A program made the translations under genes and the position numbers. From an uncultured Bacteroidaceae bacterium (GTDB lineage: Bacteria > Bacteroidota > Bacteroidia > Bacteroidales > Bacteroidaceae): DNA of 64,000 nucleotides. The stretch spans positions 1,494 through 65,493 of the forward strand of contig CAJOJD010000009.1 of the NCBI GenBank assembly GCA_905234745.1, read 5' to 3'. Under the pieces are notes generated by a model, which searched no databases, was not told the origin of the DNA, and saw only the letters and a list, made by a program, of their open reading frames with translations. Shown in pieces: positions 1-64,000 of the stretch (position 1 is the stretch's first letter; each line of letters begins with the position of its first letter).

Positions 1-390
1 GGTGGTGGTTTCCCGGGTGGAGGCCAGCCGGGCGGACAGCCGCAGGGACCTCAGAGGCCGCAAGCCAAATATCTGGGAGGCAATCAGGCCATGCAGCAGT
101 TCATACGCTCCAACACTCTCTATCCCGAGAACCTTAAGAGCCAGAAGATCAACGGCCGCGCAACCGTATCTTTCACGATTGATACAGACGGCGCTATCAT
201 AAATCCTACGGTAAGCAATCATGCGGTAGTTAACGGCGTTGAGATATTCGCATTGGACCAGCAGGCTCTGCGTACCGTAATGATCATGCCCGACTGGATT
301 CCGGCCGATCAGGACGGCACACCGGTCAAGGCCGAGCACTCCGCAACCGTGAACTTTGGTTCCGGCGGTATGGGCGGCATGCGTTTCTGA
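1..390 (+). CDS. C-terminal part of an energy transducer TonB-family (TonB_C domain) protein, truncated by window start
   Basis: Frame 1 is open from base 1 (GGGFPGGGQPGGQPQGPQRPQAKYLGGNQAMQQFIRSNTLYPENLKSQKINGRATVSFTIDTDG...). The P(E/A)NLKSQKINGRATVSFTIDTDGAI pattern is typical of TonB_C domains. Confidence 0.75.
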   Translation, partial: GGGFPGGGQPGGQPQGPQRPQAKYLGGNQAMQQFIRSNTLYPENLKSQKINGRATVSFTIDTDGAIINPTVSNHAVVNGVEIFALDQQALRTVMIMPDWIPADQDGTPVKAEHSATVNFGSGGMGGMRF

Positions 391-413
391 TTGTAATCTG
401 AAAATTGAGATAA

Positions 414-447
414 AAGTAAGTCCGAAATTACGGGCTTACTTTTTTTA
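414..447 (+). terminator. Rho-independent terminator after the TonB-like gene
   Basis: aagtaagtccgaaattacgggcttacttttttt: inverted repeat followed by a T-tract. Confidence 0.75.
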
Positions 448-605
448 TGTATAATTCCCGCATATTTTATTGCATATATGCGGTATATTTAAAAATAGTA
501 TACAATCTGTATACTAAATAGGTTTAAAAACGAATAATAAACGGAATATTCTTGTAATTTTGCGTCCGTTTGATATGCATAAACAATAAACACTATACCA
601 AAGTT

Positions 606-2441
606 ATGACAGTTAAAGAATTGGATCAGGTTGTTGTCCGCTTCTCTGGTGACTCCGGTGACGGAATGCAGTTGGCCGGCAACATCTTCTCCACTGTTTC
701 GGCTACGGTCGGAAACAGTATCAGTACTTTCCCCGACTATCCTGCCGATATCCGCGCCCCGCAAGGCTCACTTACCGGTGTTTCGGGTTTCCAGGTTCAT
801 ATCGGCGCAGGCAAGGTTTATACTCCCGGTGATCAGTGTGATGTTCTGGTAGCAATGAACGCTGCCGCTCTCAAGACACAGCTCAAGTACGCCAAGCCCA
901 ACGCCACAATCATAATTGATACTGACGCTTTCAAGAAGTCAGACCTTGAGAAGGCTGCTTTCCAGACAGAGGATCCTCTGGCAGAACTGGGCGTTGATCC
1001 CGACCGTGTGATCGCCTGCCCCCTTACCCAGATGGTAAAGGATGCTCTTGCCGATACCGGAATGGACGCCAAGGCAGTTCTCAAATGCCGTAACATGTTC
1101 GCTCTGGGTCTGGTTTGCTGGCTGTTCAGCCGTGATATAGAGATTGCGTTCAACTATCTGCGTGACAAGTTCGCCAAGAAACCTGAGCTGGCCGAGGCCA
1201 ACATCAAGGTTATCCAGGCCGGTTATGATTATGGTCATAACACTCACAGCAGTGCAATGAACGTTTACCGCATAGAGTCAAAGCAGAAGGAACCCGGCCG
1301 TTATATGGATATCACCGGTAACAAGGCTACCGCATACGGTTTCATCGCCGCTGCCGAGAAGGCAGGACTCAAGCTCTACCTGGGTTCATATCCTATCACT
1401 CCCGCTACCGATGTCCTGCATGAGCTCTCCAAGCACAAGTCACTAGGTGTTACCACCGTTCAGTGCGAGGATGAGATTGCCGGCTGTTCATCGGCCGTAG
1501 GTGCATCATTCGCAGGTGCTCTGGCAGTGACTTCAACTTCAGGTCCCGGTATCTGCCTTAAGTCAGAAGCCATGAACCTGGCTGTCATCATGGAACTTCC
1601 GCTGGTTGTTCTGGATGTTCAGCGCGGCGGTCCCGCAACAGGACTTCCCACCAAGTCAGAGCAGACAGACCTTCTGCAGGTTCTCTTTGGCCGTAACGGT
1701 GAGAGCCCCATGCCGGTTATCGCAGCCACATCTCCCGTTGACTGCTTCGATGCAGCCTATCAGGCAAGTAAGATGGCTCTGGAGCACATGACTCCGGTTG
1801 TTCTGTTGACCGATGCATTCGTTGCCAACGGATCGGCCGCATTCAAGCTGCCCAACCTGGCCGATTATCCCGCAATCAACCCTCCTTATGTTCCTGAGGA
1901 ACTCAAGGGCAAATGGACTCCGTATATGCGTGCCGAGAACGGTACACGTTACTGGGCTGTTCCCGGTCGTGAGGGATTCACACACATCCTGGGTGGTCTG
2001 GAGAAAGACAGCCAGACCGGCGCCATCAGCACCAATCCTGAGAACCACGACCTGATGACACGTCTGCGCCAGCAGAAGATCAACAACATCCAGGTTCCTG
2101 ATCTGGAGGTTATAGGTGATGCCGATGATGCTGACCTGCTGATAGTAGGATTCGGTGGTACATACGGACATCTGCGTGCCGCTATGGACGAGCTCCGCGC
2201 TCAGGGCAAGAAGGTTGCCCACGCACACTTCAAGTTCATCAACCCGCTGCCCAAGAACGCCGCTCAGGTACTCAAGAAGTATAAGAAGGTGGTTGTGGCC
2301 GAGCAGAACATGGGTCAGCTTGCCGCATTCCTTCGCATGAAGGTTGACGGATTCGTTCCGTATCAGTTCAATCAGGTTAAAGGCCAGCCGTTCGTTGTAA
2401 ACGAGCTCGTCAATGCCTTCAACGAAATCCTTAACAAGTAA
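606..2441 (+). CDS. korA: 2-oxoacid:acceptor oxidoreductase, fused gamma-alpha subunit
   Basis: ORF track 570..2441; ATG at 606 (MTVKELDQVVVRFSGDSGDGMQLAGNIF...). Motifs SGDSGDGMQLAG and GSYPITPATDVLHEL are typical of the OFOR gamma/alpha fusion. Confidence 0.92.
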   Translation: MTVKELDQVVVRFSGDSGDGMQLAGNIFSTVSATVGNSISTFPDYPADIRAPQGSLTGVSGFQVHIGAGKVYTPGDQCDVLVAMNAAALKTQLKYAKPNATIIIDTDAFKKSDLEKAAFQTEDPLAELGVDPDRVIACPLTQMVKDALADTGMDAKAVLKCRNMFALGLVCWLFSRDIEIAFNYLRDKFAKKPELAEANIKVIQAGYDYGHNTHSSAMNVYRIESKQKEPGRYMDITGNKATAYGFIAAAEKAGLKLYLGSYPITPATDVLHELSKHKSLGVTTVQCEDEIAGCSSAVGASFAGALAVTSTSGPGICLKSEAMNLAVIMELPLVVLDVQRGGPATGLPTKSEQTDLLQVLFGRNGESPMPVIAATSPVDCFDAAYQASKMALEHMTPVVLLTDAFVANGSAAFKLPNLADYPAINPPYVPEELKGKWTPYMRAENGTRYWAVPGREGFTHILGGLEKDSQTGAISTNPENHDLMTRLRQQKINNIQVPDLEVIGDADDADLLIVGFGGTYGHLRAAMDELRAQGKKVAHAHFKFINPLPKNAAQVLKKYKKVVVAEQNMGQLAAFLRMKVDGFVPYQFNQVKGQPFVVNELVNAFNEILNK

Positions 2442-2453
2442 ACACACAGCACT

Positions 2454-3432
2454 ATGGAATATACAGCACAAGATTTCAAGAAAGGGCAGCCACGTTGGTG
2501 CCCCGGTTGCGGTGACCACTTCTTCCTGGCTTCACTGCACAAGGCTATGGCCGAAATCGGAGTAGCTCCATACAATACCGCAGTCATTTCAGGTATCGGT
2601 TGCTCAAGCCGTCTGCCCCACTACATGGCAACATGCTGCAGCAATCGCTACTGGTTGCAAGGTAGCAAATCCTGACCTGACCGTTTGGCAGGTATCAGGT
2701 GACGGTGACGGTCTGGCTATCGGCGGTAACCACTTCATACACGCCAACCGCCGTAACATAAACCTGAACATGATCCTGCTCAACAACCGTATCTACGGTC
2801 TTACCAAGGGTCAGTACTCACCTACCTCACCCCGTGGTTTCGTGAGCAAGTCAAGCCCTTACGGCACAGTTGAGGATCCGTTCCGTCCTGCAGAGCTCTG
2901 CTTCGGAGCACGCGGTCACTTCTTTGCCCGCGCCGTTGCCACCGATGCTCCCGGTACTGTCGATATCCTCAAGGCCGCTTACAACCACAAGGGTGCATCG
3001 GTCTGCGAGATCCTGCAGAACTGCGTCATCTTCAACAACGGAACCCACGATGCAGTTTACAACAAGGAGGGTCGCGCCAAGAACGCCATCTATGTAAAGC
3101 ACGGCGAGCCCCTGGTATTCGGCGAGAAAAATGAGTTCGGACTCGTTCAGGAAGGTTTCGGCCTTAAGGTCGTAAAGATTGGCGAGAACGGCATCACACT
3201 CAAGGATATCCTTGTACACGATGCCCACTGCCAGGACAACACCCTGCAGCTCAAGCTCGCCCTGATGGGTGACGGCGACGGATTCCCCATAGCACTTGGC
3301 GTTATCCGCGACGTTGAGGCTCCCACCTACGACGACGCAGTAACGGCACAGATTGAGGAAGTCAAGGCCGCCAAGAAGTACCACAACTTCGCCGAGCTCC
3401 TTGAGACCAATGACATCTGGGAAGTGAAATAA
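2454..3432 (+). pseudogene. korB: 2-oxoacid:ferredoxin oxidoreductase beta subunit, frameshifted near 2632-2640
   Basis: N-terminal part (MEYTAQDFKKGQPRWCPGCGDHFFLASLHKAMAEIG...GIGCSSRLPHYMAT) is in frame 2454. The rest (AAIATGCKVANPDLTVWQVSGDGDGLAIGGNHF...) continues in another frame. The expected YGFHTIHGRA segment is missing. Confidence 0.85.
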
Positions 3433-3452
3433 AACAAACGCACCTGCGTAAT

Positions 3453-3484
3453 AAAAAAGGCGGTCATCGAGACCGCCTTTTTTT
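3453..3484. terminator. Bidirectional intrinsic terminator between korB and tRNA-Arg
   Basis: aaaaaaggcggtcatcgagaccgcctttttttt. GGCGGTC/GACCGCC stem with A- and T-tracts; the same hairpin recurs at 9978-10009. Confidence 0.85.
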
Positions 3485-3485
3485 G

Positions 3486-3557
3486 TACCTCCGCTGGGAA
3501 TCGAACCCAAATTTAAAGTTTAGGAAACTTCCGTTCTATCCATTGAACTACAGAGGC
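3486..3557 (-). tRNA. tRNA-Arg (anticodon CCT)
   Basis: Reverse complement GCCTCTGTAGTTCAATGGATAGAACGGAAGTTTCCTAAACTTTAAATTTGGGTTCGATTCCCAGCGGAGGTA folds as a cloverleaf: 7-bp acceptor, anticodon loop TTCCTAA, T-arm GGTTCGATTCC. Confidence 0.88.
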
Positions 3558-3632
3558 AAACAGGTTTTCAACCTATTCGGCCGCGAAGATACTGCTTTTT
3601 TGCTTAAGTTTGCAAGAAATGAAATGCTGAGT

Positions 3633-5624
3633 ATGAGAACTATCTTTAAAATCACGATTCCATTGGCAGCCATTGCAATAGGACTATGCTTTACCGCTGC
3701 AAAAGAGAACAAACCGAGTTATCCCATCAATAACGTACCGTTCACATCGGTCAAGGTAGCACCCGAGACATTCTGGGGCGACCGCATCCGCCAAAGCCGC
3801 GAGGTGACCATTCCTCTGGCTTTCAGCAAATGTGAGGAGACTGACCGATACACAAACTTTGAGCATGCCGCCGCCAAAATGGCCGAGACAGCACGTGGTG
3901 ACAACAGCAGCAACTACCGCCCAACGCAGTTCCCGTTTGATGATACCGATGTCTATAAGACCATAGAGGGTGCAAGTTACCTGCTCCAGACCTATCCCGA
4001 CAAGAAACTGGAGGCATACATAGACAGCGTGCTTGACATAGTGGCTGCGGCACAGGAGCCCGACGGTTATCTTTATACCGCCCGCACCATGAACCCGGCC
4101 CATCCGCATGACTGGTCCGGCCCTACACGCTGGTCAAACGAGGAGGGTGGAAGCCACGAGCTCTACAACCTGGGGCACATGGTTGAGGGCGCAATCGCCC
4201 ACTATCAGGCAACCGGGAGCCGCAAGTTCCTGGATATTGCAATCAAATATGCAGACTGCGTATGCCGTGAGATCGGTTACGGCGAAGGCCAGAAAGTGAT
4301 TGTTCCCGGACACCAGATTGCCGAGATGGCACTTGCCAAACTATACCTTGTAACGGGTGACAAGAAGTATCTCGATGAGGCTAAACTATTCCTTGACAAC
4401 AAGGGCAAGACCGCCCGCAAGGATACATATGACCAGTCACACAAGCCCGTAATTGAGCAGGATGAAGCCGTAGGTCACGCCGTACGTGCCGGTTACATGT
4501 ATTCGGGTATGGCCGATGTGGCCGCACTCACGGGTGATAAGTCCTACATCGATGCCATCGACCGCATCTGGGAAAACATGGTGGGCAAGAAGATGTACCT
4601 GACCGGAGGCATCGGCTCAACAGGAGGCATTGAGGGATTCACCCAGAACTATGACCTGCCCAACATGAACGGTTACTGCGAAACCTGTGCCGCAATTGCC
4701 AATGTCTATACAAATTACCGTCTGTTCCTGCTTCACGGTGATGCCAAATATATGGATGTACTGGAGCGCGCCCTTTACAATGGTGTGATAAGCGGCGTGA
4801 GTCTTGACGGAGGCGGTTTCTTCTATCCGAACCCGCTTGAGAGTCACGGACAGCATCAGCGTCAGGCCTGGTTCGGCTGTGCCTGCTGCCCCAGCAACAT
4901 TTGCCGATTCATACCTTCGGTACCGGGTTATGTCTATGCAGTAAAAGACAGCAAGGTATTCGTCAACCTGTTCATGTCTAACACCCTTACCACCAAGGTT
5001 GCAGGCAAGAATCTGCAGCTCACTCAGGAAACCGGTTATCCCTGGAACGGTGACATAAACATCACCGTTGACAAGACTCCGGGACAGTTCTGCCTGAACA
5101 TCCGTATTCCGGGCTGGGTTCGCAACGAGGTTGTTCCCACCGATCTGTACAGATATGCCGATGGAAAGGCGCTAAATTACACCGTGAAGGTAAACGGCGA
5201 GCCTGTATCGGCCACACTTGAAAACGGCTATTTCGGAATAGACCGCAAATGGAAGAAGGGCGACAAGGTTACCATCCACTTTGATATGGAGCCCCGTATC
5301 GTAATGGCTCACCGCCAGGTCACCGAGGATCGCGGCAAGATTGCAGTCGAGCGTGGACCTCTGGTCTATTGCGCCGAGTGGGCCGATAACGACTTCAACG
5401 TCTTGAGCACTGCGCTTCCTGTGAACTCACAGTTCCAGGTAGTGCCTACCAAACTCAATGTCGAGGGCCGTGATTATGAGATGAACGCTCTTGAAACTAC
5501 CGCATATGACAACTTCACGGGCAACGCAAGCCGCGCCCGTGAGGTCAAATTGCGTCTCATACCCTACTATGCCTGGGCCCATCGGGGCAACGGCAATATG
5601 GAGGTTTGGATGACACGCAAATGA
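3633..5624 (+). CDS. Glycoside hydrolase family 127-like protein (beta-L-arabinofuranosidase family), secreted
   Basis: Start at ATG 3633 (or 3624) inside ORF 3483..5624; signal peptide MRTIFKITIPLAAIAIGLCFTAA. Motifs LPNMNGYCETCAAIANV and WFGCACCPSNICRF fit the GH127 Cys-rich active-site region. Confidence 0.85.
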   Translation: MRTIFKITIPLAAIAIGLCFTAAKENKPSYPINNVPFTSVKVAPETFWGDRIRQSREVTIPLAFSKCEETDRYTNFEHAAAKMAETARGDNSSNYRPTQFPFDDTDVYKTIEGASYLLQTYPDKKLEAYIDSVLDIVAAAQEPDGYLYTARTMNPAHPHDWSGPTRWSNEEGGSHELYNLGHMVEGAIAHYQATGSRKFLDIAIKYADCVCREIGYGEGQKVIVPGHQIAEMALAKLYLVTGDKKYLDEAKLFLDNKGKTARKDTYDQSHKPVIEQDEAVGHAVRAGYMYSGMADVAALTGDKSYIDAIDRIWENMVGKKMYLTGGIGSTGGIEGFTQNYDLPNMNGYCETCAAIANVYTNYRLFLLHGDAKYMDVLERALYNGVISGVSLDGGGFFYPNPLESHGQHQRQAWFGCACCPSNICRFIPSVPGYVYAVKDSKVFVNLFMSNTLTTKVAGKNLQLTQETGYPWNGDINITVDKTPGQFCLNIRIPGWVRNEVVPTDLYRYADGKALNYTVKVNGEPVSATLENGYFGIDRKWKKGDKVTIHFDMEPRIVMAHRQVTEDRGKIAVERGPLVYCAEWADNDFNVLSTALPVNSQFQVVPTKLNVEGRDYEMNALETTAYDNFTGNASRAREVKLRLIPYYAWAHRGNGNMEVWMTRK

Positions 5625-5652
5625 CACAAAGGGGTCTGACCCCAATGTGTCA
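5622..5652. repeat. 31-bp palindromic intergenic element, copy 1 (type A, TGACACAAAGGGGTCTGACCCCAATGTGTCA)
   Basis: Quasi-palindrome spanning exactly from the TGA stop of the + gene (5622-5624) to the TGA stop of the - gene (5650-5652). It is the exact reverse complement of copy 2 at 9948-9978. Confidence 0.93.
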
Positions 5653-6825
5653 TTTCCACTTGTAGTTGTTACGCCACAGTCCGGGAAGGAAGTGGTAGTA
5701 GAGCAGATGGCGCCATGTTACCAGGTCATGGGCTCCGGGAGCGTCATCGTCATACTCATACTTGACTCCAAGCTCGTCCAGCTGGTTGTGCAGAGTGGTG
5801 TGACGGCCCATCATACCGGTCTCGTACTGACCGCCTCCCACAAAGAGGTAGTCAATCTTCTTGTTGACATCGGGCTCCTTGATGGCGGGAGTCTCGTCGA
5901 GTTCTATTGCGGCACTAAGTATACCGGCCGATCCGAACACGTCAAGATTGCGCAGAGCTACGTACTGGGTCATACGGCCACCCATTGACAGGCCGCTCAG
6001 TGCGCGGGCGTGCTTGTCCTTGATGCAGCTGTAGTGTGACTCCACGAACGGGATGATGTTGTCAATCAGGTCCCTCTCAATCATAGGGAACGCCAGTTCG
6101 GTATGCTGCGGATGGCTGCGGGTTACCATCTGGTCGTTGGGGAATACCACGATCATCTCCTTTGCCTTACCCTCGGCAATCACGTTGTCCAGAATCCAGT
6201 TGGCGCGTCCGTGCATGATCCAGGTCTCGGTAAGGTCACCCGAACCGCCCATGAGATAGAGTACCGGGTACTTTTTCTTGGGGTTGTAGTTTGCCGGAGT
6301 ATACACAATCAGGTCACGCAGTCCGTTGGTTACGTTCGAGTAGTAGTAATGGGTTGTCCATGCACCGTGCGGTACATCGGGTTTGGGATCATACCATGCG
6401 GGCTCGTCACCATGCACAAAGAGCATGCTGAATGAAGGCATTGCCGCATGTCCGGTAAACTGGTTGTTTGCATCGATGTTCTGCACTCCGTCAATGATGA
6501 TGTAGTACAGGTAAATCTCAGGAGCCAAAGGGCCGATAGTCAGTTCCCAAACACCGTTATCGCCCTTGGTAAAGTTTGGACGCTGACGGTTGTTGCCTAC
6601 GAACATTGAGCCGGTAAGCTGAACGGTCTTGGCATTCGGGGCGTTTACGCGGAATGTCACCGTGTGGTCATCATGCACCTCGGGTGAGAGTACACGGCAG
6701 TTATAAGGAAGTATGCCCTCAGGCTCGGTGCGCTGAGGGTCATACTGTATGTTCACTCTTGACTGCTGTGCCAACAGGGGCAGAGCGGCCAGCAACAATG
6801 TTGAAAGAAAAAGTGAGCGTTTCAT
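5650..6825 (-). CDS. Secreted esterase (esterase D/feruloyl-esterase-like alpha/beta hydrolase with N-terminal E-set domain)
   Basis: Signal peptide MKRSLFLSTLLLAALPLLAQ; E-set-like VTFRVNAPNAKTVQLTG; nucleophile motif GLSMGG; late His in GAHDLVTWR. Confidence 0.82.
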   Translation of the reverse strand: MKRSLFLSTLLLAALPLLAQQSRVNIQYDPQRTEPEGILPYNCRVLSPEVHDDHTVTFRVNAPNAKTVQLTGSMFVGNNRQRPNFTKGDNGVWELTIGPLAPEIYLYYIIIDGVQNIDANNQFTGHAAMPSFSMLFVHGDEPAWYDPKPDVPHGAWTTHYYYSNVTNGLRDLIVYTPANYNPKKKYPVLYLMGGSGDLTETWIMHGRANWILDNVIAEGKAKEMIVVFPNDQMVTRSHPQHTELAFPMIERDLIDNIIPFVESHYSCIKDKHARALSGLSMGGRMTQYVALRNLDVFGSAGILSAAIELDETPAIKEPDVNKKIDYLFVGGGQYETGMMGRHTTLHNQLDELGVKYEYDDDAPGAHDLVTWRHLLYYHFLPGLWRNNYKWK

Positions 6826-9158
6826 TATTTGAACAGTTCTTTAACGGTCAGTTCCAGATAGTCACGGCAGTTCATCCAGGTGTGGCCACCGTCCGGGTTG
6901 TAGAAGGTGTGCTTGAGTCCGCCGTCGGTCAGATACTTGTCAAGACCCTCTGACGCTGTGATAAGTCCGTCCTCCTTGCCTGTGCCGATGAACATGAACT
7001 TGAGCTGTTTCTTGAGTTTCTTGACAGGAGCGTATGTGCCGTTCTTGAAGTTGGTCTCATACTCCTGGGGATCCTGCATGCCGATGGCCGGTGCGAAAGC
7101 AGCCACGTAGTGGAACTTGTCGGGATTTCCGAATCCTGCAGCCAGTGTCTGACGGCCTCCGAGTGAGAATCCGGCGATGGCGCGGTTATCGGCATTCTTG
7201 ATTACGTTGTAATTTGACTCGATGAAAGGTATTACCTCCTCGATGAACTCCTTGGTGGTGAGCTTGGTGTCCATGGGGTCATAAGCCTCGGCCTTGCCCT
7301 GTGCGATCATCTCGGGATAGGGGTTTGCATAAGGCATTACAACTATCATGCGCTTGGCCTCACCCTTGGCTATCATGTTGTCCAGGATGTTGTTCATCTG
7401 ACCAACCTTGAACCATGTCTCGTAGGTATCGGTCATACCGTGTATCAGATAGAGAACGGGGAGTTTCTCCGTGCCGTTGGGATCATAACCTGCGGGAGTG
7501 TAAACGCACATGGGACGCTCTATACCGCAAGCCTTTGAGAAGTAGTAACGGTATGCAACCTTGCCATGAGGTACATCCTGAATGTCCTGTACGCTGGGCT
7601 CGGCACCACGTACGTCAACCAGGCTGTTCTTGAAGTTCTCATTGGGGAACAGGTGCATGTTGTTGGGATCGGCGGTCTGTGTGCCGTCAATAATGAATGA
7701 GTACGGGTAGATATCCGGTGCGGGAGGAGTTACGGTTATGCTCCATACGCCGCGGTCATCCTTCTCCATGGGCTTGCGGCCGCACATCTGGCAGTCAAGC
7801 TCAACCTTCTGCGCATCGGCGGCCTGGCAACGGAATGTAACTGTGCCGTCTGCATTGTACTCGGGTGACTTTACGCCTGCGGGGAACAGACTTGTCATGA
7901 GTGATCCGGTAAGACGTGAGGGCTCTGCGCCACCCAGCTTCTCCAGGCGTACCTTCTCGGCCTCCTCAAGACTCATGCTCTCGGCAACGGCTGCATCTAT
8001 AACGGCCTGATCCTGGAACAGCAGCGGGAATGACTTCTCCAGCCAGTAGCGGGCGTTCATCCAGGTGTGACCGAACTTATCATGTGTAAATACCTTTACG
8101 TTCTTGATGTTGTGACGGTCAAGCATCTGCATCAGGTCCTTTGAGTTTCCATAAAGGAAATCATCGGTGCCGATGCCCAGCCAGAACAGATGAACCTTGT
8201 TGTTGAAGGCCTCTGAATCCTCAAACTGACTGTCGCGTGCGCCGGTGAATGAGCTGTATGAGCACAGATATGTGAACTTGTCCAGATTGGCCAGTCCTAT
8301 TGAAAGGCCCTGGTTGCCGCCGCGTGAGAAACCGCCGATACCGCGATGATCGGCATCATTGATGGTGCGGTAGTTGCTCTCTACGAAAGGCATCAAAACA
8401 TCAGTGAAATCGGCATTGAAGTTGTAGCCTCCGCCCATGCCGAAGCCACCACCCATGCCGCCCATACCGCCGCGGCCGCCCTGCTGCTGGGGCTGACGCT
8501 CGGTCTTGAGCAGTGTAGCGTTTCCGTAAGGGAGAACCAGGATCATCTCCTTGGCCTTGCCCTCGGCAATCAGGTTGTCAAGGATAAGGTTCATCTTTCC
8601 AACCTTGAAGTAAACCTCCTCTGTATCAGTGGTGCCGCTTATGAGGTACATTACGGGGTAGTGCTTGTCCTTGTTCTTGGGATCGTCATAGAAAGGCGGG
8701 GTGTAAACGATTACCGGGATGAACATGTTCAGTCCGGGTGACCAGTAGTTCAGGTAATCCACGCTGCCGTGGGGGACATCCTTGAGTGCGCTCAGTTTGT
8801 CACCGCGCATATCCAGAAGGCTGTTCTTGAAGGTCTCGTTGGGGAACCACTCGGCGCACTGGGGGTCCATTACGCTGATTCCGTCCACCTCAAAATGATA
8901 GGGATAGATATCGGGCTCTGCGGGTCCGATGGTTGCGGTCCATACGCCGTTTGCACCTTTGGTCATTTCAACGTTCTCGCTGAACTGGGTCCAAACCTTT
9001 ACGGACTTGGCGTTGGCGTTACGATAGTTGACAGTCACGGTGTTGTCGGGATTGACAACTGTTGACGGGGCCTGCTGCCACCATGCACCCTGCTGGGCGC
9101 TGGTAACTCCTGTGATTGCAGTGGCAATCAGGAGAAGAGTCAGATTCTTAATTCTCAT
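6825..9158 (-). CDS. Tandem (two-module) secreted esterase: E-set-esterase-E-set-esterase
   Basis: 777 aa. Two E-set modules (VTVNYRNANAKSVKVW; VTFRCQAADAQKVELD) each followed by an esterase module with nucleophile motifs GFSRGG and GFSLGG and catalytic GHTWMN. Confidence 0.85.
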   Translation of the reverse strand: MRIKNLTLLLIATAITGVTSAQQGAWWQQAPSTVVNPDNTVTVNYRNANAKSVKVWTQFSENVEMTKGANGVWTATIGPAEPDIYPYHFEVDGISVMDPQCAEWFPNETFKNSLLDMRGDKLSALKDVPHGSVDYLNYWSPGLNMFIPVIVYTPPFYDDPKNKDKHYPVMYLISGTTDTEEVYFKVGKMNLILDNLIAEGKAKEMILVLPYGNATLLKTERQPQQQGGRGGMGGMGGGFGMGGGYNFNADFTDVLMPFVESNYRTINDADHRGIGGFSRGGNQGLSIGLANLDKFTYLCSYSSFTGARDSQFEDSEAFNNKVHLFWLGIGTDDFLYGNSKDLMQMLDRHNIKNVKVFTHDKFGHTWMNARYWLEKSFPLLFQDQAVIDAAVAESMSLEEAEKVRLEKLGGAEPSRLTGSLMTSLFPAGVKSPEYNADGTVTFRCQAADAQKVELDCQMCGRKPMEKDDRGVWSITVTPPAPDIYPYSFIIDGTQTADPNNMHLFPNENFKNSLVDVRGAEPSVQDIQDVPHGKVAYRYYFSKACGIERPMCVYTPAGYDPNGTEKLPVLYLIHGMTDTYETWFKVGQMNNILDNMIAKGEAKRMIVVMPYANPYPEMIAQGKAEAYDPMDTKLTTKEFIEEVIPFIESNYNVIKNADNRAIAGFSLGGRQTLAAGFGNPDKFHYVAAFAPAIGMQDPQEYETNFKNGTYAPVKKLKKQLKFMFIGTGKEDGLITASEGLDKYLTDGGLKHTFYNPDGGHTWMNCRDYLELTVKELFK

Positions 9159-9244
9159 AATGTATTATGTAGTTGTTAATAATTTTCGGGGTTTGAAGAT
9201 ACCCATTTTAATCATAAGAATGATTGTTTTTGTTCCGAAATATG

Positions 9245-9252
9245 TACATTTG
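9245..9252 (+). promoter_or_regulatory. Bacteroidetes -7 promoter motif for upp
   Basis: TACATTTG matches TAnnTTTG, upstream of the ATG at 9300. Confidence 0.55.
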
Positions 9253-9299
9253 TTGGATTTTGGCGCGTCAAAAAAGTACTTTAATAAGATAAAAACAAT

Positions 9300-9950
9300 A
9301 TGGAAGTTATTGATTTTAACAAGCAAAACAGCATCCTGAACCAGTTCATCGCCGAGATTCGCGATGTCAACATTCAGAAGGACCAGATGCGTTTCCGCCG
9401 CAACCTGGAGCGTATAGGTGAGATCATGGCTCTTGAGGTGAGCAAGAAGCTCAATTATGTGACAAAGGATGTCCAGACCCCGCTTGGAGTATCGACCATC
9501 AATGTTCCGGAAGAGGATATCGTTTTGGGTACAGTGTTCCGTGCCGGACTTCCTCTGCACCAGGGTTTCCACAACTATTTCGACCACTGCGAGAACGCAT
9601 TCGTATCGGCCTACCGTAAGTATCTGGATGAGGTGAATTTTGACGTACACATCGAGTATATGGCATCACCCAATCTTGACGGCAAGACGCTGATTCTGGT
9701 TGACCCGATGCTGGCTACCGGTAACAGTATGTATCTGGCATACCGCGCACTGCTGCTCAAGGGAACTCCCGCCCGCATCCATCTGTGCTCAGTAATTGCA
9801 GCCCAGGCAGGTGTTGACTATGTCTGCAAGATGTTCCCGCAGGACATCACCACACTCTGGTGCGCAGCAGTCGATCCCGAGCTGAACAGCCACGCCTACA
9901 TCATTCCGGGCCTGGGCGATGCCGGTGACCTTTGCTTCGGCGAGAAATGA
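9300..9950 (+). CDS. upp: Uracil phosphoribosyltransferase
   Basis: 216 aa; PRPP loop LILVDPMLATGNS and C-terminal IIPGLGDAGDLCFGEK are typical of Upp. Confidence 0.88.
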   Translation: MEVIDFNKQNSILNQFIAEIRDVNIQKDQMRFRRNLERIGEIMALEVSKKLNYVTKDVQTPLGVSTINVPEEDIVLGTVFRAGLPLHQGFHNYFDHCENAFVSAYRKYLDEVNFDVHIEYMASPNLDGKTLILVDPMLATGNSMYLAYRALLLKGTPARIHLCSVIAAQAGVDYVCKMFPQDITTLWCAAVDPELNSHAYIIPGLGDAGDLCFGEK

Positions 9951-9978
9951 CACATTGGGGTCAGACCCCTTTGTGTCA
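9948..9978. repeat. 31-bp palindromic intergenic element, copy 2 (type A, inverted)
   Basis: tgacacattggggtcagacccctttgtgtca; its first TGA is the upp stop codon. Exact reverse complement of 5622-5652. Confidence 0.93.
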
Positions 9979-10009
9979 AAAAAGGCGGTCATCGAGACCG
10001 CCTTTTTTT
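9978..10009. terminator. Intrinsic terminator, same hairpin as at 3453-3484
   Basis: aaaaaaggcggtcatcgagaccgccttttttt. The T-tract overlaps the hicB stop codon (10008-10010). Confidence 0.85.
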
Positions 10010-10412
10010 ATACCAGATTGAGCTCCGCAATTTCAGAAGCAAAAGCCTTCATGGATTTTTCAATCCTACCTGCTGTACGTTTTGACGGATGTCTAACACC
10101 TGTAACGTAATGACTCAACTGACGTTGATTGATACCGGTAATACGCTCCAATCCAGCCAGGGAGAACGCATATGAGTAGTAATTCAGGAAAGAAGCCACA
10201 TCATACTGAAATACAAACTTAACGTCAGGAAACGTTTTGCCTTCTTTCTCATAGACTCGTTTCAAATCCTCTACACCAGCCATAAAATCCTCTTCGGTTT
10301 CACGTGCTGTCTTACCCTCACCTATGCAACCAAATTCACAATTGTTGCTTGAGATATAAGCCGAATAATCGCCCTTAACACCTCTTTCTATTGTTACTTT
10401 TACTGTTTTCAT
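10008..10412 (-). CDS. hicB: HicB-family antitoxin with C-terminal HTH
   Basis: MKTVKVTIERGVKGDYSAYISSN...GEGKTARETEEDFMAGVEDL (HicB fold) plus GLERITGINQRQLSHYVTGVRHPSKRTAGRIE (HTH). Confidence 0.82.
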   Translation of the reverse strand: MKTVKVTIERGVKGDYSAYISSNNCEFGCIGEGKTARETEEDFMAGVEDLKRVYEKEGKTFPDVKFVFQYDVASFLNYYSYAFSLAGLERITGINQRQLSHYVTGVRHPSKRTAGRIEKSMKAFASEIAELNLV

Positions 10413-10418
10413 CGCTGA

Positions 10419-10604
10419 TCATTTTAATCCTGCATCTTTTAGTATACTCTTCAGAGTTCCAGGTTTCACTTCCTCCGATTTATGGTGACTGGTTTGGAAA
10501 TACCGTCCTGTTATGGGACTAAACCAAGTGGGATGTCTCCCATTATCATCACACAATCTGCAACCCGCTTTCTTCAATAAACGTTCAAGTTCATTGTATT
10601 TTAT
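10419..10604 (-). CDS. hicA: HicA-family toxin (mRNA interferase) frame lacking an ATG/GTG/TTG at its natural N-terminus
   Basis: Own reverse-strand translation from ATA at 10604: IKYNELERLLKKAGCRLCDDNGRHPTWFSPITGRYFQTSHHKSEEVKPGTLKSILKDAGLK*. HicA-like N-terminal helix, G-x-H, and KPGTLKSILKDAGL C-terminus; 6 nt upstream of hicB. Absent from the ORF track because it has no conventional start. Confidence 0.75.
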   Translation of the reverse strand: MKYNELERLLKKAGCRLCDDNGRHPTWFSPITGRYFQTSHHKSEEVKPGTLKSILKDAGLK

Positions 10605-10606
10605 CG

Positions 10607-10614
10607 CAAAGATA
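10607..10614 (-). promoter_or_regulatory. Candidate -7 promoter motif for hicAB
   Basis: Reverse strand TATCTTTG matches TAnnTTTG, 2 nt upstream of the ATA codon of hicA. Confidence 0.5.
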
Positions 10615-10815
10615 GTAAAATTAATACCAAAAATTAATGTTTTTCAAAAAAGTGTTTTTCCGTTTGTCACAAACAAGAGCGCAAACAGGATTATTTACAT
10701 CTACAAAAATGGAGATTTTGGCAATTGCAGTAAACACTTTTGTTATCAAATATTAAATAATACTTTAGATAGAGCAAAAAGGCTTTCCGGATTTCTCTTT
10801 CCCTTAAAAAGGAGT

Positions 10816-10823
10816 TACTTTTG
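10816..10823 (+). promoter_or_regulatory. Candidate -7 promoter motif for pckA
   Basis: TACTTTTG matches TAnnTTTG, about 87 nt upstream of the pckA ATG. Confidence 0.55.
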
Positions 10824-10824
10824 T

Positions 10825-10869
10825 AGCCGGTTTACAAGGGTGCTTTGAATAAGCCCTTTGGAACCGGCT
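10825..10869 (+). promoter_or_regulatory. Structured 5' leader hairpin of pckA
   Basis: AGCCGGTT(10825-10832)...AACCGGCT(10862-10869) perfect inverted repeat enclosing AAGGGTGCTT/AAGCCCTT. Confidence 0.5.
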
Positions 10870-10909
10870 ATAAAATTGAGAGTTTAGTAACAATCAAACA
10901 CATAAAACA

Positions 10910-12511
10910 ATGGCAAAAATCGATTTAAGCGTGTACGGTATCAACGGTTCAACCGTGATTGCACACAATCCTTCGTATGAGTTCCTCTTCAAGGAGGAGA
11001 CAAAGGCTGGCCTGACTGGTTATGACAAGGGTCAGGAGACTGAGCTTGGCGCAGTTAATGTAATGACTGGCGTTTTCACCGGTCGTTCTCCTAAGGACAA
11101 GTACATCGTTGACAACGACGAGAGTCACAACAATGTATGGTGGACTTCTGAAGAGTACAAGAACGATAACCACCCCATGAGTGAGGAGGTTTGGGCAAAG
11201 GTTAAGGAGATTGCCATCAAGGAGCTTTCAAACAAGGAGCTTTATGTAGTTGACGCTTTCTGCGGCGCTAACGAGGCTACCCGTCTTGCCGTTCGCTTCA
11301 TCGTTGAGGTTGCATGGCAGGCTCATTTCATCAAGAACATGTTCATCCAGCCCTCAGCTGAGGAACTGGAGAAGTTCCAGCCCAACTTCGTTATCTTCAA
11401 CGCAAGCAAGGCTAAGGTTGAGAACTACAAGGAACTCGGCCTGAATTCAGATACATGTGTTGCCTTCAACACAAAGTCACGTCAGCAGGTTATCATCAAC
11501 ACCTGGTACGGTGGTGAGATGAAGAAGGGTATGTTCTCAATGCAGAACTACTATCTGCCTCTGCAGGGTATCGCTTCAATGCACTGCTCAGCCAACACTG
11601 ATATGCAGGGTAAGAACACCGCTATATTCTTTGGTCTGTCAGGTACAGGTAAGACCACCCCTAAGCGTCTGCTCATCGGTGATGACGAGCACGGATGGGA
11701 CGATGAGGGCGTATTCAACCTGGAGGGCGGCTGCTACGCTAAGGTTATCAACCTGAGCAAGGAGAACGAGCCCGACATCTACGGTGCCATCAAGCGCAAC
11801 GCTCTGCTGGAGAACGTAACCGTTGACAAGAACGGTAAGATTGATTTCGCTGATAAGAGCGTTACCGAGAACACCCGCGTATCATATCCTATCGACCACA
11901 TCGACAAGATCGCCCAGAAGGTAAACGGCAAGAGTGCAGGTCCTGACGCAAAGAACGTTATCTTCCTGTCAGCCGATGCATTCGGCGTACTGCCTCCCGT
12001 ATCAATCCTGACTCCCGAGCAGACCAAGTACTACTTCCTGTCAGGTTTCACCGCTAAGCTGGCTGGTACAGAGCGCGGTATCACCGAGCCCACTCCCACA
12101 TTCTCAGCTTGCTTCGGCCAGGCATTCCTTGAGCTGCATCCTACAAAGTATGCCGAGGAGCTGGTTAAGAAGATGGAGAAGAGCGGTGCCAAGGCTTACC
12201 TGGTTAACACAGGTTGGAACGGAACTGGCAAGCGTATCTCAATTCCTGATACACGTGGTATCATCGACGCTATTCTGGATGGCAGCATCCTGAAGGCTCA
12301 GACCAAGAAGATCCCGTACTTTGACTTTGAGGTTCCCACAGCTCTGCCTAACGTAAATCCTGCAATCCTTGATCCTCGCGACACTTACGCTAACGCTTCT
12401 GAGTGGGAGGAGAAGGCTAAGGATCTGGCTGGCCGCTTCATCAAGAACTTCAAGAAGTACGAAGGCAACGAGGCTGGTAAGGCTCTCGTCGCTGCTGGAC
12501 CGAAGCTCTAA
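10910..12511 (+). CDS. pckA: Phosphoenolpyruvate carboxykinase (ATP)
   Basis: 533 aa; [30 protein letters not shown], and [24 protein letters not shown] motifs. Confidence 0.96.
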
Positions 12512-12532
12512 TCTTTAGACAAAACATATTAG

Positions 12533-12569
12533 AGATACTCTTTCCGGCGCATAACTGGAAAGAGTATCT
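12533..12569 (+). terminator. Hairpin downstream of pckA
   Basis: AGATACTCTTTCC (12533-12545) / GGAAAGAGTATCT (12557-12569), perfect 13-bp inverted repeat; T-tract weak. Confidence 0.6.
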
Positions 12570-12612
12570 TTGCTATAAAGCTTTTACTACCAAATATTTT
12601 TAACACGAAACT

Positions 12613-13173
12613 ATGAAGAAATTACTTTTCACAATCGCAGCCTGCCTTGTTGCAGTCATAGCATCAGCACAGCCTATGGGCGGACGTCCCATGGGTGGTG
12701 GCCGTCCGATGGGTGGTCGTCCGATGGGTGGTCCCATGGGCGGAATGGAGAAACCATTCTACGAACTTGAGTCTGACTCTATCGCCGACGCCAAGATACA
12801 GGATGTTGCAGGTCGTCTGGACCTTACCGAGAAGCAGTTCGACAAGATGATCAAGCTCTACTCACAGGAGTTTGAGGAGATCTGCCGCAACCTTCAGATG
12901 TCAGTCAGAGAGTTCCAGATGATGCAGAACGGCGGTTTCCGCGGACGTGGAAACATGATGGGTGCACAGACAACTCCCACCAACGTTCAGTTTGACACAG
13001 CAACAGCAAAAAAGACCTATGACCAGATCATAGCAAAGTTTGACAAACGTTACAAGAAGGCTCTCAATGCCGACCAGTACGCAACTTGGAAGACTCTGAC
13101 GGCAACTACACTCGACAACAAGTTCAACAGCATTCTCCAGCACGTTCAGGAGAATACCGAGAGCATGTTCTAA
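12613..13173 (+). CDS. Secreted protein with Met/Gly/Arg/Pro-rich repeat (PMGGR) N-terminal segment
   Basis: Signal peptide MKKLLFTIAACLVAVIASA then QPMGGRPMGGGRPMGGRPMGGPMGGMEKP and a helical domain. Confidence 0.6.
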   Translation: MKKLLFTIAACLVAVIASAQPMGGRPMGGGRPMGGRPMGGPMGGMEKPFYELESDSIADAKIQDVAGRLDLTEKQFDKMIKLYSQEFEEICRNLQMSVREFQMMQNGGFRGRGNMMGAQTTPTNVQFDTATAKKTYDQIIAKFDKRYKKALNADQYATWKTLTATTLDNKFNSILQHVQENTESMF

Positions 13174-13185
13174 GAAACCCTTAAC

Positions 13186-13947
13186 ATGAAGATAGCTTTA
13201 ATAGGATATGGCAAGATGGGCCATGAGATAGAGAAGATTGCTCTGTCCCGCGGTCATGAGGTGGTATGTAAGATTGACATTGACAATCCTCAGGATTTTG
13301 ACAGCCCTGAGTTCAGGAATGCCGATGTCGCTATTGAGTTCACAGCACCCACACAGGCATACGGCAATGTACAGAAATGCTTCAAAGCCGGAGTCAAGGT
13401 AGTAAGCGGCAGTACCGGATGGATGGAGGATCACAGGCAGGAGATGAAGGATCTCTGCAAGGACGGTGCCAATACCCTGTTCTGGTCAAGCAACTTCAGC
13501 ATCGGTGTGGCTCTGTTCTCAAAGGTCAACAGCTACCTTGCCAAACTCATGAACGGCTATCCCATGTATGAGGTCCGCATGTCCGAGACGCATCATATCC
13601 ACAAACTTGATGCACCCAGCGGCACAGCAATCACTCTGGCCGAGGGTATCATCTCACAGTTGGACCGCAAGACCGGCTGGTCAAAGGGAACAGTTCTCAA
13701 TGCCGACGGAACCGTGACCGGATCAACCGATTACAACCCGTCGGACGTTCGGATCGACTCCATCCGTGAAGGCGAGATTGCCGGAATCCACGAGATAACT
13801 TATGATTCAAGCGCCGATTTCATAAAGATCATCCACTTTGCAAAGGACCGCAGCGGTCTGGCACTCGGAGCTGTCCTGGCTGCCGAATTCACCGTTGACA
13901 AGAAGGGTTTCCTCTGCATGGATGACCTGATGAACTCACTTTCATAA
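13186..13947 (+). CDS. dapB: 4-hydroxy-tetrahydrodipicolinate reductase
   Basis: MKIALIGYGKMGHEIEKIA; HHIHKLDAPSGTAITLAEGI motif. Confidence 0.94.
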   Translation: MKIALIGYGKMGHEIEKIALSRGHEVVCKIDIDNPQDFDSPEFRNADVAIEFTAPTQAYGNVQKCFKAGVKVVSGSTGWMEDHRQEMKDLCKDGANTLFWSSNFSIGVALFSKVNSYLAKLMNGYPMYEVRMSETHHIHKLDAPSGTAITLAEGIISQLDRKTGWSKGTVLNADGTVTGSTDYNPSDVRIDSIREGEIAGIHEITYDSSADFIKIIHFAKDRSGLALGAVLAAEFTVDKKGFLCMDDLMNSLS

Positions 13948-13959
13948 ACCAGGGCCGAT

Positions 13960-15411
13960 ATGAAGAAGTTTGGTGAAATCAGCAGGAAACAATGGATAAA
14001 GGCCGGAATTTATCTGGCTCTATACATCCTGTTCCTGATATGGGTCAGGAGCTGGATAGGAATCATAGTCATTCCTTTCCTGGTTGACGCCTGCACCACC
14101 AGAATCATCAAATGGGACTGGTGGAAACAGCTTAAGAACAAGACCCTCTATCAGATAATGGGTTGGATTGATGCCATAGTATTTGCGCTTGTCGCAGTCT
14201 ATTTCGTCAATCTGTATCTTTTCCAGAACTACGCCATACCCTCTTCGTCACTTGAAAAGTCACTGCTCATAGGAGACCATCTCTATGTAAGCAAGGTGGC
14301 ATACGGTCCCCGCAAGCCCATGACACCGCTCACAATGCCTCTCACCCAGAACACGTTCCCGGGTGGCGGCAAGAGTTACTTTGACAAACCCCAGTGGCCT
14401 TATGAGCGAATCAAGGGATTCGGCAGGATAAAGCTGAATGACATTGTCGTCTTCAACTACCCGTCGGGTGATACGTTGGTAACCCATCCCAAATGGTCAA
14501 GTGCCGATTACTACGGCATGATAGTCTATCCGTTGGGAAAGAGCCGTTGCAAGGAGATAGATATAGACAGCCTCTCTACTCTTGAGCAGCGTCACGTCTA
14601 TGATTTCTATTACAAGGTGGGACGTCAGGAGTTGCTTCAGAACGAACAGGTGTTCGGAAAGATAATAACCCGACCGGTTGACCGTCGCGAAAACTACGTA
14701 AAACGCTGTGTCGGACTGCCCGGCCAGACTCTTGAGATCAGGGACGGAATAATATATCTGGACGGTGTACAGAACAAGCAGCCCGATGCAGTCCAGACAA
14801 ACTACATCGTCACCTTGCAGAGACCAATACCTGAATCACTCAGAGAAAAGATAGGCTTGAATCTTCAAGACCTGGAACCCAAGGACAACAAACCCGGAAC
14901 ACACATCATACCGCTTACTGAGCAAGCCAGGGAAATTCTGGCCGGTCAGACCGGAATTGTCGGTGAAATCAAACATTATGAGTGCTCAGTCGAGGAGTCC
15001 GAATGGCTCTTCCCGCAGAACAAGAACACCAAGTGGACTATAGACAATTACGGACCTATATGGATTCCCGCCAAGGGTGAAACGGTTCAGATTGACCTTG
15101 AAAACCTGCCTTTCTACGAGCGTATCATAAAGGTGTATGAAGGTAACGACCTCAAGGTAGAACGTGACGGCACAATCCTCATAAACGGTCAGAAGGCCGA
15201 CAGTTACACCTTCAGGATGGACTACTACTGGATGATGGGCGACAACCGCCAGAACAGTGCCGATTCGCGCTTCTGGGGTTTTGTACCCGAGGATCACATC
15301 GTTGGCCGTCCGGTATTCATATGGCTCTCGCTTGACCAGGACAAGAAGTGGGGCCAGAAGGGAAAGATCCGCTGGAACCGTCTGTTCCGCTCAGTCAAGA
15401 AGTACAATTGA
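13960..15411 (+). CDS. lepB: Signal peptidase I (Bacteroidetes long form)
   Basis: AIPSSSLEKSLLIGDHLYVSK, RRENYVKRCVGLPGQTL, YWMMGDNRQNSADSRFWGFVPEDHIVGRP. Confidence 0.92.
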   Translation: MKKFGEISRKQWIKAGIYLALYILFLIWVRSWIGIIVIPFLVDACTTRIIKWDWWKQLKNKTLYQIMGWIDAIVFALVAVYFVNLYLFQNYAIPSSSLEKSLLIGDHLYVSKVAYGPRKPMTPLTMPLTQNTFPGGGKSYFDKPQWPYERIKGFGRIKLNDIVVFNYPSGDTLVTHPKWSSADYYGMIVYPLGKSRCKEIDIDSLSTLEQRHVYDFYYKVGRQELLQNEQVFGKIITRPVDRRENYVKRCVGLPGQTLEIRDGIIYLDGVQNKQPDAVQTNYIVTLQRPIPESLREKIGLNLQDLEPKDNKPGTHIIPLTEQAREILAGQTGIVGEIKHYECSVEESEWLFPQNKNTKWTIDNYGPIWIPAKGETVQIDLENLPFYERIIKVYEGNDLKVERDGTILINGQKADSYTFRMDYYWMMGDNRQNSADSRFWGFVPEDHIVGRPVFIWLSLDQDKKWGQKGKIRWNRLFRSVKKYN

Positions 15412-16013
15412 TGCAATCCGTCCTGCTTAGTTCGGCATATCTGCCGCCGGTAAGTTTCTTCACCGCCATCAACAGTGGCGGTGATGTTCTTATTGAGCAG
15501 TACGACAACTACTGCAAGCAGACATACCGCAACCGCTGCATCATAGCAACGGCCGCCGGTAAGCAGGCACTTACCATTCCGGTGGTAAAATCGGACTCGC
15601 CCAAGCAACTGATGAAGGACGTCCGTATAAGCGATCACGGGGAGTGGCGTCACCAGCATTGGAACGCGCTTGAATCGGCCTACATGAACAGCCCGTTCTT
15701 TATGTATTATCAGTATGATTTCCGCCCGTTCTATGAAAAGAAGTATGAGTTCCTGATTGACTTCAACACAGAACTGACTCAGCTTATACTGAAACTGGCA
15801 GGCATCGGTAAAGACATTAAACTGACCGGATCATACGGGCAAAAGGACCAAAACGCTCTTGACCTGCGCGCAATGGTTGAGCCAGGAAAAATGGGACTGG
15901 CAGAACCCCGCCCCTACTGGCAGGTATTCAAACAAAAGTACGGATTCATCGGTAATTTGAGCGCGGTGGACCTGCTCTTCAACATGGGACCCGAGTTCCC
16001 GCTCTACCTCTAA
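15411..16013 (+). CDS. WbqC family protein
   Basis: ATG 15411 overlaps the lepB stop; MQSVLLSSAYLPPVSFFTAINSGGDVLIEQYDNYCKQTYRNRC matches WbqC-like proteins. Confidence 0.82.
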   Translation: MQSVLLSSAYLPPVSFFTAINSGGDVLIEQYDNYCKQTYRNRCIIATAAGKQALTIPVVKSDSPKQLMKDVRISDHGEWRHQHWNALESAYMNSPFFMYYQYDFRPFYEKKYEFLIDFNTELTQLILKLAGIGKDIKLTGSYGQKDQNALDLRAMVEPGKMGLAEPRPYWQVFKQKYGFIGNLSAVDLLFNMGPEFPLYL

Positions 16014-16091
16014 AGTGGGGCAAATTGGGGACGGTTCTTTTTTTGCCCTCGAAAAAGGGCAAAAAAAGAACCGTCCCCAATTTGCCCCACT
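16014..16091. repeat. 78-bp perfect palindromic element (type B): 36-nt arms, CGAAAA loop
   Basis: agtggggcaaattggggacggttctttttttgccct-cgaaaa-agggcaaaaaaagaaccgtccccaatttgccccact, between convergent wbqC and GT9 genes; last base is part of the GT9 stop codon. Confidence 0.93.
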
Positions 16092-17212
16092 CAAAGGTAC
16101 TTTTTCACTTTAGCGAAAACTGAGTCTGGATCGATGCCCGTAAGGCAGCGGTGATCGCCATAGATGCATTCCTTTTTGCCGTAGATTGAGCATGGACGGC
16201 AAGGCAGGTCAAGCTGTATGCAGTCATCAGGATTCTGACCCCAGCCCATGAATCCTGCAGCAGGATGAGTGGCACCCCAAACAGAAACTACAGGAGTGGC
16301 GGTGATTGAAGCCAGATGCATGTTTGAAGAATCCATGGCAAGCATCACCTCCATGTTGCTTATCAGAACAAGTTCTCCCTCCAGTCCCAGACGGGTATCG
16401 ATAATCTCCACCGAGCGGTATTTCTGAGCCCACTCCTCAACAAGCGAGCGCTCCTTTCCGTAGGCAAACACGAACTGACGGCACAGGCATGCGCTGTCTA
16501 TCTGGGAAACAACCTCCTCCATGAGGTATAACGGATATATCTTACCCTTATGTGCCGCAAAGGGAGCTATTCCCACCCAGGTACAGTCTTTATCTCCTAC
16601 AATCCCCTTGACCGATGACAAATCGGCCTTTCCATCGCCGAATATGGAACGGAACTTAAGGTCAAAACCAAAGCCCAGTTTCTCAAGTACCATGCGGTAA
16701 CGGTCAAATGAAGTGAGACGCGGAGTAAGGTCCTTGTTCTTCTGGCGGGTAAGGCGTTTGCGTGACTTGCGGTCCTTGTCTATACGGCTTACCCTGGTAA
16801 AGAACAGACGGTAAAAGACAGAAAGCGCCGTTGTACGCAGTACCCCGTGAAGATCGGCCACAGCATCAAAATGTTTCCTGCGCAGCTGGAAGAACAGTTT
16901 GAGCATTGCACCGAAACCATGATAATCCTTCTTCAGGTCCACTCCCATGAAACTTACGTTCGCGGGCATTCCGGCAAAGAACGGTGCAAAACGCACGTTT
17001 GAAAGCATAGTGAAATGCTTGTCGGGATAGGCGGTTGCAAGTGAATGGATAACAGGAACGGTCATTGCCACGTCTCCTATTGCGGAGAAGCGTATAAGCA
17101 GGATGTTGGATTTCATCCGACCTTTTCTCGCCACGACAGAGTGAGTAAACTCCCTCTGTTCGTCTGGCTTAACGAAAACGTTCTTGTATTTGGGTGTCTT
17201 ATTTTGAGCCAT
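16091..17212 (-). CDS. Glycosyltransferase family 9 (heptosyltransferase-like)
   Basis: ILLIRFSAIGDVAMTVPVIHSLATAYPDKHFTML; VSVWGATHPAAGFMGWGQ; GT9 signature. Confidence 0.85.
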   Translation of the reverse strand: MAQNKTPKYKNVFVKPDEQREFTHSVVARKGRMKSNILLIRFSAIGDVAMTVPVIHSLATAYPDKHFTMLSNVRFAPFFAGMPANVSFMGVDLKKDYHGFGAMLKLFFQLRRKHFDAVADLHGVLRTTALSVFYRLFFTRVSRIDKDRKSRKRLTRQKNKDLTPRLTSFDRYRMVLEKLGFGFDLKFRSIFGDGKADLSSVKGIVGDKDCTWVGIAPFAAHKGKIYPLYLMEEVVSQIDSACLCRQFVFAYGKERSLVEEWAQKYRSVEIIDTRLGLEGELVLISNMEVMLAMDSSNMHLASITATPVVSVWGATHPAAGFMGWGQNPDDCIQLDLPCRPCSIYGKKECIYGDHRCLTGIDPDSVFAKVKKYL

Positions 17213-17813
17213 TCTGTCCGTAGAGAACAGGGTTTAGTGAGGGGTCGTTGTACATTTTCATCTGCTTGTAGACTTTCATGTACTTGCGGCCTGCAGCCAT
17301 ATCGTCAAGAAGCATGTCGATTGCTCCAGAAAGGTCTTTTTTCTGCTCCAAAAGAACGGCCAGCTTTTCGCGGCAGCGCTGCTGCTGGGCAGCCGGTGTG
17401 TCGGTACGCTCGGCCTCTATCCTCATGTGATAGATCTTGAGTGCCAGGATTGAAAGGCGGTCAACGGCCCATGCGGGACTTTCGGTATTGATTGTTGCAT
17501 CAGGAAGGGTCTTGACCTTACTGAATTTCTCCAGGAAATAACTGTCTATTAACTCTACCAGATCAGTGCGGTCCTGATTTGAACGGTCAATCCTACGTTT
17601 GATTGCCAGCGCCTTGACGGGGTCTATCTGCGGGTCACGGATAATGTCCTCCAGATGCCACTGAACGGTATCAATCCAGTTCTTGAGATAGAGATAGAAT
17701 TCTATGCTCTTCTCCTCATACGGATTTGCTATAGGAGTATCCACATTATCTTTCTTGTGATAGTCCGCTATGGAGCGTTCAAAAACCCCAAAACTTTCCT
17801 GGCTGAATGTCAT
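17199..17813 (-). CDS. DUF4254 domain-containing protein
   Basis: Adjacent to GT9; DTPIANPYEEKSIEFYLYLKNWIDTVQWHLEDIIRDPQ and LALKIYHMRIEAER typical of DUF4254. Confidence 0.78.
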   Translation of the reverse strand: MTFSQESFGVFERSIADYHKKDNVDTPIANPYEEKSIEFYLYLKNWIDTVQWHLEDIIRDPQIDPVKALAIKRRIDRSNQDRTDLVELIDSYFLEKFSKVKTLPDATINTESPAWAVDRLSILALKIYHMRIEAERTDTPAAQQQRCREKLAVLLEQKKDLSGAIDMLLDDMAAGRKYMKVYKQMKMYNDPSLNPVLYGQNGSK

Positions 17814-18024
17814 GATTCAAGTGAGTTCTTAAAGACGATGCAAAAATAGCGGTATTTTTCTGAATAGGCAACCATTGACCGCCAATATGCATTACACACA
17901 TTATGCGCGTTTGTGCATAGAGCTTTCCTTTTGGCTTTTCTTTATTTGTGACGCTTACTGAAAATGGGTTTCTTTGCAGCCAAATTCATTTTTATTATTA
18001 ATTTAACTCTTAAATTTCACAATT

Positions 18025-18270
18025 ATGGCAGATTCACAGATTGCAGCCAGAGTTCAGAACATTATCGTTGACAAACTGGGTGTTGAGCCTTCAGAAGTTA
18101 CTCCTGAGGCAAGTTTCGCAGCCGATCTGGGTGCAGATTCTCTGGATACCGTTGAGCTCATCATGGAGTTCGAGAAGGAGTTCGGCATTTCAATTCCTGA
18201 CGATCAGGCAGAAAAGATCACAACCGTAGGTGAGGCTATCGAGCTCATCAGCGCAGCAGCTACAAAGTAA
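18025..18270 (+). CDS. acpP: Acyl carrier protein
   Basis: [25 protein letters not shown] phosphopantetheine motif. Confidence 0.96.
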
Positions 18271-18293
18271 GTAACTATCTTCTTCCACATAAG

Positions 18294-19568
18294 ATGGATC
18301 TTAAAAGAGTTGTCGTAACCGGACTCGGGACCGTCAACCCTCTTGGTAATTCTATCCCCGAATTCTGGGATAACGCTATCAAGGGAGTAAGCGGTGCCGG
18401 TCTTATTACCAATTTTGACACAAACGCCATACTGACCAAGGTCAAATTCGGATGTCAGGTCAAGAACTTTGACATCTCGGAGTACATGGACCGCAAGGAG
18501 GCACGCAAACTTGACAAGTACAGTCATTTTGCCATTGCATCGGCTGTCCAGGCCATGAAGGATTCAGCTCTTGACCTTGAAAAGGAGAATCTGAACCGCA
18601 TCGGTGTGATCCTGGGCTTCGGTATCGGCGGCGTGGACTCCTTCGAGGAGGGCGTAGATACCATCCATGAACAGAAGAAACTTGGACAGGAACTCAAGGT
18701 AACCCCGTTCTTTGTTCCCCGCATTCTTGGCTCCATTGCTTCCGGACTGGTTTCAATCATGTTCAAGCTTAAAGGACCCAACTACGCAACATCATCGGCC
18801 TGCGCATCGAGCACCCACGCCATCATTGATGCTGTCAACATGATACGTTTGGGTAAAGCCAACGTAATCGTGACAGGTGGAGCCGAGGCAGCACTTGGTG
18901 ACTGCGGCGTAACCGGATTCGGAGTCATGCATGCACTCTCTACCCGTAACGATTCACCCGAGACGGCATCACGCCCCATGAGCGCCAGCCGTGACGGATT
19001 CGTACTGGGCGAGGGAGGCGGAATACTCATCCTTGAGGAATACGAGCATGCTGTGGCACGCGGCGCAAAGATTTACGCCGAGGTTGCAGGATGGGGTGCC
19101 ACCGCCGATGCATACCACATGACAGCTCCCGAGCCCGAGGGCAACGGTGCAATACGTGTAATGCAGGAGGCACTTGAGGATGCCGGAATGAAACCTGAGG
19201 ATATTGACTACATCAATATGCACGGAACTTCCACTCCTCTGGGTGACATCGCAGAATGCAAGGCCATCAAGGCTGTGTTCGGAGACCATGTCTACGACAT
19301 GAACCTGAGTTCAACCAAATCCATGACAGGACATCTGCTCGGCGGAGCCGGCGTGATTGAGGCTATTGCCACCGTGCTGGCCGTCAAGAACGACATGATC
19401 CCGCCCACCATCAACCACGAGGAGGGCGATGAGGATGAGCAGATTGACTACCGTATGAACTTTACCTTCAACAAGGCGCAGAAGAGAGAGGTACGTGCCG
19501 GACTGTCCAACACTTTCGGTTTCGGCGGACACAACTCCTGCGTTATCTTCAAAAAGTTCAAGGATTGA
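18294..19568 (+). CDS. fabF: Beta-ketoacyl-ACP synthase II
   Basis: ATSSACASSTHAIIDA; INMHGTSTPLGD; STKSMTGHLLGGAG. Confidence 0.96.
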   Translation: MDLKRVVVTGLGTVNPLGNSIPEFWDNAIKGVSGAGLITNFDTNAILTKVKFGCQVKNFDISEYMDRKEARKLDKYSHFAIASAVQAMKDSALDLEKENLNRIGVILGFGIGGVDSFEEGVDTIHEQKKLGQELKVTPFFVPRILGSIASGLVSIMFKLKGPNYATSSACASSTHAIIDAVNMIRLGKANVIVTGGAEAALGDCGVTGFGVMHALSTRNDSPETASRPMSASRDGFVLGEGGGILILEEYEHAVARGAKIYAEVAGWGATADAYHMTAPEPEGNGAIRVMQEALEDAGMKPEDIDYINMHGTSTPLGDIAECKAIKAVFGDHVYDMNLSSTKSMTGHLLGGAGVIEAIATVLAVKNDMIPPTINHEEGDEDEQIDYRMNFTFNKAQKREVRAGLSNTFGFGGHNSCVIFKKFKD

Positions 19569-21703
19569 ATCATCGCTTTAGCGACATAACCCGTACTATA
19601 TACAATGCGGCATTGGCTATTCTGGCCCTTGCCGCATTGTCAGGTTGTGCGGCTGTAGGTAATCCTGATGGAGGACCGTTTGATGAGACTCCACCCAGAA
19701 TTACAAACAGCCATCCCAAAAACGGTGCCACAGGGGTCAACACCCGCAAGGTGACCATTGATTTCAACGAGTTCATCAAGTTGGAGAACGCCAATGAAAA
19801 GGTGGTCATATCACCTCCTCAGACCGAGCAGCCCGAGATAAAGGTTACCGGCAAGAAGATTCAGGTTGAGCTTTTTGATTCACTGAAATCCAATACCACC
19901 TACTCCATTGATTTTGCCGATGGAATCGTAGACAACAACGAGGGCAACCCCCTGGGTGACTTCTGTTTCCGTTTCAGTACAGGCGAGTCAATTGACACTC
20001 TAGAGGTATCGGGCTACATACTCAGCGCCGAGGATCTGGAGCCGGTCAAGGGAATGACCGTAGGTCTGCACAGCGACCTGTCTGACTCGGCATTCACTAC
20101 CAAACCGTTTGAACGGGTATCACGTACCGATGCAAACGGTCATTTCACAATACGTGGTATAGCACCGGGCACATACAGGATCTATGCCGTAACAGATATG
20201 GACCAGACTTTCAGTTACTCACAGCGTAACGAGAGGATTGCCTGGATGGATTCGGTTATTGTTCCCACATCCGAACTCCGTTTCCGTGAAGATACCGTTT
20301 TCAATGACAACGGACAGGTTGATACCACATACACCGTCCAGTATACGCAGTATCTTCCCAATGACATCACTCTGCTGGCATTCACCCCTGCTCCCACACA
20401 GCAGTACATGAGTGCGGCCGAGCGTAATACTCACGAGAAATTCACTCTCCGGTTCGCCCTCCCGCTGGACTCCATGCCCGAGATAAAGGGACTGAACTTT
20501 GACGAATCGACCGATTATATACTTCAGCACAGCGAGCGTTATGACACGCTTACGTTCTGGATGAAGGATACCACCGTCTATTACAACGACACCCTGAGTT
20601 TCAGCATAACATATCTGGCTACTGATACCGCCAACATGCTCTCTCCCAGAACAGACACATTGCGTCTTGTCCCCAAGAAAAGCCACAAGCAGATACTCAA
20701 GGAGCAGGCACGCAAGGCCGAGGAGCAGCAGAAAGAGCGTGACAAGCAACTGCGCCGTCTGGAACGCAACGGTGATTCCATCGGCATAGCCAAACTGCTT
20801 GAACCCAAGACAACGTTCCTGGAAAGCAAACTGAATACGGCAGGTTTCGGCAGATATGATTTCAAGGAACCCGTCACATTACTGTCCGATACGGCAATCC
20901 ACCTTTATCAGAAAGCCGATACCGTCTGGAATGAGGTTCCCTATGAGATAGAGCAAGACTCACTGAACATACTGCGCTACTACATCTACGGTGAATGGCT
21001 GCCCGACCAGACATTCAAGCTCACCATAGACTCTGCATGCATACAAGGTCTGTACGGACTCCACAATAACCGGATCGAGACCACACTCAAGTTCAGCCCC
21101 CTGAACATGTACAGTACTCTCACCGTTAATGTGGCCAATCCCAAACCTGGTTATACCGTAAGACTGCACGAAACATCGGGTAAGGTAATCAGGACAGGAA
21201 AACTTGAAAACGGAAGCGTTGATTTCTTCCTGCTCAAACCCGCCACATACTATGTATCCATGTTTGACGATGTAAACGGCAACGGCAAATGGGATACCGG
21301 AGAGTATGAGGAGAAACGTCACGCCGAGAGTGTCTGGTACATAAAAAGAAGTTGGGTTCTCAAGCAGGACTGGACTCACGAGACCGATCTCTGGTACGTA
21401 AACGAGTATCCTCTTACAGAGCAGAAACCAGACCAGCTGCAGAAAGAGAAAGCCAAGAAACTTGAGGTGAATACCCACAAGAAGAATGTGGATCGTCTCG
21501 AAAAGAAGGCCCAGCAGATAGAGTCCGAGAAGAAGAAAAAGGAGCGCAAACGCACTGAGCGCAAGGAACGCCGTGAAAAGAACAAGGAAAAATACCGTCA
21601 GATCAGGGCAAACGCCAAGGCTCAGAAGAACCAGTCAAAAGCCGCCTCAGACGCCGATGTTAGCACTCCAGACACTGAGGAAGTTACGACCCCAGATGAG
21701 TGA
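19565..21703 (+). CDS. Ig-like domain-containing surface lipoprotein
   Basis: Lipobox ALAALSGCAAVG; GGPFDETPPRITNSHPKNGATGVNTRKVTIDFNEFIKLENANEKVVISPP (bacterial Ig-like); Lys/Arg-rich C-terminal coiled tail. Confidence 0.8.
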   Translation: MNHRFSDITRTIYNAALAILALAALSGCAAVGNPDGGPFDETPPRITNSHPKNGATGVNTRKVTIDFNEFIKLENANEKVVISPPQTEQPEIKVTGKKIQVELFDSLKSNTTYSIDFADGIVDNNEGNPLGDFCFRFSTGESIDTLEVSGYILSAEDLEPVKGMTVGLHSDLSDSAFTTKPFERVSRTDANGHFTIRGIAPGTYRIYAVTDMDQTFSYSQRNERIAWMDSVIVPTSELRFREDTVFNDNGQVDTTYTVQYTQYLPNDITLLAFTPAPTQQYMSAAERNTHEKFTLRFALPLDSMPEIKGLNFDESTDYILQHSERYDTLTFWMKDTTVYYNDTLSFSITYLATDTANMLSPRTDTLRLVPKKSHKQILKEQARKAEEQQKERDKQLRRLERNGDSIGIAKLLEPKTTFLESKLNTAGFGRYDFKEPVTLLSDTAIHLYQKADTVWNEVPYEIEQDSLNILRYYIYGEWLPDQTFKLTIDSACIQGLYGLHNNRIETTLKFSPLNMYSTLTVNVANPKPGYTVRLHETSGKVIRTGKLENGSVDFFLLKPATYYVSMFDDVNGNGKWDTGEYEEKRHAESVWYIKRSWVLKQDWTHETDLWYVNEYPLTEQKPDQLQKEKAKKLEVNTHKKNVDRLEKKAQQIESEKKKKERKRTERKERREKNKEKYRQIRANAKAQKNQSKAASDADVSTPDTEEVTTPDE

Positions 21704-23398
21704 AAGGTCCTCATCACTGAGACCCTGAGCCATCAGTCTTTCCGTAAGCGATACAAACCAGGAGGCATCCTCCAGACCGGGCACTCCTCCGCCTCCGTCA
21801 AAATCGGAACCTATTCCCACGTGATTTATACCCATTACGTCTATCATATGCATGATATGACGCACTGCATCCTCTACGGTGGCATCTTCCTCTTTCTTGA
21901 GGAAACCGCTGTACATGCAGACCTGTGCAACTCCACCGCTGGCAGCAAGGGCACGCATCTGCTCATCGGTCAGGTTACGGGTATGGTCACAGAGGGCACG
22001 GCTTGAAGAGTGTGAACATATGATAGGTTTGGTGCTGCACTCCAGGGCATCCCAGAAACTCTTCTCGGATGCATGTGACAGGTCAACCATCATACCCACC
22101 TTGTTCATGCGGGCTACCACCTCACGGCCAAAACGGGAAAGGCCGTTATGCTCATGGTTTCCCTTATGCGAATCACATATATCGTTGTCACCGTTATGGC
22201 AGAGCGTCATGTAAGCCACTCCACGGCTACGGAAACGGTCCACGTTATCAATGTCAAGACCAACAGCATAACCGTTCTCTATACCCTTGACAACGGATTT
22301 TATGCCCTTGAACTTGTTCTGCCACAGCTCATCGGGAGTAGTGGCTATGGCTGCATGACCGTTGCATTCACCAATGCGGTCTTCAATAAGCGTGAGCAGT
22401 CGGTCAGCCTTCTTTACGGCAGCCTTAAGTGACTCAGCATCACGCTCTTCCTGCTTAAGATAGGCCACCATGAAACTGGCATCCTGACGGCCCAGAGTCA
22501 TCTTATGAAGGTCAACCAGCATCTCAGGATTGCGGTCACAGAAATGGGCGCCCTCATCAAACATCATGGGGCTGTCGCAATGGCTGTCCAGTATAATGGT
22601 CTTGCCGTGCAGTTCCTTGGCACGGCGATACAGAGAAGCCTTATCAATGAGCCACTTGAATATGGGCATCATGGTGAGGTCTTTCTCCAGCAGGAAACAC
22701 TCCGGATGCCACTGAACTCCCAGTATGGGACGGAAAGATGTTGATTCCATACCCTCAATGATACCGTCGGGAGCCACTGCGGTGACACGGAATCCGGCCG
22801 GAACCTCCTTCACGGCCTGATGGTGGAATGAATTGACGGCAAGAGTCTCCTTGCCAAAGAAAGAATAGAGCAGCGAATCCTTTTCCAGACGGACCTCATG
22901 TGAAGGCAATCCGCGGGCTATGGTCTGGCTGTGTTCTATGCACTCACGGTCATGCTGGCTCTTTATGTCCTGATACAGCTTGCCTCCAAGAGCGGCTGCA
23001 AGAACCTGTATTCCGCGGCAAATACCAAGTACAGGTATCTGACGGGCCACTGCAAGACGTACCAGCATGAGTTCCTGGTTGTCGCGACGAGGGTTGATGG
23101 AGACACCTTCCAACGGTTCTTCGCCAAGATAATCGGGGTCGATATCGGCTCCTCCGGAGAGTACTATGCCATCCAGAGTGTCCAGAACTGAGACAAGTGC
23201 TTTTTCGTCATCATAAGACGGTATTACTACGGGAGTACCGCCGGCCTCCACCACGGACAGATAGTATGCCTGGGCCAGAGTGCAGTCCCCGTCCCTGAAA
23301 TTACCGCTTATACCTATAACCGGAGAGTGAAAGCCCAACACATCCGTGCCGGAGTCCAGTCTGCGGAGTCCGGATTCAAGCTGTTCGGCCTTATTCAT
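21647..23398 (-). CDS. Fusion of class I glutamine-amidotransferase-like peptidase C26 and membrane dipeptidase (peptidase M19)
   Basis: N-terminal PVLGICRGIQVLAAALGGKLYQD and GVQWHPE (C26); C-terminal TIILDSHCDSPMMFDEG, DLSHASEKSFWDAL, ICSHSSSRALCDHTRNLTDEQ, GIGSDFDGGGGVPGLEDAS (M19). Confidence 0.86.
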   Translation of the reverse strand: MNKAEQLESGLRRLDSGTDVLGFHSPVIGISGNFRDGDCTLAQAYYLSVVEAGGTPVVIPSYDDEKALVSVLDTLDGIVLSGGADIDPDYLGEEPLEGVSINPRRDNQELMLVRLAVARQIPVLGICRGIQVLAAALGGKLYQDIKSQHDRECIEHSQTIARGLPSHEVRLEKDSLLYSFFGKETLAVNSFHHQAVKEVPAGFRVTAVAPDGIIEGMESTSFRPILGVQWHPECFLLEKDLTMMPIFKWLIDKASLYRRAKELHGKTIILDSHCDSPMMFDEGAHFCDRNPEMLVDLHKMTLGRQDASFMVAYLKQEERDAESLKAAVKKADRLLTLIEDRIGECNGHAAIATTPDELWQNKFKGIKSVVKGIENGYAVGLDIDNVDRFRSRGVAYMTLCHNGDNDICDSHKGNHEHNGLSRFGREVVARMNKVGMMVDLSHASEKSFWDALECSTKPIICSHSSSRALCDHTRNLTDEQMRALAASGGVAQVCMYSGFLKKEEDATVEDAVRHIMHMIDVMGINHVGIGSDFDGGGGVPGLEDASWFVSLTERLMAQGLSDEDLSLIWGRNFLSVWSANIGV

Positions 23399-23877
23399 TC
23401 TATTGGAATTTCCTTCTTGATGCTCTCATCCAAAGATATGAGAGTCTCTGTTGCAGTTACACCCTTTATCTCCTGGATGCGGCCGTTTATCAACTCCATA
23501 AGGTGTGAGTTGTCACGGGCATAAAGCTTGATCATCATGGTGTAACGGCCTGTGGTGAAATGGCTCTCCACTACCTCAGGAATCTGATCCAACTCGGCAA
23601 CCACCTGATGGTACATGGAACCCTTCTCAAGGGTAAGGCCCACATAAGTACATGTGTTGTAACCTATGCTGCGGGGGTTTACATGATAACCCGAACCGGT
23701 AATGACGCCGTCATCAAACATCTTTTGTACACGCTGGTGAATGGCTGCACGTGAAACACCGCACTGGAGTGCGACATCACGGAACGGAATACGGGCGTTC
23801 TGCGAAATGATACCAAGGATTTTTCTGTCAAGAGCATCCATACGGTCTGCTGCCGGATTTGGTTTTTTTGCGTTCAT
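23395..23877 (-). CDS. Lrp/AsnC family transcriptional regulator
   Basis: MDALDRKILGIISQNARIPFRDVALQCGVSRAAIHQRVQKMFDDGVITGSGY HTH plus RAM-like domain. Confidence 0.9.
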   Translation of the reverse strand: MNAKKPNPAADRMDALDRKILGIISQNARIPFRDVALQCGVSRAAIHQRVQKMFDDGVITGSGYHVNPRSIGYNTCTYVGLTLEKGSMYHQVVAELDQIPEVVESHFTTGRYTMMIKLYARDNSHLMELINGRIQEIKGVTATETLISLDESIKKEIPIE

Positions 23878-23941
23878 ATTGTAAGCATCAAATGGTTATC
23901 GCGTAATAAAGTGACCCAAAAATAGACAATTATTTATTAGG

Positions 23942-23970
23942 TTGTCATTTTTCTGCTTACAAAATGACAA
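23942..23970. promoter_or_regulatory. Perfect 10-bp inverted repeat, candidate operator of the Lrp-dipeptidase operon
   Basis: TTGTCATTTT-tctgcttac-AAAATGACAA, upstream of a reverse-strand TATTTTTG -7 motif and the lrp start. Confidence 0.55.
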
Positions 23971-24012
23971 AAAACAGGAGGGAGCATGAAATATGCCCCC
24001 TCCCGCTGTTTT
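23971..24012. terminator. Terminator after the FKBP gene
   Basis: aaaacaggagggagcatgaaatatgccccctcccgctgtttt hairpin with flanking A/T tracts. Confidence 0.75.
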
Positions 24013-24023
24013 ATAAGATTCTT

Positions 24024-24872
24024 TTACTTGATGTTTACAAGCTCAACCTCAAAGATAAGAGTTGAATAAGGCTTGATGTCGCTGCCGGCACCCTGGTTTC
24101 CGTAACCCAGGTTGTAGGGGATATAGAATCTGTACTTGTCACCTACGCTCATGAGCTGAAGACCCTCGGTCCAACCCTTGATTACACCACCCAGATTGAG
24201 TGTGATAGGAGTGGTAGCCTCATCAAATACTGTACCGTCAATGAGCTCACCGCGGTAACGAACCTCAACATCGCTTGTTGCAGTAGGCTTGGGACCACCG
24301 TTACCAAGCTTGATAACCTCATACAGAAGACCGCTGGCTGTCTTAACTACGTTTTCCTCCTTAGCCTTCTTCTCAAGATAAGCGGCGTTGTCATCCTTAA
24401 TCTTGTCAAACTGCCTCTGTGACAGATACTCATACAGACGGTTTGATGTCTCATCGGCCTCATCAAAGGTCATGATGTGCCAATCCTCGAGCATACCGTC
24501 ACGGAAACCGCTTATGTAGTTGCTCTTGTTGAACTCCTCACCTGCACCGAAAAGATTCTCGCTCAGGCCGATGAAAGCCTGGGTCATCTCCTGGCAACCA
24601 ATCTCATAACCAAGAGCGTAAGCCAGTTTTGCACTGTTATCAGGATCCTTTGCAGCATCCATGAAACCCTTTACGAATTCCTTGATTGTTACAGAGTCAA
24701 CGATATCATAGGGAAGCTGATCCTTATAGACACGGATAGCGCGGCCCATGCCGATTGAATAAGAGATAGTGTCCTTTACATCGTTCATAGTCACTTTACC
24801 AGTACCTGTACCACCGCATGAAGCGAGTACTGTCACGGCTGCAAGAGCCATCAAAACATTCAGTTTTTTCAT
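24024..24872 (-). CDS. FKBP-type peptidyl-prolyl isomerase lipoprotein
   Basis: Lipobox VTVLASCGGTG; SDVEVRYRGELIDGTVFDEATTPITLNLGGVIKGWTEGLQLM. Confidence 0.9.
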   Translation of the reverse strand: MKKLNVLMALAAVTVLASCGGTGTGKVTMNDVKDTISYSIGMGRAIRVYKDQLPYDIVDSVTIKEFVKGFMDAAKDPDNSAKLAYALGYEIGCQEMTQAFIGLSENLFGAGEEFNKSNYISGFRDGMLEDWHIMTFDEADETSNRLYEYLSQRQFDKIKDDNAAYLEKKAKEENVVKTASGLLYEVIKLGNGGPKPTATSDVEVRYRGELIDGTVFDEATTPITLNLGGVIKGWTEGLQLMSVGDKYRFYIPYNLGYGNQGAGSDIKPYSTLIFEVELVNIK

Positions 24873-24986
24873 TGCCTTTTATTTAATTAAATACCTGTTT
24901 CCAAGAAATTTTGTGCGAAGATAGTGTATTTTGGCTTTAAGAATAACGAAAAATGCAGTAATTTTGAGATTTCAAATACTATAGGT

Positions 24987-26651
24987 ATGGAAATCTACTG
25001 CATTAATAACAAGAAAACCGAGAGTTTTGAGCCCGGAATCACCTTCGCTCAGGTGTTTGAAAGATTCGGGATTACCCTCAAGAGTTCACCCATGTGCGTT
25101 TGCGCCAACGGTAAAGTCATGGACCTTGATGCTAAGGTTTATGAGGAGTGTGACGTGGAGTTTCTGGATGCTACCACCAGTATTGGTGCACGCTCTTATC
25201 TGCTCGGACTTGTATTCGTTCTGTATAAAGCCGTTTCGGAACTCTATCCCGGAGGTAGGATTAGGGTATCGAACGCCATTTCAAAAGGTTTCTACTGCCC
25301 GGTGGAGATTGGCCGTGACCTGACCGATGAAGATGTCACCAGCATAAGCGAGCGCATGGGCAGCATCATAGGACGCAACATTCCGTTCATTAAGCATTCA
25401 GCCCATACCAAGGATGTGGCCGATATCATGGAGCAGGCCGGCCGCAAGGACAATGTGCGTCTGCTGCGCAGCATAGGCGCCATCTACACAAGTTACTATA
25501 CACTGGAGGATCTGCCTGACTGGTTCTTTGGAGTACTGCCTCCCAACACCGGTTGTCTGAAGGTGTTTGGACTGGAGCCCATGTCCGGAGGAGTACTGGT
25601 ACGCCTGCCCGACAAGCATAACCCTGACCAGCTTGAGCCCCTGATCCGTCAGGACAAGATGTTCGAGATATTCAAGGAGCATCATGACTGGATGCGCATT
25701 CTGGGATTCTCAACTCTGGGCAAGCTCAATCAGGCTGTTGCCAAGGGCCAGACCAACATGATAATCAACGTTGCAGAGGCCCTGCAGTCACAGAAGATTG
25801 TACATATTGCCGATCAGATTGTGGAACGCCGCAATGAGGGCAAGGGACTGAAACTGATTATGGTGTCAGGTCCGTCATCATCGGGCAAGACCACATTCAG
25901 CAAGCGCCTTATGGTTCAGCTCATGGCCCACGGACTTACCCCCAAGGTGCTCTCTCTGGATGACTATTTCCTGGACCGTGACCATACCCCGTTGGATGAG
26001 AACGGCGAGCATGACTTTGAGTCACTCTACGCAATTGACCTGCCGTTCTTCAACGAGCAGCTCAAAGACCTGCTGGCAGGCAAGACCATACAGCCGCCCA
26101 GATTCAATTTCAAGAAGGGTGGCGTTCGTGAGTTCACCGACCCGGAGATGAGTCTGGGTGACAATGACATCCTGCTCATTGAGGGTATCCATGCCCTTAA
26201 CCCGGACCTTATGCCCGATATCCCGGCTGACAGCCGTTTCCTGATATACGTATCGGCCCTGACCTGCATACGCATTGACCAGCACAACTATATTCCCACC
26301 ACCGATAACCGCCTGTTGCGCCGCATAACTCGTGACCACAAGTACCGCAGCTACTCTGCACAGGATACCATCGGCCGATGGGCATCGGTCCGTGCCGGTG
26401 AGGAGAAATGGATATTCCCCTATCAGGAGAATGCCGACGCCATGTTCAACTCGGCTATGATCTTTGAGATTGCAGTCATCAAGGATATGGTGCTGCCTCT
26501 TCTGGACGAGGTTCCCGAGAACGCTCCCGAGTACGCAAAGGCCCAGCAGCTTAAGGATTTCCTCAAGCTGTTCCGTACCATTCCCAGCCAGAACCTGCCG
26601 CCTACATCACTGGTACGCGAGTTCATTGGCGGTAGCAGTTTCCATTATTGA
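24987..26651 (+). CDS. Nucleoside kinase (TGS plus uridine kinase-like P-loop domains)
   Basis: ATG 24987 within ORF 24924..26651; LIMVSGPSSSGKTTFSKRL P-loop; HDFESLYAIDLPFFNEQ. Confidence 0.84.
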   Translation: MEIYCINNKKTESFEPGITFAQVFERFGITLKSSPMCVCANGKVMDLDAKVYEECDVEFLDATTSIGARSYLLGLVFVLYKAVSELYPGGRIRVSNAISKGFYCPVEIGRDLTDEDVTSISERMGSIIGRNIPFIKHSAHTKDVADIMEQAGRKDNVRLLRSIGAIYTSYYTLEDLPDWFFGVLPPNTGCLKVFGLEPMSGGVLVRLPDKHNPDQLEPLIRQDKMFEIFKEHHDWMRILGFSTLGKLNQAVAKGQTNMIINVAEALQSQKIVHIADQIVERRNEGKGLKLIMVSGPSSSGKTTFSKRLMVQLMAHGLTPKVLSLDDYFLDRDHTPLDENGEHDFESLYAIDLPFFNEQLKDLLAGKTIQPPRFNFKKGGVREFTDPEMSLGDNDILLIEGIHALNPDLMPDIPADSRFLIYVSALTCIRIDQHNYIPTTDNRLLRRITRDHKYRSYSAQDTIGRWASVRAGEEKWIFPYQENADAMFNSAMIFEIAVIKDMVLPLLDEVPENAPEYAKAQQLKDFLKLFRTIPSQNLPPTSLVREFIGGSSFHY

Positions 26652-26659
26652 TATCATAG

Positions 26660-28123
26660 ATGCCCGGTTTAAGCAACATACAGACTCAGGTCCAGACGCA
26701 GACCCAGATACAGACCCTATCACCCCAACAGGTGCTGGAGGCCCGTCTGCTTGCGCTCTCAACTCTGGAACTTGAGGAGCATGTACGTGCCGAACTGGGT
26801 GACAACCCCGCCCTTGAGGACGGTCCGGCTGAATTATCGGCCGCCGATAGTGATGAGGGTACTCAGGATAATGACCTGGAATACGAAAACAATGAGTATT
26901 CAAACTCATCGGACAACAACGGTGATGACTGGGGTGACGATGATGATGACTGGTATGACCGCCCTCAGGGAGGCGGAGGCCAGGTTGCCGAAATCCCCTT
27001 GGCCGATACACGCTCATTCTACGACATACTCTACGAGCAGTTGCGTGAGCAGGACCTGACCGAGCGTGAGATGAAGATTGCGCTCTACATCATAGGCTCA
27101 ATTGACAATGACGGTTTATTGGACAAAGACCTTCAGGCCATTTCAGATGACCTGGCTTTCTACCACGACACCGATGCATCAGTCCAAGAGATTGAGCAGG
27201 TTCTTAAGGTCATTCAGGAGTTTGATCCCGCCGGAATAGGTGCACGTAACCTGCAGGAGTGCCTGCTCATACAGATACGCCGCAAACCGGATTCCCCGGA
27301 CAAGGAACTCCAGGAAAAGATAATCTCATCCATGTTCGATGAGTTCACCCACAAGCGCTGGGACAAGATATCGGCCCGTCTGGAACTGAGCAAGGAGCAG
27401 ACTGATGCAGTGATTTCTGAGCTTGTAAAACTTAACCCGCGTCCGGGCAGTTCACTTGGAGAGACAGTAGGACACAGCCGCCAGCATATTGTACCAGATT
27501 TCCTGCTGGACAATTATGACGATGATATCCATTTTACGCTCAACAACGGCAACATACCCCAACTGCACGTGAGCCGTGAGTACTCCGATATGCTGGATAA
27601 TCAGATTAAGGAAGGTACAAGCAGCCAGAAGGCAGCCGCAGTCTATATAAAAAGTAAACTGGACTCTGCCCGCGGATTCATCCAAGCGCTCCGTCAGCGT
27701 GAGCAGACCATGACCCGCACCATGCAGGCTATCATTGACCTGCAGCGCCCATTCTTTCAGGATGGTGACGAGACCCTGCTCCGTCCCATGATACTTAAGG
27801 ATGTGGCCGAGAAGACCGGATATGACATATCGACCATATCACGCGTAACCAGCGGCAAGTATGTGCAGACCCCGTTCGGCACATTCCCGCTCAAGGCCTT
27901 CTTTACCGACGGTGTAAAGACCAGCAGTGGTGAGGAGGTATCGGTCAAGGAGATACACCGTCTGCTGCGTGAGGCAACCGATGCAGAGGACCCGGGCAAC
28001 CCGCTTACCGATGAGCAGTTGTCCGATATGCTGGCCAGGCGCGGTTTCAAGGTGGCACGGCGCACGGTGGCAAAGTACCGCGAACAAATTGGCATTCCGG
28101 TAGCAAGAATGAGAAAAAGTTAA
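26660..28123 (+). CDS. rpoN: RNA polymerase sigma-54 factor
   Basis: LSPQQVLEARLLALSTLELEEHV (activator-interacting region) and C-terminal ARRTVAKYREQIGIPVARMRKS (RpoN box). Confidence 0.94.
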   Translation: MPGLSNIQTQVQTQTQIQTLSPQQVLEARLLALSTLELEEHVRAELGDNPALEDGPAELSAADSDEGTQDNDLEYENNEYSNSSDNNGDDWGDDDDDWYDRPQGGGGQVAEIPLADTRSFYDILYEQLREQDLTEREMKIALYIIGSIDNDGLLDKDLQAISDDLAFYHDTDASVQEIEQVLKVIQEFDPAGIGARNLQECLLIQIRRKPDSPDKELQEKIISSMFDEFTHKRWDKISARLELSKEQTDAVISELVKLNPRPGSSLGETVGHSRQHIVPDFLLDNYDDDIHFTLNNGNIPQLHVSREYSDMLDNQIKEGTSSQKAAAVYIKSKLDSARGFIQALRQREQTMTRTMQAIIDLQRPFFQDGDETLLRPMILKDVAEKTGYDISTISRVTSGKYVQTPFGTFPLKAFFTDGVKTSSGEEVSVKEIHRLLREATDAEDPGNPLTDEQLSDMLARRGFKVARRTVAKYREQIGIPVARMRKS

Positions 28124-28156
28124 AGCCAAAGCCAACGCCAAAGCCAAAGTAAAAAT

Positions 28157-28663
28157 ATGAAACCAGTAGTAAGCATTATCATGGGCAGTACATCAGATCT
28201 GCCTGTTATGGAAAAGGCCGCTGCCTTTCTGGACAGCATCCAGGTTCCGTTTGAGATGAACGCACTGTCAGCTCACCGCACACCGGCAGCTGTCGAGGAA
28301 TTTGCCAAGGGCGCACAGGCACGCGGCATCAAGGTAATCATTGCCGCAGCCGGTATGGCAGCCGCCCTGCCCGGCGTGATTGCCGCCAACACCAACGTTC
28401 CCGTGATTGGTGTTCCCATCAAGGGTATGCTTGACGGTCTGGATGCCATGCTCTCAATCATCCAGATGCCCCCCGGAATACCCGTAGCAACCGTAGGCGT
28501 GAACGGCGCACAGAACGCAGCCATACTGGCCGCCCAGATCCTGGCTGTAGCCGACAGCGAGCTCGCTGCACGTCTGGCCGCTCACAAGGAGGGTCTCAAG
28601 GAGAAGATTGAGAAGGCCAACGCCGAGCTGAGTCAGGTAAAATACAACTACAAGACCAACTGA
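28157..28663 (+). CDS. purE: 5-(carboxyamino)imidazole ribonucleotide mutase
   Basis: IIMGSTSDLPVMEKAAAFLD; SAHRTPAAVEEFAK; AAGMAAALPGVIAA. Confidence 0.96.
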   Translation: MKPVVSIIMGSTSDLPVMEKAAAFLDSIQVPFEMNALSAHRTPAAVEEFAKGAQARGIKVIIAAAGMAAALPGVIAANTNVPVIGVPIKGMLDGLDAMLSIIQMPPGIPVATVGVNGAQNAAILAAQILAVADSELAARLAAHKEGLKEKIEKANAELSQVKYNYKTN

Positions 28664-28665
28664 TA

Positions 28666-30042
28666 ATGGCCGTATACAACCGCAGGAAATCCGTTAGCGT
28701 ACGTGTGGGCAATACCTCCATAGGTGGTGACAACCCCATACGCCTGCAGTCCATGACCACCACCGCGACCATGGATACCGAGGGCTGCATAGAGCAGGCC
28801 ATACGTATCATCCAGGCCGGCGGCGAGCTGGTGCGCATGACCACCCAGGGCACACGCGAGGCGGAGAACATGCGGCTTATACGTGAAGGTCTTACCGCCC
28901 GCGGGTACAATACCCCGCTTGTGGCCGATGTCCACTTCAACCCCGCCGTGGCCGATGTGGCCGCACGCTATGTTGAGAAGGTGCGCATCAACCCCGGCAA
29001 CTATGTGGATCCTGCACGTACGTTCAAACAGCTGGAGTACACCGATCAGGAGTACGCACAGGAGATTCAGCGCATACGTGACCGTTTCATACCGTTCCTG
29101 GATATATGCCGTGAGCATGGAACCGCCATACGCATAGGTGTAAACCACGGCTCCCTGTCGGACCGCATCATGAGCCGTTACGGCAACACCCCGGCCGGTA
29201 TGGTTGAGAGCTGCATGGAGTTCCTGCGCATTTGCGTTGACCAGGACTTCATGAACGTGGTCATATCAATCAAGGCCAGCAACACGGTTGTCATGATTGA
29301 AACCGTTCGCCTGCTTGTAAAGCAGATGGACCTTGAAGGTATGGCATTCCCCTTACATCTGGGAGTGACCGAGGCCGGTGAGGGTGAGGACGGACGCATA
29401 AAGAGCGCAATCGGCATAGGCGCACTGTTGGCCGAGGGCATAGGCGACACCATCCGTGTTTCGCTGTCCGAAGCACCCGAACGTGAGATTCCTGTAGCCC
29501 GCAAACTCGTTGATTATGCGGCAACAAGCGCGCAGGTGCGTGCATCGGCCAAAATTGAGAATGGCGTACTTGGATTGTCTTATAATGACTCTTCGCTCGA
29601 AGATTTCCAGTTGCACGCCGCTATGGATGCCGGCGCACTGCTTATTGACGGCAAGGCTAAGGACCTGAAGCTTACGAATCCCAATATGACCGCCGCTCAG
29701 ATCAAATCAACCGAGGAGGCCATACTGCAGGGAGCACGTATCCGTTTCAGCAAACCGGAGTACATATCTTGTCCGGGCTGCGGACGGACACTTTATAATC
29801 TTGAAGAGACAATAGCACGCATAAAAGCCGCCACCGGACATCTTAAAGGCGTCAAGATAGCCATTATGGGCTGTATCGTGAACGGACCGGGCGAGATGGC
29901 CGATGCCGATTTCGGCTACGTGGGCGCAGGCCGCGGAAAAATCAGTCTGTATCGCGGCAAGGAGTGCATAGAGAAAAATATTCCCGAGGAGAATGCCGTA
30001 GAGCGGCTCCTCAAACTGATTGAAGAAACAATAACAAAATGA
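28666..30042 (+). CDS. ispG: (E)-4-hydroxy-3-methylbut-2-enyl-diphosphate synthase with short insert domain
   Basis: [20 protein letters not shown]; FeS motif ISCPGCGRT...[32 protein letters not shown]. Confidence 0.93.
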
Positions 30043-30043
30043 T

Positions 30044-31519
30044 ATGGAAAACAAACTGACCATCTACAACACCCTGACTCGGAAAAAAGAGTTGTTTGAA
30101 GCATTGAACCCGCCGCACGTAGGTATGTACGTGTGCGGTCCTACAGTATATGGTGACCCGCATCTGGGTCACGCACGCCCCGCTATCACATTCGATATCC
30201 TTTTCCGTTACCTGCAGCACCTTGGCTACAAGGTTCGCTATGTACGTAACATAACCGACGTAGGCCATCTGGAGCACGATGCCGATGAGGGCGAGGACAA
30301 GATTGCAAAGAAGGCACGTCTTGAGCAGCTGGAGCCCATGGAGGTTGTCCAGTACTACACCCTGCGCTATCACAAGGCAATGGAAATGCTTAACGTTCTG
30401 CCGCCCAGCATCGAGCCGCATGCATCGGGTCATATCATAGAGCAGATTGAGCTGGTAAAGCAGATACTGGACAACGGCTACGCTTATGAGAGCCAGGGCA
30501 GCATCTACTTTGACGTGAACAAGTATAACAAGGACCATCACTACGGCATACTTTCAGGTCGTAACCTGGATGATGTCCTGAATACGACCCGTGAACTTGA
30601 CGGTCAGGAGGAGAAACACAATCCTGCTGACTTTGCCCTCTGGAAGAAAGCCCAGCCCGAGCACATTATGCGCTGGCCGTCACCCTGGAGCGACGGATTC
30701 CCCGGTTGGCACTGTGAGTGCACCGCCATGGGCCGCAAGTATCTGGGTGAGCGCTTTGACATACACGGAGGCGGCATGGACCTGATCTTCCCGCATCACG
30801 AGTGCGAGATTGCACAGGCGGTTGCCAGCCAGGGTCATGACATTGTACACTATTGGATGCACAACAACATGATTACCATCAACGGCCAGAAAATGGGCAA
30901 GTCACTGGGCAACTTCATTACCCTGAACGAGTTCTTTACCGGTCAGAACCCCAATCTGAAGCAGGCCTACAGCCCCATGACCATAAGGTTCTTCATACTG
31001 ATGGCCCACTACCGCGGTACGGTTGACTTCAGTAACGACGCCCTGCAGGCTGCCGAGAAGGCCATGTCCCGCCTGATGGAGGCATACAACGCCATTGACC
31101 GCATACAGCCCTCAGCCGAGAGTACGGTAAGCGTCAAGGAGTTCAAGGGCAAGTGCTATGAGGCTATGGACGATGACCTGAACACCCCGATTGTAATCAG
31201 CCATCTGTTTGATGCCGCCAAGATAATCAACCAGGCGGTTGACGGCAATGCCAAACTCACTGCGGCCGATATAGCCGAACTTAAGAGCCTGTTTGATACA
31301 TTCCTGTTCGATATCCTTGGAATCAAGGCCGAAGAAGGCGGCGGAAGCGGTCGGGAAGAGGCATTCGGCAAGGTTGTGGACATGCTGCTCGAACAGCGTG
31401 CCATTGCCAAGGCCAACAAAGACTGGGCCACAAGTGACAAGATACGCAACGAACTGACCGCTCTGGGATTCGAGATCAAGGATACCAAGGACGGTGCAAC
31501 CTGGAAACTCAACAGATAA
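30044..31519 (+). CDS. cysS: Cysteinyl-tRNA synthetase
   Basis: [45 protein letters not shown]. Confidence 0.96.
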
Positions 31520-31520
31520 T

Positions 31521-32507
31521 ATGAAGAATTCCGCCATTATACTGACGTTGCTCTTTGTGGCCATCTCCTGCGGAGGGCGCAAGGCATCGTCTACAACCCT
31601 GCAGGCCAAGGTTGAAACACCTGAATTCTGCGCCGACAGTGCCTACAACTACATAAAGGCACAGACAGATTTCGGACCGCGTGTGCCCAATACCAAGGCG
31701 CATGACGATTGCGGAATCTGGCTTGGAGCGAAACTCTCCTTCCTTGGAGCCGACAAGGTATATTTTCAGAACTATGATGCCAAGACATTTGACGGCAACA
31801 CTCTGAAATGTACCAACATCATTGGCAGTTTCAATCCCGAAAGCACCGCCCGTGTGATTCTCTGTTCACACTGGGACAGCCGTCCTTGGGCCGACAACGA
31901 CCCCGATCCGGCCAACTGGACCAAACCGGTTGATGCCGCCAACGACGGAGCCAGCGGCGTGGCCGTGATACTTGAGATAGCCCGCCTGATGAAAAAGCAG
32001 GCTCCTGAAATAGGAGTAGACTGCATATTCCTGGATGCCGAGGATTGGGGACCGGGTGACAGTTATCAGGGTAATGACTCTGAAAGATGGTGGGGACTTG
32101 GCACTCAATACTGGGCCAGGAATCCGCACGCTGAGGGTTACCGCGCACGTTACGCCATACTTCTGGACATGGTGGGCGGCAAGGGAGCGTCATTCTGCCG
32201 TGAAGGTTATTCAATCATGTTCGGCAAGCATGTGGTCGACAAGGTCTGGGGAGCTGCCGCCAAACTGGGTTACGGCTCACTGTTCCTGCCTGTCGACGGA
32301 GGTTACGTGACCGATGACCACTATTACATAAACAGGATTGCACGCATACCGTCCATAGACATCGTACCTTACCTTCCAAACTGCAAGGAGAGTTCTTTCG
32401 GACCTACATGGCATACCACCAAGGACAATATTGACAATATTGACAAAAAAGTACTGGAGGCTGTCGGCAAGACGCTTATTGAGGTAATATACAACGAAAA
32501 ACCATGA
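31521..32507 (+). CDS. M28-family glutaminyl-peptide cyclotransferase-like lipoprotein
   Basis: Lipobox LLFVAISCGG; VILCSHWDSRPWADNDPD; IFLDAEDWG; NDGASGVAVILEIARLM. Confidence 0.85.
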   Translation: MKNSAIILTLLFVAISCGGRKASSTTLQAKVETPEFCADSAYNYIKAQTDFGPRVPNTKAHDDCGIWLGAKLSFLGADKVYFQNYDAKTFDGNTLKCTNIIGSFNPESTARVILCSHWDSRPWADNDPDPANWTKPVDAANDGASGVAVILEIARLMKKQAPEIGVDCIFLDAEDWGPGDSYQGNDSERWWGLGTQYWARNPHAEGYRARYAILLDMVGGKGASFCREGYSIMFGKHVVDKVWGAAAKLGYGSLFLPVDGGYVTDDHYYINRIARIPSIDIVPYLPNCKESSFGPTWHTTKDNIDNIDKKVLEAVGKTLIEVIYNEKP

Positions 32508-32926
32508 CAATAGACGAACTTCAGGAAGAGGTTATTGAGGAATTCAGCGCCTTTGACGACTGGATGGACAAATACCAGATGATCATAGACCTGGGCAATG
32601 AACAACCTCCGTTGGATCCTGCATACAAAACCGAGGATAATCTGATTGACGGATGCCAGAGCCGTGTATGGCTGCATGCGTATATGCAGGACGGACTTGT
32701 ACACTTTGAGGCAGACAGCGATGCAATCATTACCAAAGGGCTTATAGCACTGCTTATTCGTGTCCTCTCTGACCACACACCACATGAAATCCTGGAAAGT
32801 GACGTGCATTTCATTGATGCCATTGGGCTAACCCAGCACCTTTCGCCTACCCGCAGCAATGGACTGTTATCAATGCTCAAACAGATTAAAACGTATGCTC
32901 TTGCATACTCACAGACCAAATCTTGA
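32504..32926 (+). CDS. SufE family Fe-S assembly protein
   Basis: EEFSAFDDWMDKYQMIIDLG; LIDGCQSRVWLHAYMQDG. Confidence 0.9.
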   Translation: MTIDELQEEVIEEFSAFDDWMDKYQMIIDLGNEQPPLDPAYKTEDNLIDGCQSRVWLHAYMQDGLVHFEADSDAIITKGLIALLIRVLSDHTPHEILESDVHFIDAIGLTQHLSPTRSNGLLSMLKQIKTYALAYSQTKS

Positions 32927-32937
32927 TAAAGTGACCA

Positions 32938-33059
32938 GAATTTTATAAATTTGCAACGCAAAAAAGAAAACAACGTATAAATATACAAATATGAACAGCA
33001 AATACTGGAATGAGGAGATTGAGACAATGCCTCGCAAGCAACTGGTGAAATTGCAGGTG
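32938..33059 (+). repeat. Upstream partial duplicate of the paaK promoter/5' region (copy 1)
   Basis: gaattttataaatttgcaa...acaaatatgaacagcaaatactggaatgaggagattgagacaatgcctcgcaag matches 33129-33253; encodes only MNSKYWNEEIETMPRKQLVKLQVLKHK* (32991-33074). Confidence 0.85.
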
Positions 33060-33130
33060 TTGAAACACAAGTAAAATCTGCAGCTACATTTGTTATTGCT
33101 AAAGGTCAAAAAGTTGAACAACTCATTTGA
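33041..33130 (+). pseudogene. Gene-tail remnant (29 codons plus stop), origin unknown
   Basis: Frame offset from the paaK copy: TGEIAGVETQVKSAATFVIAKGQKVEQLI*, with A/T-rich codons unlike the surrounding genes. Confidence 0.35.
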
Positions 33131-33182
33131 ATTTTATAAATTTGCAAACCAAACTAACGAGTTAACGCATAATTATACAAAT

Positions 33183-34484
33183 ATGAACGGTAAATACTGG
33201 AATGAGGAGATTGAGACAATGCCCCGCAAACAGCTTGAGAAGCTGCAGGTGGAGCGTCTCAAGAAAACCGTCGAGATTGCAATGGGAAGCGAATTCTATG
33301 CTCCCAAATTCAAGGAACTGGGCATAACCCCGGAAAGTATCAAGTCTGTTGAGGATATCAAGAGATTCCCCTTCACCACAAAGAATGACCTCCGTGCCAC
33401 CTATCCTTTCGGAATCAAGTCAGTTCCCCTGGAGAAAGTAGTCCGCCTTCACTCTTCTAGCGGTACCACCGGCAATCCCACAGTAATCCTGCATTCACAG
33501 AAAGACCTTGACGAGTGGGCCGATGCTATGGCACGTTCCATGTACTGCATAGGTCTCAGGAATACCGACATCATACAGAACACTTCCGGTTACGGAATGT
33601 TCACCGGCGGTCTGGGCATTCAGTATGCAGCAGAGCGTCTGGGCGCACTTACCGTTCCCGCAGGTGCAGGTAACAGCAAGCGCCACGTAAAGTTCATCAC
33701 AGACTTCGGCACCACAGCACTGCACTGCATCCCCAGTTACGCAACCCGTCTGGCCGCCGCTTTCCAGGAGGAGGGCATCGACCCGCGTAACACTACAGTC
33801 CATACCCTTATCATCGGCGCCGAGCCCCACTCCGAGGCACAGCGCAAACGTATTGAGGAGATTTGGGGCGCAAAGGCATACAACAACTTCGGTATGAGCG
33901 AGATGTGTGGTCCCGGCGTGGCAATCGAGTGCCAGGAGCAGAACGGAATGCACATATGGGAAGACAATTATATCGTTGAGATACTGGATCCCGAGACTCT
34001 GGAGCCCGTTCCGGAGGGTGAACTCGGTGAACTGGTACTGACCACACTGAACCGTGAGGCCATGCCGCTGTTCCGCTACCGCACACGCGACCTTACACGC
34101 ATCCTGCCGGGTGACTGCCCCTGCGGCCGTACTCACGTACGTCTGGCACGTTTCCAGGGTCGTTCGGATGACATGATGATTGTCAAGGGCGTAAACATCT
34201 ATCCTATCCAGATAGAGAAGATCCTGATGCAGTTCCCCGAGCTGGCCAGCGACTACCTGATCACCATCGAGACCGTAGGAGACAACGACGAGATGACCAT
34301 CGAGGCTGAACTTGCACAGGCAACCGATGATTTCGGCATGCTCCAGAACCTTACCAAGGAGATTACACGCCGCCTTAAGGATGAGATCCTGTTAACACCC
34401 AGAGTAAAACTTGTAGGCAAGGGCGTAATCCCGCAGTCAGACGGCAAAGCCAAGAGAGTAAATGATTTGCGTCATAACCATTAA
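33183..34484 (+). CDS. paaK: Phenylacetate-CoA ligase
   Basis: MNGKYWNEEIETMPRKQLEKLQVERLKKTVE; LHSSSGTTGNPTVI; YNNFGMSEMCGPGVAIECQEQNGMHIWEDNYIVE. Confidence 0.93.
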   Translation: MNGKYWNEEIETMPRKQLEKLQVERLKKTVEIAMGSEFYAPKFKELGITPESIKSVEDIKRFPFTTKNDLRATYPFGIKSVPLEKVVRLHSSSGTTGNPTVILHSQKDLDEWADAMARSMYCIGLRNTDIIQNTSGYGMFTGGLGIQYAAERLGALTVPAGAGNSKRHVKFITDFGTTALHCIPSYATRLAAAFQEEGIDPRNTTVHTLIIGAEPHSEAQRKRIEEIWGAKAYNNFGMSEMCGPGVAIECQEQNGMHIWEDNYIVEILDPETLEPVPEGELGELVLTTLNREAMPLFRYRTRDLTRILPGDCPCGRTHVRLARFQGRSDDMMIVKGVNIYPIQIEKILMQFPELASDYLITIETVGDNDEMTIEAELAQATDDFGMLQNLTKEITRRLKDEILLTPRVKLVGKGVIPQSDGKAKRVNDLRHNH

Positions 34485-34495
34485 TAAAGGAGATT

Positions 34496-34912
34496 ATGAA
34501 GACTATCAAGCAGATTTCAATTTTTCTTGAGAACCAGCGCGGCAAACTCAGCGACATCCTGACCGCTCTCAAGGACCAGAACATAGAGATCCAGGCAGCA
34601 TCAGTAGCCGATACTACCGAGTACGGCATACTGCGCCTTATCACTTCAGATCAGATAAAAGCAGCCCGTCTGCTTTCGGCCAAGGGTAACCTGGTTAACC
34701 TGAACGAGGTACTGGCCATCCAGGTGGAACCCGATACCGCCGCTTTTGCCGATGCAATCGATGCACTGACATCGGGTGGTTGTTCAATCAGTTATCTCTA
34801 CACCTTCCACAAAGACGGCAAGCTGGTACTGATAATACGTCCGGCAAGTCTTGAAGTTGCGGAGCGTGTTGCCACTGAAAAAGGTCTCACCCTTATCCAG
34901 GGTTGGGAATAA
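34496..34912 (+). CDS. ACT domain-containing protein
   Basis: IKQISIFLENQRGKLSDILTALKDQNIEIQAASVADTTEYGILRLI. Confidence 0.87.
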   Translation: MKTIKQISIFLENQRGKLSDILTALKDQNIEIQAASVADTTEYGILRLITSDQIKAARLLSAKGNLVNLNEVLAIQVEPDTAAFADAIDALTSGGCSISYLYTFHKDGKLVLIIRPASLEVAERVATEKGLTLIQGWE

Positions 34913-34945
34913 ATACCGGAATATTAACCATTAAACCATACCATC

Positions 34946-36529
34946 ATGTTTCTCAAGATTCTCATTCTGATATTGTTCTTTGCCGTAATGATCGGCGTCG
35001 GAATCTACTGCCGTAAAACCGCAAACAATGTACAGGGGTTTGTTCTTGGTGACCGTAAGGTTGGCTCATGGCTTACCGCTTTTGCATTCGGAACATCATA
35101 CTTTTCGGCCGTAATATTCGTAGGATATGCCGGTCAGTTCGGTTGGAAATACGGTCTGTCCGCCACATGGATAGGTCTTGGCAACGCCCTTATAGGTTCA
35201 CTGCTTGCATGGCGTATCCTGGGCCGCCGCACCCGTCTTATGACCCAGTATCTGCAGAGCGCAACCATGCCTGATTTCTTTGGACAGCGCTTCAATTCAG
35301 AGGCTCTGAAGGTAGCTGCATCAGTTATTGTATTCGTATTCCTTATTCCTTATACCGCATCTTTGTACAATGGTCTGTCACGTCTGTTTGGAATGGCATT
35401 CAATATTGACTACGGATGGTGCGTTCTTGGTATGGCTGTCCTGACCGGTATCTACGTGCTAGTAGGAGGTTACATGGCTACCGCCGTGAATGACTTCATA
35501 CAGGGTATGATAATGCTGATAGGTATAGTTGCCGTTATACTCTCTGTGCTTAACGGAAACGGCGGATTCACCGCAGCAATCGAGAAAATGTCACAGATTC
35601 CCAGCGAGGCCGCTCCAGCACTTAACGGCGCCTTTGTTTCGTTCTTTGGCCCTCAACCCATTTATCTTCTTGGTGTTGTGCTGCTCACATCTCTGGGCAC
35701 ATGGGGTCTGCCTCAGATGGTAGGTAAGTTCTACGCCATCCGCGACGAGGCCGCTATCCGCAAGGGTACATTCATATCTACCTTCTTTGCCATCATCGTG
35801 GCTGGCGGCTGCTATTTCCTCGGTGGATTCGGACGTCTGTACGGCGGTGTCATCGATTTCGCACCCAACGGAACACCTATATATGACAGCATTGTTCCTT
35901 CAATGCTCCAGACTCTGCCCGACCTGATGATCGGTGTGGTTATCATCCTGGTGCTTTCAGCATCAATGTCCACGCTTTCATCGCTGGTTCTGACATCGGG
36001 CTCAACCCTTACGCTTGACATCATCAAACCGGCTATGGCAAAGGGCGGCAAGAGCATGAGTGAGAAATCACAGCTGCTCTCAATACGTCTGCTGGTGGTA
36101 TTCTTCATTGCAGTATCATCAGTCCTTGCCATAATCCAGGCCAAAAGCTCAGTTACCTTCATAGCTCAGCTCATGGGTATATCCTGGGGTGCTCTGGCAG
36201 GTGCCTTCCTGTCTCCGTTCCTCTATGGACTCTATTGGAAAAAGACAACCAAGGCTTCTGTTTGGGCCAGCTTCATTGTAGGCGTAGCAATAATGTGCGG
36301 CTGTATGTACGGCACATTCACCAAGACAACATTCATCAGCCCGTTCTTCAGTTCACCCATCAATGCAGGTGTACTCTCAATGGTAGCAGGTCTGGTTATC
36401 GTTCCCATTGTCAGCCTGTTTACTAAGGTTAAGGAGCAGGAAAAGATTGACAAGATGTTCAGTTGCTACAACCGCGAGGTAACCGTACGCGCATCTACAT
36501 CACTCATGGATGCCGAAGACAAAAAATAA
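34946..36529 (+). CDS. Sodium:solute symporter family protein
   Basis: Multi-TM 527 aa; GFVLGDRKVGSWLTAFAFGTSYFSAVIFVGYAGQFGWKYGLSATWIGLGNALIGSLLAWRILGRRTR. Confidence 0.88.
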   Translation: MFLKILILILFFAVMIGVGIYCRKTANNVQGFVLGDRKVGSWLTAFAFGTSYFSAVIFVGYAGQFGWKYGLSATWIGLGNALIGSLLAWRILGRRTRLMTQYLQSATMPDFFGQRFNSEALKVAASVIVFVFLIPYTASLYNGLSRLFGMAFNIDYGWCVLGMAVLTGIYVLVGGYMATAVNDFIQGMIMLIGIVAVILSVLNGNGGFTAAIEKMSQIPSEAAPALNGAFVSFFGPQPIYLLGVVLLTSLGTWGLPQMVGKFYAIRDEAAIRKGTFISTFFAIIVAGGCYFLGGFGRLYGGVIDFAPNGTPIYDSIVPSMLQTLPDLMIGVVIILVLSASMSTLSSLVLTSGSTLTLDIIKPAMAKGGKSMSEKSQLLSIRLLVVFFIAVSSVLAIIQAKSSVTFIAQLMGISWGALAGAFLSPFLYGLYWKKTTKASVWASFIVGVAIMCGCMYGTFTKTTFISPFFSSPINAGVLSMVAGLVIVPIVSLFTKVKEQEKIDKMFSCYNREVTVRASTSLMDAEDKK

Positions 36530-36554
36530 GCCTAACTAACTTAATTTATAGATT

Positions 36555-37349
36555 ATGAAAAGAATTTCTCAACTCAAAGATGAGGCATTAGATGCTCTCC
36601 ATGGTAATTTCGGTAAGGCCGCTTTGGCAACCCTTGTTGTAGCTGTTATCACTGGCGCTATCAGTTCTTCTCTAAGTTTTGCCGGAGGTGGTAACATATT
36701 GGATTATATTGATGCAGTCCGCGATATGGACTACAGTGCAATGGCAGAGGCCGCAGGTGGCAGCCCGCTGATTTCACTTCTTCAGTTAGTAATAAACGTT
36801 TTATTCTTAACTCCTCTGGCTGTAGGTGTCATCAACACATACAGATTGCTTGTTCAAAGCAAGGGATCGGATAATGACATTATCGGCAACTACTTCAGAC
36901 TTGGTTTCGGCAAGCATTACTGGCACATTGTTCTGGTTTCTTTCGTTAGCGGTTTGCTGATAGCTCTTATGATTATTCCGGCAATGCTAATCCTGTTCCT
37001 TATAATCTTATTGGCTCATAATGCGGTTACTACCATAATTTTCTCAATCGCAGCCTTAGTATACGCTATTATCATCGCCTTGATGTATTCCCAGATCAAT
37101 CTTATCATCCTTGACAATCCCGAACTTGACATAATAGACACTATGCGACGTAGCCGCACGCTTATGAGTGGTTACAAGTGGAAATACTTCCTCCTGGGAC
37201 TCAGCTTCATAGGTTGGATCCTGCTGGGTATATTGACACTTTGCATCGGCTATCTGTGGCTTATCCCCTATATACAGGCAACTGAGGCAGCTTTCTACTG
37301 CGATATCAAGGGAGCCCAGGATGAGCCCCTGAAGGTTGAAGAAGCATAA
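36555..37349 (+). CDS. DUF975-family integral membrane protein
   Basis: ALDALHGNFGKAALATLVVAVI; IIDTMRRSRTLMSGYKWKYFLLGLSFIGWILLGILTLCIGYLWLIPYIQATEAAFYCDI. Confidence 0.8.
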   Translation: MKRISQLKDEALDALHGNFGKAALATLVVAVITGAISSSLSFAGGGNILDYIDAVRDMDYSAMAEAAGGSPLISLLQLVINVLFLTPLAVGVINTYRLLVQSKGSDNDIIGNYFRLGFGKHYWHIVLVSFVSGLLIALMIIPAMLILFLIILLAHNAVTTIIFSIAALVYAIIIALMYSQINLIILDNPELDIIDTMRRSRTLMSGYKWKYFLLGLSFIGWILLGILTLCIGYLWLIPYIQATEAAFYCDIKGAQDEPLKVEEA

Positions 37350-37364
37350 TACTGACAATAAATA

Positions 37365-38969
37365 ATGAAGAAACTGTTACTTGGCGATGAAGCCATTGCA
37401 CAGGGAGCCATTGATGCCGGACTGAGCGGTGTTTACGCTTATCCCGGCACTCCCTCTACTGAGATCACTGAATACATTCAGGGTTACTGCAAGAAGAACC
37501 CTGATGAAAAGATACACAATCGCTGGTGTACCAATGAGAAGACGGCCATGGAGGCAGCTCTGGGTATGTCATTTGCCGGAAAACGCGCCCTGGTATGCAT
37601 GAAACACGTCGGTATGAACGTAGCGGCCGATCCGTTCGTAAACTCCTCCATAACCGGAGTGAACGGCGGTCTGATAGTTCTTGTGGCCGATGACCCGTCA
37701 ATGCACTCGTCACAGGATGAGCAGGATACCCGTTTCTACGGCAAGTTCGCCCTGATACCGGTTCTTGAGCCCTCATCACAGCAGGAGGCTTATGATATGA
37801 TGTCATATGCCTATGACCTGTCAGAGTCTCTCAAACTGCCGGTTCTGATGCGTACCGTGACCCGTCTGGCCCACTCACGTGCAGTGGTTTCTCTCAAGGA
37901 AAAACGTGCTCAGAATGCACTCAGCCCTGTAAGCGGAGTACGTGACTGGGTTCTGCTTCCCGCCATCGCCAAGCGCCGCTATGCATCTCTGCTGGAGCGT
38001 CAGCCCCAGATCATGCGTCTGTCGGTAGAGTCTCCTTTCAACAGTTTCAAGGCTCAGGCCAAGCGCTTCAAGATGGGTGCCATTGCCTGCGGTAACGCAT
38101 TCAACTATCTGTCCGAGTGCTATCCTGAAGGTATTCCCTTCCCCGTACTTAAGATATCTCAATACCCCATACCAGCCGAGACCATACGCACTCTTGCCGA
38201 GCAGTGTGACTCAATCATGGTCATTGAGGACGGACAGCCGTTCGTCGAGGAGCAGGTTGCAGGTATTCTTCCCTCTGACTGCAGGATTATCGGCCGTTTG
38301 ACCGGTGAATTGCCCCGTCAGGGAGAACTTAACCCCGATATCGTAAAGGCCGCTCTGGGTCTGGCTCCGCTGCCGCATCCCGAGGTAGCAAAGAACGTTG
38401 TGGCACGTCCGCCCGCCCTCTGTCAGGGTTGCGGTCACCGCAGTGTTTACGAGGCCATCAACATTGTGCTCAAGGACTACAAGGATGCCAAGGTGTTCGG
38501 CGACATAGGTTGCTACACTCTGGGTGCCCTGCCTCCTTTCCAGGCACTGGACAGCACAGTGGATATGGGTGCCAGCATCACCATGGCCAAGGGTGCCGCC
38601 GATGCAGGCGTGTTCCCCGCAGTTGCCATCATCGGTGACAGCACATTCACCCACTCCGGTATGACCGGTCTGCTGGATGCAGTAAACGAGAACGCTCCCA
38701 TTACGATCATAATCTCCGATAACCTTACCACCGGTATGACCGGCGGACAGGACAGTGCCGGTACCAACAAATTCGAGGCTATCTGCCGCGGAATCGGCGT
38801 TGACCCCGATCATCTGAAGGTTGTCGTCCCGCTGCCCCAGAACATGGAGGAGATTACACGCACACTGCGTGAGGAGATTGAGTATCGCGGCCTGTCGGTT
38901 ATCATACCGCGCCGTGAATGCATACAGACACTTGCCCGTAAGGCAAAAGCAAAAGCAGCACAGAAATGA
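37365..38969 (+). CDS. iorA: Indolepyruvate ferredoxin oxidoreductase alpha subunit
   Basis: GVYAYPGTPSTEITEYIQ; RPPALCQGCGHRSVYEAIN; FGDIGCYTLGALPP. Confidence 0.92.
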   Translation: MKKLLLGDEAIAQGAIDAGLSGVYAYPGTPSTEITEYIQGYCKKNPDEKIHNRWCTNEKTAMEAALGMSFAGKRALVCMKHVGMNVAADPFVNSSITGVNGGLIVLVADDPSMHSSQDEQDTRFYGKFALIPVLEPSSQQEAYDMMSYAYDLSESLKLPVLMRTVTRLAHSRAVVSLKEKRAQNALSPVSGVRDWVLLPAIAKRRYASLLERQPQIMRLSVESPFNSFKAQAKRFKMGAIACGNAFNYLSECYPEGIPFPVLKISQYPIPAETIRTLAEQCDSIMVIEDGQPFVEEQVAGILPSDCRIIGRLTGELPRQGELNPDIVKAALGLAPLPHPEVAKNVVARPPALCQGCGHRSVYEAINIVLKDYKDAKVFGDIGCYTLGALPPFQALDSTVDMGASITMAKGAADAGVFPAVAIIGDSTFTHSGMTGLLDAVNENAPITIIISDNLTTGMTGGQDSAGTNKFEAICRGIGVDPDHLKVVVPLPQNMEEITRTLREEIEYRGLSVIIPRRECIQTLARKAKAKAAQK

Positions 38970-39538
38970 AGACAGATATCATACTTGCAGGCGTAGGAGG
39001 ACAAGGCATCCTCTCAATCGCAACAGTCATAGGTCAGGCCGCCCTTGAGGAGGACCTCTATATCAAGCAGGCCGAGGTTCACGGAATGAGCCAGCGCGGC
39101 GGTGACGTACAGTCCAACCTGCGCATAAGCGACAAACCCATTGCCAGTGACCTTATCTCACTTGGTCAGGCCGATATCATCATAGCCATGGAACCCATGG
39201 AGGCCCTGCGTTACAAGCACTACCTGAGCAAGGACGGTTGGGTAATCACATCATCCAATCCCTTTGTAAACATAGGCAATTATCCCGATCAGAACGCAAT
39301 AATCGCAGAGCTCAAGGAACTTGGAAACGTGATCCTGATTGATACCGACGAACTTGGCAAGGAGCACAAGATGCCCAAGGCTGTCAATATGATTCTGCTG
39401 GGCGCCGCTTCAAAAGCCCTCAAGAGCATCAGTTTTGACAAACTCTGCCAGAGCGTACGCACCATTTTCGGTGCCAAGGGTGATGCAATAGTAGACATGA
39501 ACATAAAGGCCCTTGAAATTGGCCGTAACTGTGAATAA
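38966..39538 (+). CDS. iorB: Indolepyruvate ferredoxin oxidoreductase beta subunit
   Basis: MKTDIILAGVGGQGILSIATVIGQAALEEDLYIKQAEVHGMSQRGGDVQSNLRIS. Confidence 0.92.
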   Translation: MKTDIILAGVGGQGILSIATVIGQAALEEDLYIKQAEVHGMSQRGGDVQSNLRISDKPIASDLISLGQADIIIAMEPMEALRYKHYLSKDGWVITSSNPFVNIGNYPDQNAIIAELKELGNVILIDTDELGKEHKMPKAVNMILLGAASKALKSISFDKLCQSVRTIFGAKGDAIVDMNIKALEIGRNCE

Positions 39539-39545
39539 GAGACCG

Positions 39546-40871
39546 ATGAAAACGCTGATTCCTGCAAACGTAATAGACGATTATCTTAAGAGTATAGAGG
39601 TAACAGACCTCAACAAGGCCTCCATCCGCCAGGTGCTGGCATGTGAACTGAACGCCGAGAAGGTGACAGGTCAGGAGTTCATCCATTTTGAGATGGGTGT
39701 TCCCGGCATACCGCCATCGGCCGTAGGCGTCAAGGCACAGAAAGAGGCTCTGGACCGCGGAGTGGCTTCAAAGTATCCTAACATTGAAGGTATCCCCGAA
39801 CTCAAGGAGCAGGCAGCGCGTTTTGTCAAGGCTTTCATAAACACCGATATACAGCCCGGTCACTGCACCCCAACATGCGGAGCAATGCAGGGTACATTCG
39901 CCGCATTCCTTCTGTGCTCACAGGTTGACCCCAAGAAGGATACAATCCTCTACATCGATCCCGGATTCCCCGTACAGAAGATGCAGGCCCAGGTAATGGG
40001 TGTCAAGACCGCCCAGTTTGACGTGGCCGATTTCCGTGCAGAGAAGTTGGGACCCAAGTTGGAGAGTTACCTCAAGCAGGGCAACATATGCTGCATAGTC
40101 TACTCCAACCCCAACAACCCCAGCTGGATGTGCCTTACCGAAAGTGAGATCAAAACCATCGGTGAATTGGCCACAAAGTATGATACCATCATTCTGGAGG
40201 ACCTTGCCTACATGACCATGGACTTCCGTCGTGAAGGTCTGGGCATTCCTTTCAAGGCACCCTACCAGATCAGCGTATCGCACTATACCGACAACTACAT
40301 CATGATGCTCAGCGGCAGTAAGATATTCAGCTACGCCGGCGAGCGCATAGCAGTTGCATGCATATCGGACAAACTCTATGAGCGTCACTTTGAGACCTTG
40401 CAGAAGCGTTACAACATATCACGTTTTGGTGCTGTCTACGCTTATGATATGCTTTACGCAATGTCATCGGGCGTAACCCACTCCGTTCAGTGCGCAATGG
40501 CCGCCATGCTCAAGGCCGCATGCGACGGTGAGTACCGGTTCCGCGAAGATATCCGCGAGTATGCACGCCGCACAGAGAAGATAAAGGCCGCCCTTTTGCG
40601 CAACGGATTCAACATTACTTATGACAAGGATCTGGAGGAGCCTGTAAGTGACGGATTCTTCTTTACGTTCGGATACGACCTGCCGGATGGCACACCCATG
40701 GAGGGAGGCCAGCTTCTGCATGAACTTCTTTACTTTGGAATAAGCGGAATCGTGCTCTCATCGACCGGCAGCACCCGTCAGGGTATACGCGGCTGCGCAT
40801 CGAACATCCGCGACGACCAGTTCCCCATCCTTGAGGAGCGTCTGCGCCTCTTCAACGAAGCTCACCGCTAG
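39546..40871 (+). CDS. Class I/II PLP-dependent aminotransferase
   Basis: ATG 39546 in ORF 39513..40871; IVYSNPNNPSWMCLTESEI; MLSGSKIFSYAGERIAVACIS (PLP Lys). Confidence 0.9.
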   Translation: MKTLIPANVIDDYLKSIEVTDLNKASIRQVLACELNAEKVTGQEFIHFEMGVPGIPPSAVGVKAQKEALDRGVASKYPNIEGIPELKEQAARFVKAFINTDIQPGHCTPTCGAMQGTFAAFLLCSQVDPKKDTILYIDPGFPVQKMQAQVMGVKTAQFDVADFRAEKLGPKLESYLKQGNICCIVYSNPNNPSWMCLTESEIKTIGELATKYDTIILEDLAYMTMDFRREGLGIPFKAPYQISVSHYTDNYIMMLSGSKIFSYAGERIAVACISDKLYERHFETLQKRYNISRFGAVYAYDMLYAMSSGVTHSVQCAMAAMLKAACDGEYRFREDIREYARRTEKIKAALLRNGFNITYDKDLEEPVSDGFFFTFGYDLPDGTPMEGGQLLHELLYFGISGIVLSSTGSTRQGIRGCASNIRDDQFPILEERLRLFNEAHR

Positions 40872-40936
40872 CACAATAGGGTCAGACCCCTTTGTGTCAT
40901 TTTCGTGACACAAAGGGGTCTGACCCTATTGTGCTA
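40869..40936. repeat. 68-bp perfect palindromic element (double type A): 31-nt arms, TTTTCG/CGAAAA loop
   Basis: tagcacaatagggtcagacccctttgtgtca-ttttcg-tgacacaaaggggtctgaccctattgtgcta; terminal TAGs are the stop codons of the aminotransferase (+) and dgt (-). Confidence 0.94.
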
Positions 40937-42271
40937 AACTGCAGGAAGACTGTTTCCGTTGATTTTGCGGTAGATGTCCAGAGCATAGACATCGGTCATA
41001 CCGCTTATGTAATCCAGAACTGCAAGTATGCGGTTGTAGATATCTGTCGCGTTGATGTCATACTGGCTCGATACGCGGCCGATAAGCAGTTTGGAGTATT
41101 CGCGTTCAGGGTTCAGGACCGCCTCCACCATAAGGTCAAGCAGGGTGCTTATTATGCGGAAACCGGCCAGTTCAACTTCCAGTACGTCACGTGAACGGTA
41201 TATCTTCTGGACCGACAGTTCTGCGCATTTGCGGTAGGCCTCTCTTGGCGTGGGACTGATATGCTTTATCAGTGACTCGCTGAACGTGCCGTCCAATATT
41301 GCCTGCTCGTTCTCCAGGAACACCTGAGTGCACTCATCGACCAGTACTCCCACCAGTTTGGAGCGCAGATATGACACCTTCTCGTTTACATCGGTCACCA
41401 TTGCTATGATGCTCTTGGCGTGCTCCTGCTCGGAGGGCTCAAGGAAATCCATCATCAGACTGATGGTCTGCTCAGTTGACAATAGCTTGAGCTTGTGGGC
41501 ATCCTCCAGGTCCATCAGAAGGTAGCAGATATCATCGGCGGCCTCAACCAGCCATACCAGCGGATAGCGTACGTATTTGAGAGGCTGACCGGGTTCGGAG
41601 AGGCGGATAATGCCCAATTCATCGGCTATTTGGGCGAATATCGGTGCCTCGCTCTCAAAGAAGCCGAACTTATGCTTGCCGTTGGCAAGTATTGATGAGT
41701 ACGGATATTTTACTATCGATGCCAGCGTGGAATAGGTCATTGCGAAACCTCCCTTGCGGCGGCCGATGAACTGATGTGCCAGCAGACGGAATGCATTGGC
41801 GTTACCCTCAAAGTTTATGATATCGGTCCACTGACCTGGGTTTTTCTTGAACTGTTCCAGCAGGGACTGTCCCTTTCCTTCGGTGAAATAGGCTGAGATT
41901 GCCTTCTCTCCAGAATGGCCGAAAGGAGGATTGCCCATGTCATGCGCCAGACATGCGGCCGATACTATGTTGCCTATCTCGGTTATGTTGCTGCAAGCCA
42001 GCTCGGGGTGTTTCTGAATGATGCCGCGGGATACGTTGTTGCCCAGCGAGCGGCCTACGCATGAAACCTCAAGACTATGGGTAAGACGGTTGTGCACGAA
42101 AACGCTTCCCGGCAGGGGGAACACCTGGGTCTTGTTCTGCAACCTGCGGAAAGGAGCAGAGAAAATGAGTCGGTCATAATCCCTGAGGAATGCGGAGCGG
42201 TCATCCTTATGGGCCGACTCTATGCCTTCCATTCCCAAACGCTTTGACGAAATAAGTCTTTGCCAATCCAT
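40934..42271 (-). CDS. dgt: dGTP triphosphohydrolase-like HD protein
   Basis: [58 protein letters not shown] motif. Confidence 0.9.
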
Positions 42272-42378
42272 TGTCAGTATCTCTTTGTTTCAAAATTAGT
42301 GGTTTTTCAGATTATTTCTGCTTTAGTTGGCGGTATATTTGTTATTTTCGCTGTGCAAAACCAAAACCCTTTGAAAGT

Positions 42379-42810
42379 ATGAAGGTAAAGATTATCAACC
42401 GTTCGCATCATCCCCTTCCCGAGTATGCGACAGCGCAGTCAGCAGGTGTGGATCTCAGGGCAAATCTTGACGAGCCCGTAGTAATGAAACCTATGGAGCG
42501 CCGTCTTATTCCCACAGGACTGTTCATCTCCCTGCCTGCAGGATTCGAGGCTCAGGTCCGTCCCCGCAGCGGTCTGGCCATCAAGAAGGGCATAACGGTA
42601 CTCAATACCCCCGGTACCATCGATGCCGATTACCGCGGCGAAATAGGAGTAATCCTCATAAACCTTTCACAGGATGATTTTGTCGTAAATGACGGAGAGC
42701 GCATAGCACAGATGATCATTGCCCGTCATGAGCAGGCAGAGTGGATCCAGGTGGAGACACTTGACGAGACCGAGCGCGGTGCCGGCGGATTCGGACACAG
42801 CGGAGTATAA
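42379..42810 (+). CDS. dut: dUTP diphosphatase
   Basis: ATG 42379; [62 protein letters not shown]. Confidence 0.95.
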
Positions 42811-42825
42811 GGATTTGTTCAGCCG

Positions 42826-44169
42826 ATGAAAAGGGGTATTGTCACAATCATATCTGTTCTTGCCTTAGCCGCAACCGTATCCTGCGGCTCGGCACGTCAT
42901 GCATCAACGGATCCCATACCCCAGTCGCAGCTTGACTCATATGCAGCCGACCATTTCTTCAGGGAAGGAATCAGGTTGTATAACGAGAACCAGTATGATG
43001 CCGCAATGGACCTTCTGGCCCACAGCATGAACTATGATACCGCATCGGCCGCCACCTGTTACAGCCTGGCGCAATACTACATGTCCATGCGCGACAGGGC
43101 TTTGCAGGAAAAATACAGCGGCACGGCCCATGACCTGCTTATGCGTGCAGTCAGTCTGGAGCCGGGTAACTACTGGTACAGGCGTCTGCTGGCCCTGAGT
43201 TACCTCAGGATGAACCGTCCAATGGAGGCCATCGGACAGTATGAGGAGATATCCCGCCGTTTCCCCGGCAGGACCGATGTCCTGATGACGTTGGCCAGTC
43301 TTTATGACGATATAGGAGACTACGAGAAGGAACTCCGCGCCATAGAGCGTTACGGCCGTCTTGAGGATGTGGCCGATGACCTCAAGTTCCAGCGCTTTGT
43401 CTGCTATCTCCAAATGGGTGAACTGGACTCCGCCTATTATGAGGCAGAGAAACCGGCTGAGATAATCGAATTGCTCATGAACACCACCAGGGATATGATT
43501 GAGCAGGCGGAAAGTGCCATGGACAGGATCCGTTGCCGTTCACTGCTCGATGTGGTCATGAATTTCTGCGATGTGGTATCGGCCCACGAACCTGAACTTG
43601 CCGAGGCTTACATACAGAAATCCATAGCCTATTTCTGGATGGGACAGAATGAGGAATCACTGGATATCCTGGCCAAAGGTCTTAAGAACGTAAAGACAGA
43701 CATTGACCATGCCAAGATCTACAACCTGAGAGGAGACTATTACCATACGCTCGGCGACAAGGAGAAGATGTATGCCGATTATGATTCGACTCTCATCTAC
43801 GATCCCGACAACATAAACGTACTGAACAACTACGCCTACTATCTTTCGGTCGAGGGCAGAGACCTTAAGAGAGCGCTTGATATGAGCGCCAGAACACTTG
43901 AGGCTGAACCGCTCAATGCGACCTATCTTGATACTTACGCATGGATCCTGTTCAAGATGAAACGTTACAGCGATGCGCTGGTTTATCTTGAGAAGGCACT
44001 CAGGTATCTGGACACTGACAATCCCGAGATCTACGAGCACTACGGCGACGTGCTGTACATGTGCGGCGAGAAGGAGAAGGCTCTTGAGAACTGGCACAAG
44101 GCTGTCCAGTTCAACAGCACATCGGCAACTCTGGATCAGAAAATAAAACAGCAAAGATATCTGGAATGA
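42826..44169 (+). CDS. TPR-repeat lipoprotein
   Basis: Lipobox LALAATVSCGSA; repeated TPR units (NVLNNYAYYLSVEGRDLKRALDMSARTLEAEPLNATYLDTYAWILFKMKRYSDALVYLEKAL). Confidence 0.85.
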   Translation: MKRGIVTIISVLALAATVSCGSARHASTDPIPQSQLDSYAADHFFREGIRLYNENQYDAAMDLLAHSMNYDTASAATCYSLAQYYMSMRDRALQEKYSGTAHDLLMRAVSLEPGNYWYRRLLALSYLRMNRPMEAIGQYEEISRRFPGRTDVLMTLASLYDDIGDYEKELRAIERYGRLEDVADDLKFQRFVCYLQMGELDSAYYEAEKPAEIIELLMNTTRDMIEQAESAMDRIRCRSLLDVVMNFCDVVSAHEPELAEAYIQKSIAYFWMGQNEESLDILAKGLKNVKTDIDHAKIYNLRGDYYHTLGDKEKMYADYDSTLIYDPDNINVLNNYAYYLSVEGRDLKRALDMSARTLEAEPLNATYLDTYAWILFKMKRYSDALVYLEKALRYLDTDNPEIYEHYGDVLYMCGEKEKALENWHKAVQFNSTSATLDQKIKQQRYLE

Positions 44170-44966
44170 AAAGGCTCATTTACATATTGCCCGTTTTGCT
44201 GACCGTTCTGCTTCTGGCCGGTTGCCGTTCACAATCGGCACTCAAGAAACAGAAACAGCAGGAGCAGGAGAGCGTACGTCTTGTCCATGCCTTGCTTGAA
44301 GATCCTCCCGTACAGGAGTTGCAGGCAAGTCTTGCATTGAACCTGGACGGCACTAAAGTGAGCGGACAGTTAAGGATGCGCCGTGGCCGCAGCATCCAGA
44401 TAAGCGCCAGCATGCTGGGTCTGGTAGAGATTGCACGTATAGAATTCCTTCCGGAGATGGTAGTAGTCATGGACAAGTTCCATAACCTTTACTCCGTATG
44501 CCATTACGCCGATATTCCCTACCGTAATGAACTGGGGCTTGACTTTGAGGTTGTGCAGGCCTTTCTCTGGAACCGCATATTTTCACCCGGCAGTGCCAAT
44601 CAGGCCGATGCCGCCACCCGTTTGAGAGTTGACAGGACCGATGATGACGGCACCGTCCACATCAAAGACATAGAGTGCGGATATGAGTTCATAACAAGAG
44701 GCGATGACCGTCTGGACGCCCTGACAAAATCAGGAGGCGGATACAGTTTCCGCGTGGATTATTCTGATTTCACCGCCGTTTCCGGTAAATGGAAATACCC
44801 GTTGGGACTGAACTTCCAGGTAAAAGTATCCAGTCTGGACCTGAAGGTATCGGCCAAGATGTCATCGGTCACGACCGAAAAGAAGAACTGGCCGGACCGT
44901 ACCCAGGTAACCCGCCGCATGAAACAGGTTACACTTGAAGAGTTGTTGGATAATCTAGGATTATGA
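44166..44966 (+). CDS. DUF4292 domain lipoprotein
   Basis: Lipobox VLLLAGCRSQ; SLALNLDGTKVSGQLRMRRGRSIQISASMLGLVEIARIEFLPEMVVVMDKFHNLY. Confidence 0.78.
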   Translation: MKRLIYILPVLLTVLLLAGCRSQSALKKQKQQEQESVRLVHALLEDPPVQELQASLALNLDGTKVSGQLRMRRGRSIQISASMLGLVEIARIEFLPEMVVVMDKFHNLYSVCHYADIPYRNELGLDFEVVQAFLWNRIFSPGSANQADAATRLRVDRTDDDGTVHIKDIECGYEFITRGDDRLDALTKSGGGYSFRVDYSDFTAVSGKWKYPLGLNFQVKVSSLDLKVSAKMSSVTTEKKNWPDRTQVTRRMKQVTLEELLDNLGL

Positions 44967-46159
44967 TAAGAAAGAACGTCATACTGCTGTTACTGCTCTC
45001 TATCCCCCTGATAATGGAGGGACAGACCAATTCCGTCATTGAGAAGATGCGCAAGGAACGGGCAGAGATTGAGGAGCAGATAGCCCGTCAGGAAAAGATA
45101 CTTACCAGTACCGAGTCCAACATATCCAGTCAGGTGAGCAATCTCAATATCATAACCGCCAAACTCAAGGAGCGTACCAAGGTTCTAGAAAAGACCCGCA
45201 ATGAGATCCGCTCGCTGGACCGTGAGACCACACGTCTGGAAAAGGAGATTCAGCAGTTGGAGAAAGAACACGAGCAGTGCAAGGAGCGTTACGCCGATGC
45301 CTGCCGGTTCTATCAGCACCAGAACTCCAGTTTCAATCCCCTTACATTCATCCTTGCGACCGAATCATTCCGTGAGATGAGCCGTCGTGCCCGTTATGTG
45401 AGTGAGTACTCCAACTCACTGAAGGAAATGGCCGATGAAATCACCCAAAAAGTGGATACTCTTGAGAACCGCAAGGCGCAGATAGAACTTGTAAGGAAAG
45501 AGAAAGAGGAACTCCGTAAAGTCCAGCAGAAGAACGAGGAAGAGGCCCGCAAGGAGGAGAAACAGCAGAAGACCCTTGTGAACCAGCTCAAGAACAAACG
45601 CACCAACCTCAAGAAAGAGATTCAGGCCCAGCAAAAGAAGATGAACGAACTCTCCAAGGAGATTGACCGTCAGATACAACTGGCCCTCAAGGAGGAGCAA
45701 GCCAAAACACCGAACAAGGTGCAGTCACCCGAGGATATCAAGCTGTCCGGAACCTTTGAAAGCAACAAGGGACGCCTGCCCATGCCTATTACAGGCGCCT
45801 ATCTGGTGGTTGGTGAATACGGTGTCCAGAACGTGGCCGGAATGAAGGATGTCAAACAGAACAATCTGGGTATAGACATCCAGGGAAACGATGGTGCTCA
45901 GGCAAGATCGGTATTTGACGGAACAGTATCGTCAATATTCCAGCAGGGCAAGGGCCAGATTGGCGTTCTTATACGCCACGGCTCTTACATATCGGTTTAC
46001 TGCAACCTGAGTGAGACCAGGCTCAAGAAGGGTGACAAGGTCAAGACAGGTGACATAGTAGGTAACATACAGACATCCGAGAACGGAACTCCCATACTTC
46101 ACTTCCAGCTTCACAAGGAGAGCACCCGTCTCAATCCTTCGGATTGGTTGCGCCGCTGA
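44963..46159 (+). CDS. EnvC-like murein hydrolase activator (coiled coil plus M23/LytM domain)
   Basis: Coiled-coil N-terminus; LPMPITGAYLVVGEYGVQNV...NNLGIDIQGNDGAQARSVFDGTVSSIF...GNIQTSENGTPILHFQLHKESTRLNPSDWL. Confidence 0.88.
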   Translation: MIRKNVILLLLLSIPLIMEGQTNSVIEKMRKERAEIEEQIARQEKILTSTESNISSQVSNLNIITAKLKERTKVLEKTRNEIRSLDRETTRLEKEIQQLEKEHEQCKERYADACRFYQHQNSSFNPLTFILATESFREMSRRARYVSEYSNSLKEMADEITQKVDTLENRKAQIELVRKEKEELRKVQQKNEEEARKEEKQQKTLVNQLKNKRTNLKKEIQAQQKKMNELSKEIDRQIQLALKEEQAKTPNKVQSPEDIKLSGTFESNKGRLPMPITGAYLVVGEYGVQNVAGMKDVKQNNLGIDIQGNDGAQARSVFDGTVSSIFQQGKGQIGVLIRHGSYISVYCNLSETRLKKGDKVKTGDIVGNIQTSENGTPILHFQLHKESTRLNPSDWLRR

Positions 46160-46197
46160 TAAAAAATGACTAATTTTGCAGACCAAAATCAATCCAT

Positions 46198-47319
46198 ATG
46201 ATTACAGCTGATCAACTCAAAGACGTACTTGACCGCACAGAGGCCCTTAAGCGCTATCTGAACATAGATTCCAAACTCATCCAGGTTGAGGAGGAGCAGT
46301 TGCGCACTCAGGCTCCCGGATTCTGGGATGACCCCAAGAAGGCCGAGATACAGATGAAAAAGGTCAAGGACCTGCAGAGTTGGATTGACGGTTACAAGCA
46401 GGTAAAGGCTCTGGCCGATGAACTGCAGCTGGCCATGGACTTCTACAAGGAGGAACTTGTTACCGAGCAGGAAGTCGATGAAAACTACGCCAAGGCACTG
46501 GCAGCGGTAGAATCATTGGAACTCAAGAACATGCTTCGCGAGGAGGCCGATGAGATGGACTGCGTCCTCAAGATAAACTCAGGTGCCGGAGGTACCGAAA
46601 GTCAGGACTGGGCCCAGATGCTCATGCGTATGTATATGCGCTGGGGCGAGGAGAACAAATACAAGGTTACAGTAGCCAACCTTCAGGAGGGCGATGAAGC
46701 CGGAATAAAGCAGGTAACCATGGAGATAGAAGGCCCGTTTGCCTACGGTTACCTCAAGGGAGAGAACGGAGTGCACCGCCTGGTACGTGTATCGCCCTAC
46801 AACGCACAGGGTAAGCGCATGACATCATTTGCCAGCGTCTTTGTAACCCCTCTTATCGATGACTCCATTGAAGTTGACATAAACCCCGCACTCATGAGTT
46901 GGGATACGTTCCGCAGCGGCGGTGCCGGCGGCCAGAACGTGAACAAGGTAGAATCAGGCGTACGTCTGCGCTACCAGTTCAAGGATCCATATACCGGTGC
47001 CGAGGAGGAGATCCTCATAGAGAACACCGAGACCCGTGACCAGCCCAAGAACAAGGAGCGTGCCCTGCAGCACCTGCGTTCCATCCTGTATGACAAGGAA
47101 CTGCAGCACCGCATGGCCGAGCAGGAAAAGATTGAGGCAGGCAAGAAAAAGATTGAATGGGGCTCACAGATACGCTCATATGTCTTTGATGACCGTCGCG
47201 TCAAGGATCACCGTACCGGATATCAGACATCCGATGTAAACGGCGTAATGGACGGCCATATTGACGAATTCATCAAGTCCTACCTTATGTCTTTTGCCGA
47301 ATCGCAGAATCAACAGTAA
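46198..47319 (+). CDS. prfB: Peptide chain release factor 2 (no programmed frameshift site)
   Basis: GGQNVNKVESGVRL and SGAGGTESQDWAQMLMRMY motifs; continuous frame through the usual frameshift position (RTEALKRYLNIDSKL). Confidence 0.94.
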   Translation: MITADQLKDVLDRTEALKRYLNIDSKLIQVEEEQLRTQAPGFWDDPKKAEIQMKKVKDLQSWIDGYKQVKALADELQLAMDFYKEELVTEQEVDENYAKALAAVESLELKNMLREEADEMDCVLKINSGAGGTESQDWAQMLMRMYMRWGEENKYKVTVANLQEGDEAGIKQVTMEIEGPFAYGYLKGENGVHRLVRVSPYNAQGKRMTSFASVFVTPLIDDSIEVDINPALMSWDTFRSGGAGGQNVNKVESGVRLRYQFKDPYTGAEEEILIENTETRDQPKNKERALQHLRSILYDKELQHRMAEQEKIEAGKKKIEWGSQIRSYVFDDRRVKDHRTGYQTSDVNGVMDGHIDEFIKSYLMSFAESQNQQ

Positions 47320-47343
47320 TTTCCAATAATAAACACTAATACT

Positions 47344-47823
47344 ATGTCAGTAGAAATTGAACGTAAGTTTCTGGTCAGGAACGACTCTTACCGCACACAG
47401 GCATTCAGCTATTACGACATTCTGCAGGGTTACATAGCCCATGAGAATGGCCGTTCGGTACGTGTACGAATTACGGATAAGGAGGCTATCCTGACAATCA
47501 AAGGACCGTCGGACAGCAAAGGCATGAGCCGTTACGAGTGGAACCATCTTATTCCGGTCGAAGATGCCCGTGAACTTTTTGAACTGCACCAAAGCGGAGC
47601 CATTGAGAAACGCCGTTACCTTGTACACAGCGGCCCTCATGTATTTGAAGTGGACGAATTCCACGGTGAAAACGAGGGACTTGTAATGGCTGAGGTCGAG
47701 CTGGGCTCAGAAAACGAGTCTTTCGTCAAGCCCGATTTTATAGGCAAGGAGGTAACCGGTGACCACCGTTATTACAACGCTTATCTGGCCACAAACCCCT
47801 ACAAAACCTGGAATAAGGATTGA
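47344..47823 (+). CDS. CYTH domain protein
   Basis: MSVEIERKFLVRND; GRSVRVRITDKEAILTIKGP. Confidence 0.9.
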   Translation: MSVEIERKFLVRNDSYRTQAFSYYDILQGYIAHENGRSVRVRITDKEAILTIKGPSDSKGMSRYEWNHLIPVEDARELFELHQSGAIEKRRYLVHSGPHVFEVDEFHGENEGLVMAEVELGSENESFVKPDFIGKEVTGDHRYYNAYLATNPYKTWNKD

Positions 47824-48210
47824 TTATTTCTTCTTTCTGAAGATAGTCTGGATAGCAAAGTACCCGATTGCGGCACCTGCCAGGACGCCTGTCACATCGG
47901 CCCAAAGGTCTGCCCACTCACCGCTTCTTCCCTGAGTAAGTTTCATCTGGGCTATCTCCATCAGTCCGCCCAGCGCTATCGGGGCAATGATTCCGAATAT
48001 GAGAATCTTTACCCAGTTCAGGTTCTCATGGTGACGCAGATACTCTATCCAGATTATCAGCTCCAACCCAAGATACATGCAGACATGGACAACCTTGTCT
48101 ATTCCGGTGATAGGATCAAGTTTAGTCTTTGGAGGGTTGAAAAGTGACAGAAAGAGTATGGCTGCTATGACAAGCAGTGACAGCGGATATTTTCTGATGA
48201 AATATAACAT
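47824..48210 (-). CDS. VanZ-like family membrane protein
   Basis: GIDKVVHVCMYLGLELIIWIEYL; FGIIAPIALGGLMEIAQMKLTQGRSGEWADLWADVTGVLAG. Confidence 0.82.
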   Translation of the reverse strand: MLYFIRKYPLSLLVIAAILFLSLFNPPKTKLDPITGIDKVVHVCMYLGLELIIWIEYLRHHENLNWVKILIFGIIAPIALGGLMEIAQMKLTQGRSGEWADLWADVTGVLAGAAIGYFAIQTIFRKKK

Positions 48211-48242
48211 GCCGCAAAATTAACCAATTATACCATAACACA

Positions 48243-48899
48243 ATGTCTAAAGACCATTTCTATTTTAACCGCAATGACAGAATCGTAGCCCTGGTGCTTC
48301 TGGCCGTAGCAGTGGTTGTCAACATAGTTCTGAATCCATGGAAAACGCCGGTTCCGGAAACCTTTGTTGAGGCCGATTCCCTATCCTATGTACCGGATAC
48401 CTTTAAAAGGACCATATACATTAGGGATACCGTAAGAAGGAAATGGTATATATGGGATACTGTAGTCATTACAAAAACTCTAAGTTATACGGCTAAAAGC
48501 AATCCCGTTTCACCCCTTGATTTGAATGCATCAGACAGTGCCCTGCTTGTAACGCTTCCGGGTATAGGACCTGCCTATGCCGCAAGGATCCTTAGATACA
48601 GGGAACAGTTGGGCGGATTCCATGACATTTCACAACTGATGGAGATTGAAGGACTGCCGGATTCGCTGATGAAATGGTTTGTTTTGACCGATACCGTCCC
48701 CATCAGGAAAATATCGGTCAATACGCTTTCTTTAGCCCAACTGCGCCGTCATCCATATATTGATTTCTATCAGGCCAGGGCCATAGTGGAGTACCGCCAG
48801 GAACGGGGCAATATAAAAGGCCCCGATCAGCTCTCTTTCATGGAAGAGTTCACTGACCGGGACCTTGAGCGTCTGGCGCCTTATCTTGATTACCGATAA
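48243..48899 (+). CDS. Helix-hairpin-helix (ComEA-like) membrane-anchored protein
   Basis: LDLNASDSALLVTLPGIGPAYAARILRYREQLGGFHDISQLMEIEGLPDSLM. Confidence 0.87.
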   Translation: MSKDHFYFNRNDRIVALVLLAVAVVVNIVLNPWKTPVPETFVEADSLSYVPDTFKRTIYIRDTVRRKWYIWDTVVITKTLSYTAKSNPVSPLDLNASDSALLVTLPGIGPAYAARILRYREQLGGFHDISQLMEIEGLPDSLMKWFVLTDTVPIRKISVNTLSLAQLRRHPYIDFYQARAIVEYRQERGNIKGPDQLSFMEEFTDRDLERLAPYLDYR

Positions 48900-50300
48900 T
48901 CAGTATCCGGCAAGTTTCTTAATCTTCATTGGAATCTCAGTATTGTCCATTTGACCGGTAAACTGCTCGGCACCCGCACCGATGGCGAATACCGGGACAT
49001 AACTACCTGAATGACATCCGGCAGCCCAACTGATTTGTGCAGCCTCTGTCATGATACGCGCAGCTTCATTGGTCAGATTATCAACCTTAAAATACTCTCC
49101 TTCCTTGAGAGCTCCAGGTCCCATACCGAAAGTCTCAACGTATACGGTCTTTAGACGGTCGGTCTGCTTGTCGGTGAGTTCAACGGTATCCCAGAATCCA
49201 AAGTATTTCTTGAGTTCCTGCTGAACCTCGTCCCAGGTAAGGATATCCCCTATCTCGCGTCCCATCTTCTCCAGATGTGCTGAGAATGCTCCCTTACTCA
49301 TCTTCTGGTTCTGCAGAACCTTGAGATTTGTCTTGTAGTCACCGGCAGTAAGTCCCAGTCCTCCAGTCTCATGATCGGCGGTAATGACTATAAGGGTCTC
49401 CTTCTTGTGCTTGAGATAGAAGTTGTAAGCAACCTTAATGGCCTCATCAAAATCAAGCATCTCCTGAATGTAGGCCCCGGGATCGTTGTTATGGCAGGCC
49501 TGGTCTATACGACCGCCTTCCATCATCATGAAAAATCCTTTTTGGGGGTCTTTCATCATAAAATCAATTGCAGCTTCGGTTATCTCTGACAATTTCAGGT
49601 CATCTTCCTTACGGTCAATAGCATAAGAGAGGTAATGGTCGCTGTTAGGCTCCTTGTCAAAAAGGATGATTTTATTGGTGGATTGGGCTTTTTGCTTGTA
49701 TTCATCATAGCCGTGTACTATGGTATAACCTGCTTTCTCAGCCTGAACATAGTTTCCTTCATCACTGTTGTCCTTAGTATAAGGAGAATGGAAATCAGCT
49801 CCTCCAAAGAAATCAAAGCCGGATTCACCCAACTGAGCGGCAATCTCGTGATACTGGTTGCGGTGAGGACGATGTCCGTAAAAACAACCGGGAGTGGCAT
49901 GATCTATGCATACCGATGTTCCTATGGCAACGCGTTTACCTTTCTTGTGTGCCATTTCAGCGATACTTTCAACTCTTGTCTCCCTGTCGGGTAGTACACC
50001 CAGTACATTGTTGTCGGTCTTTTGTCCGCCGGCTAAGGCTGTTCCTGCTGCCGAACTGTCAGTAACGTCGCTGTTGGCAGAATAGGTTACCACAAGACCT
50101 GTATAGGGAAACTGGGTAAAGCACAAAGGTTTGTATCCGTACTGCCCTTCAATATCCTGAAGGTAATACTGGACACCCATAACCTGGTTTGTCCCCATGC
50201 CGTCACCTATGAAATAAAACACATACTTTGGTCCTTTTTTGGCCGATGCCGTAAATACCAACAGCATCATAGCCATGATTAGCGTGACTTTCCTTTTCAT
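48900..50300 (-). CDS. Alkaline phosphatase
   Basis: FYFIGDGMGTNQVMG; TDSSAAGTALAGGQKTDN; TADHETGGLGL. Confidence 0.92.
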   Translation of the reverse strand: MKRKVTLIMAMMLLVFTASAKKGPKYVFYFIGDGMGTNQVMGVQYYLQDIEGQYGYKPLCFTQFPYTGLVVTYSANSDVTDSSAAGTALAGGQKTDNNVLGVLPDRETRVESIAEMAHKKGKRVAIGTSVCIDHATPGCFYGHRPHRNQYHEIAAQLGESGFDFFGGADFHSPYTKDNSDEGNYVQAEKAGYTIVHGYDEYKQKAQSTNKIILFDKEPNSDHYLSYAIDRKEDDLKLSEITEAAIDFMMKDPQKGFFMMMEGGRIDQACHNNDPGAYIQEMLDFDEAIKVAYNFYLKHKKETLIVITADHETGGLGLTAGDYKTNLKVLQNQKMSKGAFSAHLEKMGREIGDILTWDEVQQELKKYFGFWDTVELTDKQTDRLKTVYVETFGMGPGALKEGEYFKVDNLTNEAARIMTEAAQISWAAGCHSGSYVPVFAIGAGAEQFTGQMDNTEIPMKIKKLAGY

Positions 50301-50312
50301 TTTCTGTCCTTT

Positions 50313-51158
50313 TTATTTGATAATCTCCATCGTGATAATGCGGATGTCCTTGCGCGGGCGGTCACTCATATCAGTTCCGGCCGATTCAATCTTGTCAACT
50401 GTTTTCATTCCGTCAATGACCTCGCCGAATACGGTGTAATCATTATCCAGGAACGGAGTACCGCCTTCACTCATGTAGGCATTGACCTGCTCTTGGGTGA
50501 ACTTGAACGGTCCTTGCTCATTTAACAACTGGTTTGTCTTTGTGTTGAGTTCTTCCTGCAGTTTCAGAAGACCGCCATTGTCTCCTGCCAGCTGAAGATT
50601 CATAATTGAGTCCCTGTTCTGGGCAACGAGTCTGTCAAAGATTCCCTGACCCTGCTTTTGACGGAGTTGAGTTTCCATATCCTGCAGGTCATATTTACCG
50701 TACTTCTTTCCGGTCACAATATAAAACTGTGAACCGGATGACTTGCGCTCAGGGTTGACCTGGTCTGCCTGACGTGCGGCACTCAGAGCTCCGCGTTTGT
50801 GGAAATACTTGGGGTATACGAACTCGGCCGGTATATTGTAACCGGGACCTCCTGCGCCCAGCTGGACTCCCTTCTCGGCATTCTTTGACTCGGGATCTCC
50901 GGCCTGTACCATAAAGTCCTTGATGACGCGATGGAACAGGATGCTGTCATAGAAATGCTCATTGACCAGCTTTATGAAATTGTCCCTGTGCTGGGGAGTC
51001 TCGTTGTAAAGCTTGATCGTTATGTCACCCACCGAGGTTTTGATAAGTACCTTGGTTTCATTCTCGGTTGTTTGAGCTTTGGCGTTCTGCGAAGAACCTG
51101 CTCCGCATGAGTTGATTGTTGCTGCCATCAGAATCAGTGCTAATAATTTGTATTTCAT
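50313..51158 (-). CDS. Cyclophilin-type peptidyl-prolyl isomerase lipoprotein
   Basis: FHRVIKDFMVQAGDPESKN; FTQEQVNAYMSEGGTPFLDNDYTVFGEVIDGMKTVDKIES. Confidence 0.88.
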   Translation of the reverse strand: MKYKLLALILMAATINSCGAGSSQNAKAQTTENETKVLIKTSVGDITIKLYNETPQHRDNFIKLVNEHFYDSILFHRVIKDFMVQAGDPESKNAEKGVQLGAGGPGYNIPAEFVYPKYFHKRGALSAARQADQVNPERKSSGSQFYIVTGKKYGKYDLQDMETQLRQKQGQGIFDRLVAQNRDSIMNLQLAGDNGGLLKLQEELNTKTNQLLNEQGPFKFTQEQVNAYMSEGGTPFLDNDYTVFGEVIDGMKTVDKIESAGTDMSDRPRKDIRIITMEIIK

Positions 51159-51238
51159 TGATAGGGTTATTCTGCGTTCAATGACAAAGGTATCCATTTT
51201 TTCTTACCTTTGCAAGGTAACTAATCAACTTGACGGTT

Positions 51239-52484
51239 ATGAAGATAGCAGTAGCAGGAACAGGTTATGTAGGCCTTTCATTGGCCACTTTGCTGGCACA
51301 GCACAATACGGTGACGGCGGTTGATGTAATCAAGGAGAAAGTTGATATGATCAACAACCGTAAATCGCCCATACAGGATGATTACATTGAGCAGTATCTG
51401 GCAGAGAAGAAGCTTGACCTGACTGCCACATTAGACGGTGAAAAGGCATATTCCGATGCCGATTTCGTTGTAATAGCCGCTCCTACCAACTATGACAGCA
51501 AGAAGAACTTCTTTGACACCAGCCATGTCGAGGAGGTGATAGACCTGGTGCTTAAGGTTAATCCCGATGCCATAATGGTAATCAAATCAACCATCCCCGT
51601 AGGCTATACCGAGAGCGTACGTGAAAAGTTCTCATACCGTGAGCGTCTGGCCGACGGCACGATGAAGGTGGTAGTGCCCAATATCATATTCGCCCCCGAG
51701 TTCCTGCGTGAGAGCAAGGCCCTTTACGACAACCTCTATCCGTCCAGAATCATCGTTGGATTCGATAAAAAAGTAGCGCGTCTGGAGGAGGCAGCCCACA
51801 CCTTTGCACGTCTGTTGCAGGAGGGTGCAATCAAGAACCACCGAGGCCGAGGCCGTCAAGCTGTTTGCCAACACCTATCTGGCACTGCGCGTCAGTTTCT
51901 TCAACGAACTTGACACCTATGCCGAGATGAAGGGTTTGGATACACGTGCCATTATTGACGGTGTAGGACTGGATCCGCGTATCGGCAACCATTATAACAA
52001 CCCGTCATTCGGTTACGGCGGCTACTGCCTGCCTAAGGATACGAAACAGTTGCTGGCCAACTACAATGACGTGCCTGAGAACCTTATCCAGGCCATTGTT
52101 GACAGCAACCGTACACGTAAGGATTTCATTGCCGACCGCGTGCTTGAAAAGGCCGGTTATTACACCGCCAACAGCGCCTGGAACGAGGCATCCGAGAAGG
52201 TCATCACCGTAGGTGTTTACCGTCTGACCATGAAGTCCAACTCGGACAATTTCCGTCAGAGTTCCATCCAGGGCGTAATGAAACGCGTCAAGGCAAAGGG
52301 TGCCAAGGTTATCATCTATGAGCCCACGCTCAAGGACGGTGACACATTCTTTGGCAGTGAAGTGGTGAATGACCTCAAAGAATTCAAGCGCCGCTGCGAT
52401 TCAATCATTGCGAACCGCTACGACGCTTGCTTAGACGATGTTCAGGATAAGGTCTACACCCGCGACCTTTTCCGCCGCGACTGA
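51239..52484 (+). pseudogene. ugd: UDP-glucose 6-dehydrogenase, frameshifted near 51839
   Basis: MKIAVAGTGYVGLSLATLLAQHNTVTAVDV...LLQEGAIKN in one frame, then [33 protein letters not shown]...[13 protein letters not shown] in the +1 frame; the middle xDTLFMGx segment is missing. Confidence 0.87.
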
Positions 52485-52493
52485 TTATCCCGA

Positions 52494-52913
52494 TTATTTT
52501 ACCTCGGCAACATCCTTGGCAGATGAATCTGCTATGGGCTTGAGGGTAATTGTGTAGAACTTCTTGTCAAGAGGCAGAGATACCTCCTGGTAACCCTTGT
52601 GCCTGATCTTGATGCTGTCCTTGGGATTTACCACCTTGATTGAGAAATCACCGCCCGAAGTGGTTGTAGAGAATGTCATTACTCTGTCCTCTACTGATGA
52701 CTCCAGAACCTTGATATCTTCCAAAGGATTTTCATTGATGTCCTGAACTATACCCATTACCATATCACCTTTCTTGATGGGATTCTGTTCAGTCTTGTTC
52801 TTTTGAGCGAAAATGTTGGAACTAAAACAAATGCTTAAAACCAGAAGTGAAGCACCGCAAACAAGTCCGCGCAAACAGTTGGAGGAAATGATACTCACCT
52901 TTTCATTTTTCAT
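52494..52913 (-). CDS. Carboxypeptidase regulatory-like domain protein
   Basis: GMVQD... fold-like pattern KGDMVMGIVQDINENPLEDIKVLESSVEDRVMTFSTTTSGGDFSIKVVNPKDSIKIRHKGYQEVSLPL. Confidence 0.65.
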   Translation of the reverse strand: MKNEKVSIISSNCLRGLVCGASLLVLSICFSSNIFAQKNKTEQNPIKKGDMVMGIVQDINENPLEDIKVLESSVEDRVMTFSTTTSGGDFSIKVVNPKDSIKIRHKGYQEVSLPLDKKFYTITLKPIADSSAKDVAEVK

Positions 52914-53017
52914 AATTGTGCCTTTTTAGTGAACTATAGATGCTGCAAATATAACTAATTTCTTTAGGCGAATGCATAAGAAATCCTAAAAAACTATCAA
53001 AACGGTCTAAAAAAATC

Positions 53018-53054
53018 AGAACGGGGTGACCGGACTAGCCTGTCACCCCGTTCT
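53018..53054 (-). terminator. Terminator of the rpoBC operon
   Basis: AGAACGGGGTGAC / GTCACCCCGTTCT perfect 13-bp arms followed on the minus strand by a T-rich tract. Confidence 0.85.
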
Positions 53055-53069
53055 TACTATCAAGTATAA

Positions 53070-56000
53070 TCAATTTTCTCTTGTGGGAAGATCCATGTCA
53101 AGGAAGTTGTTACGGGAAGCCTGAAGGCGCTCGTATTCCTCCTTGTCACCTACGATAATCTTCTCAAACTCACGCAGACCGGTACCGGCAGGAATCAGGT
53201 GACCGCAGATAACGTTCTCCTTCATACCCAGCAGGCTATCGCTCTTACCGTTGATGGCAGCCTCATTCAGAACCTTTGTGGTCTCCTGGAATGATGCGGC
53301 TGACATGAAGCTCTGAGTAGCCAGAGCGGCGCGTGTGATACCCTGCAGGATCTGAGTTGATGTAGCAGGACGTGCCTCCTGTGCCTGAACCAGCTTGAGG
53401 TCCTTACGCTTAAGCTGTGAGTTCTCGTCACGAAGCTTGCGTGCGGTTACCATCTGACCGGCAAAAAGGTTCTCTGAGTCACCCGGATCGGTAACGACAT
53501 ACTTACCCCAGATGCGGTCATTCTCCTCCATGAACTCCAGCTTGTCAACGACCTGCTGTGCCAGGAAGCGGGTATCGCCCGGCTCGTCTATCTCGACCTT
53601 ACGCATCATCTGACGAACTATGATCTCAAAGTGCTTGTCGTTGATCTTCACACCCTGCAGACGATATACATCCTGCACCTCGTTCACGATATACTCCTGA
53701 ACGGCTGTGGGACCCTTGATGGCAAGGATATCGCTCGGAGTGATGGCACCGTCAGACAGCGGTGTTCCGGCGCGTACATAGTCACCCTCCTGAACCAGGA
53801 TCTGCTTTGACAGGGCAACCAGATACTTGCGCTCGTCATCGGTACGTGATACGACTGAAATCTCACGGTTACCACGCTTGATCTTACCCATGTGAACTGT
53901 ACCGTCAATTTCTGATACAACTGCGGGGTTAGACGGGTTACGGGCCTCAAAGAGCTCGGTAACACGGGGCAGACCACCGGTGATATCACCAGCCTTACCC
54001 TGAACGCGCGGAATCTTGACGAGAATGTCACCGGCAGCAAGTTCCTGACCATCCTTGATAACCACGTGACCGCCTACAGGCAGGTTGTAAGAACGCAGCA
54101 CCTCACCCTTAGGTCCGATGATATCGGCTGAAGGAATCTTGGTACGGTCCTTGGTCTCGGTTATGATGATCTCCTCAAGGCCGGTAGCCTCATCGGATTC
54201 AATCTTATATGTTACGTTTGCAATGACGTCTGTGAGTTTAACCTTACCGGCAACCTCGGTGATGATAAGGGCGTTGAAAGGATCCCATGTAGCGATCTGG
54301 TCACCCTTCTTGACTACGGCACCGCTCTTGACAAAGAGCTTAGAACCGTAAGGCAGGTTATGGGTTGACAGTGCAATGCCTGTGTTCTCGTCAATGAACT
54401 TGACTTCACCCAGACGACCTACTACGATCTGGATCTTCTTGCCTTCATCCATAGCATCGACAGTACGAACCTCCTCAAACTCAATGCGGCAGTCATACTT
54501 GGCTGTCAGGCCTGAGTTGGCGGCAATGTTCGATGCGGTACCACCGGCGTGGAATGTACGCAGTGTCAGCTGAGTACCCGGCTCACCGATTGACTGGGCA
54601 GCGATAACGCCCACGGCCTCACCCTTCTCAACCAGACGGCCTGTTGCCAGGTTACGTCCGTAGCACTTGGCGCAAACGCCACGCTTGCTCTCGCAGGTGA
54701 GTACTGAACGGATCTCGACGCTCTCAATAGGTGACTCATCGATCTTCTTGGCTATCTCCTCGGTAATCATCTCACCGTCGGCAACCAGAAGCTCACCGGT
54801 AGTAGGATGGATTACATCGTGTACTGATACACGACCCAGGATACGCTCATAGAGTGATGCAACAACCTCCTCATTCTCCTTAAGGGCGGTGCAAACCAGA
54901 CCACGCAGAGTACCGCAGTCCTCCTCGGTGATGATCACGTCATGTGATACGTCAACCAGACGACGTGTCAGATAACCGGCATCGGCTGTCTTAAGAGCGG
55001 TATCGGCAAGACCCTTACGGGCACCGTGTGTAGAGATGAAGTACTCCAGCACTGACAGACCCTCCTTAAAGTTAGAAAGGATCGGGTTCTCAATGATCTG
55101 TGCACCCTCGGCACCTGCTTTCTGCGGCTTGGCCATCAGACCACGCATACCGGACAGCTGACGGATCTGTTCCTTAGATCCACGGGCACCGGAGTCAAGC
55201 ATCATATATACTGAGTTGAATCCCTGGTCATCATTTGAGATGGTCTTCATAAGAACCTTGGACAGGTTCTCATTGACATGTGTCCAAACATCGATAACCT
55301 TGTTGTAACGCTCGTTATCGGTGATAAGACCCATGTTATACTCGGCCATGATACCGTCAACCTCCTCATTACCTTTGGCAACCAGTTCCTCCTTCTCTTT
55401 CGGGATGATGATATCATTCAGGTTGAATGACAGACCACCCTGGAAGGCCATCTTGTAACCCAGATTCTTGATTCCGTCAAGGAATTCGCAGGCGCGTGCC
55501 ACACCGACCTTCTTGATAACGTCAGAGATGAGGTCACGCAGAGTCTTCTTTGATATGATGTAGTTGATGTAACCTACCTCATCAGGAACGATCTCGTTCA
55601 CGATGATACGGCCTACAGATGTTTCTACAAGGTGAGTGATGGGTGAACCCTGCTCGTCAATGTCATTTACCATAACCTTGACTACTGCGTGGATATCGAC
55701 CTTACCCTCATTATAGGCAATAAGAGCCTCCTCGGGTCCGTAGAATGTCAGGCCCTCGCCCTTTACCTTCTCTATATAGTTGCCATCGGCATCCTTGACT
55801 GAACGACGGAGCTTGGTGATGTAGTACAGACCAAGAACCATATCCTGTGCAGGCACTGTGATAGGTGCACCGTTGGCAGGGTTCAGGATGTTGTGAGACT
55901 GGAGCATGAGCATCTGAGCCTCAAGGATTGCCTCATTGCTGAGCGGGAGGTGTACAGCCATCTGGTCACCATCAAAGTCGGCGTTGAAAGCGGTACAAGC

Positions 56001-57410
56001 CAGCGGGTGCAGCTGAATGGCCTTACCCTCAATCATCTTGGGCTGGAATGCCTGGATACCCAGACGGTGCAGTGTAGGAGCACGGTTCAGCAGAACGGGG
56101 TGACCCTTCATTACATATTCCAGGATATCCCATACTATAGGATCCTTGCGGTCAACTATCTTCTTGGCTGACTTCACGGTCTTCACGATACCGCGCTCTA
56201 TGAGCTTACGGATGATGAAGGGCTTGTAAAGCTCGGCAGCCATCAGCTTAGGAATACCGCACTCACCCATCTTAAGCTCAGGACCTACAACGATAACTGA
56301 ACGTGCTGAGTAGTCAACACGCTTACCGAGCAAGTTCTGACGGAAACGACCCTGCTTACCCTTAAGTGAGTCAGAGAGTGACTTAAGAGGACGGTTGGCC
56401 TCGCTCTTGACGGCGCTGGCCTTGCGGCTGTTGTCAAACAGGCTGTCTACAGCCTCCTGCAGCATACGCTTCTCGTTACGGAGAATAACCTCAGGAGCCT
56501 TTATCTCAATAAGTCTCTTAAGACGGTTGTTACGGATGATCACACGGCGATACAGCTCGTTCAAATCAGATGTAGCAAAACGGCCGCCATCCAGAGGAAC
56601 GAGAGGACGCAGCTCAGGAGGAGTAACCGGAATCACCTTGAGAATCATCCACTCAGGACGGTTCAGTTCACGTGATGAACGGAAAGACTCCACGATCTGA
56701 AGACGCTTCAAGGCCTCAGTCTTACGCTGCATTGTAGCCTTCTCATCATTGGCCTTCTCACGGAGCTGATACGAGAGCTTGTCCAGATCCAGCTTGCACA
56801 GCAGGTCATAGATAGCCTCGGCACCCATCTTGGCAACGAACTTCTGAGGATCGTTATCATCGAGCAGCTGGTTCTCCTTGGGGAGTTTGTCAATGATGTC
56901 CAGATACTCGTCCTCGGTCAGAAGGATAGGATCTTCGGGCTTACGTGTATCACCCTGAGGATCTTCCCATGCACCCTTATTGATAACGATATAACGCTCG
57001 TAGTAGATGATGGAATCAAGCATCTTGGTAGGAATACCAAGCAGATAACCTATCTTGTTGGGGAGCGAACGGAAATACCAGATATGTGCAACCGGAACGA
57101 CGAGCTGGATATGGCCCATACGCTCACGACGCACCTTCTTCTCTGTAACCTCCACACCGCAACGCTCGCACACGATACCTTTATAACGGATTCTCTTGTA
57201 CTTTCCGCAATGGCACTCGTAATCCTTTACAGGACCGAATATGCGCTCGCAGAACAGACCGTCACGCTCGGGCTTGTATGTGCGGTAGTTGATAGTCTCA
57301 GGTTTCAGTACCTCACCGCTGGAGTTAGTCAGTATCTCCTCAGGTGAAGCAAGACTGATGGTTATCTTTGAGAAATTGTTCTTGATCTTTGTATCTTTTT
57401 TGAAAGGCAT
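53070..57410 (-). CDS. rpoC: RNA polymerase beta' subunit
   Basis: 1446 aa; [16 protein letters not shown] catalytic motif. Confidence 0.98.
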
Positions 57411-57433
57411 AGCTTCTTACTTTTTAAGGGTGA

Positions 57434-60400
57434 TTACTCAAGATTGATGCTAAGACCCAGACCACGCAACTCATGCAACAGCACGTTGAGTGATTCGGGG
57501 ATGCCGGGAGTCGGCATCGGATCACCTTTCACAATAGCCTCATAAGCCTTTGAACGGCCGGTAACGTCATCAGACTTGATAGTCAGGATCTCCTGCAGCA
57601 CGTGGCTTGCACCGAATGCCTCAAGAGCCCAAACCTCCATCTCACCGAAACGCTGACCACCGAACTGGGCCTTACCGCCAAGCGGCTGTTGAGTGATAAG
57701 AGAGTACGGACCTATTGAACGGGCGTGCATCTTGTCCTCAACCATGTGACCCAGCTTAAGCATATAGGTAACACCTACTGTAGCGCACTGGTCAAACGGT
57801 TCACCTGTACCGCCGTCATAAAGCTGTGTCTTACCGTAGCGCGGCAGACCTGCCTTGTCAGTCCAAACATTCAGATCATCTATGGTAGCACCGTCAAAGA
57901 TAGGAGTAGCGAACTTGACGCCAAGCTCACGGCCGGCGTGACCAAGAACGGTCTCGAATATCTGACCGATGTTCATACGTGAAGGCACACCCAGCGGGTT
58001 CAGAACGATATCGACGGGAGTACCATCGGCCAGGAACGGCATATCCTCCTGCTTAACCACGCGGGATACGATACCCTTGTTACCGTGACGACCGGCCATC
58101 TTGTCACCTACGCCGATCTTACGCTTCTTGGCAACGTAAACCTTAGCCATCTGGATGATGCCTGAAGGCAGCTCATCACCGATTGTAAGGGCAAATTTCT
58201 TACGCTTGTTCTCTGCATCGTACTCTTTGTACTTACGCAGGAAGTTTACGATCAGCTTTGATATGAGCTCGTTGGTGTGGGCATCGGATGTCCAGCTGTC
58301 AGACTGTACTGATGAGTAGTCAACAGACTCAAGAATCTGCTTGCTGAAACGCTGTCCCTTGGGGATAACCTCAATACCGAGCAGATCAAATACACCCTGT
58401 GACACCTTATTTGTAGTAAGGGTAACCAGTTTCTTTACAAGAATACCCTTAAGCTCGTTTACCTTATCCTCAAACTCAACGTCAATCATAGGCAGACGAG
58501 CCTTGTCGGCCTGACGTGAACTGCGGGTCTTGATGGCGCGTGAGAACAGCTTCTTGTCAATGACAACACCCTTCAGTGAAGGTGAAGCCTTGAGTGAAGC
58601 GTCCTTTACATCACCGGCCTTGTCACCGAAGATTGCACGAAGCAGCTTCTCTTCAGGTGAAGGATCGGACTCTCCCTTAGGAGTGATCTTACCGATAAGA
58701 ATGTCACCCGGCTGGATGTAAGCACCGATACGAACAATACCGTTCTCATCCAGATCCTTGGTGGCGTCATCGCTGACGTTAGGTATATCATTGGTGAGTT
58801 CCTCCATGCCGCGCTTTGTCTCGCGAACCTCAAGGATGAACTCCTCAACATGTACAGATGTAAGAATATCCTCACGAACAACACGCTCGTTCAGTACGAT
58901 GGCATCCTCATAGTTGTAACCCTTCCAAGGCATGTAGGCAACCAGAAGGTTCTTACCAAGGGCAAGCTCACCGTTCTGTGTCGAATAACCCTCAGTCAGG
59001 ATATCACCTGCCTTGACACGCTGACCAACCTCGCAGATAGGACGCAGGTCAATGGTCATGTTCTGGTTGGTACGACGGAACTTAGGCAGCTTGTACTCCT
59101 TCTCGGCGGGCTCAAAGCTTACGAACTCCTCGTCCTCGGTACGATCATACAGGATGCGGATAACGGCTGCGTCAACATAAGTGACGACACCCTCACCCTC
59201 GGCTGTGATCTGTGTACGTGAATCCTCGGCAAGCTGCTTCTCGATACCGGTACCTACGATAGGAGCCTCGGTACGCATCAGAGGAACGGCCTGGCGCATC
59301 ATGTTAGATCCCATCAGGGCACGGTTGGCATCATCGTGCTCCAGGAACGGAATCAGAGCGGCAGCGATTGAAGCAATCTGCTGGGGCGATACGTCCATGA
59401 GCTCAACCTCCTCGGGCGGAACGACAGGGAAGTCAGCGTCACGGCGTGCCTTTACGCGGGTACGGATGAACTTACCGTTCTCGTCGTAAGGAGCATTACC
59501 CTGACCTATGATTACACCCTCCTCTTCCTCAGCTGTGAGGTACTGAACCTCATCGTTGTTCAGATTTACATGGCAGTCCTTAACCTTACGGTACGGAGTC
59601 TCGATAAAGCCCAGGTCATTGATCTTTGCGTAGATGCAAAGAGATGATATAAGACCGATGTTAGGTCCTTCAGGAGTCTCGATCGGGCAGAGACGGCCAT
59701 AGTGTGTATAGTGTACGTCACGAACCTCGAATCCGGCGCGCTCACGTGACAGACCGCCAGGTCCGAGAGCGGACATACGGCGCTTGTGAGTGATCTCGGC
59801 CAGAGGATTGGTCTGGTCCATGAACTGTGACAGTGCGTTGGTTCCGAAGAACGAGTTGATCACAGCCGATACTGTCTTGGCGTTGATGAGGTCGGTAGGA
59901 GTGAAGACCTCGTTGTCACGTACGTTCATACGCTCGCGGATGGTGCGGGCCATACGGGCCAGACCGATTGCGAACTGGTTGGAGAGCTGCTCACCAACGG
60001 TACGTACACGACGGTTTGACAGGTGGTCGATATCATCAACCACAGCGTGTGAGTTTACAAGTTCTATCAGATACTTGATGATCTCAATAATATCCTCCTT
60101 GGTCAGAACACCGATGCTCATGTCGGTGGTAAGACCCAGCTTCTTGTTTACACGGTAACGGCCAACCTCACCCAGATCATAACGCTTTTCTGAGAAGAAC
60201 AGGTTGTTGATTACCTCGCGTGCACTTGAATCATCAGCAGGATCGGCATTTCGCAGCTGACGGTAGATATAGAGGACAGCCTCCTTCTCCGAGTTGCACG
60301 GATCCTTCTGTAAAGTGTTGAATATGATCGAATAGTCTGACTGTCCCTCGGTCTCCCTGTGAAGCAGGATAGTCTCCAGACCTGATTCAAGGATATCGTT

Positions 60401-61246
60401 GATGTTATCCTCGTTCAGTTCTGCCTCACGGTCTACTACAACCTCGTGACGGTCAATTGATACAACCTCACCGGTATCTGAATCCACAAAGTCCTCGATG
60501 CGGGTTCTCAAGACACGTGCGGCAAGCTTGCGTCCGATGCATTTCTTAAGATTGGTCTTGTTGACCTTTACCTCCTCGGCCAGGTCAAATATATCCACGA
60601 TGTCCTTATCGGTCTCAAAGCCGATAGCACGGAGCAGTGTTGTTACAGGGAGCTTTTTCTTACGGTCGATGTAAGCGTACATCACGTTGTTGATGTCTGT
60701 GGCAAACTCGATCCATGAGCCCTTGAACGGGATGATACGGGCCGAATAAAGCTGTGTTCCGTTAGAGTGCACGCTCTGTCCGAAGAACACGCCGGGTGAA
60801 CGGTGCAGCTGTGATACGACTACACGCTCGGCTCCGTTGATGACGAAAGTACCCTGTGCTGTCATGTACGGAATCGGGCCAAGGAATACGTCCTGTATAA
60901 CTGTTTCAAAATCCTCGTGATCAGGATCCTTGCAGGACAGTCTCAGCTTAGCCTTCAAAGGTACGCTAAATGTCAGACCATGCTCCAGACACTCTTCGAT
61001 GGTGTAGCGGGGCGGGTCAATGTAATAGTCCAGAAACTCCAGTTCGTAATTGTTCCGGGTATCGGTGATGGGGAAGTTCTCTGAGAATACTTTGTAGAGA
61101 CCTTCTTTCTTGCGTTTCTCAGGTGGTGTGTCCAACTGAAGGAAATCCTTGAATGATTTGAGCTGAACCTCAAGGAAATCAGGACACGGCATCGGGTTCC
61201 TTACGGAAGCGAAATTAATTCTCTGATTATCAGTGTTTGAAGACAT
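57434..61246 (-). CDS. rpoB: RNA polymerase beta subunit
   Basis: 1270 aa; [67 protein letters not shown]. Confidence 0.98.
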
Positions 61247-61285
61247 ATAGGGGAGGTTATTAGGGAACTTGATTCTTTAACGCAC

Positions 61286-61342
61286 AAAAAGGTTAAGCAC
61301 CCTAGACAGCCCCATTTGGACTGTCATCGGGGTTACTTAACC
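61286..61342 (-). promoter_or_regulatory. Structured rplL-rpoB intergenic hairpin with T-tract (attenuator/processing-site candidate)
   Basis: Reverse strand GGTTAAG-TA-ACCC-CGAT-GACAG-tccaaatgggg-CTGTC-TA-GGGT-G-CTTAACC-TTTTT. Confidence 0.6.
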
Positions 61343-61377
61343 GTTTTTTCCTGCAGTGAGGCAGGTCTCTAAAGAAG

Positions 61378-61758
61378 TTACTTAAGTTCTACTTCTGCGC
61401 CAGCCTCTTCCAGAGTCTTCTTCATTGACTCGGCTTCGTTCTTGGCGAGACCTTCCTTAACTACTGAAGGAGCAGCGTCAACAAGATCCTTAGCCTCCTT
61501 CAGACCAAGACCGCAAGCCTCCTTGACTGCCTTAACGACAGCAAGCTTGTTTGCGCCAAAGCCCTTCAGTACTACGTCGAATGAAGACTTCTCCTCTGCA
61601 GCCTCAGCGCCAGCAGCGGCAGGACCAGCAGCGGCTACAGCTACAGCTGCGGCAGCGGGTTCAATTCCATATTCATCCTTCAGGATGGTTGCGAGTTCGT
61701 TGACCTCCTTAACGGTAAGGTTAACCAGTTGTTCTGCTAATGCTTTCAAATCAGCCAT
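61378..61758 (-). CDS. rplL: 50S ribosomal protein L7/L12
   Basis: [47 protein letters not shown]. Confidence 0.97.
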
Positions 61759-61775
61759 TGTTGTATAATGATAAA

Positions 61776-62300
61776 TTAATTCTCTCTTTCTCCAAGAGTC
61801 TTGAGGACTCCGTGGATGGTGTTTGCACCAGACTGCAGAGCAGAAATGACGTTCTTGGCCGGTGACTGCAGGAGTGCAATGACGTCGGCGATGAGCTCCT
61901 TCTTGCTCTTGATGTTGACCAGTGCCTCCAGCTGGTTGGCTCCGATGTAGAAGCTTTCCTCTGCGTAAGCAGCCTTGAGGCCCGGGATACCGGTTTTCTT
62001 GTCAGTAACGTCCTTCAGAAGCTTGGCGGGAGCGTTGGCTGCGTTTGACAGCATCAGAGCTGTGGTACCCTTAAGTGAGTCATACAGCGGTGAATAGTCT
62101 GCATCCAGCTGATCCAGTGCCTTCTGAAGAAGAGTGTTCTTGACAACGACCATCTTAACCTCACTCTTGAAGCACTTTCTGCGAAGGTCGCTTGTAGCCG
62201 ATGAGTTAAGACCGGTTACGTCAACCAGGTAGAAAGCTGAGTAGCTCTGAATTGTCTGCTTCAGGGACTCTATTACAAGTGCTTTATCTTCTTTCTTCAT
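61776..62300 (-). CDS. rplJ: 50S ribosomal protein L10
   Basis: Position upstream of rpl[25 protein letters not shown]...[11 protein letters not shown]. Confidence 0.95.
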
Positions 62301-62312
62301 GATCGTCAGTTA

Positions 62313-63008
62313 TTATTCGTCAAATGACTTGGTATCAATCTTGATACCCTTGCTCATAGTACTTGAAAGATAAAGACTCTTGATATAAGTACCCTTAGCT
62401 GCAGAAGGTTTCAGTTTGATGATAGTATCAATAAACTCTTTTGCGTTCTCTCTGATAGCATCGGCAGTGAAAGATACCTTACCGATTGAAGTGTGGACGA
62501 TACCGCTCTTGTCAACCTTGAAGTCAATCTTACCTTGCTTGACCTCCTTGACAGCTTTGGCAACATCCATTGTTACTGTACCGCTCTTGGGGTTAGGCAT
62601 GAGTCCACGGGGACCCAGTACGCGACCAAGAGGACCAAGCTTACCCATGAGGGCAGGCTGGGTGATGATGACGTCGATGTCAGTCCAACCACCCTTGATC
62701 TTCTCGATGTACTCCTCAAAACCTACATAGTCAGCACCAGCCTCCTTTGCAGCTGCCTCCTGATCGGGAGTGCAGAGAGCAAGAACTCTGGTAACCTTAC
62801 CTGTACCGTTAGGAAGAGATACAACGCCACGGACCATCTGGTTGGCCTTACGGGGATCAACACCAAGACGAACGTCGATATCGACAGATGCGTCAAACTT
62901 AGTGGTGGTGATATCCTTGACCAACTGAGATGCCTCCTTGAGGGTATATGCCTTGCCGGCTTCTATCTTAGAAGCGACACTCTTTTGGTTTTTAGTCAGT
63001 TTACCCAT
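62313..63008 (-). CDS. rplA: 50S ribosomal protein L1
   Basis: [43 protein letters not shown]. Confidence 0.97.
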
Positions 63009-63040
63009 TTCTTGAAACTTTTTTTAAGTGAAAGCAAGGA

Positions 63041-63466
63041 TTAGTCCTTAACTGTGATTCCCATGCTTCTTGCGGTACCTGCTACCATTGAGATAGCTGA
63101 TTCCAGTGTGAAGCAGTTCAGGTCGGGCATCTTATCCTGTGCAATCGCTTCTACCTGAGCCTTTGTTACTGAAGCAACTTTCTTACGGTTAGGTTCGGGT
63201 GAACCGCCCTTAGCGCGTGAAGCCTCAAGCAACTGGATGGCTACAGGAGGAGTCTTTATGACAAAGTCGAATGACTTATCACTGTAGTAAGTGATGATCA
63301 CCGGCAGAGTCTTTCCTGATTTGTCCTGGGTTCTGGCGTTGAACTGCTTGCAAAACTCCATTATGTTCAAGCCCTTTGAACCGAGAGCCGGTCCTACGGG
63401 AGGTGATGGGTTTGCTGCGCCTCCTTTAATCTGTAATTTGATTAATCCAGCAACTTCTTTTGCCAT
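63041..63466 (-). CDS. rplK: 50S ribosomal protein L11
   Basis: [38 protein letters not shown]. Confidence 0.97.
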
Positions 63467-63516
63467 TTTCCAAAAGTGAACACTATACGGAAAAGGTAAG
63501 CCTGGTAACAGGCGGC

Positions 63517-64000
63517 TTACATCTTCTCCACTTGCATAAAACCAAGATCTATAGGGGTCTTGCGACCAAAGATCTTGACCATGACCTTGAGCTTCTTCTT
63601 TGCGTCGTCAACCTCTTCAATGACACCATTGAAGCCTGAAAACGGTCCGAAGGTGACCTTCACTGTTTCGCCTACAGTGAACGGTACAAGAACCTCCTCT
63701 TGCGTCTCTTCGAGTTCATTCGCTGAACCCAATATCCTACTCACTTCTGAGGGACGGAGAGGCGTCGGATTATCCATGCCACCAAGAAATCCCAAAACGT
63801 TGGGGCAGCTTCTGAGGCGCTGCTTGATCTCTCCTACAAGGGCAGCCTCAACGAGGACATAACCCGGCAGATAGCTACGCTCCTTAACGACACGTTTGCC
63901 GTTCTGGACCTTAACCACCTTCTCTGTAGGGATAAGCACCTGACCAATGTATGCCTCAAGCTTGTTATTGCGGGTATCGGCCTCAAGATATTCCTTTACC
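63517..64000 (-). CDS. nusG: Transcription termination/antitermination protein NusG (5' end beyond window)
   Basis: Reverse frame open to window edge: [29 protein letters not shown]...[14 protein letters not shown]...[22 protein letters not shown]. Confidence 0.94.

Follow-up and report, generated by a model that had tools for sequence, protein, structure and literature searches.

An inverted REP doublet between the stop codons of convergent aminotransferase and dgt genes of a Bacteroidaceae genome, a probable stop-preserving insertion of a RAYT-processed hairpin

Introduction

Compensatory changes across the hairpin were reported to be common in REPINs by Bertels & Rainey 2011 (PMC3116915), who also hypothesized, outside the structural definition of these elements, that the doublet is the mobile unit and that singlets are its remnants. 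REPs often lie immediately downstream of the stop codons of rayt genes (PMC2817692), and flanking ORFs often take their TAG stop from the terminus of a GTAG REP (PMC3733652); in characterised TnpA-REPs, the GTAG located 5′ of the hairpin helps choose the cleavage site (PMC8266576). The movement of REPs, the position of their ends and their insertion targets are still mostly unobserved, and a literature search yielded no account of elements inserted at convergent stop codons.

Results

A perfect palindrome at the junction of two convergent genes

The 64,000-nucleotide stretch analysed here (the window) belongs to a Bacteroidaceae MAG, a 2.2 Mb draft of 115 contigs that is ~80% complete. At positions 40869-40936 it carries a 68-bp palindrome whose arms are complementary at 31/31 positions and whose single-stranded DNA fold has an energy of −38.4 kcal/mol (z = −14.5 versus shuffled sequences). 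The left 31-mer (40869..40899, + strand) is followed by the 6-nt spacer TTTTCG (40900..40905) and by the right 31-mer (40906..40936, − strand), its exact inverse. The first-pass annotation had described this double palindrome, considered its arms variants of a type-A 31-mer and assigned the terminal TAG triplets to the stop codons of the adjoining genes, and it was right in each respect: the letters read as claimed, the arms are variants of single copies at 5622-5652 and 9948-9978, TAG 40869-40871 is the stop codon of a class I/II aminotransferase gene (PF00155; 39513..40871, + strand), whose 3′ end lies at the left foot of the element, and CTA 40934-40936 is that of dgt, a dGTP triphosphohydrolase gene (40934..42271, − strand) whose product matches NF002205 above cut-off and whose 3′ end lies at the right foot. 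The element proper, CAC...GTG, thus comprises 62 bp (40872..40933). The aminotransferase shares its terminal residue with orthologues in congeners G037 and G038, as dgt does with its own orthologues (SLPAV); the dgt relatives of highest identity come from Bacteroidaceae MAGs of rumen and horse faeces. Consisting of two inverted REPs that are separated by a short spacer and form a hairpin, the palindrome is a REPIN.

Repeat families of the genome

With at most one mismatch, the core GGGGTCTGACCC has 264 matches in the genome, as opposed to 4 for a reversed control, and 93 repeat places were extracted from stretches fetched around the matches, so that copy numbers are lower bounds. Family A (TGACACAAAGGGGTCTGACCCYATTGTGTCA), to which the window element belongs, occupies at least 53 places and thereby provides the many dispersed, mostly extragenic copies typical of REPINs; further groups among the 93 places are family B (AGTACCATTGGGGTCTGACCCCAATGGTACT) and a C type (GACGCAAAGGGGTC). 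On its own, a REP is an imperfect palindrome, and the doublet sets two equal REPs head to head with their AAAGGGG arms inside. The foot triplets of 107 tabulated family-A arms are mainly TGA (65), TAG (12) and TAA (12), and do not follow the rule of a GTAG tetranucleotide at one palindrome foot that defines GTAG REPs. A search of IMG/VR with the 25-mer gave no match, and Rfam returned hairpin matches only, below gathering scores.

That one arm is an assembly artefact has a negligible probability: fragmented drafts such as this one can contain perfect inverted repeats that are artefacts, but the 16 family-A doublets analysed lie in varied contexts inside contigs and have varied spacers, and an orthologous C-type doublet occurs in another assembly.

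The window also carries, at 16014-16090, a REPIN of a further family (GGGCAAATTGGGGACGG), flanked by convergent genes that end at 16013 and 16091. Family B keeps a fixed distance of its own from gene ends: the TAA of the gene is mostly located 6-7 nt upstream of TACC within an A-run, and in the remaining arrangement a TGA or TAG directly abuts the element.

Stop codons at the feet of family A

Of the 74 gene ends that lie within 60 nt of a family-A element, 45 have as their stop codon the triplet directly bordering CAC...GTG on the outside, with the second commonest offset accounting for 6. Under stricter filters, 42/59 nearby gene ends fall exactly at the foot, compared to 10.3 ± 2.9 expected when any TRR or YYA within 60 nt is taken as equally good. 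At least one gene end coincides with a foot in 36/53 elements and none in 17/53. Stop codons occupy both feet of 8 elements, several of which are singlets; one such REP, at 5622..5652, has convergent genes on either side whose stops (TGA, TGA) form its feet, and the TGA foot of another single copy (9948..9978) is the stop of the 9300-9950(+) gene. Because the adjacency is equally exact in the 28/53 elements with only one gene end at a foot, short spacers between convergent genes are insufficient as the sole explanation.

Among the foot-abutting genes with an orthologue read in congeners G037-G039 (translated search, tallied by eye), 32/33 have their last residue aligned with that of at least one congener, so that the foot marks the native gene end and the genes are neither truncated nor extended. 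Altered ends belong to genes that read into the element in a different frame or through a foot that has changed (offset −7 or 0), such as ispF and nadD at C7:120774. At the latter locus (L136), the REPIN between the two genes provides an identical new tail, EHNRV, to the two proteins and has removed the C-terminus of nadD; other REP families are found at the congener locus. Family A follows native stop codons directly, far more often than expected by chance.

Empty and filled junctions in congeners

At the window junction, congener G010 is empty and reads CACCGCTAAACAGC, with the TAA of the aminotransferase overlapping the dgt stop CTA; its alignment has 87% identity over the joined flanks. 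The locus reads CACCGCTAG[62 bp]CTAAACTGC in the genome under study, a net gain of 66 bp at which both proteins keep their end residue. G031 is likewise empty, its stops overlapping as TTAG. Another reading of the G010 site, CACCGCTACTAAAC, was rejected as a product of overlapping BLAST flanks. The window element is a 66-bp insertion, precise to a few bases, that preserves both stop codons. Since exact family-A doublet cores are absent from 36/36 congeners searched, gain in the lineage of this genome is likelier than repeated loss; in the flanks, the congeners used for polarity are roughly 75-95% identical at the nucleotide level, and single bases beside the element, such as the G of TAG, are therefore not assignable to insert or ancestor. 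The handles G012/G039 and G019/G037 probably denote the same genomes, and loci were not counted across both sets.

Insertion between abutting convergent stops is seen at several other sites. At C11:27235, the stops abut (0 nt) in five of six congener loci, as TAA|CTA, TGA|TCA (twice), TAA|TTA and TAA|TCA, and are 1 nt apart in the sixth; here the genome has TGA[25 bp]CTA, a singlet of which 25 bp were inserted between the stops. The C66 and C21 junctions are empty in two congeners each (TAA|TTA and TAA|TCA, respectively). At C77, the empty site of G002 reads TACTACTAAAAGACAG / TACTACTAAAAG and the filled one TACTTTTGA[..]TCAAAAGACAG, with TCAAAAG on the right side. The net gain equals the core alone at abutting-stop sites and exceeds the core by 4 nt at the window and C77. 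Mobilisation of the IS200/IS605 type (Y1/HUH) would insert an element beside a short fixed motif and duplicate no target, a pattern matched by C11:27235, C66 and C21, which show no duplication, but less clearly by the window and C77 with their 4 extra nt. The cut points are not constant between sites, and native DNA was lost at some of them: a hairpin was replaced at C78, 17-28 nt are gone at C17 and nadD was truncated at C7:120774. Both C66 stops differ between this genome (TGA/TCA) and the two congeners (TAA/TTA), which may reflect their coordinated change or replacement.

The C11:27235 insertion shows that 25-bp singlets insert as units and, together with the several singlets that have both feet on stops, argues against regarding singlets as remnants of doublets.

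Junctions are also shared by different families. At C9:7130, the corresponding two stops of G037 are occupied by another family (TAG[TACAATTGGGG..]TCA), and at C15:14815 other families follow the same T-run in G038, G034 and G026. One junction after a conserved T-run (L117, L225, L226, L325 and L326), whose left flank is 97-100% identical in most, carries different REP families in four species. At C78:3725 (L131, compared with L262, L263 and L334), a REPIN is found in place of a native hairpin, ATGACAACCAAAGAATTGGTTGTGA, that is conserved in the congener loci read and whose base the REPIN shares. Within the window, the convergent stops at 47823/47824 (TGA|TTA) and 48899/48900 (TAA|TCA) lie back to back with neither spacer nor element, as unoccupied junctions of the preferred type.

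These comparisons bear on whether the element is a bidirectional transcription or translation terminator that the host maintains between convergent genes, with its position set by selection. Its very stable hairpin at gene 3′ ends, the REPIN that took the place of the C78 native hairpin and a report that E. coli REPs located no more than 15 nt from a stop codon stall ribosomes (PMC12306157, citing earlier work) suit such a role; neither a T-run nor an intrinsic terminator (hairpin followed by T-run) was found at window positions 40600-41200, however, and the absence of exact family-A doublets from all 36 congeners, together with the often empty orthologous junctions, makes host maintenance improbable.

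RAYT-like transposase genes

Three RAYT-like Y1/HUH transposase genes are present in the genome, each flanked by related repeats: family B in one case, TGACGCAAAGGGGTC / TGACGCAAAGGGGTCGTTT in another and GGGCAAATTGGGG / GGGCAAATTGGGGACGG in the third, the GGGCAAATTGGGGACGG repeats lying beside the RAYT gene of C65. Their best NCBIfam match is REP_Tyr_transpos (50-53 bits, below the cut-off of 80), and the Y1 transposase (~266 aa) carries the motifs NHVH and YIHQNP, the latter being the tyrosine motif, and weakly matches an HTH at its C-terminus. No RAYT gene with exact family-A flanks was found in the ~80% complete draft, the nearest being that of C31 with its TGACGCAAAGGGGTC repeats; family-A repeats are, all the same, related to those flanking RAYT-type Y1/HUH genes in this genome and across the genus, where 11/27 RAYT ORFs read are followed by a REP with 0 nt between it and their TGA or TAG stop.

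The nature of these enzymes, Y1/HUH rather than DDE, also speaks against a MITE of an IS630-like DDE transposon that duplicates TA upon insertion. The window site taken alone could be read as CGC-TA-[GCAC..GTGC]-TA-AAC derived from CGC-TA-AAC, but no TA adjoins the element at C77 and C11:27235, C66 and C21 lack a duplication, so that this origin is very improbable.

Matched arms in doublets and singlets

It had been proposed that changes at the ends of the palindrome are matched on both arms and imply co-evolution, templated copying or fold-back synthesis. The matching itself holds for doublets as a class: at ten outer positions, the 16 family-A doublets have 8 mismatches, compared to 35 with shuffled pairing (0 of 20000), and outer triplets, the match run beyond them and inner variable positions (AATA/AATA, ATTA/ATTA, ATTG/ATTG) are all matched more than in shuffles. 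It is not universal: uncompensated arm changes, which the first-pass annotation had named as refuting its proposal, occur in 5/16 doublets and in one orthologous pair, the C-type doublet C2:216381 and its G037 counterpart, which differ only at the centre of one REP; the flanking triplets of singlets (n = 37) are unmatched (p = 0.5).

The inference from matched ends is weakened for the outer triplets, which are stop codons of the genes. In relatives, the stop-stop junctions of the window and C37 loci are quasi-palindromic, and at the other TAG..CTA doublet G032 reads TAG-A-CTAC; since stop-stop target palindromes (TRR|YYA) explain the outer triplets at several sites, these give no clean evidence of co-evolution, and pure co-evolution of the arms was rejected as their main cause. 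The inner variants still call for an explanation, and fit multiplication of the doublet as a unit, template-switch correction, or both.

Fold-back copying by template switching at the quasi-palindrome, in which the nascent strand folds back after a change in one arm or the base beside it and writes that change into the opposite arm, would keep the arms identical together with a few flanking bases such as TAG/CTA, and is a possible though rather unlikely account of the matching. Matching of arms and flanks is limited to doublets, which form long hairpins, with a run past the triplet of 18 versus 7.5 (p = 0.003); the C66 stops both differ from those of the congeners in a matched way; and quasi-palindromes are established sites of template-switch mutagenesis in E. 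coli (PMC7202029). Set against this are the stop-stop junctions of relatives at the window and C37, owing to which the triplets need no copying, and the five uncorrected doublets.

Discussion

The reading favoured here, with a probability of about 0.72, is that the palindrome is a REPIN, a small non-autonomous mobile repeat that was inserted where the aminotransferase and dgt genes converge, in all likelihood as a hairpin of single-stranded DNA processed by a RAYT. The preferred target would be a T-R-R/Y-Y-A quasi-palindrome, a sequence available in dispensable DNA wherever stop codons lie back to back; by analogy, the TRR foot may act like the GTAG foot of classical REPs, whose place it appears to take in comparison with TnpA-REPs. 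The matched outer triplets would then mainly be the two halves of the TRR/YYA target, and the inner matching would arise from doublets that multiply as units, with a probable contribution from template-switch correction in the long hairpin. Selection in favour of harmless positions certainly has a part in where the elements are found, and could, rather than target choice, be the source of their position. That a RAYT-like system actively targets stops, the TRR foot steering the hairpin to TRR/YYA so that a stop serves both as gene terminator and as transposon foot, and tail-to-tail stops become safe harbours reoccupied by different REP families of different species, is a doubtful extension of this reading.

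Orthologous junctions of sister species, some empty and others filled, place the insertion boundaries within a few bases and expose a strong bias toward stop codons; the target rule of REPs thereby becomes directly testable. They also offer a second reason for arms that look co-evolved, a pattern otherwise taken as hairpin-based maintenance.

REPINs, compensated arms and REP-supplied stop codons have already been published; new are the empty sites, the stop-preserving insertion, the insertion of singlets as units and the reuse of junctions by different families. Like the REPINs of PMC3116915, the element has two inverted REPs, a short spacer, many copies per genome and a long single-stranded hairpin; unlike them, it has feet that coincide with stop codons, empty sites in sister species and singlets that, inserted as units with their feet on stops, are not merely decayed doublets. 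The repeat core GGGGTCAG fits the GGGGWSAS repeats of TIRYT/TIRtrons (PMC3733652), from which family A differs in that no cognate transposase was found in its ~80% complete genome; the Y1 transposase, with its size and motifs, likewise resembles the enzymes described for these systems and for TnpAREP subclasses 2.1 and 2.6 (PMC6006769), among which YIHQNP fits the Bacteroidetes 2.6 pattern and the GGGG repeats fit 2.1. Finally, family A shares with the GTAG REPs of RAYT-containing REPtrons (PMC2817692, PMC3733652, PMC8266576) a short motif at the foot, immediately 5′ of the hairpin, but this motif is TRR (TGA, TAG, TAA) rather than GTAG, and the genes that stop at its feet are neither shortened nor lengthened but retain their native ends.
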